64,000 nucleotides of DNA from contig OY783210.1 in NCBI GenBank assembly GCA_963678705.1, positions 14,447,331 through 14,511,330 of the forward strand. Direction: 5' to 3'. The translations under genes were made by a program, and so were the position numbers. Each line of letters starts with the position of its first letter. Within the stretch, counting starts at the first letter, position 1. Under the pieces are notes generated by a model. It made no database searches, was not told the DNA's origin, and saw only the letters and a list, made by a program, of their open reading frames with translations. Origin of the DNA: Panorpa germanica. Its lineage: Eukaryota; Arthropoda; Insecta; Mecoptera; Panorpidae. This document shows, one piece after another, positions 1 to 64,000 of the stretch.

Positions 1-540
1 CAACGTTAAAAATAATTGCGTAACTTGATCGTAAAGAGTTTGAGGAATTCAATAAATATTTCGTTTCAAGTCACCCGTAAAGATCAACAATAGATCAAAT
101 AAACTAAAATAAAATTCAAATTAGGTTTAGCCATTGTTGGACTAATTTGTAAGACTACAATACACCTTGCGTCATATGTTGATTTGAATAGGCAAAAAAT
201 GTGATCGGAAATTTGATAAAAAGTTGGAATTAGTAGAGAAAGGTTACGAGAAACGTTTACGACGAAGGTTTCAACCTTTTTTTTCTTTTTTTTAATTTAT
301 TTATATTATTGTACAACATATTAAGTTTATTGTGTAAAAATTTGAAGTCGATTGGAGTAAAACTGTGGGAGATATAGAGTTTTAAGTCTTCACCTCTCTG
401 GTCTGGTTTCGTGTTACTTTGAAACTTTTAAATGCGATTTCTCACACATAACTTTTTCAGAGTCGGTGCTCTCTCTAGCTCAAAATCTACTAGACCGATT
501 CTTTTGAAATTTTGCTCACCCTTTCTTTACATAAATGCCG
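1..540. other. AT-rich spacer, nothing recognised
   Basis: No splice-bounded exon, RNA gene or transposon end was found. The text around 340-530 resembles generic diffuse arthropod repeat sequence, but I could not pair it convincingly with another copy in the window. Confidence 0.4.
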
Positions 541-544
541 AGGA

Positions 545-691
545 AACGCTGTCGAGTTTCTTTTTATTTTTTAATTTTAACGTATTTTAAAATAACAAAC
601 TTTCTGATTTTTTTCATGAAAAATCGGTATTTTGATTTTTAAGTGCTGTAAAAAATTGAAAAATCAATAATAAAAAAAACTCGACAGCGTT
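545..691. repeat. Short fold-back inverted repeat
   Basis: The 14-base arms AACGCTGTCGAGTT (545-558) and its reverse complement (678-691) are perfect. They extend imperfectly inward through T-rich and A-rich tracts. The 147-bp unit would fold as a hairpin and looks like a tiny TIR element. No clear target duplication was seen and there is no second copy in the window, so the class is unknown. Confidence 0.6.
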
Positions 692-3600
692 ACCTGCAGA
701 AACTTATTAACTAATGAAATCAATTTGGTTTTTCGACTTCAGAAAATCCAGTGATGAGTTATGAGTGGCACCGCAATGTTATTTTTTTTTGTGACATCAG
801 CGACGATTCGCTTTCGATGGATCATTTCTTGACATTTATTTATGAAAATTTCACAATGTCATTTTATCATGTAGTAATTATGGAAATATTAACTGTGTTG
901 TCAAAAAACATTATCGAAAATATGCTTTTTTTTCATGTTGACCTTATCCACCCTTAAACTTTAAAGTATGTTGTACTTTATGTAATGATCTTTTATTTGA
1001 TCTAAGTACTAAGTGCTATAGAACTGGAATATAATTTGATGTTAAAAGAAGTAATTATAATTTCAATTGTTTACTTATAGTACACCTCAATGTTCTGAAG
1101 TATTGTGGAGTAATTACTGATATTTAGTTAACTCATTTTAAAAGCAACCAATTTAAGTTTTTTGTAGAAAAGGTCGACGCAAACTTCCTCTGTCACTATC
1201 TACTCCAAACTGTAGTAAATGAATCGCAAAATAACTTAATCAAGTACAGTATTAGATAAGTGGCACTGATAGTAGATGATTGTGAAATGTTGATATGTTT
1301 GATTCGTCTTAAAGAATCACGTGTACCTTAAGCAATATCTTATATTTAGATTGGTTAAGTACTTTAGAGATATGATAGTTACATTGGCGTGCTCGTGCAG
1401 AAAACAACAAGTCTACCCAATAATCTGATCTGATGTGTAATCAATAATAAATATTGACAAATAATCAGTGAGCAAACTGTATTTATTGCAAGGTTGTAAC
1501 TACGCATTTGTATTACATATGTGTATTATATTCTGCAATTCAAAAGCCTATATTTTAATGTGTAAAACTAAGGGCAATATCACACTGGTACTCAAGTACA
1601 ACTTGCAAAGAATTGGTTGAAAAAATGCTTTAGACGCATCTTTCTTGCGGACATAAATTATATGTAATTCTTTAATTATTAAACTATTATACCTATGAAA
1701 ATATAATTTAAACAAGCAAAAATCCATTTAATAGGAAATTGAAAAATTTATTTTTAAAGGTACACTCTCGATATTTGTTCGTCGCTATTATTACCGAGAT
1801 ATAAACTTTTTATATTGGGCGTCCGTCCTCTACCTCCTTGAGTGACCATATCATAATAACTGTAATCAATAAATCGATTAAAAGTCTAAACATTAGATAC
1901 GGGCGCCACTTGTCAATGAAGATTCAAGTTACATAATATAATGTTGTTGTTTAGTATTTATAAAATATGTTTTCATAGCAGTAGCGGTCCGTGACATAAT
2001 AAAAAAGATGCACACAGCATATTTGCATAAACGCAGTGTTCAATTTTCTGTTCGTCAAGAACTGTAACTTTCTAAACACTTTTTATAAATTTTGAAGATA
2101 TAAAAATGTTATTGTGCTTTGCATACACATTTAGAGGATGGGCCATCTACAAATTTCTTTTTTAAATTATTTGATTTGAATGAATTTTATTAAGGAACAT
2201 AATTTTGAATATAGTTAAGAATAGACTCCACTGCTTAATAAAGCTAAAGTATAATATCATTTTAAAAACATTTATAAATAACTTAAAACAAGACAATAAA
2301 TACATTTGAAACCTATTCATTGTTTTATTTCAATGTCCTGTTTTACTTTTTTGTTATTATTCATTGTCCCTAGACTATGGATGTGGCACCATATGACAAT
2401 CTCTACTAAAATCATCACAAAACTATAATTAAATAATAAAAATAGAATTAAAGAAGTGACAGTAAGCTCCACAGGTAAAACTAAGTAACAATTATGATTG
2501 AATTTAGAAGCCATTGAAAAAAAAGTGATAACTTGTTTGAAAAGAAAAGAATATTGTTAATTGTAAGGTGTCTCGAAACCTTGAGGTGTCTTGCTTTGTT
2601 CTGGTAAACAGCTTATAGTAATTTAAACTGAGAATATGTTGCCTTAACTCACATCAGTTACAGATAGGACATTGATTCAAAGACAGGTGCACACAGCAAA
2701 AAATATAATATAATAAATATAACATTGGTATAAATATAAAAGCAGGATTTTAAGAAAACTTTGCTAAATTATTCGTTGATTAAATACAAATTATATAAGC
2801 CTAAATATTTTAAAATTGACCACGCCGTTTTTATAAAAAACAAAATCAAAACTTTGTAATTTTAATACGGGATTTTTGGAGAATACAAATTTGTTTAAAT
2901 TCCAAACGTAAGGCTGGAACTTTATAAAAATTTCATAAAAATCGTAGTCACAGACCTCATAAGAAGTGAAAATTATTGACCACCTCGTTATCGAGATATT
3001 ATTATTATAAAATGATAATTTCTCAGTAGTAGTGATATGGCAACAGCGCTTTCATATTTCTATGAAATAAGCACAGTATTTCGTTATATCTATAATGTGT
3101 TACGATGATTAACAGTCAGCATAGTTGTCACATTTCTGTATTACCATGGATCTGTGTGTACAAATACATATTGATGCTATTTGGTCGTGTGTGAGAGCAG
3201 TGAGACTGCACAAATGTTTTTAACTGGAACTACACACTTCGGCTATCTTATATTCGTAGTGCAATAAGTTATACTTCTGAATCATACAGTCAGTGAACAA
3301 CTACTTTAATCGCACTATTATACAGTGTCTACGAAAACTCTAACATTAAAGCTTGATAGATTAGTTATGTAAAGAAATTGTGAAGCCGAAACGCATGAAC
3401 AATAAATCAATATACATATATATTTGATAGCGAGGGAAAATATTGACAAAGTAATAAAATATAATTGAAAACACTTTAGACAAATTATGAGTTCCAATGC
3501 ACAATTTATCCAATATCGACCTTACTCGATCATACGAGATACGTGACCCCTTTTAGTTTTTCTAAATAATCTTATGATAAGATTTTTCATTGAACATTAA

Positions 3601-6554
3601 AATACCATATAATATTGAAATTATTACTAAAAAACGATGTGGTTTAGAGAGGTAGAGTGATTCCATCTATGTAAACTAGATGGAGTATACAATTTCATTA
3701 GGTAATAAATTCCATTCGTCGCTTACATACTAATACAACTTTACGTATGTGGAATCTTAATATATTTTAAATAAAATGATATAATAAGTAAAACGTAATT
3801 CAAATAGTACAGTGTAAAAGCGTCTTTTAAAATGGCCATGGCAGACATTACGGTGCGACTATCTTTTAACTCAGACTGATTTTTCCTAAAGGCTATATAC
3901 AACCTACATATATGTTGAATAAATTAAAAAGAATAACACAACGTTCATTGAAATGAGTTGTATATTACATGTTCTCTTGAGAAATAAAATATCAAATATA
4001 CACAAAACATATTATATATATAAATATATACATAAACAAATTAATTTCTTAATAAGTTACGTTTTTAATTATACCTTGTTATGGTGTATCAATTTCAAGT
4101 TAATTAACATTGGAATGTATCAAGAAATTTTGCTAAGAGAATTATTAATTAATATTTCCTAATGATGTTACAAGTTTAACAGCTTTCAGCCAGTGCTATC
4201 AATGTTGTAATAATTCTTGATATAGATACAGTTACATAAGAAAGTAACTAGTTACATCCGATTAACTAAAACTGATTTATCTTTGTAAATCTAGCGACAC
4301 AAATATTCATGAACTATAATTGTTTACATATTTAAAAAAAAAGAAATGTTACAAGATGATTTTTTAAGAACGATCACAAGTAAATCACTTTTCTTAAGAT
4401 CATTTTGAAAATTTAAATATACATATATGTATATAGATATATCTATAAATGTCATTTATACTTTGAAGTTTTTGTGGTATTCAATTTTTAAATTTTTAAA
4501 ATTTAGAATTTAAAAAACTTCGAAATTGAAAAAAAAATTACAGCAAACGGTGTTGGTTTTTTTTCAAATATATGTTGAAAATTAACTATTTTTGATAGTC
4601 TTTCGATCATTGTAAGGATGTTTTAAACATATTAGTTTACATAGAAGCATCTTTCTGTCGGTTGGTCACGATTACTAATTGAGAACTTCCCTAAATATAT
4701 TTTATTAATTTGAGCACCATTGTTAATAATCGCTTTACAGATAAAATGAATATAACATAAATTAATTGAGAAAAAAAACCCCAAATGGTGACGTGAGAAT
4801 ATTTCAGAGAAATCAGAAGCCAACGTAAGCTGATAATGCTTATTTAATTTACCGTAATGTAAAAAATAAGATTATAAAAAAAACAAAGTCTGAAAATGAC
4901 ACTTTAATAATAATATATGTTACAGACACTAGTATACAGTTTTGTATTAAGATAAAAAACAGTATGACGATTCGTGTTTAATAAAATACTTTTTAAATGT
5001 GGTATAAGTATTATAAATATGGTTTTAATCCTTTGATATATTGTGCTATATATAAATAAATAACAATCCTTAAGAAGACAGGGGACCAAATCTGTTTCTT
5101 TTATTTGCTTTTGTATATAATATATTTTTGTAAAATTTGCGTTATTTTTATAAAATATTTTACTCGCGTAGCGCTTTAAAATTAATTGTTATTAAATATT
5201 GCAAATACGTATATTATGTTCGATCTCCCAATAAATATACGTACAGTTCAAATTACAGGAGTGCGGTAGCGACCCGGTGCATAAAAGAGGATATTAGTAA
5301 ATTTTATGTTTTTTGTTCTAATAAACATTATAAAAAATATATAAACACAGCTTCTTCATTTTCGAACTCACATAACTTGAACTATAGTTGTTTCAGTAAC
5401 TATTGAAATAGTTTGTGAAATTTATTCAGGTTACAAAAACAACATCTCGCGTGATAATATGAAATTTAATACAAAACAATCCTGTTTGGAACATAAAGGC
5501 TTTGGTTCTCAGCTTAACATTAATAATTACAAAATAAAACTATTCCTATTATTATCAACTATTGCCTCATATTATTTTTTAAATTTAAGTTAGTTATAAG
5601 TTACTTTTAGATTACAAAAGAAGTAGGCTTGAACCTTTTCTGCACATACAAAAATAACATTATAATCCATTCCAGAAATATACATGTAAAACAAGAATGA
5701 TAGCGTGCTAGCTAGGTTTATTTAAATTAGATAAAGTAATAATCTCTCTTTTATCCGTCGTGTGCGAGACCACGGCCGTCCCTGATTAGCACTGTTGCAG
5801 GATTATCGAAGGGATTATACCAAAAATAAGTAACTCTAGATAAAAATGTTAATAATTAACACATATTTTATGAATGTACCCACATTCTGAACGTGTGCAG
5901 ATATTGTAAATATCGGAAAAAGTATTTAGTAACATAGAGAACGAATTAATTCAAGTGTTTTATGTTTAATTAGTGGAATATGACATTAATGTCGATTTTA
6001 ATTTACTCTTTAACTGTTCCATGGCATGTCGGTGTCGGATTATAGAATATGCCGAATTTTAGAACGCCGGATTTAAGAAATATTATTTTATAAGGAATGT
6101 TAACTAAAACGTACTTAAAATTTAAAGTAACAATATCAATATTAAATTTGAACTCTTTCCTCCTTAATGTTGATCTTGACGTATTCTTGAAATAATATTC
6201 TGTATTTACGCCGAACTGAGCGTGTTTATTTTATCAGTTGTCTTGATTCGCAGAATTTTACGCAAATTATAATTAACACAAATAACAAAGAATAATTCAA
6301 GTTAATAAGTAACACAAACTAACATAACTTTCCAAAAAGTAATCACGTTCAATTTTTATAAATGATATATTATGTAAATGGATAATAATACTAATAATTT
6401 GGTAATTAAACATTTTGAAAGTTGTTTCGAAAATGAAATTTCGTACGATACTGTAATCAGTAAACAGTAAAGAACACTTATGTATTGTAATTAATACATC
6501 TTAAACAAAATAAATTACATAATTTAAAAATAGAATTTATCTTTGTTGTTTCAG
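692..6554. other. Long AT-rich stretch without recognised genes
   Basis: Only short ORFs of low-complexity composition occur here. A GC-richer patch at about 5755-5800 and an ORF starting after a possible acceptor at 5258 (frame open to 5404) were examined, but neither has a matching donor or recognisable similarity. There is no TIR pair or LINE tail. It is probably intron or intergenic DNA. Confidence 0.4.
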
Positions 6555-6738
6555 AGAACTTGAAGATAATTTTCCTGCTTTTGCTGAGGCAGGCATGTCT
6601 CTCACAATATAAGTGTCACTCATCTGATAATTTCGCCATTAGACAAAATGAAATTTGATGAATTAGTATCAAATAACACGTCTCCAGCAGCTTTGTATTT
6701 GATTACATTATGCATCTCGTTTATAAATATGAATCAAG
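6555..6738 (+). CDS. Candidate start-codon exon of an unknown plus-strand gene (partial)
   Basis: A strong acceptor (T-rich tract ending TTTGTTGTTTCAG at 6554) precedes the exon, and a good donor CAAG|GTATGC follows at 6739. Inside, an ATG at 6648 in favourable context (ACAAAATGA) opens a frame to the donor. It gives 30 codons beginning MKFDELVSNN plus one base (intron phase 1). Residues 15-26 (ALYLITLCISFI) are hydrophobic, so the start could be a signal peptide or membrane segment. The 93 bases before the ATG would be 5' untranslated and include one tiny upstream ORF. No protein family was recognised and the next exon was not found. The splice signals and reading frame are seen; exon status is inferred. 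Confidence 0.35.
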
Positions 6739-9618
6739 GTATGCTTCAAAATCTCAATCATCTATGAACTACAAATACATAATTTTAAAATTGTTTGCAT
6801 TTTATAATATCTAATAATAACAAAGTTTCAAAACATGATTTTCTACATTCTTTTTGGGGCATCCAAGGTTAAATGCAATTGACCATTTTATATTATTATA
6901 GTACTGCAGAAAATATGCAAACTTTGCAAACAAAAAAATAGGGTATTTAATTTTTATACTATTATTAGCTTATTGCGCTCTATTTTCTATTTATAGAAAT
7001 ATGTATTACGTAAGTTTAAAAATTGTTTCGAAAAATAAATGATATTTGTTCAAATAGAACGTTAAATTCTGCAAGACATATAACCTTTAAGAATTTTAGG
7101 AACAGTGTTATAATTTCTATATCTATAATTGTATCAATCCGAAAAAAAGAAAAAATCCGTTAACATTTTTCCTGCTTCCGAAATATTTGAAATAACACTT
7201 TTCTACAATTACTTGTCAGAAACATACTTTAATTCCACAACGCATGGCATCATCTCCTAGCTCTCTAGCCCAGCATCGTATAGTTTAATGTTACTGCATA
7301 CTGCCTGTGTCCACACTGTAGTCATTTTGTTCTATTTGTGCCACAGTGTTATTTTAGGTTATATTTATTTATTTATGAAGACTCGTCTGAAGTTAACCAA
7401 GGGCTAGGTGCGGTACGGGGTAATGAAATATTTATATAAAAGGCACACGATATATTATTTTTAGGTTAAAAATTAGAAAAATGAAAAATAGTTACATGGT
7501 AAAAAAATTATGTATGTTATACTTCCGTTGAAAATTGAAATTAATATATTTATGGTTTACATCCGAAAATAATTATATGAATTGTCTTTTTTTGAGTATA
7601 TGTATTATATATATATGTATATATATTGATATTTCAAATACATTGGTCATAATAGCAATTTTTTACTTAAAAATATACAATTTAACAAAAATTAAAGTAC
7701 ATATAATTAATGTTATATAAGTGTATTTGTACATTTGAAGAATTGAGGGTACTCATATATTTTTCAATTGTTACGTTATTAAAACTTAAGATTATTTATT
7801 GTTTAATAATAATTAAAAACTTAATTATGAATAATTTATAATTCATGAAAGTTTTATAATTACTTAGTATTCTTCCTTCCGTATATAAATTTTCTCAACA
7901 GCTACTAAATTATTCAATATATGTAATAGAAAAAATTACATAATTAAAAAATTGACGTTATTTGCAATAAGTGTACTAATCTCAAGGTATTATTTAAGTA
8001 GTACATTTAATTTACTCTAAAAAAAATACAACTGAAAATAATACATAAAAAAGTTCTGGCTTTAGTACGCATAAGCCATGCCAGCTGTAAAAAGGTTGTG
8101 TTATGAAGACAATACTTTAAGAAGTACGAAAAATCAAAATACCTATTAAGACAGCTGCGATATTTAAAAATTGACGCCACAAAAAGAGTAATCTTGCTAA
8201 ATAATCTAAAAACATTGGCAACTATTCCTTGCTGTGTCTCTTTAATTATTTACTCAAAAAGTCTCATTTTATTCACCCTTAGTACGGTTCTGGTCTATAA
8301 GATGTATCCATATTTTATTAAATTAAAGGCCCATATGTAAAAGATGACAGCCAAACCTATTTTACAACAGAAACTAACCTAAAATTTATCTACATTTTTA
8401 ATAAACTATAAATTCGTTGAGTATTTCTTTCAATTTATATCTTTAAGCAGCCATTATTTATTCCTATTCGAATATTTGACAGTTCTATAGATCAAAATCT
8501 ACAGAATGAATTATTATTATTACCTATTCAACTAATATTGTAAAATACTATTGAAAAACATACATTTTAGAATAAAAGATAAAATGTTAAGTTATTGTTG
8601 TTGCATAAAGCGAAGGCGCAAAAACTACAATATATCTTATAAAATACTTAATTATAGTAAAAAAGTACTTAATTATTAAAAGGCTATTACACATAATCAC
8701 GATAATAAGTATATGATAGTTATCCTATAGATATTATTAGTTATATGCGACAATTTCGTAGAAATTCCAGTTCAACAAATAATCATCAATCTGTACAATA
8801 CATATAGTTTCTAACTTACATATTTTACTTAACATAGTCTTATTTAGATGATGTTTTACTAATTATGACTATTTTTACGGTGTCGAGGTCTGATATATGT
8901 GGAGCACACGCCTGTTTAAGAAATATATGTTTAAAATTTAGAATAGAATCAATTTAAAGACGCAGCAACCAATCCAAAAAGTACGGATCTGGTTCTGGAA
9001 TATAATTTGAAAACATAATGACGTCTTACTTTAAGCCTTATAAATTTCAGCTGTGCTGCTATTCTAATCATATAATTTACAATTCTAACCTTACACATAC
9101 TTTACTAATATTTGCACGACATTCTAATAATAGCAGCAACCGCAACTATGAAATTTCATTTCTAAAATATATGTCACAACGAACCTTCTTAGAAATGTCA
9201 AAAATTTCTATAAGTAATATAAATTCTTTAAGGATTAGAAATGTGTACTGCATCTAATAAACGAAATTCTGGAATTAATATACAGCCAGTTGAGTCAACC
9301 GTTGTTAAAAGTTTAAGAACCTCAGATAAATAGAAAATATACCTGCATAGTCCCTAGGTTGGGTCACAAAAAATTGTTACACGAAATCTTCCAACAAGTA
9401 AAGTTAAAAAAAAACCCTATAAATATTTTAGTTTTAAAATATTATACACCTAAAGAACAGGAACATCCAGGAACAAAATTATTATACAGTTCATATCCAA
9501 ATTTACGAGTACAGTTTTGTTTGATGACATTTGTAATTAAAAAAAATGCTGTTAAAAATATTATAACCTCAAAATTTTTAATTGAAATGTGTTAATTATA
9601 AGACAAAAATAAACATAC
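6739..9618. other. AT-rich spacer
   Basis: No transposon ends and no gene were recognised. A minus-strand acceptor-like site at about 8094 (CCTTTTTACAG) is followed by 25 open codons in the phase needed to continue from the 9619 exon. It lacks a clear donor and runs to a stop, so I do not call it. Confidence 0.35.
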
Positions 9619-9963
9619 CGACTGTGATTTAGTTAAAAATGTATCCATATTATTTTAAAAATTCACAAAAACAATTCACTGAAACACAATTCAACACAAA
9701 ATGAATCCACACTTGTATTTATAAAATAATCCTCTACTCGTTTAGATAAAAAGATGATTAAAACTTCACTCAAATTTAAAAACACTTCAAGTACTGATTC
9801 AATGTTATATTATTAACACATGTAAACAATGGTATTTAATATTATCACATTTATGTAATATCAAACATTGATTAGACTCCAACGCGTCTATATATTAAAT
9901 GATGCCGGAGTAGCGCCAAAGCACGCTAAAGAACAACGATTCAAGAAGAACACTGAACTGACT
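9619..9963 (-). CDS. Candidate first exon (5'UTR plus 10 codons) of a minus-strand gene
   Basis: Read on the minus strand, overlapping insect-type initiator motifs TCAGT (9961-9965 and 9952-9956) start a leader of about 315 bases. It ends in ATGGATACA at 9648-9640. The frame MDTFLTKSQS (9648-9619) runs exactly to a strong donor TCG|GTATGT (donor bases 9618-9617), giving a phase-0 intron. The leader has three very short upstream ORFs (5, 1 and 2 codons) and the GTG/TTTCAGTG-rich composition usual for insect 5'UTRs. The next exon should lie below 9600 on the minus strand but was not identified. The product is unknown. The motifs and frame are seen; gene and start-site assignment are inference. 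Confidence 0.42.
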
Positions 9964-10080
9964 GAACTGGCGTGCCCGTAGTTACTGCCGAGTGCCGATT
10001 GTCAAGTTGACCACGTCCCGCGCTCGGCTCTGGCTCTGCAGCCATCAGGAGTTGTAGTTTGTAGCGTCATCATCGTAGCT
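9949..10080 (-). promoter_or_regulatory. Candidate promoter, GC-richer patch with TCAGT initiators
   Basis: This patch stands out from the flanking AT-rich DNA by its GC and CpG content (for example CCCGCGCTCGG at about 10017-10027). It carries tandem TCAGT initiator-like motifs on the minus strand directly upstream of the candidate first exon. No TATA box was found at a suitable distance. It could equally serve a plus-strand transcript, because a donor-like CCCCTG|GTATGT lies at 10239. Confidence 0.38.
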
Positions 10081-12647
10081 AGTTCTATAGAAAAATTAAA
10101 CGGGTAGGGGGATATGCTTTTATAGGGGGGAAACGATCTTTGTGTATTGTTTGTCAGGGACTGGCAATATATCTCTTGCGGGCTTTTAACTAAAGATATT
10201 TCTATATATGCAATTACTTGAACAAATGTTAAAACCCCTGGTATGTTTCAATTCGAAGCATCTAATTATTATATAAAAATATAATTTACGTTTTGTATTT
10301 GATAAATGAAACAATGAAAATTAAATTGTTTTATTTAGATATAAAAGTTCTTATCTTAAAAATATATGATTGTGTTGTAGATAAATATCAATTCACCTTT
10401 GCATTGTGCTTTTTATTATTAATGTAAATATAACTTAAGGTTATTGATTAAATTGATTTCATAATTCATTATCCTTATTTCCGATTATACGCTATATTAT
10501 ATAACAGTTATTTTAAGTTGCGTTATCTTTAGGAATTTATCTTTTATAAATTAGCTGCAGTTAGCTAATCAGTAAAATAGCTAATTAACAAATCAATAGA
10601 AAACTTAAATATAATTAGAATAGATAGATTACAGACAATTAGAATATCCTAAAACTATAATTAGAACATAAATTAAAATTAAAATTTTCGTGTACCACAA
10701 ATATTTATTACGTAACTAATATACTGCCACAAAATGTATCTATAAAAATAACAAAAGTGTTAGATTTTTATGTTAATATATAAAAATGTAATAATATTTC
10801 GTTTATCATATAATGTTTACTTGTAGACTTGTAGATTTTTCAAAATAACTTGCTTTCAAAGTAAATAAAAGTTTTAAGTCATACGTAAATCTACAGAAAA
10901 TATAAAAATTAACATTTAGTTGAATCTGTAATTAAATTAATTAGAAAACAATTGCAAAAACAATATGTTATAGATATAAAAATAGCTCTATTCCCCGCAA
11001 CTGAGTTTCTGTTTTAATTTTATACTTATGAATATAAAGAAATAAAAATAAATTATATTAAGCATAATTATTTATATAAAATATAAATAAGATAGTAATT
11101 ATTAAAAAATAGATATTTTTAACGAACGACGATGATTTTACAAGCTGAAACTTACATTTAAAATTAAAACTAAAATTGGAATGATACTTGTAAAAATATT
11201 TAAACAAAATTTGAAAAAAATATAACAGTTCGTAATTTTCGTAAAGCTTCAATATTATTTTTTATCAAATCAATTTTAGAATATTATTTTAATTTAATTT
11301 CTTTTTCTTCTAATCAACCGATAACATTATATAAATCTTATTTTAAAGACGTCGTCAATATTACCGTCAAAAGCACAGTTTTTTTTTTAATAATCTCTTG
11401 TTATTGTAGCTGATGTATAATATTTATAATGTTGTACTACCCTGACGTGACGTTGACGACGCGAGCCCGTTCAAAACATATTGTGTATGTACGTTGTACA
11501 TTGTACATAATAATATTAAAACCAAACCTTACAGTGTTGATTACATCGTACATGTAAAGAATCGAGTGATACTTAATAATATTTTCAAGGTCTTTTTGTG
11601 GGTAAACAAACTATGTTATATATAATAAATGAAATCATGTAAATATTGAACACAGGTTGAAAAAATCTGGTTTTTAAAGATAACAATGATATAAACATAA
11701 ATAACATACACTTATACATATGTATGTAAATATTTGATATGTGATATATGATATAAAACTTTCTATGGCAAATAAATTACTTTCGCCTAAATAATTTCTT
11801 TTAGATTAGGAAATAAATTAGCATTTTCAATTACCATTTAGTTTGTTGAATCCATAGTGTTCTGTGTTATATATGAAAGTGATAAAAGTACATTCGAAGG
11901 AAAAATAGATGTTTCACTATCTATTTAACGATGGTTTATTGGAGAAATAAATTGTCGTAACTGTTTGCCGACATAAAATGAAACCACTTTTTCAATTTTA
12001 ATCTTTTAAAAAATAGTACTACATCTACATCTGCATAAGTTAATATTTGTCTATCCTCTCGGATTGCCTACTATCACTAGTGACAAATTTCAGAACACCC
12101 TGTAATCTACGCAAATTTGTATTTAAATAACCTAAAAATGATTTGTTGCATACAAAGTGAATGTAAATTCATTGAAACCCGTGGCGTGTATAATGTATGA
12201 TATTGAAACATATCAATATATAATTATATTTTAATATCGGTAATTAACAATTATAATTAATTTGTCCTTGTATTTAAATAGAGTTTTTGTTTACTGATAC
12301 TGACAACACAATACTTCTATGTAAAATAGACAGCTCGATATATTATTCAGCGTAACTGGAAATAATGAAAGATCAATCGCTTACAGTTGCAACGCAAACG
12401 CGATTAACTTCAAGTAAATCATGCTGTGACTCACGCGCGGGACTGTTGGGTAGAATCTAGGTGTTTATTGGTTGGCTAACATGTTTTACCACCCTTAATT
12501 CAGGCTGGATCGTAGACTACAATTCTATTCTCAATAAACACAAAAAATCACCTAAAAATTAAAGAAGTGTTTGATATACCTTGGTAAAGAATTGATATTC
12601 TACATATATCTGCATCTAAATAAACTTGTTATGATTTTTTATTGATA
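10081..12647. other. AT-rich spacer
   Basis: Nothing firm was recognised. One possible plus-strand exon (acceptor near 10156, donor at about 10239) has stops in all frames before the donor and could only be untranslated. An ACACCCTGTA motif near 12097 is like the solitary end of an insect TIR element, but no partner end was seen. Confidence 0.35.
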
Positions 12648-13258
12648 ATGGGCTTGTGTCCTATGTCTTAATTTCTATAAAAGTGTACTATATATTGATA
12701 TAGTGGGTTACTAGAACCTCAAATGTTCAATTATTTTTTAATAATTCCTTATAATATATTAACAATTAAAAAAGTCATTTTGTCTCTTTACTTATTAAAG
12801 GGTTGTACACATTCCAAATGCTTGTGACATCACAATCGCTGCCAACCGTACAGCTCATAAATCTCTGCTATATATATTTATATATCAAAATGTCAAATAT
12901 TATTTACAGTTATTTCAAGGAACAATAAAATTTCAATATTATGTCTGCCTTAGCAGGATTAAATAAAATAAAAACTTATTATTATTTGATTTGACTTGAT
13001 TATTTGACTACCAACAGCTACAAACCATTACCACAGCACTGACCTACTCAACAAATAACTGACGTTAAAATGCATTTTACGTCATAAAAATATGGCCGAC
13101 CATTTCTAGCGCTAAAACTATAATTCAAACTTTTAATTGCATTATCTCCGTCAATATTTAGATATTTAATAAAATAGAAACGCCAATACACATTTATTAA
13201 CATCAATTTCAATCAACAATTGAAAAATCGACCACTTAAAAATGAGGACACAAGCCAT
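12648..13258 (+). mobile_element. Family B non-autonomous TIR element, copy 1
   Basis: It begins at TGGGCTTGTGTCC, and the right end is the inverse (GGACACAAGCC at about 13246-13256). The interior matches copies at 40073, 43897 and 61560 closely along its length, including the segments TGTCTTAATTTCTATA near the left end and TTGAAAAATCGACCAC near the right end. It is about 611 bp with no coding capacity. No convincing target duplication was found, so the superfamily is unassigned. Confidence 0.85.
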
Positions 13259-16252
13259 TAACATATTCATTATCATTAAGGCTGAAATATTATAAATACA
13301 AGTTAGTACTTTGTTTTGAGTTCAATTCCAAAACAACTTCTTGTAAGTGCCTCTTTGTCTAATAGATAAACTACGATGGATCGGCACGCATCTTACGTGA
13401 TATATTCATATCTCTTTCTATTCTGGACAATACTTTTGAAATTCATTTTAATTGAGTCAGTGACAATTAAGTCACCGTTTGGGTAACATCTAAAGTCACA
13501 AACTGGCCACCGCCCAATAAGTAACTGTCGATGAGTGCACCGCTCAATTATTCAAAATCTTCGATTTGTTTAATACACAACTACGTCGCAAGTGAATCCA
13601 AATATTGTTGTGGAATTATTTTAGACACTATACTTCAAGATTCCTTTGACTTTGAAACTACTAAAAATCACTACTAACGAATTGTCACATTACAGAGATC
13701 AAGCCATAGGTCACACTGCTTCTTCATCCTTTTTACATGACTTTCTCTAAATATTTGTAATGAAATTGCATGAAAGGCATGTCTCCAATGTGCGTCTAGG
13801 CTAATTCAAGGTAAAACCGTTATAAAATCATTGCAAGCCATATTTTTTCTCTGTTTTCTTAATTAATTGTCTTTTATTTCTTGGATTCCTCTTCTATAGT
13901 TCTTAACATCCCGTCTCCTTTTCTGAGCATCTGCGTTTGCGTTTGCCTACCTTAATTCCCTTGCATCTGACGCGGCTGCTGTTTCTTATTGTAGGTAGGT
14001 TTTACGCCCTGTTCACGTCTGCACACTTTTTCTTCATAGATTTACTCAGACGCTGAAACTGGATTTAGTTTCATTTTTTCTTGCTCTATATACCAGCATT
14101 AAATCAAGGTCTGCAACATGCGAATACGAATACGAATACTACTGATTCGGACTACAAATCATTTCTTAACCTGTTGCTTTCCAGGTTTGTGTTATATTTT
14201 TACAATCTGCACACCAGGAGTTCTTAAATATAGACAATGAAATGTGGAATATAAAATAGTTTATTAAAAACTCGTTTTTTAAATAGTAGCACGCTCATTA
14301 AGCTGGCAAGCAATATTGGGCATGACCAATATATCCATATTGATAATTTACCGTAAATTATTTACTACATTCGCGATTTTGTCACTTTTTTTCGTTTAGG
14401 AGCTATTAAGTTTTTTTTTTGAAAAAGTGAAAGCACAGGAATTTGCGGTAATTTTTAGCTTCGCAAACAGATCCATGTATTAAAAAATATTTAAAGAACA
14501 AAACAAGCAAGAATTGTTTTAATTAAAAATAAAAGAAAAAATTTGATTTAATTTATTTTGCTGCGTTTCCTTACAGCATTTCCAAATTTGGTGATTCAGC
14601 TGTTTAAGAGAAATTAAGACTGCTAAATATACTGTACTGCTAAAATACTGCAAAAGGTCTGGTATGCGGTTTTTGTTTTCAACTTGTGTAAGGCCAATAA
14701 GTGAAACATCAATTTGTTTTCCAATTCGAAAGATTTTTTTGGTTTCTTTCAAATATCTCGGCAATGACTGGTGTTATAACTTTGGCAGTTATTACCATTC
14801 TTAAAGATTACCAAATTTTGAACAAGTTTCTCTTTTTCAACTTTTCTCTAAATCCAATAGCAAGCGCGCCGTAGCGCCACGAAATTGGGTTTATTTTTGC
14901 AAGTTGAATGAATATAAAAACCAAGTTTTCTAAAATTATTACTCATCAGAGATGCTAGTTTAAATAATTCTTGAATAAAAGTTTTTAAACTAATTTTTAT
15001 ATTTATTAGGAAAAATAATATTTTGTTTTATGATGTAAAACTAATTGTTATTATTAAATCAGTGAAAACAGGGATTTTTTTTAGCTGTAGCGTATATATC
15101 ATCAGCAGAATAATTAATTTTTTCGTCGTCTGTTAACATTTTTTAAATTACATTTCCATTTTTATTCTATTTGCTATGACTACTGCTATGATATTGAAAT
15201 TATATGAAGCCAACACTAAAGAAAACTTTGCACATTAAGTGCAATTCCTTCTTTATATTTAGAACCACTGGTAAAACCCTGCATCAGCAACTATACTTAG
15301 AAAACCAGACAACCACTTATAGTATATCTCTCTCACTCTTCACATCTCTCATTCCCTTTCTAACACCATGTTAAATCAAACTATGGGTAAATCTAATTTT
15401 AATTCAATGGTATTTTACGCTTCGTCGATAGAAAACTAAACCAATACATGCATTACATCAACAAATCGATAATAAAACAATATTGGTAATTGAATTAGTG
15501 ATTGCAATCGTATTCTCTTTATCTTATTAACAAATACTGATTTTTTTTTATATTTCTGATTTCCAGCTGTGTCCTACAAGGTCTATATTGTTAAATCACA
15601 ATTAAATTACGTGATATAATTTTTCAATTATTATGTAAATTTTTAGAAACAATGGCGTATGATTACAATGTATTGTCTAACGTCTTATACGTCTAACGTC
15701 TAACGTCTTACGTGAATAACTTGAGTGAACGTACTTAAATCTATGTAACAATATGTAATAAAACTTTCTTATTTTTTTATTGTTTATACAATGGATTAAT
15801 AATATATTATGAGCAGCGTGCGTGAAGAGAAATGAGCCAATGATAAATAATGCACATTTCATTTTATTTACTGAATTGTGTAACTCCATATGACAGCATT
15901 TAAGAATATTCCCATTGTTTTAGTTTTAATTTTATTTTTTAGTTGTAGTAGTGAGAGAGACATCTAAGAAAAATGGAAACTTGTCGAATATCGCTGGATG
16001 TATACAAGTCCAATATGTTTTTTCACAAAACTCAATATTCATGCTCGTTTCACAATCGTTTACATGCAAAGTACGTTGCTTTAGACAGTGGTGCTATATT
16101 TCTTAACATAGTGATTGTATATAGTCGGTACATTTGCAGATATTGAGCATCTAGTCTAGAAAGTGAGAGCTCTCTGATTGGACTTCAAAAATTAAATCAA
16201 AGAAACTTCTTGTTGCCTAGACAGTACAAAAGTATGTGTCTAAACAACGTGA
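13259..16252. other. AT-rich spacer with minor repeats
   Basis: No gene was recognised. A GC-richer patch at 13910-14060 and a segment at 14510-14900 with several short ORFs look like old repeats, but their family could not be named. A short tandem array lies at 15675-15713. Confidence 0.35.
15675..15713. repeat. Short 7-bp (CGTCTAA-like) tandem repeat
   Basis: GTCTAAC and GTCTTAC variants repeat about five times over 39 bp. It is a small minisatellite with no evident function. The unit is not the insect telomere repeat TTAGG. Confidence 0.6.
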
Positions 16253-16260
16253 TACACAAC

Positions 16261-17253
16261 CACTGGCGTAGCTAGGTATGGGCGAGTCGGTGCAGTGCAC
16301 CGGGGCCCCCAAGCCCAGGGGGCCCTCGGACTTTTATAACTTATATTTATATTTTAACGGTTTCACAGTGAAGTAATACTCTTAGTAAATAGTTATTCCC
16401 GACAATGCATACAAAACTTTTATAACAAAAACATAAACAATAACAAAAATTCTAAATAGGAATGAATTTTTTTTATTGAGAGTGTATTTCATACTCACTT
16501 GTGTACAAATTTATCGCTGAACATGAGGGAGGGGAAAGCATGGACCAGGCAAGGGTCTAAGTCTATTACGTAATTCTCTCAGGCAGAGGTACGCATTCTA
16601 GAGTTGTTTATGTTGAGATTAAGTTGAAACAAAAGTAGCTGCAGGATTGTACTTAGAGTCTTAGAGCGCAATATCGCTAACAATATACAGAAAAGACAGA
16701 TGTATATTTCCTTTGGTCTACTATTAAAACATCATAACAATTGATCTGGATAAGATAGAAGGAGTGACATAAGTGCACATAATTTTTTGCAAAATAGTGT
16801 ACCCGCTAGTCAAGAAAGTACTATATTCCAGTCCGCGTGTTTGCCACCCTTGCCTTCGGATAGGGGTCAGTTTTACTTTCTTCCCTCGGTGTGTAATATA
16901 CTATTAATGTTTTATGTACAATAAATGTTTTACATACATACATACATGCATACATCTTTTGATTTACTTCGTTTTATTGATTAATACCATTATTATAAAT
17001 CCAAGTATACGTTCTTAAACTCTTCACCTAGGCGATCACTAAAGCTCACACAAGACACACATACACATACATGTAGTAAGTAGTTTTGCTGTGCCATGTA
17101 GTGCACGATAAAAAGCTGATGATAAACTAATAGCTTTGTACCTTTAAAGTATTTATATATATTTATATCTGACTTGAAAAACCTAAACAGTTTAGTTAGG
17201 GGCACAGATTTTTTTTTTACACCGGGGCCCTTGGTTACCTAGCTACGCCACTG
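16261..17253. mobile_element. hAT-type non-autonomous element with perfect 8-bp target duplication
   Basis: The left end is CACTGGCGTAGCTAGGTA and the right end is the inverse of CAGTGGCGTAGCTAGGTA, matching at 17 of 18 positions. Directly flanking both ends is TACACAAC (16253-16260 and 17254-17261), a perfect 8-bp duplication, which is the hallmark of hAT insertion. The CAGTGGCG-type TIR also fits hAT. GGGGCCC-rich subterminal sequence is present at both ends. The 993-bp interior has only short ORFs and no recognisable transposase, so mobilisation would depend on an element elsewhere. The intact duplication suggests a fairly recent insertion. Confidence 0.9.
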
Positions 17254-17261
17254 TACACAAC

Positions 17262-18050
17262 GGGTGCATCCCAATACTTTTTCGAGAATTCTTTTTACAG
17301 TGTAGACACAAAATAAAACAACAATGAGTGCCTCTTAATTAATTTTAGAGAGCACAAATTATCGTCTGCTGCCACATCGAACAACAACGGTACAAATCAG
17401 CAATATTTTAAAATAATTGATGAATTACTTTACCAGCATATTATTAATCGTAGTTATCAATCAAATACGAATACTTCCGAGTATTCTCGAAGCACAGAAC
17501 ATATCATTACGCATCGTAATTTACATATCGAATAATAATAACGGTACATTTAACTCATTAAGTTTTTTGAATGAAAAACAAAACTAGAAATTGTAATAAT
17601 AAATCGCATCGTTTCTCTAATTGCTATTCTAATACGTGTTTATACATTTTTTTCTTAATAAATGAAGTTGTGATTTCGACGTATTTGGTCGTAAAATATT
17701 ATTACAGCCTCGGGGCCCATGTTTATTAAATCATTAAGTAATTATAATAATTTAATTATTTATTTTATCAGAGTTAAATAAAATAAAGTAATTCGACACG
17801 TTTGAGTTCAAGGTTTCAGTCGAACAATGAATTTGCATTTGCATGTCATTAGGGGCCCCAGGATTTAGATGAAGCAATCGTATTGAGCAAGCATGAAAGA
17901 TGAAGCAGACAATTAATCATTAAATGTTTAATGTATTAATGTTAATATATAAAAAGATAGTAATTAGAAAAATATAATGGACATGTACATAACACATACT
18001 ATGTATTGTGAGTTATATTATCAATTTTAAGAGTATTAAAATATCGTTCA
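17262..18050. other. AT-rich spacer
   Basis: Two short GGGGCCC-containing motifs (near 17711 and 17852) recall the subterminal sequence of the hAT element just upstream. They have no paired ends and are not called as elements. Confidence 0.35.
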
Positions 18051-18117
18051 GAACCTGGATTCGATCCCAGATCTTTTGTTTAATGTATAGACATTTTTCA
18101 AATAAACTACCTCTGAC
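18051..18117 (-). repeat. tRNA-like A box / B box pair, probable degenerate SINE head
   Basis: On the minus strand GGTCAGAGGTAG (A-box-like) is followed about 40 bases later by GGGATCGAATCC (B-box-like, near 18060). This spacing and these motifs fit an RNA polymerase III promoter from a tRNA-derived SINE. The stems do not form a full tRNA cloverleaf by eye, so it is not called as a tRNA gene. Confidence 0.35.
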
Positions 18118-18625
18118 CGATAAGATATTCTCATTTTTAATCAGAGATATGAGTGTTTGTATAGCATTCCTAACCCTATTCATTGGTACTGCACCAATTT
18201 TGTGTGTAAAATAGGATTGGCTCAAACTAACCTTTATTTAGACCCCTATTTTGTAACTGCTTAATAACTGGCGTCCGTTTACTACAGAAGTTTTTTTAAA
18301 GAAATATATATTCTAATTTAGGTTACTTATGCCTGTTTCAAGATATGTGACTTATTTTGCTCTTAAGGTTGGCATATATTTTTGGGTTACATGGACTAAT
18401 TTAGAAAATATAAGACTTTAAAATATTGCCAGAAGTTAATGGTCACTTTTAGTTACCACTTTAGTGCAAAAGTTTAATCGCTAATTTCGTCCAGCTCTCG
18501 CTATCTCGATTACTTATATTTTCTGTGACGTCATACGCAGAGCTAACAGAAGCGGTAAAACTGAAATTCAAATTTTGAACAACTATATGTCCATCAACTG
18601 TTAGATATTTAAATTTAAAAAAACG

Positions 18626-18628
<3 letters not shown>

Positions 18629-18700
<72 letters not shown>
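18629..18700. repeat. (AT)n microsatellite
   Basis: An uninterrupted AT dinucleotide run of about 72 bases. It accounts for a spurious minus-strand Tyr-Ile ORF. Confidence 0.97.
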
Positions 18701-18703
<3 letters not shown>

Positions 18704-19371
18704 CCTATATTTCAACCAAAAATTAAAAAAACGATGACTATCTTCAATATGCCCGCTGCATACTTATGATTCATATTTTCTTAGAAGATTTCCAAAGGTA
18801 TATCAGTTTTACAATAAGAAATTAAACGTTATCGATAAGTAAACTACCGTAAAATAGGCCTACCGCGTTATCTTAACAAACACATTGTTAACTTTATGAA
18901 AATAGAACAATAGATAACATCATTTGTGTAACACCTTATCAACAGTAAAATAATTTGGTCACTAACTTGAAAACAAAGATACACTTATTTAAAAAATATT
19001 CTACCCACTTAAAACTGAATTACAAATCGTTCTAGAATGCTCCCATTGTTTAAATTTAATAACAATTATTAAAAAATAACCTAAATATTTATCATATTTG
19101 TGTTGAGATAGAAAGAGAAAGTATGCCAAAGTGATAAGGACAGATAATGAGACATGAATGGGTGTAGTAACAGGCAGGAAGGACGTGGGCGTAATTGATA
19201 TATCAATTAATTATTTTCGTTAATTATTCTTTTGAAACGAATGTCATATTTTTAAAGGTATATTGTTACATAATTTTAAAATAAAATAGTAATAAAATAA
19301 TAATAGACAGAAATGTAATTATTATTGTTTGAAAGGTCTGTCTGTCTAAATCTTGATCGGAGTAGCGGTGA

Positions 19372-19493
19372 ACCATGTCTTAATTTCTACGGAACTGAAC
19401 CATATATTGATAAAGTTGTCTATCAGGATATCAAATATCCCATTAATTTAAAAATGTGCAATATATTATGAGATATTAACAATTAAGATGGTC
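19372..19493 (+). mobile_element. Family B element, copy 5, left part, interrupted by a LINE
   Basis: TGTCTTAATTTCTA, ATATTGATAAAG and GAGATATTAACAATTAA follow the same order as in the left half of the full family-B copies, with divergence. The match stops at 19493, where a LINE tail is inserted, and resumes at 20059. Confidence 0.65.
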
Positions 19494-20058
19494 TTTATTT
19501 TTTTTTTTATTTAAAAATTTAGAAATTGAGATGAAAGTGAAATTACCTTCATATGAAATTTTTAATATAATCAAAAAATTAAACTTCAATTCGAGAAACA
19601 CAAAAGTCAAACGTCAGTTAAAAGGAAGAGATTATTATATGTTACATCCAAATTTAAGTAAGAAAAGATGGTTTAGAAATGAGCAAAATTATATCAACTA
19701 TAATCAGAATCAAAAGTAATCATTGCAAAACTCCAGCTCACCTGTACAAAATTAATATTAAATCTGACGATAGATGTCAATGTTGTGAAGAAGGAACTTT
19801 GGATCATATTATATTTGAATGCATAAATTATAGTTTAGAAAGATCAAAATTCAATAGTGAAATATTAGATGTGATTAAAACTTTTCCTGTTAATACTAAA
19901 TTTTTGTTAAGTGATTCAAAATTAATTAGTGAATTTTTTAAATATTTAGAAATTTGTAAAATTGAATTATAAATTATAAAAGATGTATAAAAAATGTTTG
20001 ATGGTGGCTATGACGAATAAAAGTCAAGGCAAATAAATAAATAAATATAAAAAAAAAA
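19494..20058 (+). mobile_element. 5'-truncated non-LTR retrotransposon tail (LINE family L1), inserted in family B
   Basis: The insertion is bounded by near-identical 10-base repeats TAAGATGGTC (19484-19493) and TAAGATAGTC (20059-20068), a target-site duplication within a family-B element. It ends in an AAATA-rich tail, typical of LINE insertion. The coding remnant covers the extreme C terminus of the reverse-transcriptase ORF in two frames (19531 onward, then 19679-19969), so there is a one-base frameshift near 19680. The second part has PAHLYKI and a Cys/His finger, C-Q-C-(C)-E-E-G-T-L-D-H-x5-C, as in insect LINE ORF2 ends. The copy at 37308 is very similar. Confidence 0.85.
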
Positions 20059-20130
20059 TAAGATAGTCAATTTGTCCCTTTAATCATTTAAACTTTTTAT
20101 AAACCCTTTTTCATATTTTTATTTCATACT
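20059..20130 (+). mobile_element. Family B element, copy 5, continuation after LINE insertion
   Basis: The sequence after the LINE resumes the family-B order: the duplicated TAAGATAGTC, then TTGTCCCTTTAATCATT, corresponding to AGTCATTTTGTCTCTTTA in the intact copy. Similarity fades after about 20130 and the right end was not found. Confidence 0.5.
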
Positions 20131-20384
20131 TTTAGCAGATTTGTATCAACACTTTTGAACGTTACACTTTTCAAAACGGACGCGGGACAGTGTGGGTCAA
20201 ATGACATTGTGGTTTTACGGTTGGTGAGCCTGAGATAAATGAAAACAGAGAGGACAGTCTGACAGTGAAACCACAAACGTCAGCATATTACAATCTACAT
20301 GCTCAACGCTTCGCAAGTACAACAAACATGATGACAGGTAGAAGTAGGGATGATCACGAGACAGAAAATGTTGGAATCGATCGA

Positions 20385-20742
20385 CGGTTTCACATCAGAC
20401 ATACAGTTTTGAGTACAGTTCTGTTATCAAAAAACAAAACACTGAACAGATTGGTTTTGTTTTTAGTGTTTTTTAGTGTGCCCCATAAAAATTATAAACA
20501 TGATAAACAACAACTGACAAGTGTAAATGTTCACAAAAAACAAAACTGCGTGTGCAAACCAAGCAGACTAAAAAACAACAATAAACGTGTTTTCCTTAGA
20601 ACTTATTTGTTTTCTAAAACAGCAACAAAAGACAAAAATGTTTTAAGAAGTGTCTCTTTGGTGTAAACATTGATGTTTTCGTTCAGAAAAAAAAGTTTTT
20701 ATTCGTGTTTTATTGAACTGTCTCTCTGGTGTGAAACCGGCA
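20385..20742 (+). mobile_element. Family C non-autonomous TIR element, copy 1
   Basis: The left end CGGTTTCACATCAGACATA and right end TCTCTCTGGTGTGAAACCGG are imperfect inverted repeats. The interior matches the copy at 42645, for example CCCATAAAAATTATAAACAT and ACTGTCTCTTTGGTGTAAAC. The 133-codon plus-strand frame over 20265-20666 is an accident of this A-rich repeat, because other copies do not keep it. Confidence 0.8.
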
Positions 20743-21410
20743 CACGGAGAATATAATGATGTATACCCTCTGTACACAGTTATGTGTATTTAAGGTTTAT
20801 TTAACGTAAAAAACTACCCTGGTGCACTCGGACACAGATCCTAAAAGAATTAGATAGTAACTTAGAATTAGATTCGGCCGTCATTTCTCTTGAACTGTCC
20901 AAGTTCAACTAACTATTGCGATAATTATGAGAACAGCAATATCTAACAGGCTTTGAAGAGAGCAAACAGTACACTTTTTAGAAAAATACACATTTTTCCA
21001 ATAAGATTGTACAACTCTATTCACTTATTTTTCACACATCATATTCACATTTTCTCAAGTCACACTTAACGGCCAGGCTCTAAACTTTTTAACCTACTGG
21101 ATTACGAATTCGATATGAATAAATCGATATCGATTTAAAAAGTATCGATGCATATATCGCTTTTTATTTCACTAGTACTCGTAATGATCATATAGACGGA
21201 CGTACGCGGAATTTGAAATCTGAAATAGAGACTCCTGGAACCCGAATCAAGCGGAGATGTGCACAACAAAGTACACAATCAGGGTTAGAATTACAAAAAA
21301 AAAAGAAGAAATCAACAATTGCTGACCAACAGACATGTGTTTCCTTGATAACAACAAGCTGTAGTTGACATTTTTGTAATAAGGATATTGGTTATAAAAA
21401 TTTCACTTAC
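20743..21410. other. AT-rich spacer
   Basis: No repeat family or exon was recognised in this interval. Confidence 0.35.
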
Positions 21411-21449
21411 CTAGGCCGTTTTTAATCAGTTAGCACCTGCAGCTGATTC
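21411..21449 (-). CDS. Candidate small exon with in-frame stop (exon B)
   Basis: Minus strand: a strong acceptor (TTATTTATTTTCAG) precedes the exon and a consensus donor TAG|GTAAGT follows. The exon is 39 bases. In the frame continuing exon A (21604-21685) it reads ESAAGAN then TGA (stop at 21428-21426), leaving 15 untranslated bases before the donor. All three frames contain stops, so it is either the last coding exon with a 3'UTR intron or a non-coding exon. The splice sites are among the best in the window. The host protein is not recognised. Confidence 0.4.
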
Positions 21450-21603
21450 CTGAAAATAAATAAGAAAAATTAAAAATCATTTTAATGTATTATATATTTA
21501 TGGAGTTATAAAACTTAATAGCACAATTGTTCATTCGTTTTACTAATTCAACTAATTACATAAATAATAAATAAGTGAATAATGAATCAGCTAGCTAATT
21601 AAC

Positions 21604-21685
21604 CTGGAATTGCGATGTTTTTGCAGCCTGATGTAATGCATCGTGATACGTGATGCCCATCATGAGGGGACAACACCTGATCATT
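21604..21685 (-). CDS. Candidate penultimate coding exon (exon A)
   Basis: Minus strand: acceptor ATATATTTGCAG, then 82 bases, then a weak donor CCAG|GTTAAT. The preferred frame needs a phase-2 intron upstream and gives 27 codons containing MGITYHDALHQAAKTSQFQ, ending in phase 0. That joins in frame to ESAAGAN-stop of exon B. A second frame is also open through exon A, so the choice rests on the join. Protein not recognised. The weak donor is the main doubt. Confidence 0.35.
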
Positions 21686-22623
21686 CTGCAAATATATCTA
21701 ATCAGCGTGTGAAGGACAAAATATCAATATTTATATAATCGTTAGTAGCGGGGTGGAATTTACTTATAGTATGAATATATTCACAACTCATTTGTCTAAT
21801 TACGGTCGTAAACAACACATTTTTTTTGATTATATGAATATAAATATTTATCTCATGTTTTCTTTGTCTCTTCATCTCTTTGTCACCTCAGATTAAAACC
21901 ATTTCTGCTCTGGCGTTACTTTTCTTTCTTAGCGTATTTTTAAGTATTTATTTAAGTCCCTAAAAACTAGACAATATTCACGCATCTCCATTAGTGGCAA
22001 TGCAACACTTGTTTTCATAATCCATCATTAAAAAGTATTTGTTTTATTTGAGTTACCGTATAAAGCGACGGTAATTTTAAAAAAGGCAAGGTGTCAAAAT
22101 AAAGAGTGTTTACACAATGTCAAAATGTCCTCAAGTTTACGTAATCTCCGGACTGGACTGTCCATAATACACTTGTGTTACACCTACAATTAAGAATTAG
22201 AATTTTAATCACCTGATAAACCTATATATATCATCATTAAATTAAGTAGAGAAACAGGTTTAAACTTGAATCTACTAATCTACAGGTGTGACAGAGATTA
22301 ATAGGAGGAAGTTATGAGCACACAAATACACACAAACGAATACATATATATTCGTACGCCCGGTGGAATTACAAAATATAATTGTTCTGACATTAGAATA
22401 ATTAGATGTCATTAAACCTACACTGATGGAATCTTTAGAAATATTAGATTAGTCTTAGAACTGTTTTTAGAATACTTTTACCTAAATAATAAAAAAAGAC
22501 AATAAAATTTAATGTTTAACAATAAAGCTTGTAGTATAACTGAATTAAAAAATGAAAATATGGGATAGTTATTATAATATTATATAAAGGAGCAAATGGG
22601 GAGGGGCAAGGCGAGGAATAGTT
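21686..22623. other. AT-rich spacer
   Basis: No exon with paired splice sites and no transposon ends were found. A small palindrome CGAATACATATATATTCG lies near 22337. Confidence 0.35.
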
Positions 22624-22823
22624 AATGCACCGTGGTATATCCGCAATAACGACATCATAGAGACCTGAAGATTAACACAGTAGGAGAAGAAATCAAATCT
22701 ATAGCAGCAAAGCACGAGTTGAGACTTCGTAACCCCGAAACCATCGCCGTGACGCAAATGTTGCTTGATAGTAATGATATTCGAAGACTTCGCAGGACTA
22801 AACCCTCGGACCTAGTAACCTAA
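22624..22823 (+). pseudogene. C-terminal tail of a jockey-like LINE reverse-transcriptase ORF (family L3)
   Basis: The translation begins NAPWYIRNNDII. After a one-base frameshift near 22659 it continues RDLKINTVGEEIK and ends with DIRRLRRTKPSDLVT and a stop (22821-22823). The WY(V/I)RN motif and the RRLRRxKPSDL end are characteristic of jockey-type ORF2 C termini in insects. The upstream polymerase is absent, as in a 5'-truncated insertion. The following A/T-rich bases are probably its 3'UTR. Confidence 0.8.
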
Positions 22824-25558
22824 TCATGTAAAATTGTTCATTGGAGCAATCTCTACCACCCCGTGTAATTATAGAAATGTAAGCCTCTAAATAAGTATAT
22901 CTAAACTTAGTTATAGTATTATAGGCAATAAAAAATATATATGTAAGTTACCGTTTTTCCGATTTGTTATCTTTGATTACTTAAAAAGATTATCTCAAGG
23001 ATTAAAGTCAAAATTAAGATTTTTATTTTACGTATAAATAAAATATTGCATGTGTCGCACAACAAACGTTCTATTAATTGAAAGGTCAATCCGCGATGCA
23101 AAACCCAACTTCAGTATAATCCAAACCCATGGACTTTTTTTCTTCACTAACATTCTATGTAAATTTTACAATAATTTTGCAATAATTAATATAATTATTT
23201 CATAATCAATTAAATAATATTTCATATATATTTTTTTATCAGATTTCTTAATTTGCAAGTTTTCCTTGTGAATGTTGTTTTCAATTAAATATAAAATGAA
23301 GAAGAAGAAGATATCACCTTTAGAATGTATTATATTTTTTCTATCAGATGTTTACTTGCCGCTGCCAGAGGTCATCAGTCATCTACAAAGAGATCCAGTA
23401 TAAACATAAATCAATTGCGAGAGATATAGGTTCAGGTTCGTTCGCGTTGAATAGACGCGCGCGCACTTGTGTTGTATTATGAGTGAACCAAAGAGAATTA
23501 GCCAAGGTTTTTATTTGTAATTAACGAACCAAAGAATTAGTCAATAGTTTTTTCTGAGTGTTATGCATATAGCGTTGCTCGTTGGTAAATGAACACTTGC
23601 ATGGAAAGTGAAAATATATTTTGAATATTAATGGTTTTTAATTAAATTTTTTTAAAGCTTTAATAAAGCGTAACTGATTATTACCATGGACGTGAATATA
23701 TTTCTAATTAGTTTTATCATTTGTTTTGTTTCACTTTGTAAAATATAACGAAATTACTTAATAATAATTTGTTTATTTAAATACTTAATTATTTAGTATG
23801 CATACAGGTGGATGTGACAGAATTGTAGGTTTGTTACACGTTGTAAATTTTTCACGCGCTTTCTCTACTTTTTTCATGCCAATGAAGTTTACAATTTATT
23901 CCTCAATATTAACCAGATGTATCGGTCATCGTACCGTACCATTTTAGTTAGGCAGCTATTTTTTTTCGTTTACAGGGCCGCTCCAATCGCCCACAATCTG
24001 TATATCTTGAAAACTATAACAGTGACATAAATTTTCTAAAGAATTTCTAAAAAAGTTATAAGCTAAAATAAATTTTGTTCTCGCAAACGAAGTTAAACAA
24101 TAATTATGTTTGTAATAAATTAAGTGAGTTACATTTTTAAACGAATGCGTTTTTAAAAGACCATCTGAAATCTGAAAAAATCGACGAAAAGTGTATAGAA
24201 ACTGTTGAATTTTTCCTTTCCGCAGCGGTAATTTTAGTATCAATAGAAAAACGCAATATTTTCATGAAAAGTGCTGATATTTTTATTTTAATCTAAAGTA
24301 GAAACTCTGATGTTAGTAATGAAACACAATATCTGCTAAATGTTACCGAAATATTGCGATTTTATATTGATTAATCTAATTTAGCTATAACAAACCTATC
24401 CATTACCAAATATTTCTGTGTTTTTTATTTGGTTTCATTTATATAAAATGTTACATGCATTTAAGATAATATCCATGGCTAGCGTTTGGCGGATATGCTT
24501 TTTGAATTTATTCAAAATACTTTTTGTGTTTAAAAAATATTTATGGCCTTCATATACTTAAGCTTATAAGTAAAAAAATGTATAATTGAATAAAAACATT
24601 CAATATTTGAAACTCGTTGTTTGGCTTGCGGTAATACGTGAATCCGGAGGTTAAAGGTTACTAGGTAACATATTCTACAATTTTGTAAATATTAACTTTT
24701 ACTTAACTCTTTTATGATAAAAGAATAAGAAACCTTACAAAAATCCTCTCCGATTTCTTTATGAAATATTATATAACATTTTAAAATTAAAGAACTCTCT
24801 ACAAAATAAATAAGTCTTGGCAACCCTGAAGTATCATTGTATTCCATGTATGAACTTTATTTTTGATTTTTAAAACTTGAGCTTCATTTTACCTAAAAAA
24901 CACACTGCATTTTTCGTCAGATTAATCGGGAACCCCGAAATCGTTTTCGCCACTGTCTAAAGTGGCTCTGAGTACAAATCAGGTATCAATAAATCAAATA
25001 ATAATATACCTGCCTCATTACCACAAGAATTTCACACACAAATACGGTATTTCGTGTAGCATAGAGACCAGTACGCCCACTACATACATTTTTTGAAACA
25101 AAACAGTGAACACTTCTGTTTCTATATGTCATTCACAACAGGTAGGAGTGTCATACATCAAGTTTAACACGACATGATTTTCAAAACAACTAATGACATA
25201 ATTTACCAGCGTTACTAAAGAGATGAACATTTCCATTGATATATGATCCACATTATATGTTATACATTTAAATTTATTTTATCTTTATTAGTAATCAATT
25301 TAAATTTATTAGTAATATCACTTAACAAACCGTCGTATCGTCGTTGATTTAAGGTACACGTCCACATACCACCATAGAAGTCATTGAACACAAGCCATAT
25401 TAAAAGAAACAGCAAACGTGCAAGTATCAAATGGGTTTTACTATTATTTCTATTGATAATCATTTATTTCCAGTGGATCAAGAGTATACATCGTATCATT
25501 ACTAGTGGAGGTGAAGTTTGTTTCCATGTCAACTTATATAAGCACGTTTTATTATTCT
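22824..25558. other. AT-rich spacer with a few GC-richer patches
   Basis: A CG-rich patch at 23440-23485 (containing GACGCGCGCGCAC) is followed by ATGAGTGAACC. On the minus strand, ATGACTGATGACC lies just below an acceptor-like CTCTTTGTAG near 23384. Either could mark a transcription start, but the evidence is thin. The patch at 24900-25090 looks like old repeat. Nothing else was recognised. Confidence 0.3.
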
Positions 25559-26324
25559 AGATATAGACATTATTGGAAGATCTGAGAGGGCAATGAGAGA
25601 GGCCTTCCAAGCCCTAGAAATCTCTGCTGCAAACATGGGCCTCACTATTAATGAAGACAAAACAAAGTTTATGGAAGTCCTGTCTTCGACTGTGAACTAC
25701 ACTCCTTTTTGCACAAACGATCATACCTTTGAAAAGGTTAGCGAATTCAAATACCTCGGAACAATTATTCACGATCAAAACAAGCTGAATGCTGAAATTA
25801 ACAGCAGAATCAAATCAGCTAATAAATGTTTCTTTGGACTAAAAAAACAATTAAGGTCCAAATTTATCAGCAGAAAATCTAAACTGACTGCTGTATGCTA
25901 GCGAAACCTGGACATTAAACCTAGACACCCAGCGAGCTCTGGAAACTTTTTAAAGAAAAGTATAAAGAACTATATTCGGAACTGTTAAAGAAAAAGGGTG
26001 CTGGCGAACCAGATATAATTTTGAATTATATGGACTTTATAAACAACCTCAAGTTACACAGGTCATCCTAAGCAACAGGCTGAGATGGCTCGGCCACGTC
26101 TGGAGATCCCCTGAAGACAATGTTACTAGATTATACACTTTTAACAACCCTACGGGATCCTACGGGTACCCGAGATCGACCACCAACAAGATGGCTGGAC
26201 GACACAGTAGTGGACATCAAAACTTTGAAAGTAACAAACTGGCAAAGAGTTGCTTTAGACCGATTGAGTTGGAAGAAGCGTGCTGTTGAGGCAGCTAAGA
26301 CCTGCAATAGGTTTTACGCTCTTA
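25559..26324 (+). pseudogene. Degenerate LINE reverse-transcriptase fragment, palm end to C terminus
   Basis: It starts with DIDIIGRS, the residues just after the catalytic YADD motif of LINE polymerases, so the insertion or its survival is truncated at the active site. It continues with MGLTINEDKTKFM and FKYLGTIIHD, then RIKSANKCFFGLKKQL. A deletion and stop lie at about 25900. Shifted frames then give SETWTLN, RLRWLGHV (near 26077) and PPTRWLDD, and finally VEAAKTCNRFYAL. Two stops occur between SETWTLN and the ELYGLYK region. The order is that of the common arthropod endonuclease/reverse-transcriptase ORF. Clade not resolved; inactive. Confidence 0.88.
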
Positions 26325-26911
26325 AAGAAGAATTTTTTTTATTCATTTCCTTTACTGCAAGCACAAAAATGTCTTCGTCACTTGCCTCTTTCTTATCTGC
26401 TTAAAATATACATGTAGTAAAATGGCTGACTAGCAAAGTTAATTATCAGACTATTCCCGCCCGCATTACGATGATTGCAATGACTCCCATGCCGAAATGT
26501 GGACACGTATATTAACATACTGTCAATCGAAACGAATCAAATCGAATGTGAATACAAACAAGTAAAAAAAACTTATGAAAAAAGTAAATAAAAACATCGA
26601 ACTTTCAATTTACCAGCAAATCTTGTCTTGTTAATACTTTATGCTTATTATAATGCCTCTTGGCGATAATACTTTGTTTTTATTGGCAGAAACTTTTAAA
26701 AAATATACATAACATAAATAAATAACATTTAGCAAGGCATAGAGTGAAAAAGAGACGGAGGGGAGTGAGAAACGAAAACGAGAACGCAGATACTCGCTGT
26801 GACATAGCTGCATATTCGATGAATTAACTCAGTATGTACTTTTATACCCAAAACCTAAATAAGTGCATTTCAGTATGTAGCTTCAGGCTCTGCGCCTTTA
26901 GCACCAAAAAG
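26325..26911. other. AT-rich spacer
   Basis: Nothing recognised except short, low-complexity ORFs. Confidence 0.35.
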
Positions 26912-27051
26912 TCTGTTTGTTTTTCTTTGATCTTACTGACTCCAGATGGGAATGTGTTTTGTTTACTAAAACAGTTTTTAAAGACAAAAATGTTTTAAAA
27001 ACTGTCTCTTTGGTGTAAACATTGGTATTTTTGTTCGTGTTTTATTGAACT
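26912..27051 (+). mobile_element. Family C element, fragment (copy 2)
   Basis: CTTTGATCTTACTGACTCC, GGAATGTGTTTTGTTTACTA and ACTGTCTCTTTGGTGTAAAC match the right-hand third of the full family-C copy at 42645. Both TIRs are missing: the match begins internally and stops at TTTATTGAACT. Confidence 0.8.
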
Positions 27052-27479
27052 CTTTTGACATTTTTTTATCCCGATAGACTTACTATAATATTACTTCGAC
27101 AGGGGTACGAAAGGAAATAGATTTACCTGCGATATTTGCTTATAAATTTGAATGTTCTTTAGTTTAATTGAATTGCACTATACAAATGCTACGTACTTCA
27201 AGTGATTGTGACGACAGTGCTATGCAATTTTCAGAACTACATTTCTAGGTTAATCTTGTTTAGAAAAGCAATAAAAAAGGAACTCAAATCATATTTTTTA
27301 AAGGTGGGCCTCTTCAATAACAAGTATATGAGTCTTCAATTTAATTATACCCTTTTCACTCATTTTATACTATGGGGTTCGAATTTAGTCAAAAAATTAT
27401 TCCAAGGGTAATGACAACTTTTGATTGAACTTCATGTTAGCGCTATTTGGTCATTTGGCTATTTGGTAGGGACATGGGG

Positions 27480-27690
27480 AACACGGGAAACTCGAGGTAA
27501 GATATCAGCATGGGACATTGGACACAGAAAACTTGGAATTTAACTTAGAAACACGGTTAACAGAGCTAACAACATACATACATATAAATGTCTTTTAATT
27601 GAGAGAGCCCTAACATTTATTTCTTTATAACAGTTAAAAAAGGTATAATATAACCAGTATATAAATTCCATGTTCATTTACCCAGAAGTA
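27480..27690 (+). repeat. Dispersed repeat G, fragment
   Basis: TTTTAATTGAGAGAGCCCTAAC and flanking words recur with variation at about 28718, 46372, 52260 and 53155. This fragment also shares a GGACATTGGACACA-like stretch with 52210-52245. It is an old, poorly bounded family with no visible ends. Confidence 0.5.
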
Positions 27691-28398
27691 TCATGTCTTC
27701 ACACCCAGATTTGGCGTGAAACTAGGAAGTTGTTCAACAATACGCTACAACATTGTCAGCGTGTATTATCATTAATTATTTTATGGAAAGTGACATATTT
27801 TTAATTATTCAAAATGTGTCACTGAATAAAAAGGAATATATCTATATCGTGCCTTGTGATAGTGTTGTAGTATGGGTAGCGATATGGGTATACTCGTACA
27901 TATGTGACAAAACAACAAATCCAATGCTTATATCAATCGTCAATGCAGCGTTCAACCGTGTAAATCCTTCAAACGACTATCCCACCTGATCAATTAACAT
28001 TTTTAATAAATTCAAGTAACTTTAAGTCTACGAGATACGAGATTTACCTCACCTCGGAGTTGTACCTTGGAAATCGCCTCGCCTTCAGCGAAACACCTGG
28101 TGTGGTGCAGATTTAAGGCGATCCACTACTTTGTTGGGTATTACATAGGTGATTCAAAGAGGCAGGAATCTATTTAAGATAACATAATGGAACATGATAT
28201 ACGAATATAGTTAGTTATTAATTTCAATTTTGTTATTTAATAATTTATTCATTGGGTAATATTAACAGGTAGTATTTAACAAAGTATAAACATAGTAATT
28301 ATAAATACCAGGGTTTATGAGGGTCAGACTTAAATGGACCAAGTCTAGTAATAACGATGCGATTTAATTGTTAAGGATAACGTTTTATCTATAATGTA
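27691..28398. other. AT-rich spacer
   Basis: A GC-richer patch at 28030-28130 was inspected. It can be read as a minus-strand 44-base exon with donor GAG|GTGAGG, but its acceptor lacks a pyrimidine tract, so it is not called. Confidence 0.3.
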
Positions 28399-28651
28399 CC
28401 CAGTAAACAATTTGGTGAGGTATCCTGTTTTGTGATGTTTCTATCACTATTGCATTTCAATTATAGTTCGCGCCAACTTTATCTTAATTTGTATTCCAAC
28501 AGGTGGAATGGTTTCGCAATTTGTAGCCGATAAAATAGACATTTCATATGAACGATTGTGAGAAACTGAACTGTAAATGAACTCTTTCATGACAAAAAAA
28601 TCATATGCATCTTCAATATGATGGCAAAGTGACTCCCAAATGTTTACTGGG
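28399..28651 (+). mobile_element. Family A non-autonomous TIR element, copy 1
   Basis: The ends are CCCAGTAAACAATTTGG and the inverse of CCCAGTAAACATTTGGGAG. The 253-bp body is non-coding. Copies in the opposite orientation lie at 47170 and 53231 and match along the whole length, for example CATATGATTTTTTTGTCATG in inverse form. No target duplication was clear and the superfamily is unassigned. Confidence 0.88.
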
Positions 28652-28951
28652 TGGAATGGTTGTTGATTTTAAGTGGAGAAGCTTGTAAGTTTTTTGTAAA
28701 GACTTGATTTTTTAATAATGAATGATATATAATTATTAACTTTTAATTGAGGGCTAAAAAAGAATATATTCTCTAACTTTTTTCTAATAAAATAAATGAA
28801 ATATTTTATTCAGACTTTTCATCATATCAAAGATTTGGCAAATATTTTGTGAAATTGAATTGTGAATTAAAAATTTAACCATCAGGATCTCATTTCCTGT
28901 GACTGTGACTCATGATAGTGAAAAACGAAATTATTTCTGCGAGTAGATATA

Positions 28952-29418
28952 CAGGGTGTTTGATAGCAAGGTGCAAAGCATTAAGTGGATGATAGTTGAC
29001 ACTTATTGATAAGACATCTGCCTTAATGACACCTTAAAAGAAAGGCCAATAACCGAGCATATTTTTAAAAAGGTTTGACCAATCGAGGCTATTTCATTTA
29101 TTTTTCTAAATGCCATAAACTGCGCAGTTTCTTTTTAATTTTAAAAGTTTTTACAATTTAAAAGCGTCTGAAACTTGGTTTATTAGATTAGGTACACATC
29201 TGACAAGCCCTAAAAAATTAAACAATTAACATACCAACTTAAATTGGGCCACTGTTGGCATTTAACTGTCAGAAATTTTGCTTTTAAAAAAATAACATAA
29301 AAATAGTAGTAAGTCATAAATAAGCAGACTTCGCCTAAGACATGTATGGCTCAAAATGTTCTAAATGGTGTCAACTATCATCCCCTTAAGGCTTTGCACC
29401 CTGCTACCAAACACCTTG
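28952..29418. mobile_element. Long-TIR non-autonomous element (CAGGGTGTTTG type)
   Basis: The left end CAGGGTGTTTGATAGCAAGG and the inverse of the right end (CAAGGTGTTTGGTAGCAGGG) continue as inverted repeats for more than 50 bases, through TGCAAAGC and GATGATAGTTGACACC. A TA dinucleotide flanks each end, which suggests a Tc1/mariner-like TA insertion; that assignment is inference. It is 467 bp and non-coding. Confidence 0.82.
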
Positions 29419-30656
29419 TATATAGCTCGTGCTTTCAAAATTAAAGAATATTAGCTTCTTTTTAACCTCTTGAGAGAACCCTAATAATTGGTTAGGTCGA
29501 TTTTGTCCATATTTAATATTTAAGGTAATGAGACTGTGCAGCGGTCAGAAGAAAAGGCGACTTTTGTATTTGTTTCCAGATACAACACAAAGACAAATAC
29601 ACACTTTAAACTATTGCGAAGTAGCAGTCCCCTTAATATTCAATGGCATGACATTAGTTATTTTATTGAATAATCTGAATGCTGCTTGAGTTGCCTGCAC
29701 TGTTTGACCGCCCCGTACGAAATGAACGACTCAAACGTTTCGTTCAAAACAACGGGTTGCATATAACGTAGCCATAGCATATACTGGAAGAAAACTGATT
29801 GAATTACGATAAATGTCAAGATGGATTACGCGGTAAATGCACTCGCTGAAGGATATGAATATTGATTAGACATTTTAGAATTTTGTACGTTTGTCGAGAG
29901 AAACTTAGCAGTCGATGTTCGGTGAGCTTTCTTGTCGTTATTTATTTATTAGCATATAATAAACCTGCCCATATGACGGAAATGTAACTAATGTGAATGA
30001 AGAAAATGTCTGAACGGTTATCTTAATGATGACGGTTGAAGTGTTACACAAACTACAGGGTGTTAGATACATGAATGTTAACATCTATGCAGAAAGTCAA
30101 AAGAAATAAGTTTTATATATGTAGTATAATGCAAATTGTCACGATTTTGAGATATTTGTTGACCTTAAAGCGATTCATCTGATTGACTAGTAAAAAACAA
30201 TTAACATCATACGCGCGGTAAATTCAAAATTAACTGAATCAATTACAATTTAAAACGGTGCATGTAGCAGTACTTTAAAATTAGCATAGAATGCATTGTA
30301 GCATGCGTCGCACCAAATTAAGGCACTAAAACTGTTAGCACAGTGACCAATTTACGCAAATAAGGTATTGTGAATGAATAGGTTAAACAATAGGCCATAA
30401 ATATGGCAACTAAGAAGGTTAGTAGTTATGCAGTAAGATTCTGTGAAGAATTTATAATAGGTTTCTTTAAGGACGTTCACAAGAAAATAATTTTTCTTAA
30501 AATAATCTTGAATATTGATATTTAAAGGTGGAAAAAGTTTCAAATTGTTTGCGGTACCAAAATTTTAGATTTTGAGTGTTTAAATTAGTATTTTTAACAT
30601 ACAAACCTTTCACCGACCTATGTTGAAACGGATGTTTTGTGATATAGATAACAAAA
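29419..30656. other. AT-rich spacer
   Basis: A solitary CTACAGGGTGTTAG motif at about 30054 resembles a TIR element end, but no partner was found. Nothing else was recognised. Confidence 0.35.
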
Positions 30657-31003
30657 GGGGTGGCAAGCAGGGCAACTACCGGGGGCCACGCATTTTCGCG
30701 CAACAACCACAGTAGAAAAATTCATTACTATATATGTATTTGAATCTCGCGCCTCGCTCTTTAGAAATCCCACTTGAATCACTGCGTATATATTTTAAGG
30801 CATTCATGTACCTGACTTTATCATCATTAATATTTGTCGTCTTTGTGCTTGTTAACTTTTATAAAAATTCCAATATAAAATTTTATTTCTCGACAATTAT
30901 CACAAAAATACCTCCTTACAATTTATATAAATTATACAAAGAACAAGTACCTCGCAAAGAACTGACACCCCGGGGCCTCGCAATGGCTAATGCCGCCCCA
31001 GAT
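30657..31003. mobile_element. Possible hAT-like short element with GGGGYGGCA ends
   Basis: The left end GGGGTGGCAAGCAGGGC faces the right end ATGCCGCCCC. The inner edge CCCCGGGGCCTCGCAATGGC of the right end also occurs, in similar form, at about 50485-50535. The inverted match is only 8-9 bases and no 8-bp target duplication was found, so this is tentative. Confidence 0.35.
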
Positions 31004-32184
31004 AGGCAACATTGGTAATTTTCTTATGATTGTTTTGTAAAACTTATAATGATTACTTGAAAATACGACAAATATTGTACTGTAAAGAAAATTTCAACCA
31101 GTAGCATTCGTTTTTTTATGAAATATGGTGAAAGTGAGGTATTTTTGACTTTTCATTGACGTTCCTCACAGACAGGGCGAAAAAGAGCTCTATTTTTTAA
31201 ATCGTACACACGTTATTTATACAGGTGGATCTTTCTATAGGTTAGGCAAGACAATTTGCTATTACAATAAGATGATTTTTGAATTTTAATACATCTGATA
31301 CTCGAAGAATCACGATTAGATCAAATTTTCAATCAGATTCAGGTTTTAGTACTTCTTATATATTTTCCTTTGTGTATAAACATACTTAAAGATATTTTCA
31401 TGAATTGATTCGCTACACCAGTACACAAGGCTTCTCAAGAAACCTTGTAAATATTTTAAGCAGATTTAATATATGAAAGAAACACTTGTAGAAATATTGA
31501 AAGCAAAAATCAAGGTTGACATAAAAAAAACACGCACAGTAATTAAAGGTATTAGAATGTTTATATTTAAATCCAATGAAGCATTTGAAATCGATCAAAC
31601 AAACATTCAAAAGTCAACATCTTGTTGAAGTGTTAACCACAACAATGAATTAAACAATCATCTAAAATAAAAATGATTAGAGATTTATATTCATGGTACT
31701 GATGTCATTCGAGCAGGGGAACCTTGGAGATCAAGTCACAGGCATCTTAGCTACTAGCCTGGACCAGTATCCACGGGCCGCGGAGCATGGTAACCGCATA
31801 ATGGCGCAGATGGAATGGAATAGAATAGAATCAAACGTGATTGCATACCTGCACGTCAGCGATTAAAGGATCTTTGTGCATATTTATCATCTTGTTTATT
31901 CGAAAACACGGAAATGACATACTAGGTACTACGTACTGGGTACTGAGGGTCTTATTGTCGTTTGAGATTACGTTTAGTGGAATGACAACACGTCAACCGA
32001 CAGGCCGTGCCTTCAGAGATGAATTGGTCGTACTGGCAACGGTATTGGTGGATACACTACAGCCGACCCGTCTGCTATATATTGCATTCACATTAGCAGT
32101 TTTGTGCGTTGGTAGAAAATTAAATTAGTTCGCATGCGCCATAACGAATTTTTGAAATGACAACCAGACTTGTTTGATCCTGTG
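31004..32184. other. Spacer with an unexplained coding-like patch
   Basis: 31945-32126 is GC-richer than its surroundings and open on the plus strand (it contains RAFRDELVVLATVLVDTLQ and a hydrophobic run LLYIAFTLAVLCV). It has no convincing acceptor or known similarity and is also open on the minus strand. The rest is AT-rich without features. Confidence 0.3.
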
Positions 32185-32342
32185 GAACAGATCTGATTTA
32201 TATGAGTGAAACATTTTACGAATTACTTTGAAAACAGTATTCCTCTACTATCCCTGAATTTTATTATTAATTATTATAGTTCAGATATACCCTTTTAAAA
32301 GTGATTCGTGAAATGTTTCACTCATATAAATCAGATCTGTTC
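32185..32342. repeat. Near-perfect long hairpin (45-base arms)
   Basis: Left arm 32185-32229 begins GAACAGATCTGATTTATATG. The right arm 32298-32342 is its inverse with only about two mismatches near the loop side. The loop is about 68 bases. The structure could be a fold-back transposon or a transcribed hairpin (for example a source of small RNA). No target duplication or second genomic copy is visible here. Confidence 0.85.
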
Positions 32343-32395
32343 GATCACGATCATAACTCGCAAGACTCAGGAATAGGGCCCCTGATTCGATAATG

Positions 32396-32560
32396 AGACA
32401 CAGGTAACAGATATTGGGGAAAAGAGGAAGAGAAACCAAGCAGGATGTGAGGAAAGGAAAAGGAGAAATTGGAGCATATTAAGAATAGGAGTCGGGAGAA
32501 GTTGGAAAGTGTATATGCCTGGAGGAGATTTTGCAAGGGAAAGAGATGAATATTTAAGTA
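32396..32560 (+). pseudogene. LINE family L2 C-terminal tail, copy a
   Basis: One frame reads NRYWGKEEEKPSRM, a stop, GKEKEKLEHIKNRSREKLES, and ends at KGKR-stop. It aligns with the minus-strand copy at 34918-35241 (NRYWANSEE, LEHIKFSC) and the copy at 54690. The LEHI motif belongs to the C-terminal Cys/His finger of insect LINE ORF2 proteins; several cysteines have decayed. Confidence 0.7.
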
Positions 32561-32570
32561 CACACAGAAA

Positions 32571-34153
32571 ATTTCAATCCGGCAATTATTTTCAAAGTTA
32601 TGTAAGATGAAAAAAAATTTTCTTTACTTTATGTAAAGTGCTTTTGAAATTTTAAATGCATTTTTCTAAAAACTGTTTTTTTTTTAAATCGGTGACTAAG
32701 ATTTCTCATAAACGTCTTAACCGATCAGTCTCAAATGTTAACACAAGTTTTCTACAAAGTTTGAGAAGCCGTCATTTTGTAAAAAAAAATTATTTTGCTT
32801 ATTCCTTCGATTAATTACTATAGATTATACATTACTTTAACGTAATCCGTTTGGTTTTTTTCATTTTAAATGATCCAGTCTAGAGATATAGTGGTCACCG
32901 CAAGATGCCTTTTTTATCAGCTAATTTTATTATTTTTACAAATATAAAAATGGTAAAATACTGTTAAAAGTTACCATAATATATGTACAAATTTTTACAT
33001 TGATACATTTAAGTCTTCTTAGGAAAAATTCTTAAAAAGAAAATTCTTTTTTTTTGAACCTAATAACTGTGTATAACCTTAAGAGAGAAAGAGAAGAATA
33101 TAGAGGCGCCTTGATGTTATTAATAAGAGATTAAGAAAGGAGTGTAATGTAATTAGTAGAATTAAGGTTTAAGAATGTAATGTCTAACAGCAAATATGTT
33201 GAATAAATGCACACAAAATATAATTATATTATTTTTTCACACAAATATACAAAATTTATATAGTTCTTTACCTATTTGCTTTAACTAACATCTGAAGCTC
33301 GCGATATTTTCCTGTTCATTCCTGTTCGATAGCGAATCGCGAGCATGCTCGATATGTCTATGAACTGCAAGCATGCAGCGCCAAAATTTATTGAGCTGTC
33401 AATAATAAAATGAAAATCACATGTGCTCAAGTTTTTGTACTCTTGTTTCCATTTTGCTCTCGCTAGTTGAAGTCTTTATTTATATATTTTAGGTCCCATT
33501 CTTCTTATATGAAATCCAGCCCTGTCTTCCACTTCAGCACATAAACACAAGTCCACAACCATCCCATCGCAACATGCAAATAACTGTTAAGTAAATACAT
33601 GCAGTGAATGAATATATTTAAATAAGTAATTTGTAATGTATTGTGTTCTATTGTTTCATGGTTTGAGCTCAACAATGATAAGACTAGCCTATCCTTCCGG
33701 TGACGGAACTGTGTTTTGTTTTGTGTTCCCACTTTTTAATTCAGCAGACGAACTGATCTTGTAGGCGGAGATAAAACCGGGTATGTGCTGGAACATTCGT
33801 CCTATTACATTATTTGTACTCTTCTTACAACTTTAGTTTTCTTTCTTCTCCAACTTTTACATTTTTACATACTTTCACTTACAGGTATTATCTAGCGTAA
33901 ATTTACTAGATAAGTTGCTGTATTATAACATGTTCAGTTAAAAAGAGATAACAGTAAATCGTTCCTATTGAACAATTTCTGATTGTAAACAAAAAATATG
34001 ACAAAATAGTCTTATTAGGACACCTGTCACTTTCGACGCATGCGCATAGAGAACAAACAGGAACATATACCTTTCTCTCTCGCACACATTTTGGATACAC
34101 TTTCAATCTATAGTAAATATAGGCTATTTACTCTCCATATATATATGCTCTAA
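32571..34153. other. AT-rich spacer
   Basis: A plus-strand acceptor at 33493 (TTATATATTTTAG) precedes 33 open codons (VPFFLYEIQPCLPL onward) ending in a stop. It is a weak terminal-exon candidate. 33060-33200 resembles the 3' region of LINE L2 copies but too loosely to call. Confidence 0.3.
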
Positions 34154-34293
34154 GGTTTAAACCAAGTAGACTAAAAAACAACAACAAACCTGTTTTCCTT
34201 TGAATTTACCGACTCCAGATAGAAACGTGTTTTGTTTATTAAAACTGTCTGTTTGGTGTTTTATTGAACTGTCTCTCTGGTGTGAAACCAGCA
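34154..34293 (+). mobile_element. Family C element, right-end fragment (copy 4)
   Basis: From TTTAAACCAAGTAGACTAAA to the intact right terminus TCTCTGGTGTGAAACCAGCA. An internal deletion has removed the ACTGTCTCTTTGGTGTAAAC block that full copies keep. TAA follows the end. Confidence 0.82.
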
Positions 34294-34917
34294 TAAGGAT
34301 TGGGGAAAACAATATGTATATGAAATAATTCCTTCATGAGAAATGCATTATCTTTAATGTCACAAAGATATTTCAAGAAAATCACGAAATGCAACACAAA
34401 AATAAACTTCTGTTCATCGTAACTGAACAAGACACCGTTACCTAAGCTACATACTCGTATTTTGCATCGTAATCTTTTCAAGTCGTCTTCTAGCTTTGCA
34501 ATGCGGAGGCGTATGCCACTGCCACACAACAACGGCAATAACAGGTGATTTTTCTAAATGTTTTATATCTTTTCTATTATTTATCGTTTTTCATAAATGT
34601 CAATTGATTTCTTTAATCCATAAAACGTTAGACAACTTAATATTGACAATAAATTGTAATCAGCTTGTATATGCGTACAAATCCATTTATTTATTTGGTA
34701 AATATAAATCACTGAACTAAATAGCATATAAAACATTTAACTACGCAGTTTTATACGCATTCAGATTTTTTATATTGTCATTATTTTATTTTTAAAACTA
34801 TTTTATGCTTATATTGTTTAATATATTATACATAAGTAACAGTTCGTGTGTTCGTAGGATTTATTTATGTTTCGATTTTTTTGAGCGTATTAGCATTTTA
34901 TTGGATTTTTATTTCTA
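34294..34917. other. AT-rich spacer
   Basis: Nothing recognised. Confidence 0.35.
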
Positions 34918-35241
34918 TTATTCCAAACTTTCTTTGACTTGTAACAATACATTAATTTTTAGGATATGTGCTTCTTTCACATAATAATTACATTCTAATT
35001 CCAAAAGAAAAAAAAAACCTACACCTCTTGTCTTTTTTGTCTCGTTCCTTTTCTCTATTTCCGCCATCCACCTCTTCCCTTCACTGCCTGCCTTTAATAA
35101 CTGCACAATATTCATCTCGCTCATTACTTTTTCCTGACATGAAAACTTAATGTGCTCCAGTGTTTCAAACTCCTCGCTATTTGCCCAGTATCTGTTTCCT
35201 TTCTCCTCGTTTCCCATTCTAAATCTGGAAATCCTTCTCAT
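34918..35241 (-). pseudogene. LINE family L2 C-terminal tail, copy b
   Basis: A 107-codon minus-strand frame starts RRISRFRMGNEEKGNRYW, followed by FETLEHIKFSC and then NIVQLLKAGSEGKRWMAEIE. RFRxGNE and (L/T)EHI..C are landmarks of the C-terminal region of a group of insect LINE ORF2 proteins. The first cysteine pair of the finger seems deleted. It is open to its end, so less decayed than the copies at 32396 and 54690, but it lacks the polymerase. Confidence 0.8.
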
Positions 35242-37295
35242 GTTTTAGGTAATTATTTAAGAGAAAAAAATAATATTTCGTTTTTGTTTATCGTTAGGTT
35301 GACATCCAAATTGTGGTAAATATATTTGGTTAGAATTATGGACTCGCTGTTAGTCACTTGTTTTAATTTTAGTATGCTGTGTGTGCAGTTTTTTCCATTC
35401 TCTGTTAACTGTGGTTTATTACAAAGCTTGGTTGATAATTTTGTTTATCAGCACTCATTTTTAATCCGGGTTCAACTTTTGGTTAGTTAATTTTTTGTTG
35501 GTTAACTGTCTTTGACATAACAAGAATTAAAAAACCCATATTTGAGAATTGAAATACCGGCCCTGTGAGTGCTTTACTCATAAAACCAGAGCTCATGCAT
35601 TTGATTCGGCGGTAATCCGATGGTCATTCACATTGCAAAAATTGACACAGAAAGTAATGCAGTATGGTTGCTGCTGCTGTTACATCAATCTTAACTAAAA
35701 AAGAAAACACATTGAATAAATTGCGGGGAGGGGAGGCTAACTGGGGTACTTTTAATTCAAGGCTACGGTAAATTCATATATTTGAAAAACCAGATGCACT
35801 GCGAAAGGCCCTATAAAATTTTCTTTAGGGGAAACCTAGCTTGTCATTTTTTTTCACAAATGAAAGAGGAGGAATTAAAAGAGGGTAGGCACTAATCCTG
35901 AGAGTGACATTTGGGCACCACTGTCAAGTTCTTGCCCCGGTTCGAAAAATCGTAGATTTTCATGATTTATTGGAGAGGCTTACATTTATATACTGGGAAA
36001 ATACTCATATAAAACACTTTTTGGACCAGATGCTATTTCATGCTACTTCAACTTATATAAGTAACAAATCAAAAATTTAACACTTGACCATACCTCTGGT
36101 TCTCTGAACTAATAGTTTGAACATAAACAATCATTTTTATCGCCACGTTTGAGATTAAATCAATTATTGCCATATCGATTCAAAGCTTAACCGTTACTAA
36201 TTATCACGGTTAATTAATTACAAATAAACATAAAATCTAATTTCCAAATGATATAAAATTTGAATGTAATGCAATAATGTAACTGCTCTCAACAAATTTC
36301 TCTACAAATATTTCTATTTTCAATTTTAAACTGGATTAGATTATTAGAATGCAATGCTTGTACTTGATATAAGGGGAATGAGGGACGGGGGGAAGTACTA
36401 CACCTACCTGTACGTGTGTCGTACATACCTGCCCACATTCAAAATGCATTCCGCTGTATCATGTTCAATCATCTAGTTTAAAGTAATAGTCCAGTCAGCT
36501 ATGTGCGTTTATATATCTTGTCATGTTCAAAGAGATACAGCGATAGATGCATACTGCTGCAAAGAGATGCGCCGACAAAAACATATGGGTTTTGAAAAAT
36601 TTATTCTGCATTGCGTGTGTCCACGGAACAAAAACTACAGATTTTGTTTTCCGCGTATAATTAAAACGGTAGCGCGGAATTATTCTTCAATGGGGTCTAG
36701 ACCTAAAATAAACTGAACCAAAAGAAGCTGGCTTAGATTTCCATATGAATACGTGTAACAAAACCTTATAATATTCAATCGAGGAGGCTTATAGCTTGAT
36801 AGCTACCTTAAATGTTATACCATGCATCAAATCATTATTTCCTGTTACTTATATTCCTTACATTGCCTGAACTACTGCTCCAGCAGGTCTACTGCATTCG
36901 CCATTCTTCTAGCAAAGCAAAGCAATGTAAGGTTTGATAACATTAATCCTGCAGTCAATATAATTCTATGTTACATCATTCTGTGCTCTCTGACTGATCG
37001 CAATTGTAATGCGGCATGTATAATTATTAGTTGGAAATTAAAAAAATAATTAAATATTAATATCTTGTTGTATTTGAGAATGCAGTTGTCAGGAGTGAAT
37101 TCACAGGTGCAGATGATGATGAAATAGTTAAATAGTAGTTACATGTATGTCATTATTTTATAAGAATATCATAAGGTACAAGGAATTTTGTTACGTAAGA
37201 CAACGTGAAACTTAAGAAGCATTGAATTAATAAAAATAAAAAATAATGTTTCTGTGCTGAATTAAAGTAGTGTTTTATAGAGACTGTACCATCAT
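35242..37295. other. AT-rich spacer
   Basis: A minus-strand donor-like CAG|GTATGT at 36429 closes 14 open codons starting ATGATTGAACATG, but the acceptor is poor and the segment looks repetitive. No other features. Confidence 0.3.
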
Positions 37296-37307
37296 AATAT
37301 GTGAAAA

Positions 37308-37636
37308 CTCCAGCTCACCTGTACAAAATTAATATTAAATCTGACGATAGATGTCAATGTGGTGAAGAAGGAACTTTGGATCATATTATATTTGAATGCA
37401 TAAATTATAGTTTAGAAAGATCAAAATTGAATAGTGAAATATTAGAAGTGATTAAAACTTTTCCTGTTAATACTAAATTTTTGTTAAGTGATTTAAAATT
37501 AATTAGTGAATTATTGAAATATTTAGAAATTTGTAAAATTAAATTATAAATTATAAAAGATGTATAACAAATGTTTGATGGTGGCTATGACGAAAGAAAG
37601 TCAAGGCAAATAAGTAAATAAATAAAAAAAAAAAAA
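37308..37636 (+). mobile_element. LINE family L1 tail, recent 5'-truncated copy
   Basis: Perfect 12-base flanking repeats AATATGTGAAAA (37296-37307 and 37637-37648) bound the insert. It starts mid-ORF at KTPAHLYKI and keeps an open frame to the stop at 37547-37549, including the finger C-Q-C-G-E-E-G-T-L-D-H-x5-C. It ends in AAATAAATAAA and a poly(A) run. The sequence is nearly the same as the tail at 19679-20058 but without its frameshift. The intact duplication and frame point to a young insertion. Part of the duplicate could be tail A's, so the exact length is uncertain by a few bases. Confidence 0.9.
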
Positions 37637-37728
37637 AATATGTGAAAAAATAACTATGTTCTAAACACGGCTATTAAATAACGAGAGTGACGAGAGAGTA
37701 AAACATTTTATTTTGATTTCATATATCT

Positions 37729-38236
37729 TTATTTATTATCACCTTCAATGCGAATCTTCCATTGTTCGAAATAGTGCTGCTTTTCTTTCACAGCTTTAAT
37801 AGTCTGAAAATTTGTTCCTCTTAATGCAGGATTGACCTTGGGAAAGAGATCTCACGGTTGAGGGAATCTCACGGTGTGAAGTCAGCCGAATAAGGTGAAT
37901 GGTCCAACGCTAAGTGTTATATTTTATTAGAAACGTCTTTGTATGTGAGAATTTTTGTCATTATTTTTGCACACACTCTTTGCATGTTAACATTTTATCA
38001 ATTCCTTCAGCTTCAGCAATCGCACGAATACTTAACCGATGGTCAGATAGAATCAGATTACTGATATTTTCGATATTCCGAGAGTTAATTATCTTCTCTG
38101 CCATCTTGAAAACACTTAAATCACTCAAAAACATGTGCACGTGTTCTTTCAATAAATTATAAGTTTCGGTAGCGGTTTTTACAAATTTCATGTGAAATTT
38201 CACAACAATTCGTCGCTCTATTGTTACACTTAACAT
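37729..38236 (-). pseudogene. mariner transposase pseudogene with catalytic core deleted
   Basis: The minus-strand start MLSVTIERRIVVKFHMKFVK and TATETYNLLKE match the N-terminal helix-turn-helix region of mariner transposases. ISNLILSDHRLSIRAIAEA is the second recognition-helix region. After the stop near 37961, decayed frames lead to FPKVNPALRGTNFQTIKAVK and EQWKIRIEGDNK-stop, the mariner C terminus. Everything between (the DD34D catalytic triad domain) is missing, so at about 508 bp this is an internally deleted derivative of a roughly 1-kb gene. The element's TIRs were not located with confidence. Confidence 0.9.
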
Positions 38237-40072
38237 TTTTTAGGTGAAAAAAAAAACAACTCTAATGATACTGATTTGTTTACAGAAGCGAGAAGCACTG
38301 CGTTCGAAAGAGTAATGTATTTTCAACATTGTCATTGAAAATATGAAATAAAATGATTCATGATTGGGTAAACTACAGCATTTTTAATTTGTATTACTTC
38401 AGGTGACGGGACCTTAATCTATGAATATGTACATGCGAGTATATTATTCCCACACAATACAAATACAAGCCATGATTAGTGTTTCCCGCGAATACGTTCA
38501 TTACACGAGTATATCTTTCTTTCTATGACTATGTTTTTAATAATTTGACCCTTACGACCCGCCCCCAATGAAATAACTTTCACTTGCTTTTTATTTATTA
38601 TTTTATAATAATAATGTAATATACACGTATACTGTGCACGTAATAGTACAGGGTGCTATAAAATGATTACAAAGTAGACATACATATATAGAAGTAGACC
38701 TATATCCTACAACGCATCATTGCTACGACTTTTTTTTACATCTATTGCTATTTTTTGTATCTTGTCTAATTAATGCAAGAAATTTTGGCAAAAATACATA
38801 TATGTGTAAAAAAATTATATTTCTTTAGTTGGTAATACTGACCAGAGATATTGCAATTGCATTCTTGCATTGTAGTGTGTGTAGTGCAACGAGTAACGTT
38901 GTAAGGAATAACGGCCAACACAATTGGTATTTGGAGCTGGCAGAACTCACTATGCATATTGTTAAGTTATAATAAAATTAGATAAAAAGGAATTGACAAT
39001 TTAAATAATACACTTTAAATGTCGTTTCTTTGATTCAGTTTAATTATTATAATGTGTATGTAAATTACTAAAATAAAAGTCTTTGAGTTCAGAAGCAACA
39101 CATAAGTTTGATTAAAAATGTACAATTCCTAATAAAATGTCTTATATATATATAATACATAAGAACTATTTTCATATAAAGCAAGTTTATGAAATATCAC
39201 TAAGTTTAAACAATATTTTGAAAGAAACTAATTAAAATTATAAATAGAGAATGTTTTGTATATTATTTTATTATTTGTATTGTTTTCTCCCTCCGCAAAA
39301 ACTATACTTCCCTTACGCAAGAAGTTAAATCCAGAAAACTGCCGTAAGTAATCGAGATTCTTTTTCTTTTATCGCAGCAATAATAATATAAAACTTGATG
39401 GGATGCACGGGTCATCTGTTAGTAGTAAATGAAGTATTACACACAAACAGTTTTCAGTTATATAGCATTATAATTCAGTTTTTTAGAAATTAATTTACAA
39501 TATTTCACAATTTTAGTTTATTTGAATATTTAGGTTCTAAAGCATCTCCAACATCTATCAAACGAGAATGTTAGTATCATTCAAAGTTTTCCTTGAAGAA
39601 AGCAATAATAAAGATGTTCAAACACCACACCTAAGTAAATAACATTTTTTGAATAATTTATTTATTATTTTTTAAAAGATTATCTCAAGTTCTTATGTAT
39701 AGTAATAACTAATAAACAATAATTCTTCAGTAAAAATATGACAAATTGCTTAGATAACATTGAATTTAACATCAAACTTAGTCATAAAAATAAAACAAAG
39801 TTAATAAACATCACAATTTATCAAAACAATGAGATATTACAATGTAGTTGATTGCATTTGAGTCTTATATGAACGTAATTTATTGGTAATAGATGTCAGA
39901 CGCATCGTGTGGTCGATGCTGGAACTAAATGTGTCCCACGTTCACGTTTGAATATCACACTAGTCCAATTCATAACGCATGACGTCAGAGATAAAGTTTA
40001 AAGAGACAAAATAAGGCGCTAATATAAAAAACTAATCCGATTGAAGATTTGAACCGAACGTCTAACAAACGG
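38237..40072. other. AT-rich spacer
   Basis: A solitary TACAGGGTGCTATAAAATG motif at 38648 may be a decayed TIR end. Nothing else was recognised. Confidence 0.35.
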
Positions 40073-40721
40073 AATGGGCTTGTGTCCTACGTCTTAATTT
40101 CTATAAAAGTGTACTATATATTGATAAAGTGGGTTACTAGAACCTCAAATGTTCAAATATATTTTTATAAGTCCTTATATTTCAAGAGATATTAACAATT
40201 AAAAAAGTCATTTATTAAAAGGATTCAACGTTGTACAATATTCCAATGACATCACAACCGCTAGTTGCTATCTCTTTTATACGACAGAGTGTAAAAGAGA
40301 TATATTCTTGACAGAACTCTGACTAATTTACAGGTTACCAACCGTACAGCTCATAAATCGCTCAAATATTATTTACAGCTATTTCAAGGAATAATAAAAT
40401 TTCAATATTATGTCTGCCGTAACAGGGTTAAAAAAAATACTATTCTTTGACTTGACTTGATTATTTCGACTACCAACAGTTACAAAACATTACCACAACA
40501 CTGACCTGCGCAACACATAACTAACGTATAAATGTATTCACGTCATAAAAATATAGCCGACCATCTCTAGCGCTAAAACTACAATTCAAATTTTTAGTTA
40601 CTATATCTCCGTCAATATTTAGATGTTTAATAAAATAGACACGCCAATACACATTTATTAACATCAATTTCAATCACCAATTGAAAAATCGACCACTAAA
40701 AAATGAGGACACAATCCCATT
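40073..40721 (+). mobile_element. Family B element, copy 2
   Basis: Starts AATGGGCTTGTGTCCTAC and ends with the inverse (GGACACAATCCCATT, one substitution). At 649 bp it is the longest copy. It keeps an internal segment (CTATCTCTTTTATACGACAG) lost from copy 1 but present in copies 3 and 4. Confidence 0.9.
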
Positions 40722-42644
40722 ATGCTCAATATATTTGTAAGTTATTATTCTTACAAAGTAGCACATAAATTAGAAATGATTGACCAGGTTTATAAACAAT
40801 ATATTTGTTACAAATCATTTGTAATATAAAATAATCTGGAATTAGTTACGCTCTAAATATTGTTCACTTCGTTATTAAATCTCTCGCCTATGTAAAGGGG
40901 GCGATTGGATTATCTCCCCTTCTCTCACAGCTTCCTATATAAGGTTCCTATAAGCGTAAGACCTCTTCACCCACCTCCTAATTGTAGTTAATACAGTTTA
41001 AACACTTTTACAAATATGTATTAGATAGAATTATTATTGAAGAAAAAGATGCACATTTCGTCCTTGCATCTATGGCACCTTAAAGATTAAACTAAGTGTC
41101 CTCCCGCATTGAAATCATTTTCTTGCGGCTTACGATTTGTTCAGTAGGGTGTAGTCGCAATAACACATTTTATAATGCGAGAAATTTCTCTCTAATAAAT
41201 TAGGGCATTAGTAGGGCTAAATAGGTTTATATGAGGTTTTGAATATCATCCTCATTTGAGCCTAAACATCGTAATTTGTCCAATAACTGCCACATGTAGG
41301 CCCAAAGGAGGAGCAAAAATCCTATCTTAAAAGATAACCTTTTTTCGACCTGCATGAACCTGGAAACGGGTTCTTTTAGGTCGATAATAGGGCCAAAATT
41401 TCGACTCGGGAAGTATCTATTTTTAACTTTATTAATACACTACTGTATTCATAATATAGTCCGTACGGTTTGACATGAAAGCGGCGATTAACCCTCTACT
41501 TACAGTCGCATATTTCCGAACTTAAGTGGGATAGTGCTTATCAGTTCATAACGCGATAATGTCAAGGGACCTGTTGTGGACCGCCCCATCCTCGGTACAC
41601 TTCTGGCTAGTTTCTGATTGGTCTATTGCAAATAAGTCCACGTTTTCCTTTTATATACTGAATTACAGATAGAAAATCGAGGTAGTTCAAACACAATTTG
41701 CAAATAAAACAATCAAAAATTGAATATAGATTCCTGAGATCGATATTCAAAAGATACTTCGTGTATAATTTCAAGTCCAGTGTTATGATGCGTAAATAAA
41801 AATAACCCTAACCTCAAAATGCCCACATTGCACGAGTATAAACAAAGAGTGACGTAAATTGCATGAACGGCAAGCAGATAGCATATTGCGGATGGAATGA
41901 GGATAGCATAATGTAAAATAAAAATAAAAAGATAAAATTTAAACCGCATGAAGAGGAAGTGATGTATCACTATTTATATGACGTTACAAAATGGCGGATT
42001 TCAATCATCAGAATCATTACTATGTTCATTGAACATTTTATCATTATCAAGAGATCTCATCTTCACCATAGAGTCTAGTGGGCTAGTCCAGTTAAACATC
42101 AACTAAATAGACAATGATCCAGTGCCAAAGACAATGATATTGAAACAAAGTTCAACGCATTTTTGATTCAAATTTGTTTTGATATAAATTACGCCACAAA
42201 TAAATATTTGTCGCACGATGTTGTAATAAAAATTTGATGTCCTAAATGAAATTTTTTTTTTTTTTGAATTAAGATAAATGTAACGCAACGAAGCTAATGA
42301 TATCCCACTTCTCCTGTCATGTCTTGTCAAATTCTCCAGAAAAATATGCGTTTATTTTAGTCACAAGCAAGAGATTGGAAACTTTGTGACGTCACATGCA
42401 GTCTAAAATATAAAAACTAGTAAATATTGTACGAAATGAAGTAGGGCTCTCAAAAAGAGTGATATAGTACTAAAAAATTGTATACTAACAAGTTACTAAA
42501 AATTTCCGAGAGAGCTACCTTAGGTCCATTTTTCTAAATTTCTCACTTTAGGTGTCTTATGTATCCCACAAGATAAATCTTCTCTTTTAAAAACATCTCA
42601 CGTTGCTTCGCGCTATAGCCCTCCGCTAAACAAATTCAATCTTA
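40722..42644. other. AT-rich spacer
   Basis: Moderately GC-richer text occurs at 40880-41000 and 41490-41640, with a minus-strand donor-like GACT|GTAAGT near 41505. No convincing acceptor or similarity was found. A T17 run lies at about 42249. Confidence 0.3.
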
Positions 42645-43053
42645 TGCCGGTTTCACACCAGAGAGACAGTTTTGAAAATAGTTTTGTTGTCAAAAAACAA
42701 AACAAAATAATGTTTTGTTTTATTATAAAACAGTTATGTTTATCGAAAACATACTGTTCACACTGAACAGACTGGTTTCGATTTTAGTGTTTTTATGTGG
42801 GTCCCATAAAAATTATAAACATGATATACAACAACTGACAAGCGCAAATGTTCACAAAAAACAAAACTGCGTGTTTAAACCAAGCAAACTAAAAAACAAC
42901 AACAAACGTGTTTTCTTTTGATCTTACAGACTCCAGATGGGAATGTGTTTTGTTTACTAAAACCGTTTTTAAAGACAAAAATGTTTTAAGAACTGTCTCT
43001 TTGGTGTTTTTGTTCGTGCTTAAGTGAACTGTCTCTCTGGTGTGAAACCAGCA
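42645..43053 (+). mobile_element. Family C element, full-length copy 3
   Basis: The left end TGCCGGTTTCACACCAGAGA and the inverse of the right end TGCTGGTTTCACACCAGAGA make TIRs of about 27 bases. TTA flanks both ends (42642-42644 and 43054-43056), a possible 3-bp TWA duplication of PIF/Harbinger type. An internal copy of the end motif (ACTGTCTCTTTGGTGT) lies about 50 bases inside the right end. Non-coding, 409 bp. The superfamily assignment from a single 3-bp match is weak. Confidence 0.88.
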
Positions 43054-43522
43054 TTAAACGACTAGTGTAAACGTACGATGCATTTCGCGCTATCAGTGGT
43101 CAACCACAACCGCTCGCGCGGCTAAGACCTAGACATCGACTTAGGTGAATGATCTATGAAGCAGATGATTCCTTATTCTGCGCATGCGTATTTGAATATA
43201 TTAAATTTGATTGTTCTGCTCATAGCATAGTAAACGTCAAGTTATTTGTCAGTGATACGGACGATGTAGATGGTACTGACCACTTGAAGAATCTTCAACC
43301 ATCGTACCGACACCGACATCAACTTCTACTTCAACTTCAAGATTTCCACAGTACCATGCGCACTGTTTATTTATTAAGCCATAAAGTGGGAATATTAAAC
43401 TTTGTTTATTGATGTAAATACATTTCGCACAATATATTGTTTACAAATATTTGTTTTATAGTATTTGTGATTTCAAGTTAAGGGGATCGTATGAAGACAA
43501 AATTATGTTCAAATTTACTCAC
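43054..43522. other. GC-richer spacer
   Basis: 43060-43345 is GC-richer than its surroundings and open on both strands over parts. The minus strand reads LEVEVEVDVGVGTMVEDSS and the plus strand has an 87-codon frame. No splice-bounded exon can be defined, and it might be promoter or old coding sequence. Confidence 0.3.
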
Positions 43523-43566
43523 CTAAAACTACAGCATGAAAGATGATCGTTGCCAATTTTTCAGTT
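43523..43566 (-). CDS. Candidate 44-base internal exon
   Basis: Minus strand: an excellent acceptor (ATTTTTGTTTTTCAG) and a consensus donor TTAG|GTGAGT bound 44 bases. Only one frame is open: one base completing a split codon, then TEKLATIIFHAVVL, then one base, so intron phase 2 before and phase 1 after. The residues ATIIFHAVVL are hydrophobic, perhaps part of a membrane segment or signal peptide. The phase fits the upstream candidate at 56589-56622. Protein not recognised. Confidence 0.42.
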
Positions 43567-43896
43567 CTGAAAAACAAAAATAATACTTATTATATTTTAT
43601 CTCACATATTTCCAAGATTTTCTCACTAATCTTAAATCATGAAGACAATGACATGTTTATATGATAGTTTGTTACAATATACCGAGGAAACGAAATATAA
43701 AATAATATTATTGTAAATAAAATATAAACCGTTAGATAAACATAATTAATATTTAATAACAATAACCTGTAGTTCTGATCTCGTCCACTAGATGCCAAAT
43801 TAATACTAGAGGTAAGGAACCTTTTTAAAAAGGAAGGCAACTCTTACAAGTTGAATATTTCCGTCTCTCTTGAGGTAGTTGGAGTTAATTATCACA

Positions 43897-44483
43897 ATTG
43901 AGCTTGTGTCCTCCTTTTTTAGTGGTCGATTTTTCAATTGTTGATTGAAATTGATGTTAATAAATGAGTAATGGCGTGTCTATTTTATTAAATATCTAAA
44001 TGTTGACGGAGATATAGCAATTAAAAATTTGAATTGTAGTTTTAGCGCTAGAAATGGTCGGCTATATTTTTATGACGTGAAATTCATTGTATACGTCAGT
44101 TATTTGTTGACGAGGTCAGTCCTGTGGTAATGTTTTCTAGGTGTTGGTAATCGAAATAATCAAGTCAAGTCTAAGAATAATAAGTTTTTATTTTATTTAA
44201 CCCTGTTACGGCACACATAATAGTAAAATTTTATTGTTCCTTGAAATAGCTCTAAATAATATTTGATATTTTGATACATAAATACATATAGCAGAGATTT
44301 ATGAGCTGTAAGGTTGGTAACCTGTAAACTTGTCAGAGTTCTGTTGAGAATATATCTCTTTTACGCTCTGTTGTATAACAGAGATAGCAACATAACGATT
44401 GTGAGGTCACATGCATTAAATATTTAGATTCTAGTATTAGTATAGGTTTAGTATATTATAGAAATTAAGACATATGGCCCATT
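43897..44483 (-). mobile_element. Family B element, copy 3 (inverted)
   Basis: Starts AATTGAGCTTGTGTCCTCC and ends ATGGCCCATT, the same ends as the other family-B copies in reverse orientation with a few substitutions. The interior follows the inverse of copy 2, including TTGATTGAAATTGATGTTAA and TCTCTTTTACGCTCTGTTG. Confidence 0.88.
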
Positions 44484-45298
44484 ACGAATTAATGAGTATT
44501 GGTACAAAATGAATGACATAATAATAAATATGTAAATCTGAGTCAGGGAACACTGTTATGACAATTCTAATACATACCTACACAGATGGCGTTACTCTAT
44601 ACATACAGACCTTTCATTAAATTACGCTAATTTGTGTGAGAATTGAAAAAGTTGACAGTAGGTTCCCAATCCCATCTGTATACACAACAAGTGATAAGTT
44701 TGAGTATGATTAAGTCAGCTTGAGAAAATATTTGCTTACAATAATAATGTGTGTGTTTGTACATTCCTACAAGTGTATATGTTCTCATTGAATAATAGTT
44801 TACGAAATTTATGAATGACCGCGTTGATAGATCGAGTCGAGTACTACAAAAAATATGATGAAGATTTGGTGAGAGATAACACTTGAGATTTTGTGTTGGT
44901 GAGGTCTGGAATACCGACATCGACACCACCAACACTGAAAGCAAAACATCGCAGCGCAGTGCAGAGATTAAGCCGTGATTGGGCGCGTTTGACAGTTATG
45001 AAGACGATATCTTAATATTATGTAAACATATTTCTTCAACATAGCTATAGGATTCCACTAAGTGTTTTGTTTATGTTTAATACTTGGTGGAATACGCATC
45101 GAGCGTGAGTACGTAAGTATTTCTGATGTGTTACTGCGTAATACATAGCTTTTGTTTATATAAGATACAGTGTGTTATTCTCGTTGATGCTAATCTTAAA
45201 GAAGTTGAATCTAACTTATCAAATTCATTAAATATTATAGAGTTTGTTACCACGGAAAGTATAACAATTATAAGAATTGACTCTATGAATACTCCCAG
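44484..45298. other. Spacer
   Basis: A plus-strand donor-like GAGTAC|GTAAGT lies near 45114, with no acceptor or start identified upstream. Nothing else was recognised. Confidence 0.3.
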
Positions 45299-45345
45299 TG
45301 AATCCGGACTATGACATCATGCAGGGGAACAGAGGTGCCTATTCT
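45299..45345 (+). repeat. Dispersed repeat G, fragment
   Basis: AATCCGGACTATGACATCAT and GGGAACAGAGGTG recur in near-identical form at 47447-47500 and more loosely at 52150-52200. Confidence 0.55.
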
Positions 45346-45422
45346 CAGAATGCTGAAACAGTGACTTGGACCGCCGCATACGCACTTGTACGTAGCTAAG
45401 AACAAATGCTGGAGCCACGTGG

Positions 45423-45839
45423 TCTAAGGCCGTTCGCAAATGGATCGACTGAGTGCAAACACGAGCCCCGAATCTGCTCGAACCGAATGAGAATGCACCT
45501 GTGTTGTTAGTGAGAGAACGAACGTGTATACAAGTGAGAGAACACACACGGCACGAACGAAACTAAACTGATTTGAAATTGTTTTTGAGCAGTTTTGAGT
45601 GACTGTGATTCTTGGTCGCAGGATAATTACGTTGCATAATATTGATGGTGACATCATGGGCAGAGTATTAAATACATACATACAAACAAAAACGACACAA
45701 TAAAATCTATTATGCAACTGATTATGCTATTGTTAAAAATTATATAGAGTCACGAAACATGGCTCGTTTTTCGTTTTCGTTGGAAACTTCGTTCGCGGCT
45801 AGTCTGCAATCAGTCGACCAGTGTGCAGACGGCCTTAGA
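45423..45839. mobile_element. Family D TIR element bounded by palindromic CCACGTGG, copy 1
   Basis: The left end TCTAAGGCCGTTCGCAAA and the inverse of the right end TCTAAGGCCGTCTGCACA form TIRs that extend about 38 bases through TCGACTGA(G/T)TGCA. CCACGTGG flanks both sides (45415-45422 and 45840-45847). As a direct repeat it would be an 8-bp hAT-type duplication. Because CCACGTGG is its own inverse, it could also be part of the TIR, so the true boundary is ambiguous. 417 bp. The Ser/Val-rich minus frames seen here recur at 58562 only because the DNA repeats. Confidence 0.82.
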
Positions 45840-45894
45840 CCACGTGGCTTTACTTCATACGCACGCTTTCGTCATTTATAGCCTGGGCTGCAAC

Positions 45895-46147
45895 ATGTCA
45901 TAGAGTTCTTTCATTCTTTTAAAAATAACCGCCTCGGCAGTCAATTTTGATCATATTATTGAACAATAGTCATTCGGTATACTGATTGAAATACTGAATC
46001 ATCCTCTGATAACTCTCTTGCGCCAACAAACGATCTGCGATTAATGTTCTTTTCGATGTATGGATGAAGCCAATACATTCTACGTCTGATTCATCGTCTT
46101 CTAATAAAGGCGTATGCTATTATCACATCTTTTTCATCACTTGACAT
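45895..46147 (-). pseudogene. PIF/Harbinger (HARBI1-like) transposase, N-terminal fragment
   Basis: On the minus strand an ATG at 46147 begins MSSDEKDVIIAYAFIRRR, then a stop, then IRRRMYWLHPYIEKNINRRS, FVGARELSEDDSVFQSVYRM and TIVQ before another stop (near 45967). After a frame change comes SKLTAEAVIFKRMKEL. The R-x-YW-(V/L)HP motif and the F..VYRM(T/S)...F region are the standard N-terminal landmarks of HARBI1-type nucleases. The catalytic DDE part is absent, so it is inactive. It lies 50 bases outside family D and about 2 kb from the MADF-carrying element, which could reflect one older element or chance. Confidence 0.82.
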
Positions 46148-47169
46148 TTTCGCAATGGAAAAATGTACTTTCTTAATGCTAAACATCAGAGAAATTATCC
46201 TATTTGCTTGTATGACGTTATGTGGACAGAACTGAGATGCATCTTGCATGAAACCTACAAATGAACCTGTCTTATGGTTTTGGCTTTAAGACACAACACT
46301 TGGAGATACGTCATTAGACCTTCGACACATACAAATCAGTTAAGAAACCTGACAATATACATCTTCAATTGGAATTGATTATTTATAAATGAATGTTATA
46401 TAATTATTGAGTTTTAATTGAGAAAACACTAACAATTAAAACTTTGAAATCGTTAAATTTGCAGTTACGACAGTTTATTTCTTATATATAAAGGCAATTA
46501 ACGTTTCATGCTTATTTACCAAGTAGAAGTTATACAAACGTGATGAGTTAGTGCAAACCTTTCATCAACTAAAAGTTGAAAACAAAACTAAAACAAATAT
46601 CAAATTCCAACACACACAACTAGTAAATATCGGCACAATATCTGAGCAGAATCTGAGAAGAAGAATCACTCTCGTGCAAATGTGGGAAGCGCTAATATTT
46701 GAACAAAATAAAATAAATGGCAGTTCAATATTTAAATTTATAATATGGAAGCGTGATGGAATTAAACTAGAACTAGATAATGTTTAGTTTCTCATAAAAA
46801 AAAAGGAAAAAAAAAGTATTTAGTGCGTTAGTATTATAGAATTTGTATGTATATGTAGCATAATTTAATATTAAGGTTAAGACTGGCATATAATACTTGT
46901 TGTATCTGTTTATAATTATATATAATTATTCTGTATTTTTCGTGACTCCCAGAACAAAGGATGTGGCAGCCAGAAGGCATTTCGGGAAGAGCTTCAAGGC
47001 TAAAGGGACTTACAGACTACAAACATTCAGACGGCAATTGACGGCCGAACATGTTAATTCTCTCACACAACTCTATAACAAGTGCAGAGCCCTTTATAAG
47101 TAGAGCACTATTAATGGCCGATTCGTCATAAATTTTAAAATGAATAAATTGACACTATTAGCGCTATTT
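46148..47169 (+). repeat. Mixed spacer with repeat G (46320-46450)
   Basis: CTTCGACACATACAAATCAG, GGAATTGATTATTTATAAAT and TTTTAATTGAGAAAACACTA recur at 53110-53230. The rest is AT-rich. A 68-codon frame ending at 47103 has a coding-like middle (PRTKDVAARRHFGKSFKAKG) but no recognisable family. Confidence 0.5.
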
Positions 47170-47411
47170 CCCAGTAAACATTTTGGAGTGACGTTGGCAT
47201 CATATTGAAGATGCGTATGATTTTTTTGTCATGAAAGAGTTCAGTTACTCACAGTCGTTCATATGAAATGTCTATTTTATCGGCTACAAATTGCGAGACC
47301 ACTTGACCTGTCGGAATACAAATGAAAATAAAGTTGATGCGAACTATAATTGCAGTGCAATAGTGATAGAAACGTCACAAAACAGGACACTTCACCAAAT
47401 TGTTTACTGGG
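47170..47411 (-). mobile_element. Family A element, copy 2 (inverted)
   Basis: The ends CCCAGTAAACATTTTGGAG and the inverse of CCCAGTAAACAATTTGGTG are both intact. The 242-bp body is the inverse of copy 1 with scattered substitutions. A repeat-G fragment (GACTTCAATCCGGACATGAC onward) abuts closely on the right. Confidence 0.9.
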
Positions 47412-48277
47412 TTGGCCCTATGGATACCGTCAGTGCATCGCTGTGACTTCAATCCGGACATGACTACGACATCATGCAAGGGAACAGAGGTGTCATTCAT
47501 TAAAGATGCTGATTCTAAAGTTATGAACCAGGACACGTGTCCAAGAGGTTTTAACATGTGGAACACGTGGAGTTCGAGTGTAGAATCTCTTAAAACTTAT
47601 GTAATAAAAGCGATACCATTATATTTGAATATTAATTTAAAATAAATTTAATAAATTAAAGTCTTATAAGTGTTAATTAACAATAATTGCAACAAATCAA
47701 TATTTATGTAATTATATAAACACCATTATGTTAAAATTAGCATATGAATTGCGCGGTAAAAATAAATAAACTGCTTTTGCTCTTATACAGGACTTGTAGC
47801 ACGAGCATTAAAATCGCCATCTTTGTTTGCAGATTTTTATGCAATATTTATTATTTTAAGCAAATATTAAAAAATCAGGTTTCATGCATTTAAATAATTA
47901 AATTCGAAGGCCAGGCCATATAGAATTTAAATAAATAAATATATTCATAAAATAATGTTACGAAAAATATAATATTTAAATGTAATTGCAAATATTGAAT
48001 TTTCTTATTACCCATGAATGAATTATGATGTTTTGTTGATTAAATGTTTAATTAGTGAGATCGTTAATTATTATTGTTAGCTCTAAAAGTGATTGTGCCT
48101 AGGCAGAATCCGATACTTTAACCATTCCTCCGCAGCGTAAGCCTAAGACAGTCAAAAGAGTTACATCTAGTTTTGCATTGTATACACTTACTATATTTGT
48201 TCATAAATAATATTGTACCAATATTATAAAAGGCTTATGATGTGTAATTAATAAATTCTGATTATACCTGGCACTAT
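47412..48277. other. Spacer, starts with repeat G fragment
   Basis: 47447-47505 matches 45299-45345 and 52150-52200. The remainder is AT-rich. A minus-strand stretch near 48100-48140 (GAATGGTTAAAGTATCGG) has an A-box look but no B box, so no RNA gene is called. Confidence 0.4.
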
Positions 48278-48280
48278 TAA

Positions 48281-49207
48281 AGCCTGCTGCATATGTAACG
48301 TGTTTTAACCCGGACGGAACGTGTTTTAACCCGGACGGAACGGGACGACAATATCGTTTCATATAAAATGTATAGGAAAGTGCATACATCACGGGTGCAC
48401 GGACGGGACGGGGACGTGGCGTTGAAAGAACGGGAAAAAATATCGTCGACGACGATGTTTAGCACGTCCCACCCCGTGCGAGGCCCGTTCAGTACGTGGT
48501 TCCGCTGCGTATGCATAGCCTTCTGTACACGGGACGTGTTTTAAGTAGTGATGTGCGTTGCGTATTTATCAATTGGACATATTGAATAAATAAATAAATA
48601 ATAATAATAAAAATATTATAAATAAAATGGACGACGAAAAATTAGTGAGATCAAATTCATGTTTATACAGTTTGGCAGATCCAAATTATTTAGATGTGAA
48701 ACATAAAAATTATCTGTGGCGTAAAATTGCATTAGAATTATCGCTCACTGAAAACGTTTGTAAATTTTATTTAATTCATTAATTGCATCATATACACTCA
48801 TAATTTTGCAATAGATCTTAATATGTAACAATTACAGTTTAACTTTTTTATGTTAAAATCAAAAGACAGGTAGGTAAATATAGTAGACTGTCATGTTTTA
48901 CAATGTCGATATTTATTACATCAATATAATCAAGTATTATGACTTTTTAATATGACAGAAAGAGATAAAGCACATTTTGGTTAAAATTAGTTTGCATTTT
49001 AGTTTGGGTTACTTATGTTATTCATTAGGCATGTTAAAATTCATCTTTGCCTATTAACAACACTAGCACGTTGCTTTCGAGTCACTGTCACGGTGCGTAT
49101 GCACTAGGTGGGTATAAAATCCCGTACGTGTTTACCTAATACCACGTTCCGTCTCCGTCCCGTCCACGTCCCGTCCGGGTTAAAACACGTTACGTGTGCA
49201 GCAGGCT
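48281..49207 (+). mobile_element. PIF/Harbinger-type element carrying a MADF exon
   Basis: The left end AGCCTGCTGCATATGTAACG and the inverse of the right end AGCCTGCTGCACACGTAACG continue as TIRs of about 40 bases through TGTTTTAACCCGGACGG. TAA flanks both ends (48278-48280 and 49208-49210), the TWA duplication expected of PIF/Harbinger. Just inside the left end, a unit of about 22 bases (AACGTGTTTTAACCCGGACG) is duplicated in tandem, and CGGGACG motifs recur near both ends as possible transposase binding sites. The 927-bp body holds a MADF-type exon at 48627 and no transposase. The subterminal regions are far GC-richer than the host DNA. It is probably a deletion derivative of a larger autonomous element. 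Confidence 0.88.
48627..48782 (+). CDS. MADF-domain first exon inside a PIF/Harbinger element (partial)
   Basis: Starts ATGGACGACG (protein MDDEKLVRSN) and continues SCLYSLADPNYLDVKHKN, YLWRKIALELSLTEN. The pattern LV...S.LY....P.Y.D...K..LW..IA..L is the N-terminal half of a MADF DNA-binding domain (residues about 5-43 of 51). The frame stops at 48782, but a possible donor GAAAAC|GTTTGT sits where the conserved VxxKWKxLR segment should follow. It therefore looks like exon 1 with the later exons deleted. PIF/Harbinger elements are known to encode a second Myb/SANT/MADF-like protein besides the transposase, which fits its position between the TIRs. Too short to be functional alone. Confidence 0.72.
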   Translation: MDDEKLVRSNSCLYSLADPNYLDVKHKNYLWRKIALELSLTENVCKFYLIH

Positions 49208-49210
49208 TAA

Positions 49211-49966
49211 GAGTAAGTTGCAATTACTGTCTCACGAAAAGTAATTAAAAATTCCTTCATGTTTTCTAATTTAATTATAACAAATAATATTTTGATTTAC
49301 AGATTGCAAAACGAAATTCATTTAAGATTTTGATATTTCAGGTTTGTTCTTGTGTCATCATTTGGTTGTGTTGTTTTTGTTTTGGTTTATTTCCAGACCA
49401 ACTCAACACTGAATAACATTAGTTCGACGGCGGAGTGAAAGCTAATGTTAAATGCCAGATGATGTCTTCTACATTTGATAATGCAAAAATTGTTTTATAT
49501 GAAACGGTAGACTCTATGGAGATTGTACACTGTTAAAAATTATATCTAGTAAAATAATGACAAATAATTTCTTTTTTCAGCTTTTCAGTAAAGATGTTAT
49601 TTATCAAGTAATTTATATTTAGTAAAACAATTTTGTTAAGTTCTAGGCCTATTGACTATTTACACAGATGATTAAACAGTTGTTTGGTACAAGAAAATTG
49701 CAGAGTAAGGACGCAAATTTTTTCTACAATTAAGCAGTTGCAGCATTCATTCATTACAGTGATTCCGGAGGCTCAAAAAATGTTTCTTGGCTATTTTCAT
49801 GAATTATTCATATACGGAAGCCATTTTTAAATTACGATACAGATTCATAAAACGAATACTATGCTACATTTATAATGCTACGCAAGAATATTTTTTAACA
49901 TTTGTTTTCTTGGTATTACTTTTAAAATATAATAAAAAACCGGAACAATTTAAAATGATTTCAAGC
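49211..49966. other. AT-rich spacer
   Basis: A 39-base plus-strand segment at 49310-49349, between TTTACAG and CAG|GTTTGT, is open in one frame, but the donor is weak. Nothing else was recognised. Confidence 0.3.
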
Positions 49967-50316
49967 AAAAACTTCAAGATCACTACCACAGTAGTGATAA
50001 GCAAAAGCTTTAAGATCGTGAGTATAGTAGCGACATGCAAAAGCTATAAGATCGTGACTATAGTAGCGATAAGCAAAAGCGTTAAGATCGCTCCTACAGT
50101 AGTAACAAGCAAAAGCTTTAAGATCGTGAGTATAGTAGCGACATGCAAAAGCTATAAGATCGTGACTATAGTAGCGACATGCAAAAGCTTTAAGATAGCT
50201 CCTACAGTAGTGACAAGCAAAAGCTTTAAGATCGCTACTATAATAGTGATAAGCAAAAGCGTTAAGATCGCTATTATAGTAGCGACAAGCAAAAGCTTTA
50301 ATCGCTACTATAAACG
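49967..50316 (+). repeat. 36-bp minisatellite, nine units plus a partial, open on both strands
   Basis: Nine 36-bp units (49967-50290) are followed by a partial unit. Because 36 is a multiple of three, the array is translatable as 12-residue repeats on either strand: KSFKIVSIVATC-like on plus (frame 49787-50323) and LKAFACRYYSHD-like on minus. Units fall in a three-unit higher-order order (types F-V-S, Y-V-T, F/V-A-P) that repeats twice, so the array grew by 108-bp steps. Each unit contains a near-palindrome around GCTACTATAGTAGC. Whether either frame is expressed is unknown; I favour non-coding. Confidence 0.92.
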
Positions 50317-51540
50317 ATATTAATATACATTTTGTTAGATACATGATATTAAAAAGAAGTGAAAAATATTGAAGATGACTTCAACTTCTTCGAAATGTAT
50401 TTCCCACACACAGAAATGCAGGGGATTGGATCGACTTGTAGCATCGGATTTATTGTTTCGTTATTGAATAAGTTCGTAGGATCAGGGGCGGCCTTAGCCA
50501 TTCTTCTTAGCAGATCTTTGCGAGGCCCCGGGCGGCAGAAAAATGTGAATTTCGTGTGATGATAAAGCATTGCTTTTTAATGGGAAAAAATACAGAGTCC
50601 GATTAATACTTTTCAAGCCATTGCTATGCTTTGATAGATTCTTTAATTATCTCAGTTAATAACATTGAATTTTACATTGAATTTTTGTCAATTATGAAAC
50701 AACAAATCTAAATGAGTTGTTTCTTTAACAGTGTATAAAGATGGTCCCTAGTTTCGAAAGTGCATTCAGCAGTTGAATCGTCTTCATAATAAATCACAGA
50801 ACACAAGTTGAATCAAGAGACCTGGTGGTACCACGATGAACAATCGAGCTAAACGCCGAAAGGAAAGGAGCACCACTACAGCAAAGCAGAGATTCAGAGA
50901 TCAGCAGCATAGAATCTGGGAGACATAGAGAGGAGAGTGAAGGGAGCCTTACAGCATTTATCATAAAAATCAAAGTCTACGAATAATAAATACGAAATGA
51001 AGGGGATCCGCTCAAGTGTATAGTGAACAGTGAGCATCTTCAGTTTTCACCGGAGGCAAAAACAGTGGAGCGGCCACTGACATTTACTCGTAGTGGAGCG
51101 TGGACTGATGTTAGAGAGCCCTGCCTGCACTGCGCTCTGCCTGGCAGAGACATTAAACAGTGACATTAAACGTTTTAAGATAAAAAACGAAAGAAAAATT
51201 AAATCTGAATGTTTAAGAGGACAAAGAGACTCCATTAGTGCCATTTATAGAAAGATGTTTCACAATTTTGAAAGAAGAAGATCCATACTAAAGCAAGGTA
51301 TGGTGGAATTGCGATCGAGTGAATTATTCACACATCACTAAATATATTCATAAGTATAATGGATAGTACCAGCCTTCAAACTGTATGAATTAAAATTTTG
51401 TGACATTTCGTCCACTACTTTACAAGTTACACTGGTTTTAGTGATGCTATTTTTGTAATTTTCAAAACAATTGAAAAATTACAAAGGAAAATATTATGCA
51501 TATGTTAATTAAATTTATTGCGTAGTTAGTAAGTTGGATG
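50317..51540. other. Spacer with coding-like and transposon-end patches
   Basis: 50485-50540 carries AGGGGCGGCCTTAGCC and GCGAGGCCCCGGGCGG, like the right edge of the element at 30657-31003, as a solo end. 50800-51130 is GC-richer, and 51093-51341 is open (SPACTALCLAETLNSDIKRF onward) without splice signals or recognised family. Confidence 0.35.
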
Positions 51541-51736
51541 CAAAATAATGATGCAAGATAAGAGGGAAGGAGGGAGAGATGAAGAAAGCGAAACGAGGAG
51601 GGATAAAGACTGGCAACATAAGAACTTAAAGTATTAGTTATATATAAAGCTAAATTATGTTAGAGTAAGGTTAGATGAAATGTAATGGAGATTGTAACGC
51701 CGAAAAGCGAAATCAATTATAAGAAATATAGTTTAT
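51541..51736 (+). repeat. LINE family L2 3' end, copy d
   Basis: GAAATGTAATGGAGATTGTA and the following AAGCGAAATCAATTATAAG correspond to GGAATGTAAAGGAGATTGTA and AGGCAAAACAATTAGAAG in copy c (54690-55050). It is mostly 3'UTR with a decayed Glu/Arg-rich coding end. Confidence 0.55.
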
Positions 51737-53230
51737 TAAATAGGTAACACTTATTACGTGAAAGGCACTTTACTTATTGTTAAATAAATATTAAACACAC
51801 GTAACTGCGTTTAGCGGGGATACATTGGAATCTGGGTTATTGTAAAAATACAAATATTGGTAGAATATACAAATTTCTTTTCATGAAATGAAAGTAATTT
51901 TTGTGATTTATTAAAATACATTAATTATGCAAATATTGCGATATCGATATAAACGACTATCTCCTCTGGTGAAAATTTAGTACACTAAGATCACGCAACC
52001 TGTCTGCAATTGCTAAGTGTGCTGATTTTAATATATTCATGAGAATTTCGTCATATAAATTTCACTTTCCTTATGGAACTATTATACTATAAACATTATT
52101 TTTTATTATATAATAAATGATTGAAAATAATTATGTTAACTGTGTCTTCAATCCAGGTCTGACCATGACATTAAACAGAGAAACAGAGATGCTCATTCGG
52201 GATGGGGAGTTTAGCACAGGATATTGGACACACAACACCAGGGGTTTCATCATTACAGATTTCATACAGAGTTGATCATATAATTATTGACTTTCAATTG
52301 AGCGAATCCTAACAATAAATTGTTTCAAATCAATTAATCACAATGAACAGGATGCAAGACTAGTACGTTTCGAGTAGATGTCATCCGGGATGATTGGCAT
52401 CACGTCCTAATCTCATTGAGAGCATCCGTGCCAAGTCATCAATCACCCACATCAACAAATTATTAGCTATCGACTCGCAAAACCTTGTACTCTACAACAA
52501 TGATGCATTGTCCGCCACCGAAGACTGCACTGCACAAGTGTTTTGCGCTGGTGCTTGGCTTATTGACATAAAAGACAAATAAAGAGGATTAGAGGAAAGT
52601 AAATAAATGAGTAGGCGGCTCGACCACGCTGCTTTTAGACTTTACAGGAAGATTGGAGGAAGATTACGACTTCTGAGTCATGACCAAGTTAGGGATGGAT
52701 CCAAAGGCAATGTTTTATTGTGAGATTTTATCTATAATTTTGGAGAATGATACAAAGTATGTTATAAACAATAAAGGTAGAATTTATGGAAATGTTATTG
52801 CCTGTAAACATGGCCGACTGCAGATAGGGTCAAACGGGGCACTTGACTTCGAAAGATACTTGTATAAATAAGTGAATAGAATCTGTGACAAATTTATAAT
52901 GGATAAAATAAAATGCAACTGTTTTGCATCCGGTTGATAATTGAACAGATATAAACTTAGTGTACATTTCCGGTTTTCCTGCAATTCTTCAGTTTTTGAT
53001 ATGTTGTATTTTTTCTTTTTATATTTCTTTTTACATTTCTTTTATACTGTTCCAATTATGATAGATTTAAGAAAACTGCAAATATATATTTCTATATATT
53101 AATTTCATCTTCGACACGTACAGATCGGTTAAGAGACCAGACAATATAAATATCTTCGATTGGAATTGATTATTAATAAATGAGTGTTATAGAAATATTG
53201 ACCTTTAATTGAAAGAACCCTCACAATACT
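51737..53230. repeat. AT-rich spacer with repeat G fragments (52140-52345, 53110-53230)
   Basis: 52140-52345 combines both recognised pieces of repeat G, the CTTCAATCC...GACATTAAACAG...AACAGAGATG part and the TAATTATTGACTTTCAATTG part. It is therefore the best guide to its original length (at least 200 bp). 53110-53230 matches 46320-46450. The frames at 52394-52582 and 52680-52871 are unrecognised. Confidence 0.5.
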
Positions 53231-53460
53231 CCCAATAAACATTTTGGAGTCACTTTGCCATCATATTGAAGATGCGTATGATTTTTCAGTTCAGTTTCTT
53301 ACAGTCGTTCAGATGAAATGTCTAATTTATCGGCTACAAATGGCAAAGCCACTCTACATGTCGGAATACAAATTAATATAAAGTTGCTGCGAACTATAAT
53401 TGAAGTGCAATAGTGATAGAAACGTCACAAAATAGGACACTTTACCAAATTGTTTACTGG
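53231..53460 (-). mobile_element. Family A element, copy 3 (inverted)
   Basis: Begins CCCAATAAACATTTTGGAG and ends CAAATTGTTTACTGG. It lacks a 10-base piece (TTTGTCATGA) and adjoining bases that copies 1 and 2 have. 230 bp. Confidence 0.88.
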
Positions 53461-54134
53461 TTGTTAAATAAAACACGTTAAGAAATTTGTAAATTTACCA
53501 TAATCATTCATGGCATGAACCTTTGAATATATTCATAACCCAACGCCCTAATCTCCCGTCCTCACACCCAATCAAAGCACCAGCTCAACTATCGATTTAC
53601 AAGTTACAAGTACTACTGAACCTTATATTTAAGTTTTAATTATTTAATTTATTCATAAATTATTTGAAAATTGTTTGTTTATTTACATTACCATATAATT
53701 ATCATATATTTGTTAGGTTGACGCCTTGGTGGCCACCATCACCTACATAAGCAGAATACAGTGCGTGACGTCACTGAAGCAGGTTGTTTTTTTGTCATTT
53801 AGGTGGGAACTATAAGTTGACTTATGTCATTCATATTTATTTGTTTAGTATAATTCATCATATTAACTCCAATACGTTTGTTTGATTATGTTAAATACTG
53901 GTGCGATAAGACGGTACTTGGCTATATTTTGCGGCCACGCTGTATTAAAAACATAACGCTACTTTGCGTGGTAATAAATAGACCGAGGAAGTAATAAAGT
54001 TGACACAAGGTGTCTACAAATTCCATGTATTATAGCAAAGAAATACATAATAAAGCGTCTTCACTATTGGAACATTTTGCTATTGGTCATTCACAAGAAA
54101 CCCCTTTAAAATATAAACAATGTTAGCAATGTAA
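53461..54134. other. AT-rich spacer
   Basis: Nothing recognised. Confidence 0.35.
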
Positions 54135-54368
54135 CACATGAGATTGACGCATCTATATTTAATTAGTAAAACAACAGCTCCGCAGTGCAGCAACTGTCAG
54201 ACACAAATAATAGTCCATCATCTACTAGTAACCTGCCCACAATATCTAACTTAACGAACAAAACACAACATCAGTGGTGAACTAAAGGACATGCTTTCAA
54301 ACAATACAGAAAAAAATCAAAAAGTGCTGCAATTCCTTAATAATAAAAATATAATAAACCAAATTTAA
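54135..54368 (+). pseudogene. I-clade-like LINE ORF2 C-terminal tail (family L4)
   Basis: The first frame reads HMRLTHLYLISKTTAPQCSN and CQTQIIVHHLLVTCPQYLT, then a stop. A one-base shift gives KHNISGELKDMLSNN and KVLQFLNNKNIINQI-stop. The RLTHxYL...P.C..C......HHLL..C...y block followed by LKDML and VLxFL is the typical end of I/R1-group insect LINE proteins. The upstream polymerase is absent. Confidence 0.8.
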
Positions 54369-54590
54369 TTAAAATAAATAAACTTCAGGCGAATATGACC
54401 ATGTTGTTGGAATTGGCTCAAATTCTAAAATAAAGAAAAAATAAAAAATGTTAGCAGATTTGAGAAATTTATATAAAAAACTGCTGATTATTTTAGTAAG
54501 GATGATTGAATATTTATGCGCTCCAAGTGATTGTGCAAAAACTGTTTGTAGTCTTAAAATAAATTGGACTTGCAATCAATAATGTAATAA

Positions 54591-54660
54591 TCCAGGTAGA
54601 AAATTGTCTTCCAATGCAAGTTTGTCACAACCTAATTTCAAGGTGTATTTTCTACCTGGA
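54591..54660. repeat. Short perfect hairpin
   Basis: TCCAGGTAGAAAAT (54591-54604) and its exact inverse (54647-54660) flank a 42-base loop. The whole is 70 bases, a size compatible with a small fold-back element or a precursor-like hairpin. The loop does not pair well beyond the arms, which argues against a classical microRNA precursor. Confidence 0.6.
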
Positions 54661-54689
54661 GAATCAAAATATGAATTATATTAAATATA

Positions 54690-55050
54690 AGGAAGAGGAT
54701 GATGCCAGAGTGTGTAGAAAGACAGGAGGTAAAGAAACGAGAATTATCAAAAATTAAACTAGGTAACGAGGAAAGATGAGGCAGGGATTGGGAAAAATAG
54801 GGCGAGAAAACATGCAGTACGTGAGAAGGAGGAGAAGAAATTTGAGCATATTAAAAATAGGTGTCGGGAGAAGGTGGAAAGTGAAGGAGATATTGCAATG
54901 GAAGTTTGAAGGAAGATGAGCAAAAGAGAGAAAGATGAAGATAGATTTTAATTGTAAATGAAGTTAAGGTTTGTGCATATATGAATAAATGGAATGTAAA
55001 GGAGATTGTAAAGTGGGAAGGCAAAACAATTAGAAGGAAATACATATAAA
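54690..55050 (+). pseudogene. LINE family L2 C-terminal tail and 3'UTR, copy c
   Basis: One frame reads KLGNEER, stop, GRDWEK, stop, GEKTCST. A shifted frame reads EKEEKKFEHIKNRCREKVES and EGDIAMEV-stop (near 54910). It matches RFRMGNEEKGNRYW and LEHIKFSC of copy b and EHIKNRSREKLES of copy a. The 3'UTR resembles copy d. Several stops show it is old. Confidence 0.75.
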
Positions 55051-55996
55051 ATCAGCGTTGAAATATACATAATTCTGAATAGTATATTTACGAATACCCT
55101 GTCCTTTGTTGATTTGCATATAGTTATAGTTGCTTACTAATTGTTTGCATAGATCTTATATACCTACGTGCAGTAATACGGTGCTGACATTTAATTATTT
55201 AATCAATAAGTTTTTATTAGGTAATTAATATGTAATTATTAAAAAATAATGAATGGTTTTACTTTGTTTGCATTATTTTATTTCGTTCACAGAACAATTC
55301 AAGGTTGATGTAACCCATTAATTAATCAAGTCATTCATTTTGTTATGCACTGTTTTCATAATAAGGTGATAAAACATCACAGTCATGCAAACTACAATAA
55401 TTTAAATGAGATCAAACCGGTAGACCAGAACAGCCATGCGATTCAGATAACTGCACAAACTTTTTGATGATGAAAGGCTTTTTAAATGATCAGAACTCTG
55501 AATTTGACTTAGGAAGGGATTACTGCACTTGCATTGGATTGGGTAAGGGATAACTGGATTAATGACAGATCTTTTCAAATCAGTTTTAAAGCAGGTCACA
55601 ACTTATTGCAGCCATTCTGATCATCTTTATATATACAAAAAATCAGTTTGCGTATGTTTGTGCTCGCAAAACTCGAAAAGTAGACGGTCGATTGACTTGA
55701 AATTTTGACACAACGTAGCATTCGAATACGCGCGTGTTTTTGTTTGTGTCTGTGTCTTTTATTTACTTTCCCATTAACTACTTATCAGAGTGAGCTTCAG
55801 AGAAATGTGACCAGGTTTAGTTAGTAGATTTTAATAAAGCCACGTTGCAAGATATCAGTTTTAAGTTTAAAGATTCAAAACGAATCAAAAGAAAAAGTAA
55901 AAAGTATTATTTAAGTATAACAAATATAAAAGATTAACAATAGAGTTATAAATTTTATAAAGAAAGCAAAAATTGTAATAAATATATACTTTAATG
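55051..55996. other. AT-rich spacer
   Basis: 55660-55720 (GTCGATTGACTTGAAATTTT and neighbours) resembles a diffuse repeat common in arthropods, but it has no bounded copy here. Nothing else was recognised. Confidence 0.3.
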
Positions 55997-56072
55997 TCCT
56001 CTGGATAACCGAGGTAGTTACGTCATAGACTTTAACACTCAGCTATGCTTAGGTCCGATTCCCGGATATGTA
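55997..56072 (+). repeat. tRNA-like A box / B box pair, probable SINE head
   Basis: GGATAACCGAGGTAGTTACG (A-box-like) and GGTCCGATTCCCGG (B-box-like) are spaced about 40 bases apart, as in tRNA-derived SINE promoters. The cloverleaf stems are incomplete by eye. Confidence 0.35.
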
Positions 56073-56224
56073 ATAAAAATGTATTACATGACTAGCAAAT
56101 AATGATCTCACCAAATGATAAACGAATATACGAACTATATAAATAAACAAATCTATAAAACACACAATTGTTATATTACAATTAATGCGAAATATCATCT
56201 ACCTGTTGAAATCGAAATACAAAT

Positions 56225-56506
56225 GTTATGTCCCGTAGCCGAGGGAGATAGCTGGCGCAGTCGGTAGGATCCTAAAAGTTCTCTTTAGTTCCTCTTCAAC
56301 CTCAGTTACTATTGAGTTCTCACTCTTCAATTAATAAAGTATTAACTACAATAAAGTATTTTTACTTAAGCAATTAAATTAATTAAGAATTTTGTACTAG
56401 TGCATCGTAGACAACTCATTGTAAAACCACATATAAATTATAAATAAAATATAGTGTTAAATAAAAAATTATATTTTTGTTATCTCCCTCGGCTACGGGA
56501 CATAAC
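56225..56506. mobile_element. Short TIR element (TGTCCCGTAGCCGAGG type)
   Basis: The left arm GTTATGTCCCGTAGCCGAGG (56225 onward) and the inverse right arm match at 27 of 28 bases. Counting the TIR from TGTCCC, a TA flanks each end, compatible with a TA-targeting family. Non-coding, 282 bp. The bases just inside the left arm (AGCTGGCGCAGTCGGTAGG) look like a tRNA A box, which may mean a SINE head was captured. Confidence 0.82.
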
Positions 56507-56588
56507 TTATATATACTTTTTAATTAAGCACTACTCTAAATAATATAAATTAGTTATAAATGTTCCGCTCCCCGAAAATATTACTTAC
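56507..56588. other. AT-rich spacer
   Basis: Nothing recognised. Confidence 0.35.
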
Positions 56589-56622
56589 GTCTTAGCGAGA
56601 TTTGACACTATGTCCTTACATA
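56589..56622 (-). CDS. Candidate 34-base internal exon
   Basis: Minus strand: acceptor TATTGATATTTTATAG and consensus donor AAGAC|GTAAGT bound 34 bases. One frame stays open: two bases completing a codon, then CKDIVSNLAK, then AC. So the exon runs from intron phase 1 to phase 2. Joined to the next candidate downstream on the minus strand (43523-43566), the split codon AC|A gives Thr and the frame continues TEKLATIIF. Protein not recognised. Small exons with moderate acceptors occur by chance, so the phase match is supportive but not proof. Confidence 0.32.
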
Positions 56623-56967
56623 CTATAAAATATCAATATAAACAATATTTCATGCATTTCTGTATACATTTGTTTCTTTCTTAAATGAAGACACGGTTAT
56701 TAGGCATATTATTTCTCCGGAAATATAAAATATGAACACCATCCTGGATTCTGGATGGAACACTCAGGATAATTACAACAACGTGGAGCTTGTGGAGTAG
56801 TCGAACTTGAATGGTATTTCATTCTACATTTTACATGTCTAGACTTGTATATATAGACTAGGTAAAATAATTGACAATCTGCCAAATTACTTCACAACTT
56901 TTGAATTCATTGGACTGATAGAACTGTGCAGGACGAGTCGACTGTGTCAATAACCACAGCTCACAAC

Positions 56968-57469
56968 CAGTAGCGGATTAAGGTGGCCCCTTGTCATAGA
57001 AGATTGTCAACAATCAAGATACTAATACCGGTTACAGAGATACAGTTCAATAAAACACGAACAAAAATTTGTTTTTCTGAACAAAAACACCAATGTTCAC
57101 ACCAAAGAGATAGTTCTTAAAACATTTTTGTCTTTTGATGCTGTTTTAGTAAACAAAACACATTCCCATATGGAATCTGTAAGATCAAAGGAAAACACGT
57201 TTGTTGTTGTTTTTTAGTCTGTTTGGTTTGAACACGCTATTTTGTTTTGTGTGAACATTTACGCTTGTCAGTTGTTGTTTATCATGTTTATAATTTCTAT
57301 GGGAGACACAGAAAAACATTAAAAACTCTGTGTGAACAGTTTGTTTTCGAAAAACGGAACTGTTTTAAAATAAAACAATACATGATTTTGTCTTGTTTTT
57401 TGACAACAAAACTGTTTTCAAAACTGTCTCTCTGGTGTGAAACCGCAAACATACTTAAATACGCCACTG
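56968..57469. mobile_element. hAT-type element split by a family C insertion
   Basis: The left end CAGTAGCGGATTAAGG and the inverse of the right end CAGTGGCGTATTTAAG are diverged hAT-like TIRs, like the CAGTGGCG ends of the element at 16261. The flanking 8-mers CTCACAAC and TTTCCAAC agree at 5 of 8 positions, a decayed target duplication at best. About 60 bases on the left and 23 on the right belong to this element. The middle (57026-57446) is a family-C copy. Confidence 0.6.
57026..57446 (-). mobile_element. Family C element, copy 5 (inverted, nested)
   Basis: The interior is the inverse of copy 3, for example AACACCAATGTTCACACCAA and ACTGTCTCTCTGGTGTGAAA at the right end. The left end is decayed (CCGGTTACAGAGATACAGTT, with the CACACCAG part deleted). 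It sits inside the hAT-type element 56968-57469, so family C moved after that element inserted. Confidence 0.82.
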
Positions 57470-58561
57470 TTTCCAACGACAGAGAACCAGTAGTGCTTAC
57501 TGCTCCTAGCTTTCAAGCAACAAAAACAAGATTAACCTAATTAGTTTTGTAAATTGAGTTTTACGAGACCGTGAGGCGCGTCTATGTCGTCGTCGTTGCG
57601 TTATGTACGCACACACACACGACGACGACCACTTTCAATTGAATTCAGACACTCGATGAATGCCCAGCCCACAGATGAACGTTAGCAGTGTGTTACATTC
57701 AGCGTGACAATAAATTATCAGACGACTGGATTACGAAACTGTTGGCAGACTTACAAAGATGCTAAAGCTACAAAGATACACACGCAGATATTATTACAGC
57801 TAAATCTGAACTGGTTAGAAGACTTGCATAGCTGTCGGCTGTATTTTAATGAAAACATATAATTATAAAAATTTAAGTTTGTGGGATCAGCGAATATATA
57901 AAATAAGATTGAATCGTAATGTCTTTTAGAAGATATATCAGGTTTATTATGAGGTGAGGTAAGAAGTTTGAGGCTTGGTGAGGTTTCAAAGAAAGTGTAT
58001 GCAGATCTGTACGGCTCGCATCAAACGCGTTGGATTTATTGTATAAAACGCAGACGGGAAGAGAAGCGGAGGCAAACTACTGTGACAAGAATATTGACTA
58101 TTCAAATTGTTGTTTTTAATAACAAACCCCTTCCCCCTCCCTTAATGTTATTGTTAACACATCTTAATAAAATGTCTAGTTTTATATTGTAATCGAATTT
58201 TAGAAAATAATTAATTTGGAAATCGAATTTTAGATTAGATGTGATCAAGAAGCTTATAACTCCAACCACCTCCTCGTCACATCATGTCACACTTTAGTTA
58301 AAATACTCTTTTAAATGAGATGTATAGTCTATACTTGGAGTATATGTATAATATAATAAAATCACTTGCACAGAAAATTAATTACAATTAAAATTTAATT
58401 TGTTGAATATTTTAAATAAAGTTTGAGTTTCTAGCTGCTCCTATAGAGGTTAGTGGCTGTTGTACCTTAGGTGCACTCGTACACTCTTCACAACGCATGT
58501 AGCTGCTTAATATAACTACTATCGAATATGCGATACATCGCCTAGCGCGTGAGACAGAAGA
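57470..58561. other. Spacer
   Basis: 57565-57635 has an (AC)n-GACGACGACG run that pairs with GTCGTCGTCGTTGCG just upstream. 57968-58192 is open but unrecognised. The rest is AT-rich. Confidence 0.35.
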
Positions 58562-58839
58562 TACTCAGTGCAAACTACATGAAGAACCTGGCGTTGACCG
58601 TGCTCCGCATATATGACGCATCAGAATCTTCCCGAACCGAATAAGAATACAACTGTGCTGTTAGCGACAGAACGCACGTGTATACGAGTGACAGAACACA
58701 CACGGCAGGAACAAAACTAAACTGATTTGAAATTGGTTTTGAGCACTGTGTTTCATGGTCGCAGGGCAATTACGTTGCATACTTTTGATGGTGACGGTCA
58801 TGAGCAAAGATGTGCAAAATTCTATAGAGTCACGAAACA
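58562..58839 (+). mobile_element. Family D element, copy 2, TIRs lost
   Basis: CTCAGTGCAAACTAC, CCGAACCGAATAAGAAT, ACACACGGCAGGAAC and TATAGAGTCACGAAACA follow the order of copy 1. The outer TCTAAGGCCG ends and the TTTTCG-rich right part are missing. Confidence 0.8.
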
Positions 58840-61559
58840 GATAATACTAAAACTTCTAGCTGTCACTGCATTTGCCTTCCCTACGCACCTTTATATATCA
58901 GCCTACGGCTTTATATAACAGAAGAATTCAAATAATCAAACAAAACGGCGGAAATACAACAAACATTTCCGCAACGTTTTTTTCATAATACGTTTAACAT
59001 AATATAACATAACGCGTATCATACGAGTAATTACACGTTAGAACAACATCCGGGCTTGTTATGTCCATTCATTTATTTATCTTCATTATTATATGTTTTA
59101 TCCTGGAATTAATACTGTTACGTAACTGCATTTGTTTCTTTTGCATTGCACATTGCGCATGCGCATGCACATAAAAACATTCAAAATAAAGTAGGGTTAT
59201 GTTTGTTATCCCGTTAAGTGAATGAATAACTTTTGCTTTGCTATTTCCACGACCGCGGAATGTAAATTGTAGATTATGATAATTGTAATTATTCTACGTA
59301 ATTTTATTCGTCGTAATTACAAGGAGTTATAATGATTATCATAAATCCACATGGTATGGAAAAAGAAAACTGTTGTTGTCGTAGAAAAAACTTCATTTAC
59401 TTTGTTTAAGTTGGTGAGTAATGTTTCTCTCACCGTAGTATACTTTTAAGGTAACGGTCCACAGATTTGCATGATTCTCATTATATGGATTGGATTAATC
59501 GTATGAAATGTAGAAAAGAAGAGAAAGAAATGGGATTCACAAAAAAAACACATCACAAAATTTTGTGGGGGTCTGTTCATTACACCACTTATTTTAAAAT
59601 TAACTTTTGCTTATACCTTTTTTTGTGAAAGATTTCAACAAAAAGGTATTAATGAAATTTGTAAATAAAGCATTTATCTACAAAAACGCTCTTCAATTTT
59701 TTTTTGTGGGACTTATAGTTTTCAATACAATCCAAAGTAAATTAATTAAAGTTCTTATTTTCAAGACGGTATCCAAATGGAGAGCCTACCACCCAAAAAT
59801 TCAAATTTAAATCGAAGTTTGATCGTTTTACTTTACTTGATGTGTTTTTTCATCATTGCTGAAAAAAGATTTCATAGATTTTAATTCAAGTATTTGTAGA
59901 TTGATTCTATGTAAAAGTTCAATTAGCTTAACACAGCTAGCAAGTATGAAATTTGGAAGACAATTTCTATATGAGAAGTAGAACCTGAAATTTAAAATAA
60001 AAATTGAAATTAATGACAATTTCCTTTGATAAAAAAGTTGTCGAAATGTCTCATTTTCCATTTCGTTTTGATCTATCGCTACACAGGACGTTATTTTTAT
60101 CAACAAAACACAATGATAACATTTACAAAACAACAGTCATTTTGAAATAAAACACAAAAATACCTTTGCTAATTTAAAGTTAAGGAGAAAGGTGCAAAAC
60201 GAAAGCAACATCGTTTTTTAAAAAAAAAACACCATCAGTGAAGATAAGTTAATTAAAAAATTAATTATTAAGATGAGAATATAATTTATAACTAAATTAT
60301 TTATAAAATAAAATGTTAATAGAATAGAAATAGCAATATGACATGTATAAAAATCCAACATCGTAAAAGAACAATTTATATTAATTAAAAATAATATTTA
60401 ATTAAATTTAGATATCGCACAGTCAATCAGTCTCCGTTCAACCTCAATAATTTGAAAGTTACTACGAGAGTTAAGTCAAGTGTTTTAAATTCGCCCACCG
60501 ACTGAATTCAATTTTAGAGACACCATTGATTATGAAAGAAACCAAATATAGATTTTGTTGAAAAAAAAATCAATGGCTAGTAGCTTCCTATTGAATCAGC
60601 GTAGGATTAATTCTTATAGAAAAAAGATTACAATCCTCCTACAAGCTGCCCACATTTTTTTTTCCCAATTAAGAGTACACGGGAACAACAACAAGAGACT
60701 TTTCTTGTCGTTAAAAAAATCTTCACTGATCGAAATATTTTGTTCCAATAGTTTTAAAAAAATATGCATTGCACCTTTGCACTGTTTATCAATAAAAGTG
60801 AGTTGAATTAATATATTTTGATAATTAGTATTATACACTAATTTCAAGACAGTCTAGGGTATTAAGTGCGTGTCATACGCACATTTAAGACAAAATTGGT
60901 CTCTCTTTGTTCAATGTGTTCATATGGTGTTATCTCCAGTGTGCTATCCTGGGTTTAAATCATAGTTATTTAAAATTTGGTTCAGCTTTAGACTGTTCTG
61001 TAATTGTTTAAAGACGTTCGTTAATATTCAACGATTTTTGAAATTACTGTATTTAGTATTATTATGTTCTTTAATTAGGTTTCAGGTATCGGACCTAGTT
61101 AGCAACCTATTTCACATCAGCCGATAGCTTTGTGTAACTTAAGTAAAACTTTTGCAATACTAGTATCTTTATTTGATATATTGGCTAAATCTTGTGCATT
61201 TAGCTCTGTTATCTAGAAAAACAGTCTCTAAACAGTAAAATATCATCAGAATTTGAAATAGATCATTTAGACTGCCATTACATAACAACAAAATGGAGAC
61301 CTTAGTTATTAAGGAATCTTTATAAGACTTTGCGTTATTTTTATTATAAAAATTGCTTTGTACACGTGAACTCTTGGAAAGATTGAAACAATATAACTTG
61401 GTAACAATTTTATCTAAAAACGGAAGTATACCCATCTCTGTATGTTTCCATATCTTTTCCTAAAGACAGTCTGCCCTCTTGTAAGTCACTGAAGTCAAAA
61501 AGATATTTAACGTAAGAACATCTATCTCGCCTAAACGAATAGTAGTTATCAAAATTCAG
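58840..61559. other. AT-rich spacer
   Basis: No repeat family, exon with paired splice sites or RNA gene was recognised. The overlapping short frames at 60555-60847 on both strands are low-complexity. Confidence 0.35.
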
Positions 61560-62181
61560 AATGGGCTTGGATTTTTTAATTGTTGATTGAAATTGATGTT
61601 AAAAATGTGTATTGGTGTGTCTATTTTATTAAATATCTAAATGTTGACGGAGATATAGTAATTAAAATTTTATACGTCAGTTGTTGATTAGGTCAGTGCT
61701 GTGGCAATGTTTTGTAGCTGTTGGTAGTTGAAATAATCAAGTCAAGTCAAAGAATAATATGTTTCTATTTTATTTAACCCTGTTACGGCAGACATAATAT
61801 TGGAATTTTATTGTTCCTTGAAATAGCTGTAAATAATATTTGATATTTCGATATATAAATACATATAGCAGAGATTTATAAGCTGTAAGTTTGGTAACCT
61901 ATAAACTTGTCAGAGTTCTGTCAAGAATATATCTTTTTTATGCTTTGTTGTATAAAAGAGATAGCAACTAGCGATTGTGAGGTCACATGCATTTGGAATG
62001 TTGTACAACGTTGAATCACTTTAATAATTAAAGAGATAAAGTGACTTTTTTAATTGTTAATATCTCCTGAAATATAAGGAATTATTAAAAAATAATTGGA
62101 CTTACTAGATGTTCTAGTAACCAACTTTATCAATATATAGTACAATTTTATAGAAATTAAGACATAGGACACAAGCCCATT
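61560..62181 (-). mobile_element. Family B element, copy 4 (inverted)
   Basis: Starts AATGGGCTTGG and ends GGACACAAGCCCATT. About 20 bases next to the left TIR (the TGTCCTC-rich part) and an internal piece around the GCGCTA motif are deleted relative to copies 2 and 3. The remainder matches copy 3 closely. Confidence 0.88.
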
Positions 62182-62517
62182 CGTCAAAGGAAAACCAGAT
62201 CAAGCCCGTGGCTTCTTAAAAGCATCTTCCATGTTTAATAGCTGCATCAGGTTTAGGCTAATATTTTATAAATCGATGACATGTTTTGACTACAGACTTT
62301 TTCGGCTAAGGTTGTCCCATTTCATATTGTATTTACTTTTACTTGTAGAATTAGGTTCTTGGTTTTATGAATGGAACGGATTGAAAAATGAGATATAGGA
62401 GTAAATAATAATGAAGGCAAATAAGTAGGCGAACGGGAACCTGTGACTGCAACGAAGCAAACCGAATAACAAGTCGCCCTGCTGTCACTCTGCCATATTC
62501 GTTTATTATTATCACAG
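62182..62517. other. AT-rich spacer
   Basis: Nothing recognised. Confidence 0.35.
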
Positions 62518-62575
62518 CGCCGAATTCGAGTTATTGTTTATATTATTTCCGATGTTAATCGAAAGAATATTAATG
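62518..62575 (+). CDS. Candidate 58-base internal exon, plus strand
   Basis: Acceptor TTTATTATTATCACAG at 62517 and donor AATG|GTAAGT at 62576. Two frames are open. The more protein-like one needs a phase-2 intron upstream and reads AEFELLFILFPMLIERILM (hydrophobic, possibly membrane-spanning), ending in phase 0. No family was recognised and no partner exon was identified. Confidence 0.28.
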
Positions 62576-63356
62576 GTAAGTAAAATAATAAATATTTCAA
62601 AAAGAAATATTGAATCATTTAATGAACAAGTGTCAATCGTAGACAAATATAAGATGGTATTTTATTTATTTTCACTTCGCTATAAAATAACATGCGAGTG
62701 CGCTTCAATGTTATGCAAAATATATAATTAATTAACTCATTGCAAAGTACAATGCGGCTCTGTTTCTTATTATGTTTACGTTACAAATGAATGAATACAT
62801 GTTGTAATTGCTTTGCACATTTCATAAATCCGTTAGACAATTATTAATAATAAAATAATTTATAATTGTGTGTTGCAATGTAGGTTGATGTCCATTCATA
62901 ACTTACTTTGTTTAACCTAGAAAACAAATGACAACAAACAGCTTCAGTTTGTTCTAGTCCGATTTAATTAATAATGTAATTAATTATTTCTATTAATCTT
63001 TCTCTAATAGCACTAGATTTATGGAGTGATTCAATTAGAGTCTTACATCAGAATTGATGTTTTTATAAAAAACATTTTAATTTAATTTAATTGAATTATA
63101 TTCCACTAAACTCTATCTCATATTTATTTAATGTAATATTTTTTACCGTATGTTACGTTCTGTTACATAGTCATTAAATAAATGCAAATAACATTAAATA
63201 TCTTATACCAATATATTAATTTAATATGTAACATTATATAATCTTGCATAAAAAGCTTTATTAACGTCAAAAAATGTAAATTTATATCGGAAAGATAACT
63301 TTTTGTTAATGTAACTTTACATTATTATAATAATCTACAAAATGTTATGGAAAGCC
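62576..63356. other. AT-rich spacer
   Basis: Nothing recognised. Confidence 0.35.
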
Positions 63357-63892
63357 TCATTCCCACTCACTGTTTTGATATTTAATTTAATGTTTTTATC
63401 TAATAATTTAATCTAGATTTCAATTTTTCAGAATAGACATTCCTAGTCACATTCGTGTTTTAATTTAAGTTTAGTTAATTTAGTTGATACGCATGCGTCT
63501 TTAGGAATATAAATTTTGACAGTTTGACAGTTAGACAAAATTGAAGGTGAAATAATTAAAATTGCAGTTTTTTAATAACGTAATTTAGTAATAGAAATTG
63601 TTTTTATTTCTTTATTTTTGACAAACTGACATTAAACTTCTTTTAAATATAAATTCTACTGTATTTTGACATTTTTGAGATTGTCACATTTTGGAGGTTA
63701 TAATATAATATAGTTTTTCTTAATTTAATATTTTTAATTTAAGACATTGGACCTTGTAAGGTTCTAAAAAAACTAAGAAAACTTAAAAGTTAATTAAATT
63801 GAAGATTGTACTTTGAATGACTACGCGTATTGCCATATGCTTCACAATTTAAATTAAATATAAAACTAAATTAGAGCAGTGAGTGGGAATGA
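63357..63892. mobile_element. Short TIR element (TCATTCCCACTCACTG type)
   Basis: TCATTCCCACTCACTG (63357-63372) and its exact inverse (63877-63892) are the termini. Inner bases (TATTTAATTTAA on both sides) extend the inverted match imperfectly. 536 bp, non-coding, single copy in the window, no evident target duplication. Confidence 0.8.
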
Positions 63893-64000
63893 TACTTAAC
63901 AGGCTAACTTTTTTAAGTTAAATATAAGTAACATATATGTAAAGATATATATGTTTTTAAGTTTAACATATGATAATTTCTGTTCGAACACATCCAAGGA
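63893..64000. other. AT-rich end of window
   Basis: Nothing recognised. Confidence 0.35.

Follow-up and report, generated by a model that had tools for sequence, protein, structure and literature searches.

How does a short transposable element come to carry half of a DNA-binding domain? This question is raised by a locus within a 64-kb window (the whole stretch of Panorpa germanica DNA that was analysed), where an earlier note had recognised a small PIF/Harbinger-type element with an exon of a MADF gene in place of a transposase, and had considered it to be either a fresh deletion derivative or an element that distributes a DNA-binding exon to new loci. The evidence collected in our study makes it very probable that we are dealing with a non-autonomous PIF/Harbinger element which originated from a single internal deletion of a two-gene parent and was subsequently amplified, with the exon carried along as a passenger.

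Structure of the element

The complete element comprises 927 bases, starting with AGCCTGCTGCA at position 48281 of the window and closing with TGCAGCAGGCT at position 49207. These borders, as well as the assignment to the non-autonomous PIF/Harbinger-type elements, agree exactly with the earlier note, and the trinucleotide TAA is present on both sides (Table 1). The two terminal inverted repeats (TIRs) are identical at 40 of their 43 outer positions, and a TIR pattern of 32 positions (3 of them free, with up to 3 mismatches allowed) matched the window twice, once at each end, while the mean in 100 shuffled windows was 0. The GC-rich subterminal motifs that had been pointed out before are indeed concentrated here, as the sequence CGG[A/G]ACG occurs nine times across the whole 64-kb window, and eight of these occurrences fall inside the element. 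Such motifs are possible candidates for binding sites of the MADF protein. The 21-base unit to which part of them belongs is present in 1 to 3 copies among the family members with a left end, according to a loose pattern count, which makes the putative binding sites variable in number. A third TIR-like repeat, in direct orientation and 79% identical to the left TIR, was found inside the left end at positions 48517-48544, and it is also present in several other copies.

Table 1. Features of the element and its borders, in window coordinates
Feature	Position	Strand	Basis
Target site duplication TAA, left copy	48278..48280	.	sequence
Left TIR, 43 bases	48281..48323	+	match to right end; inverted repeat I1
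Tandem 21-base subterminal unit AACGTGTTTTAACCCGGACGG, 2.2 copies	48297..48342	+	TRF score 92
Left subterminal CGG[A/G]ACG motifs, putative accessory-protein binding sites	48315..48536 (48315, 48336, 48341, 48404, 48530)	+	motif count; positions across 39 copies
MADF accessory gene exon 1 remnant, N-terminal half of domain	48627..48759	+	Pfam PF10545; homologous exon in L066
5′ splice site region, altered: GTTTGTAAAT	48756..48765	+	compared with GGTATGTAAAT in L067/L068 and GATATGTAAAT in L066
Rest of the first MADF intron; read on the minus strand, region beyond the transposase stop codon	48760..49017	+	L066 alignment, 48833-48925 missing from L066
Fused transposase remnant: start MNF joined in frame to NMPNE and stop	49018..49044	-	translation; L066 termini
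Deletion junction, 6-base microhomology AAAATT	49036..49041	.	L066 alignment; junction pattern
Right subterminal CGG[A/G]ACG motifs	49145..49173 (49145, 49156, 49167)	-	motif count
Right TIR	49165..49207	-	inverted-repeat match to left end
Target site duplication TAA, right copy	49208..49210	.	sequence

The open frame within the element (48627-48782) matched the Pfam MADF profile PF10545 with 25-25.7 bits against a cut-off of 22, covering profile positions 4-46 of 84, so that the N-terminal half of the domain proposed earlier is recovered above the threshold. The proposal that the frame ends at a possible splice donor holds for the existence of a donor region, while the donor itself is altered and the last residues before the stop, CKFYLIH, represent read-through into the intron. 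A donor-like TGTAAAT is present in 38 of 39 copies.

Copies in the genome

A search with the 927-base element revealed at least 40 copies in the same 464-Mb assembly (119 match rows from the 40 scored of 120 candidates, the counts being lower bounds), and 35 of the 40 scored copies are near full length, extending from query position 40 or less through 925 or more. The exon peptide gave 56 matches, from which 14 loci beyond the initial 40 were taken for analysis, and one further locus in a cluster on C7 was left out of the resulting set of 54. One of these 14, L066, is a longer relative; two more, L067 and L068, are truncated outgroups, and the remaining loci match the short element wholly or partly. 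We estimate the family at about fifty short copies devoid of transposase. Of what the earlier note had hoped to collect from the genome, namely copies and a full-length parent, the former were readily obtained, while the longer relative proved to be broken.

Identical TAA or TTA duplications flank 24 of the 36 copies in which both ends could be read; one copy has TTT on both sides, and 11 have unequal flanks, eight of them combining TAA and TTA. When segmental duplicates were collapsed (n=31), 22 TWA pairs, one TTT pair and eight unequal pairs remained. This count omits L010, in which a wrong right end was picked, as well as L034, L045 and L047. The alignment used below contains 39 copies, without L047, which has no left end, and with L034 and L045, which have no true left end, trimmed at the internal TIR-like repeat. 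Divergence from the majority sequence has a median of 2.2% and ranges from 1.0 to 5.0% among the 39 copies, which does not fit the description of the element as a fresh derivative.

The unequal flanks are not evenly distributed. Six of the 31 independent insertions (L025, L029, L030, L036, L037, L041) have TAA as the left and TTA as the right flank, and the reverse was found in one only. A target duplication of two bases, TA, with an additional base on either side could explain such flanks, as could a mismatch at the middle base.

A segmental duplication with units about 18 kb apart is located at C7:8187462-8271604 (L049, L050, L051). Of three stretches taken from it, two carry two element copies in opposite orientation, about 3.5 kb apart, and the third shows one. 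The region at 8.19-8.27 Mb was considered as a composite parent and rejected, since it is segmentally duplicated and the paired copies in two of these stretches are ordinary ones; among frames of at least 90 codons in these stretches, no transposase was recognised by eye.

Longer relatives and sources of transposase

The closest approach to a parent is L066 (C2:14208000-14215700), a broken element of 3.65 kb whose right TIR is that of the family and whose left end has decayed. Read in the same direction as the window element, it contains a MADF exon 1 at about positions 1511-1653 (29.3 bits to Pfam MADF) and, on the opposite strand, a DDE_Tnp_4 domain at 2077-2544 (64 bits). A related element that shares the right TIR and carries a Harbinger-type transposase domain, as anticipated by the earlier note, is therefore present, and its homologous exon supports the view that the window element has retained the 5′ exon of an accessory MADF gene. 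Query positions 553-645 and most of 1-70 are absent from L066, and the identity over positions 71-552 is 78%. Since it is broken, gapped and diverged to this extent, we regard L066 as related to the parent but not identical with it. The order of its parts, a MADF exon 1 together with a DDE_Tnp_4 gene on the opposite strand, is what we take as the full-length organisation.

A search with the transposase piece of L066 gave 56 matches, among which the sole close one besides L066 was L086, all others being at most 52% identical. L086 is broken as well, and shows 78% DNA identity over 1.5 kb of the middle part. No intact close transposase of the family was thus seen in this search, which makes present activity of the family in this assembly improbable. 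A frame with a THAP domain (30.6 bits, cut-off 23.9) was noticed in L086:1-951, about 1.2 kb from the broken copy of the Harbinger transposase.

Several other candidates were rejected. L067 and L068 have retained exon 1 as well as the left end; they form a segmentally duplicated pair in which the match stops at query position 651. The best 12 of 151 DDE_Tnp_4 matches (L074-L085) have neither TIR nor DNA in common with the family in the approximately 3.5 kb examined for each, and L087, with a transposase 49% identical, has no matching TIR within 4.4 kb. Viral contigs searched with the exon and the TIR, and phages, gave no match, and nothing was found among solved structures, RNA families and tRNAs.

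Interlocked transposase and MADF genes

L087 provides an insight into how the two genes may be arranged. Within L087:786-2724, MADF exon 1 lies on the plus strand (786-918), the main transposase exon on the minus strand (within 1459-2349), and MADF exon 2 again on the plus strand, from about position 2354. This order places the main transposase exon within the predicted MADF intron, with MADF exon 2 on its far side. The 3′ splice sites of both genes, predicted by reading the sequence, are situated back to back about 24 bases apart, and the joined MADF exons 1 and 2 reach 74.8 bits and cover the whole profile.

In L066, MADF exon 1 is likewise followed by the transposase exon and then by a BESS-like stretch of the accessory gene, and L086 holds the transposase exon and the BESS-like part without MADF exon 1. 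With 12.9 and 17.2 bits, the BESS-like parts stay under the cut-off of 21. When the second half of the MADF domain was looked for with a simple pattern, L066 yielded no convincing match and L086 a doubtful one. In the portions available of the literature matches listed, nothing was found on such an interlocked arrangement of MADF and transposase genes, and this gene pair of the longer relatives is in our opinion the part most worthwhile to follow.

Probable origin by internal deletion

Around the junction, the alignment with L066 consists of two blocks which overlap by AAAATT, and about 2.9 kb present in L066 between them is absent from the window element. The transposase of L066 begins with MMNFLF and ends with NFNMPNE, and in the minus-strand reading one AAAATT copy is located in the first codons (MMNF) and the other in the last (NFNMPNE). 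The minus strand of the window element still encodes MNFNMPNE followed by a stop. A 39-base pattern spanning the junction, with up to six edits allowed, is present in 49 of the 54 loci and absent from L066. The other loci without it are L067, L068 and L069, whose alignments end before the junction, and L072, whose alignment includes the junction and ends nine bases past it. In L061 the pattern was matched, but the sequence differs immediately to the left of the junction. As the junction is common to so many loci, one founding deletion probably gave rise to the family.

According to the scenario we propose, the MADF gene of the parent would have begun near the left end on the plus strand and the transposase gene near the right end on the minus strand, the two being interlocked. 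A deletion of about 2.9 kb between the hexamers in the first and the last transposase codons would have removed the transposase almost entirely, and the downstream MADF exons, situated inside the deleted span, would have been lost together with it. The left TIR, the upstream region of the MADF gene, its exon 1, part of the intron and the right TIR region would have been retained. The TIRs and subterminal motifs are presumably what a transposase and a MADF protein acting in trans would need, and the short element could in this way have been copied throughout the genome, with the exon carried passively and decaying. No active transposase source of the family was seen and the only close copies found are broken, so this mobilisation in trans is inferred.

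The exon seems to have been defective from the beginning. In comparison to exon 1 of L066 it is nine bases shorter, and when it is aligned to L067 and L068, which also have these bases, it shows a gap of the same length at this site, together with four further differing bases. Because these nine bases are missing and the donor also departs from that of the longer relatives, the founder exon was probably damaged before amplification.

Fate of the exon

Constraint on the exon was assessed in two sets of copies. Rate tests were performed on 33 copies, omitting six members of the C7 cluster (L018, L019, L020, L023, L043, L045), and the test of silent changes on 29, omitting also L025, L026, L038 and L042, in which the frame is changed; both members of the segmental pair L013 and L028 were retained. 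The 29 copies hold 31 distinct exon changes, 23 of them replacing, five silent and three introducing stops. For silent changes, the spectrum of the non-coding part predicts 6.8, against the five observed (p = 0.52). The density of exon changes in 33 copies is close to the expectation from the rest of the element (44 vs. 44.9), and a mild deficit appears in the 29 copies that remain once the four frame-broken ones are removed (31 vs. 37.7). Larger deviations are located elsewhere: an excess at 48451-48560 (67 vs. 44.1 in 33 copies, 57 vs. 37.0 in 29), a deficit at 48851-48940 (17 vs. 28.9 in 33 copies), and deficits in the neighbouring intron that exceed that of the exon (15 vs. 23.4 and 15 vs. 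24.3 in the 29-copy test). The density of changes is thus uneven along the element, through alignment or local effects, and no constraint specific to the exon is seen.

The start codon is intact in 33 of the 39 copies, and 30 have both the ATG and a frame open to residue 44, a proportion that fits youth or weak selection alike. In L030, L039 and L041 the ATG is replaced by ATA; these copies form a clade (support 0.92) and have three different flanks. Another clade (support 0.94) unites six copies, with six different flanks, in which tryptophan 31, which we take to be the conserved MADF tryptophan, is changed to arginine. Lineages without a usable exon consequently kept inserting. Taken from the sequences compared, the MADF exon looks like a decaying passenger and not a working part.

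Discussion

In regard to alternative explanations, the exon could have been selected, the element spreading a half-MADF exon, together with upstream sequence and a splice donor, for fusions to exons at new loci or for a useful peptide, as in the earlier suggestion of an element that distributes a DNA-binding exon. The near-universal donor-like sequence, the predominance of open exons and the lower number of distinct changes in the 29-copy set are compatible with it. That deficit, however, disappears when all 33 copies are considered and is surpassed in the adjoining intron, silent and replacing changes occur in neutral proportion, lineages deprived of the start codon or of tryptophan 31 inserted again, and the exon lacks nine bases and has an altered donor relative to the longer relatives, all of which leaves this explanation with very little probability. 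An unrelated non-autonomous element might also be imagined to have picked up the exon from a MADF gene of the host, as MADF genes are common in insects. This capture was rejected and we regard it as hardly credible, since the homologous exon resides at the same place in L066, within the same flanking element sequence and with DDE_Tnp_4 alongside.

It is also conceivable, though improbable, that the short copies act against their parent, either by transcripts of the shared left end and exon that feed small-RNA silencing, or by producing a competing half-domain. The numbers seen, about fifty for the short copies and two, both broken, for the long ones, agree with this, as do the left end and exon 1 common to the element and L066. 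A review makes the converse suggestion for mPing and Ping, namely that Ping may escape silencing because the two have no coding sequence in common (PMC12595863). On the other hand, no clear constraint on the exon was observed. Loss of long copies is, moreover, the usual course for DNA transposons. Because the derivative retained the left end and the first exon of its parent, there is a slight chance that the family could be more than a passenger, namely a natural repressor through RNA matching the parent or a seed of rare exon fusions with host genes. The deletion derivative with a passenger exon remains our preferred explanation.

The family can be compared with published descriptions of related groups. 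In the part of PMC4482050 consulted, the PIF/Harbinger group is characterised by TWA target site duplications, by TIRs that in most cases are shorter than 60 bases and have A or G as their usual first base, by a DDE transposase and a Myb/SANT-type protein encoded in most candidate autonomous members, and by mobilisation through the transposase of the own family. The window family shows TWA duplications in the proportion given above and 43-base TIRs starting with A, and the two-gene content is seen in the broken L066 and not in the window element. The ISL2EU group is described in the same source with AT duplications, TIRs usually starting with GG and a second gene with a YqaJ domain, whereas here the duplications are mostly TWA, the TIR begins with AG, and the accessory gene, according to Pfam matches in both the window element and L066, is MADF. 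MITEs are defined in PMC9033116, in the section available, as elements of at most 800 bases with high copy number and no coding capacity. The copy number of the family is compatible with this definition, and the window element still contains a partial exon, truncated and without clear constraint; at 927 bases it exceeds the size, and we therefore use the term deletion derivative.

Similar elements have been studied in other organisms. Tourist-type elements such as mPing are thought to be internal deletion derivatives moved in trans, and the rice pair mPing/Ping, belonging to PIF/Harbinger, likewise consists of a non-autonomous element and a two-gene parent; in the excerpt of PMC12595863 mPing is stated to share no coding sequence with Ping, while the 927-base window element has kept a coding exon. 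In the zebrafish Harbinger3_DR, a two-gene PIF/Harbinger element, the Myb-like protein recognises a 9-base subterminal motif (PMC9710019, in part). Harbinger3_DR encodes both proteins, whereas the window element encodes none completely and binding to its CGG[A/G]ACG motifs is putative. Insect PIF elements and domesticated gene pairs also combine a transposase with a MADF accessory gene; the genes treated in the accessible text of PMC9710019 are domesticated and without TIRs, in contrast to the window family, which is multicopy, decayed and has TIRs. In Helicoverpa, HelPIF-1 to 9 are multicopy short PIF/Harbinger-type elements with TWA, AT or AWT targets, which as MITEs are by the definition in the seen portion of PMC9033116 at most 800 bases long and without coding capacity, unlike the longer window element with its partial exon. 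The window element is hence a further member of an already known type, the Harbinger deletion derivatives. Among the open-licence literature matches listed, in the portions available, none describes a non-autonomous Harbinger with a retained MADF exon.

What the family offers is a worked case of how a two-gene transposon could turn into a short derivative, through one deletion at a hexamer found in the first and last transposase codons and subsequent amplification. It would also explain why an exon is left behind without function: as the parental genes interlock, deleting one takes away most of the other, except for its first exon. For annotation, the several dozen open "MADF" frames of this kind in the genome should be treated as transposon debris.

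Two further features of the window can be mentioned. A fragment of a reverse transcriptase at 25542-25898 matches RVT_1 with 25 bits and so does not reach the cut-off of 29.6. At 49962-50312, a 36-base minisatellite is present in about ten copies, with a higher-order period of 108 and open frames on both strands.
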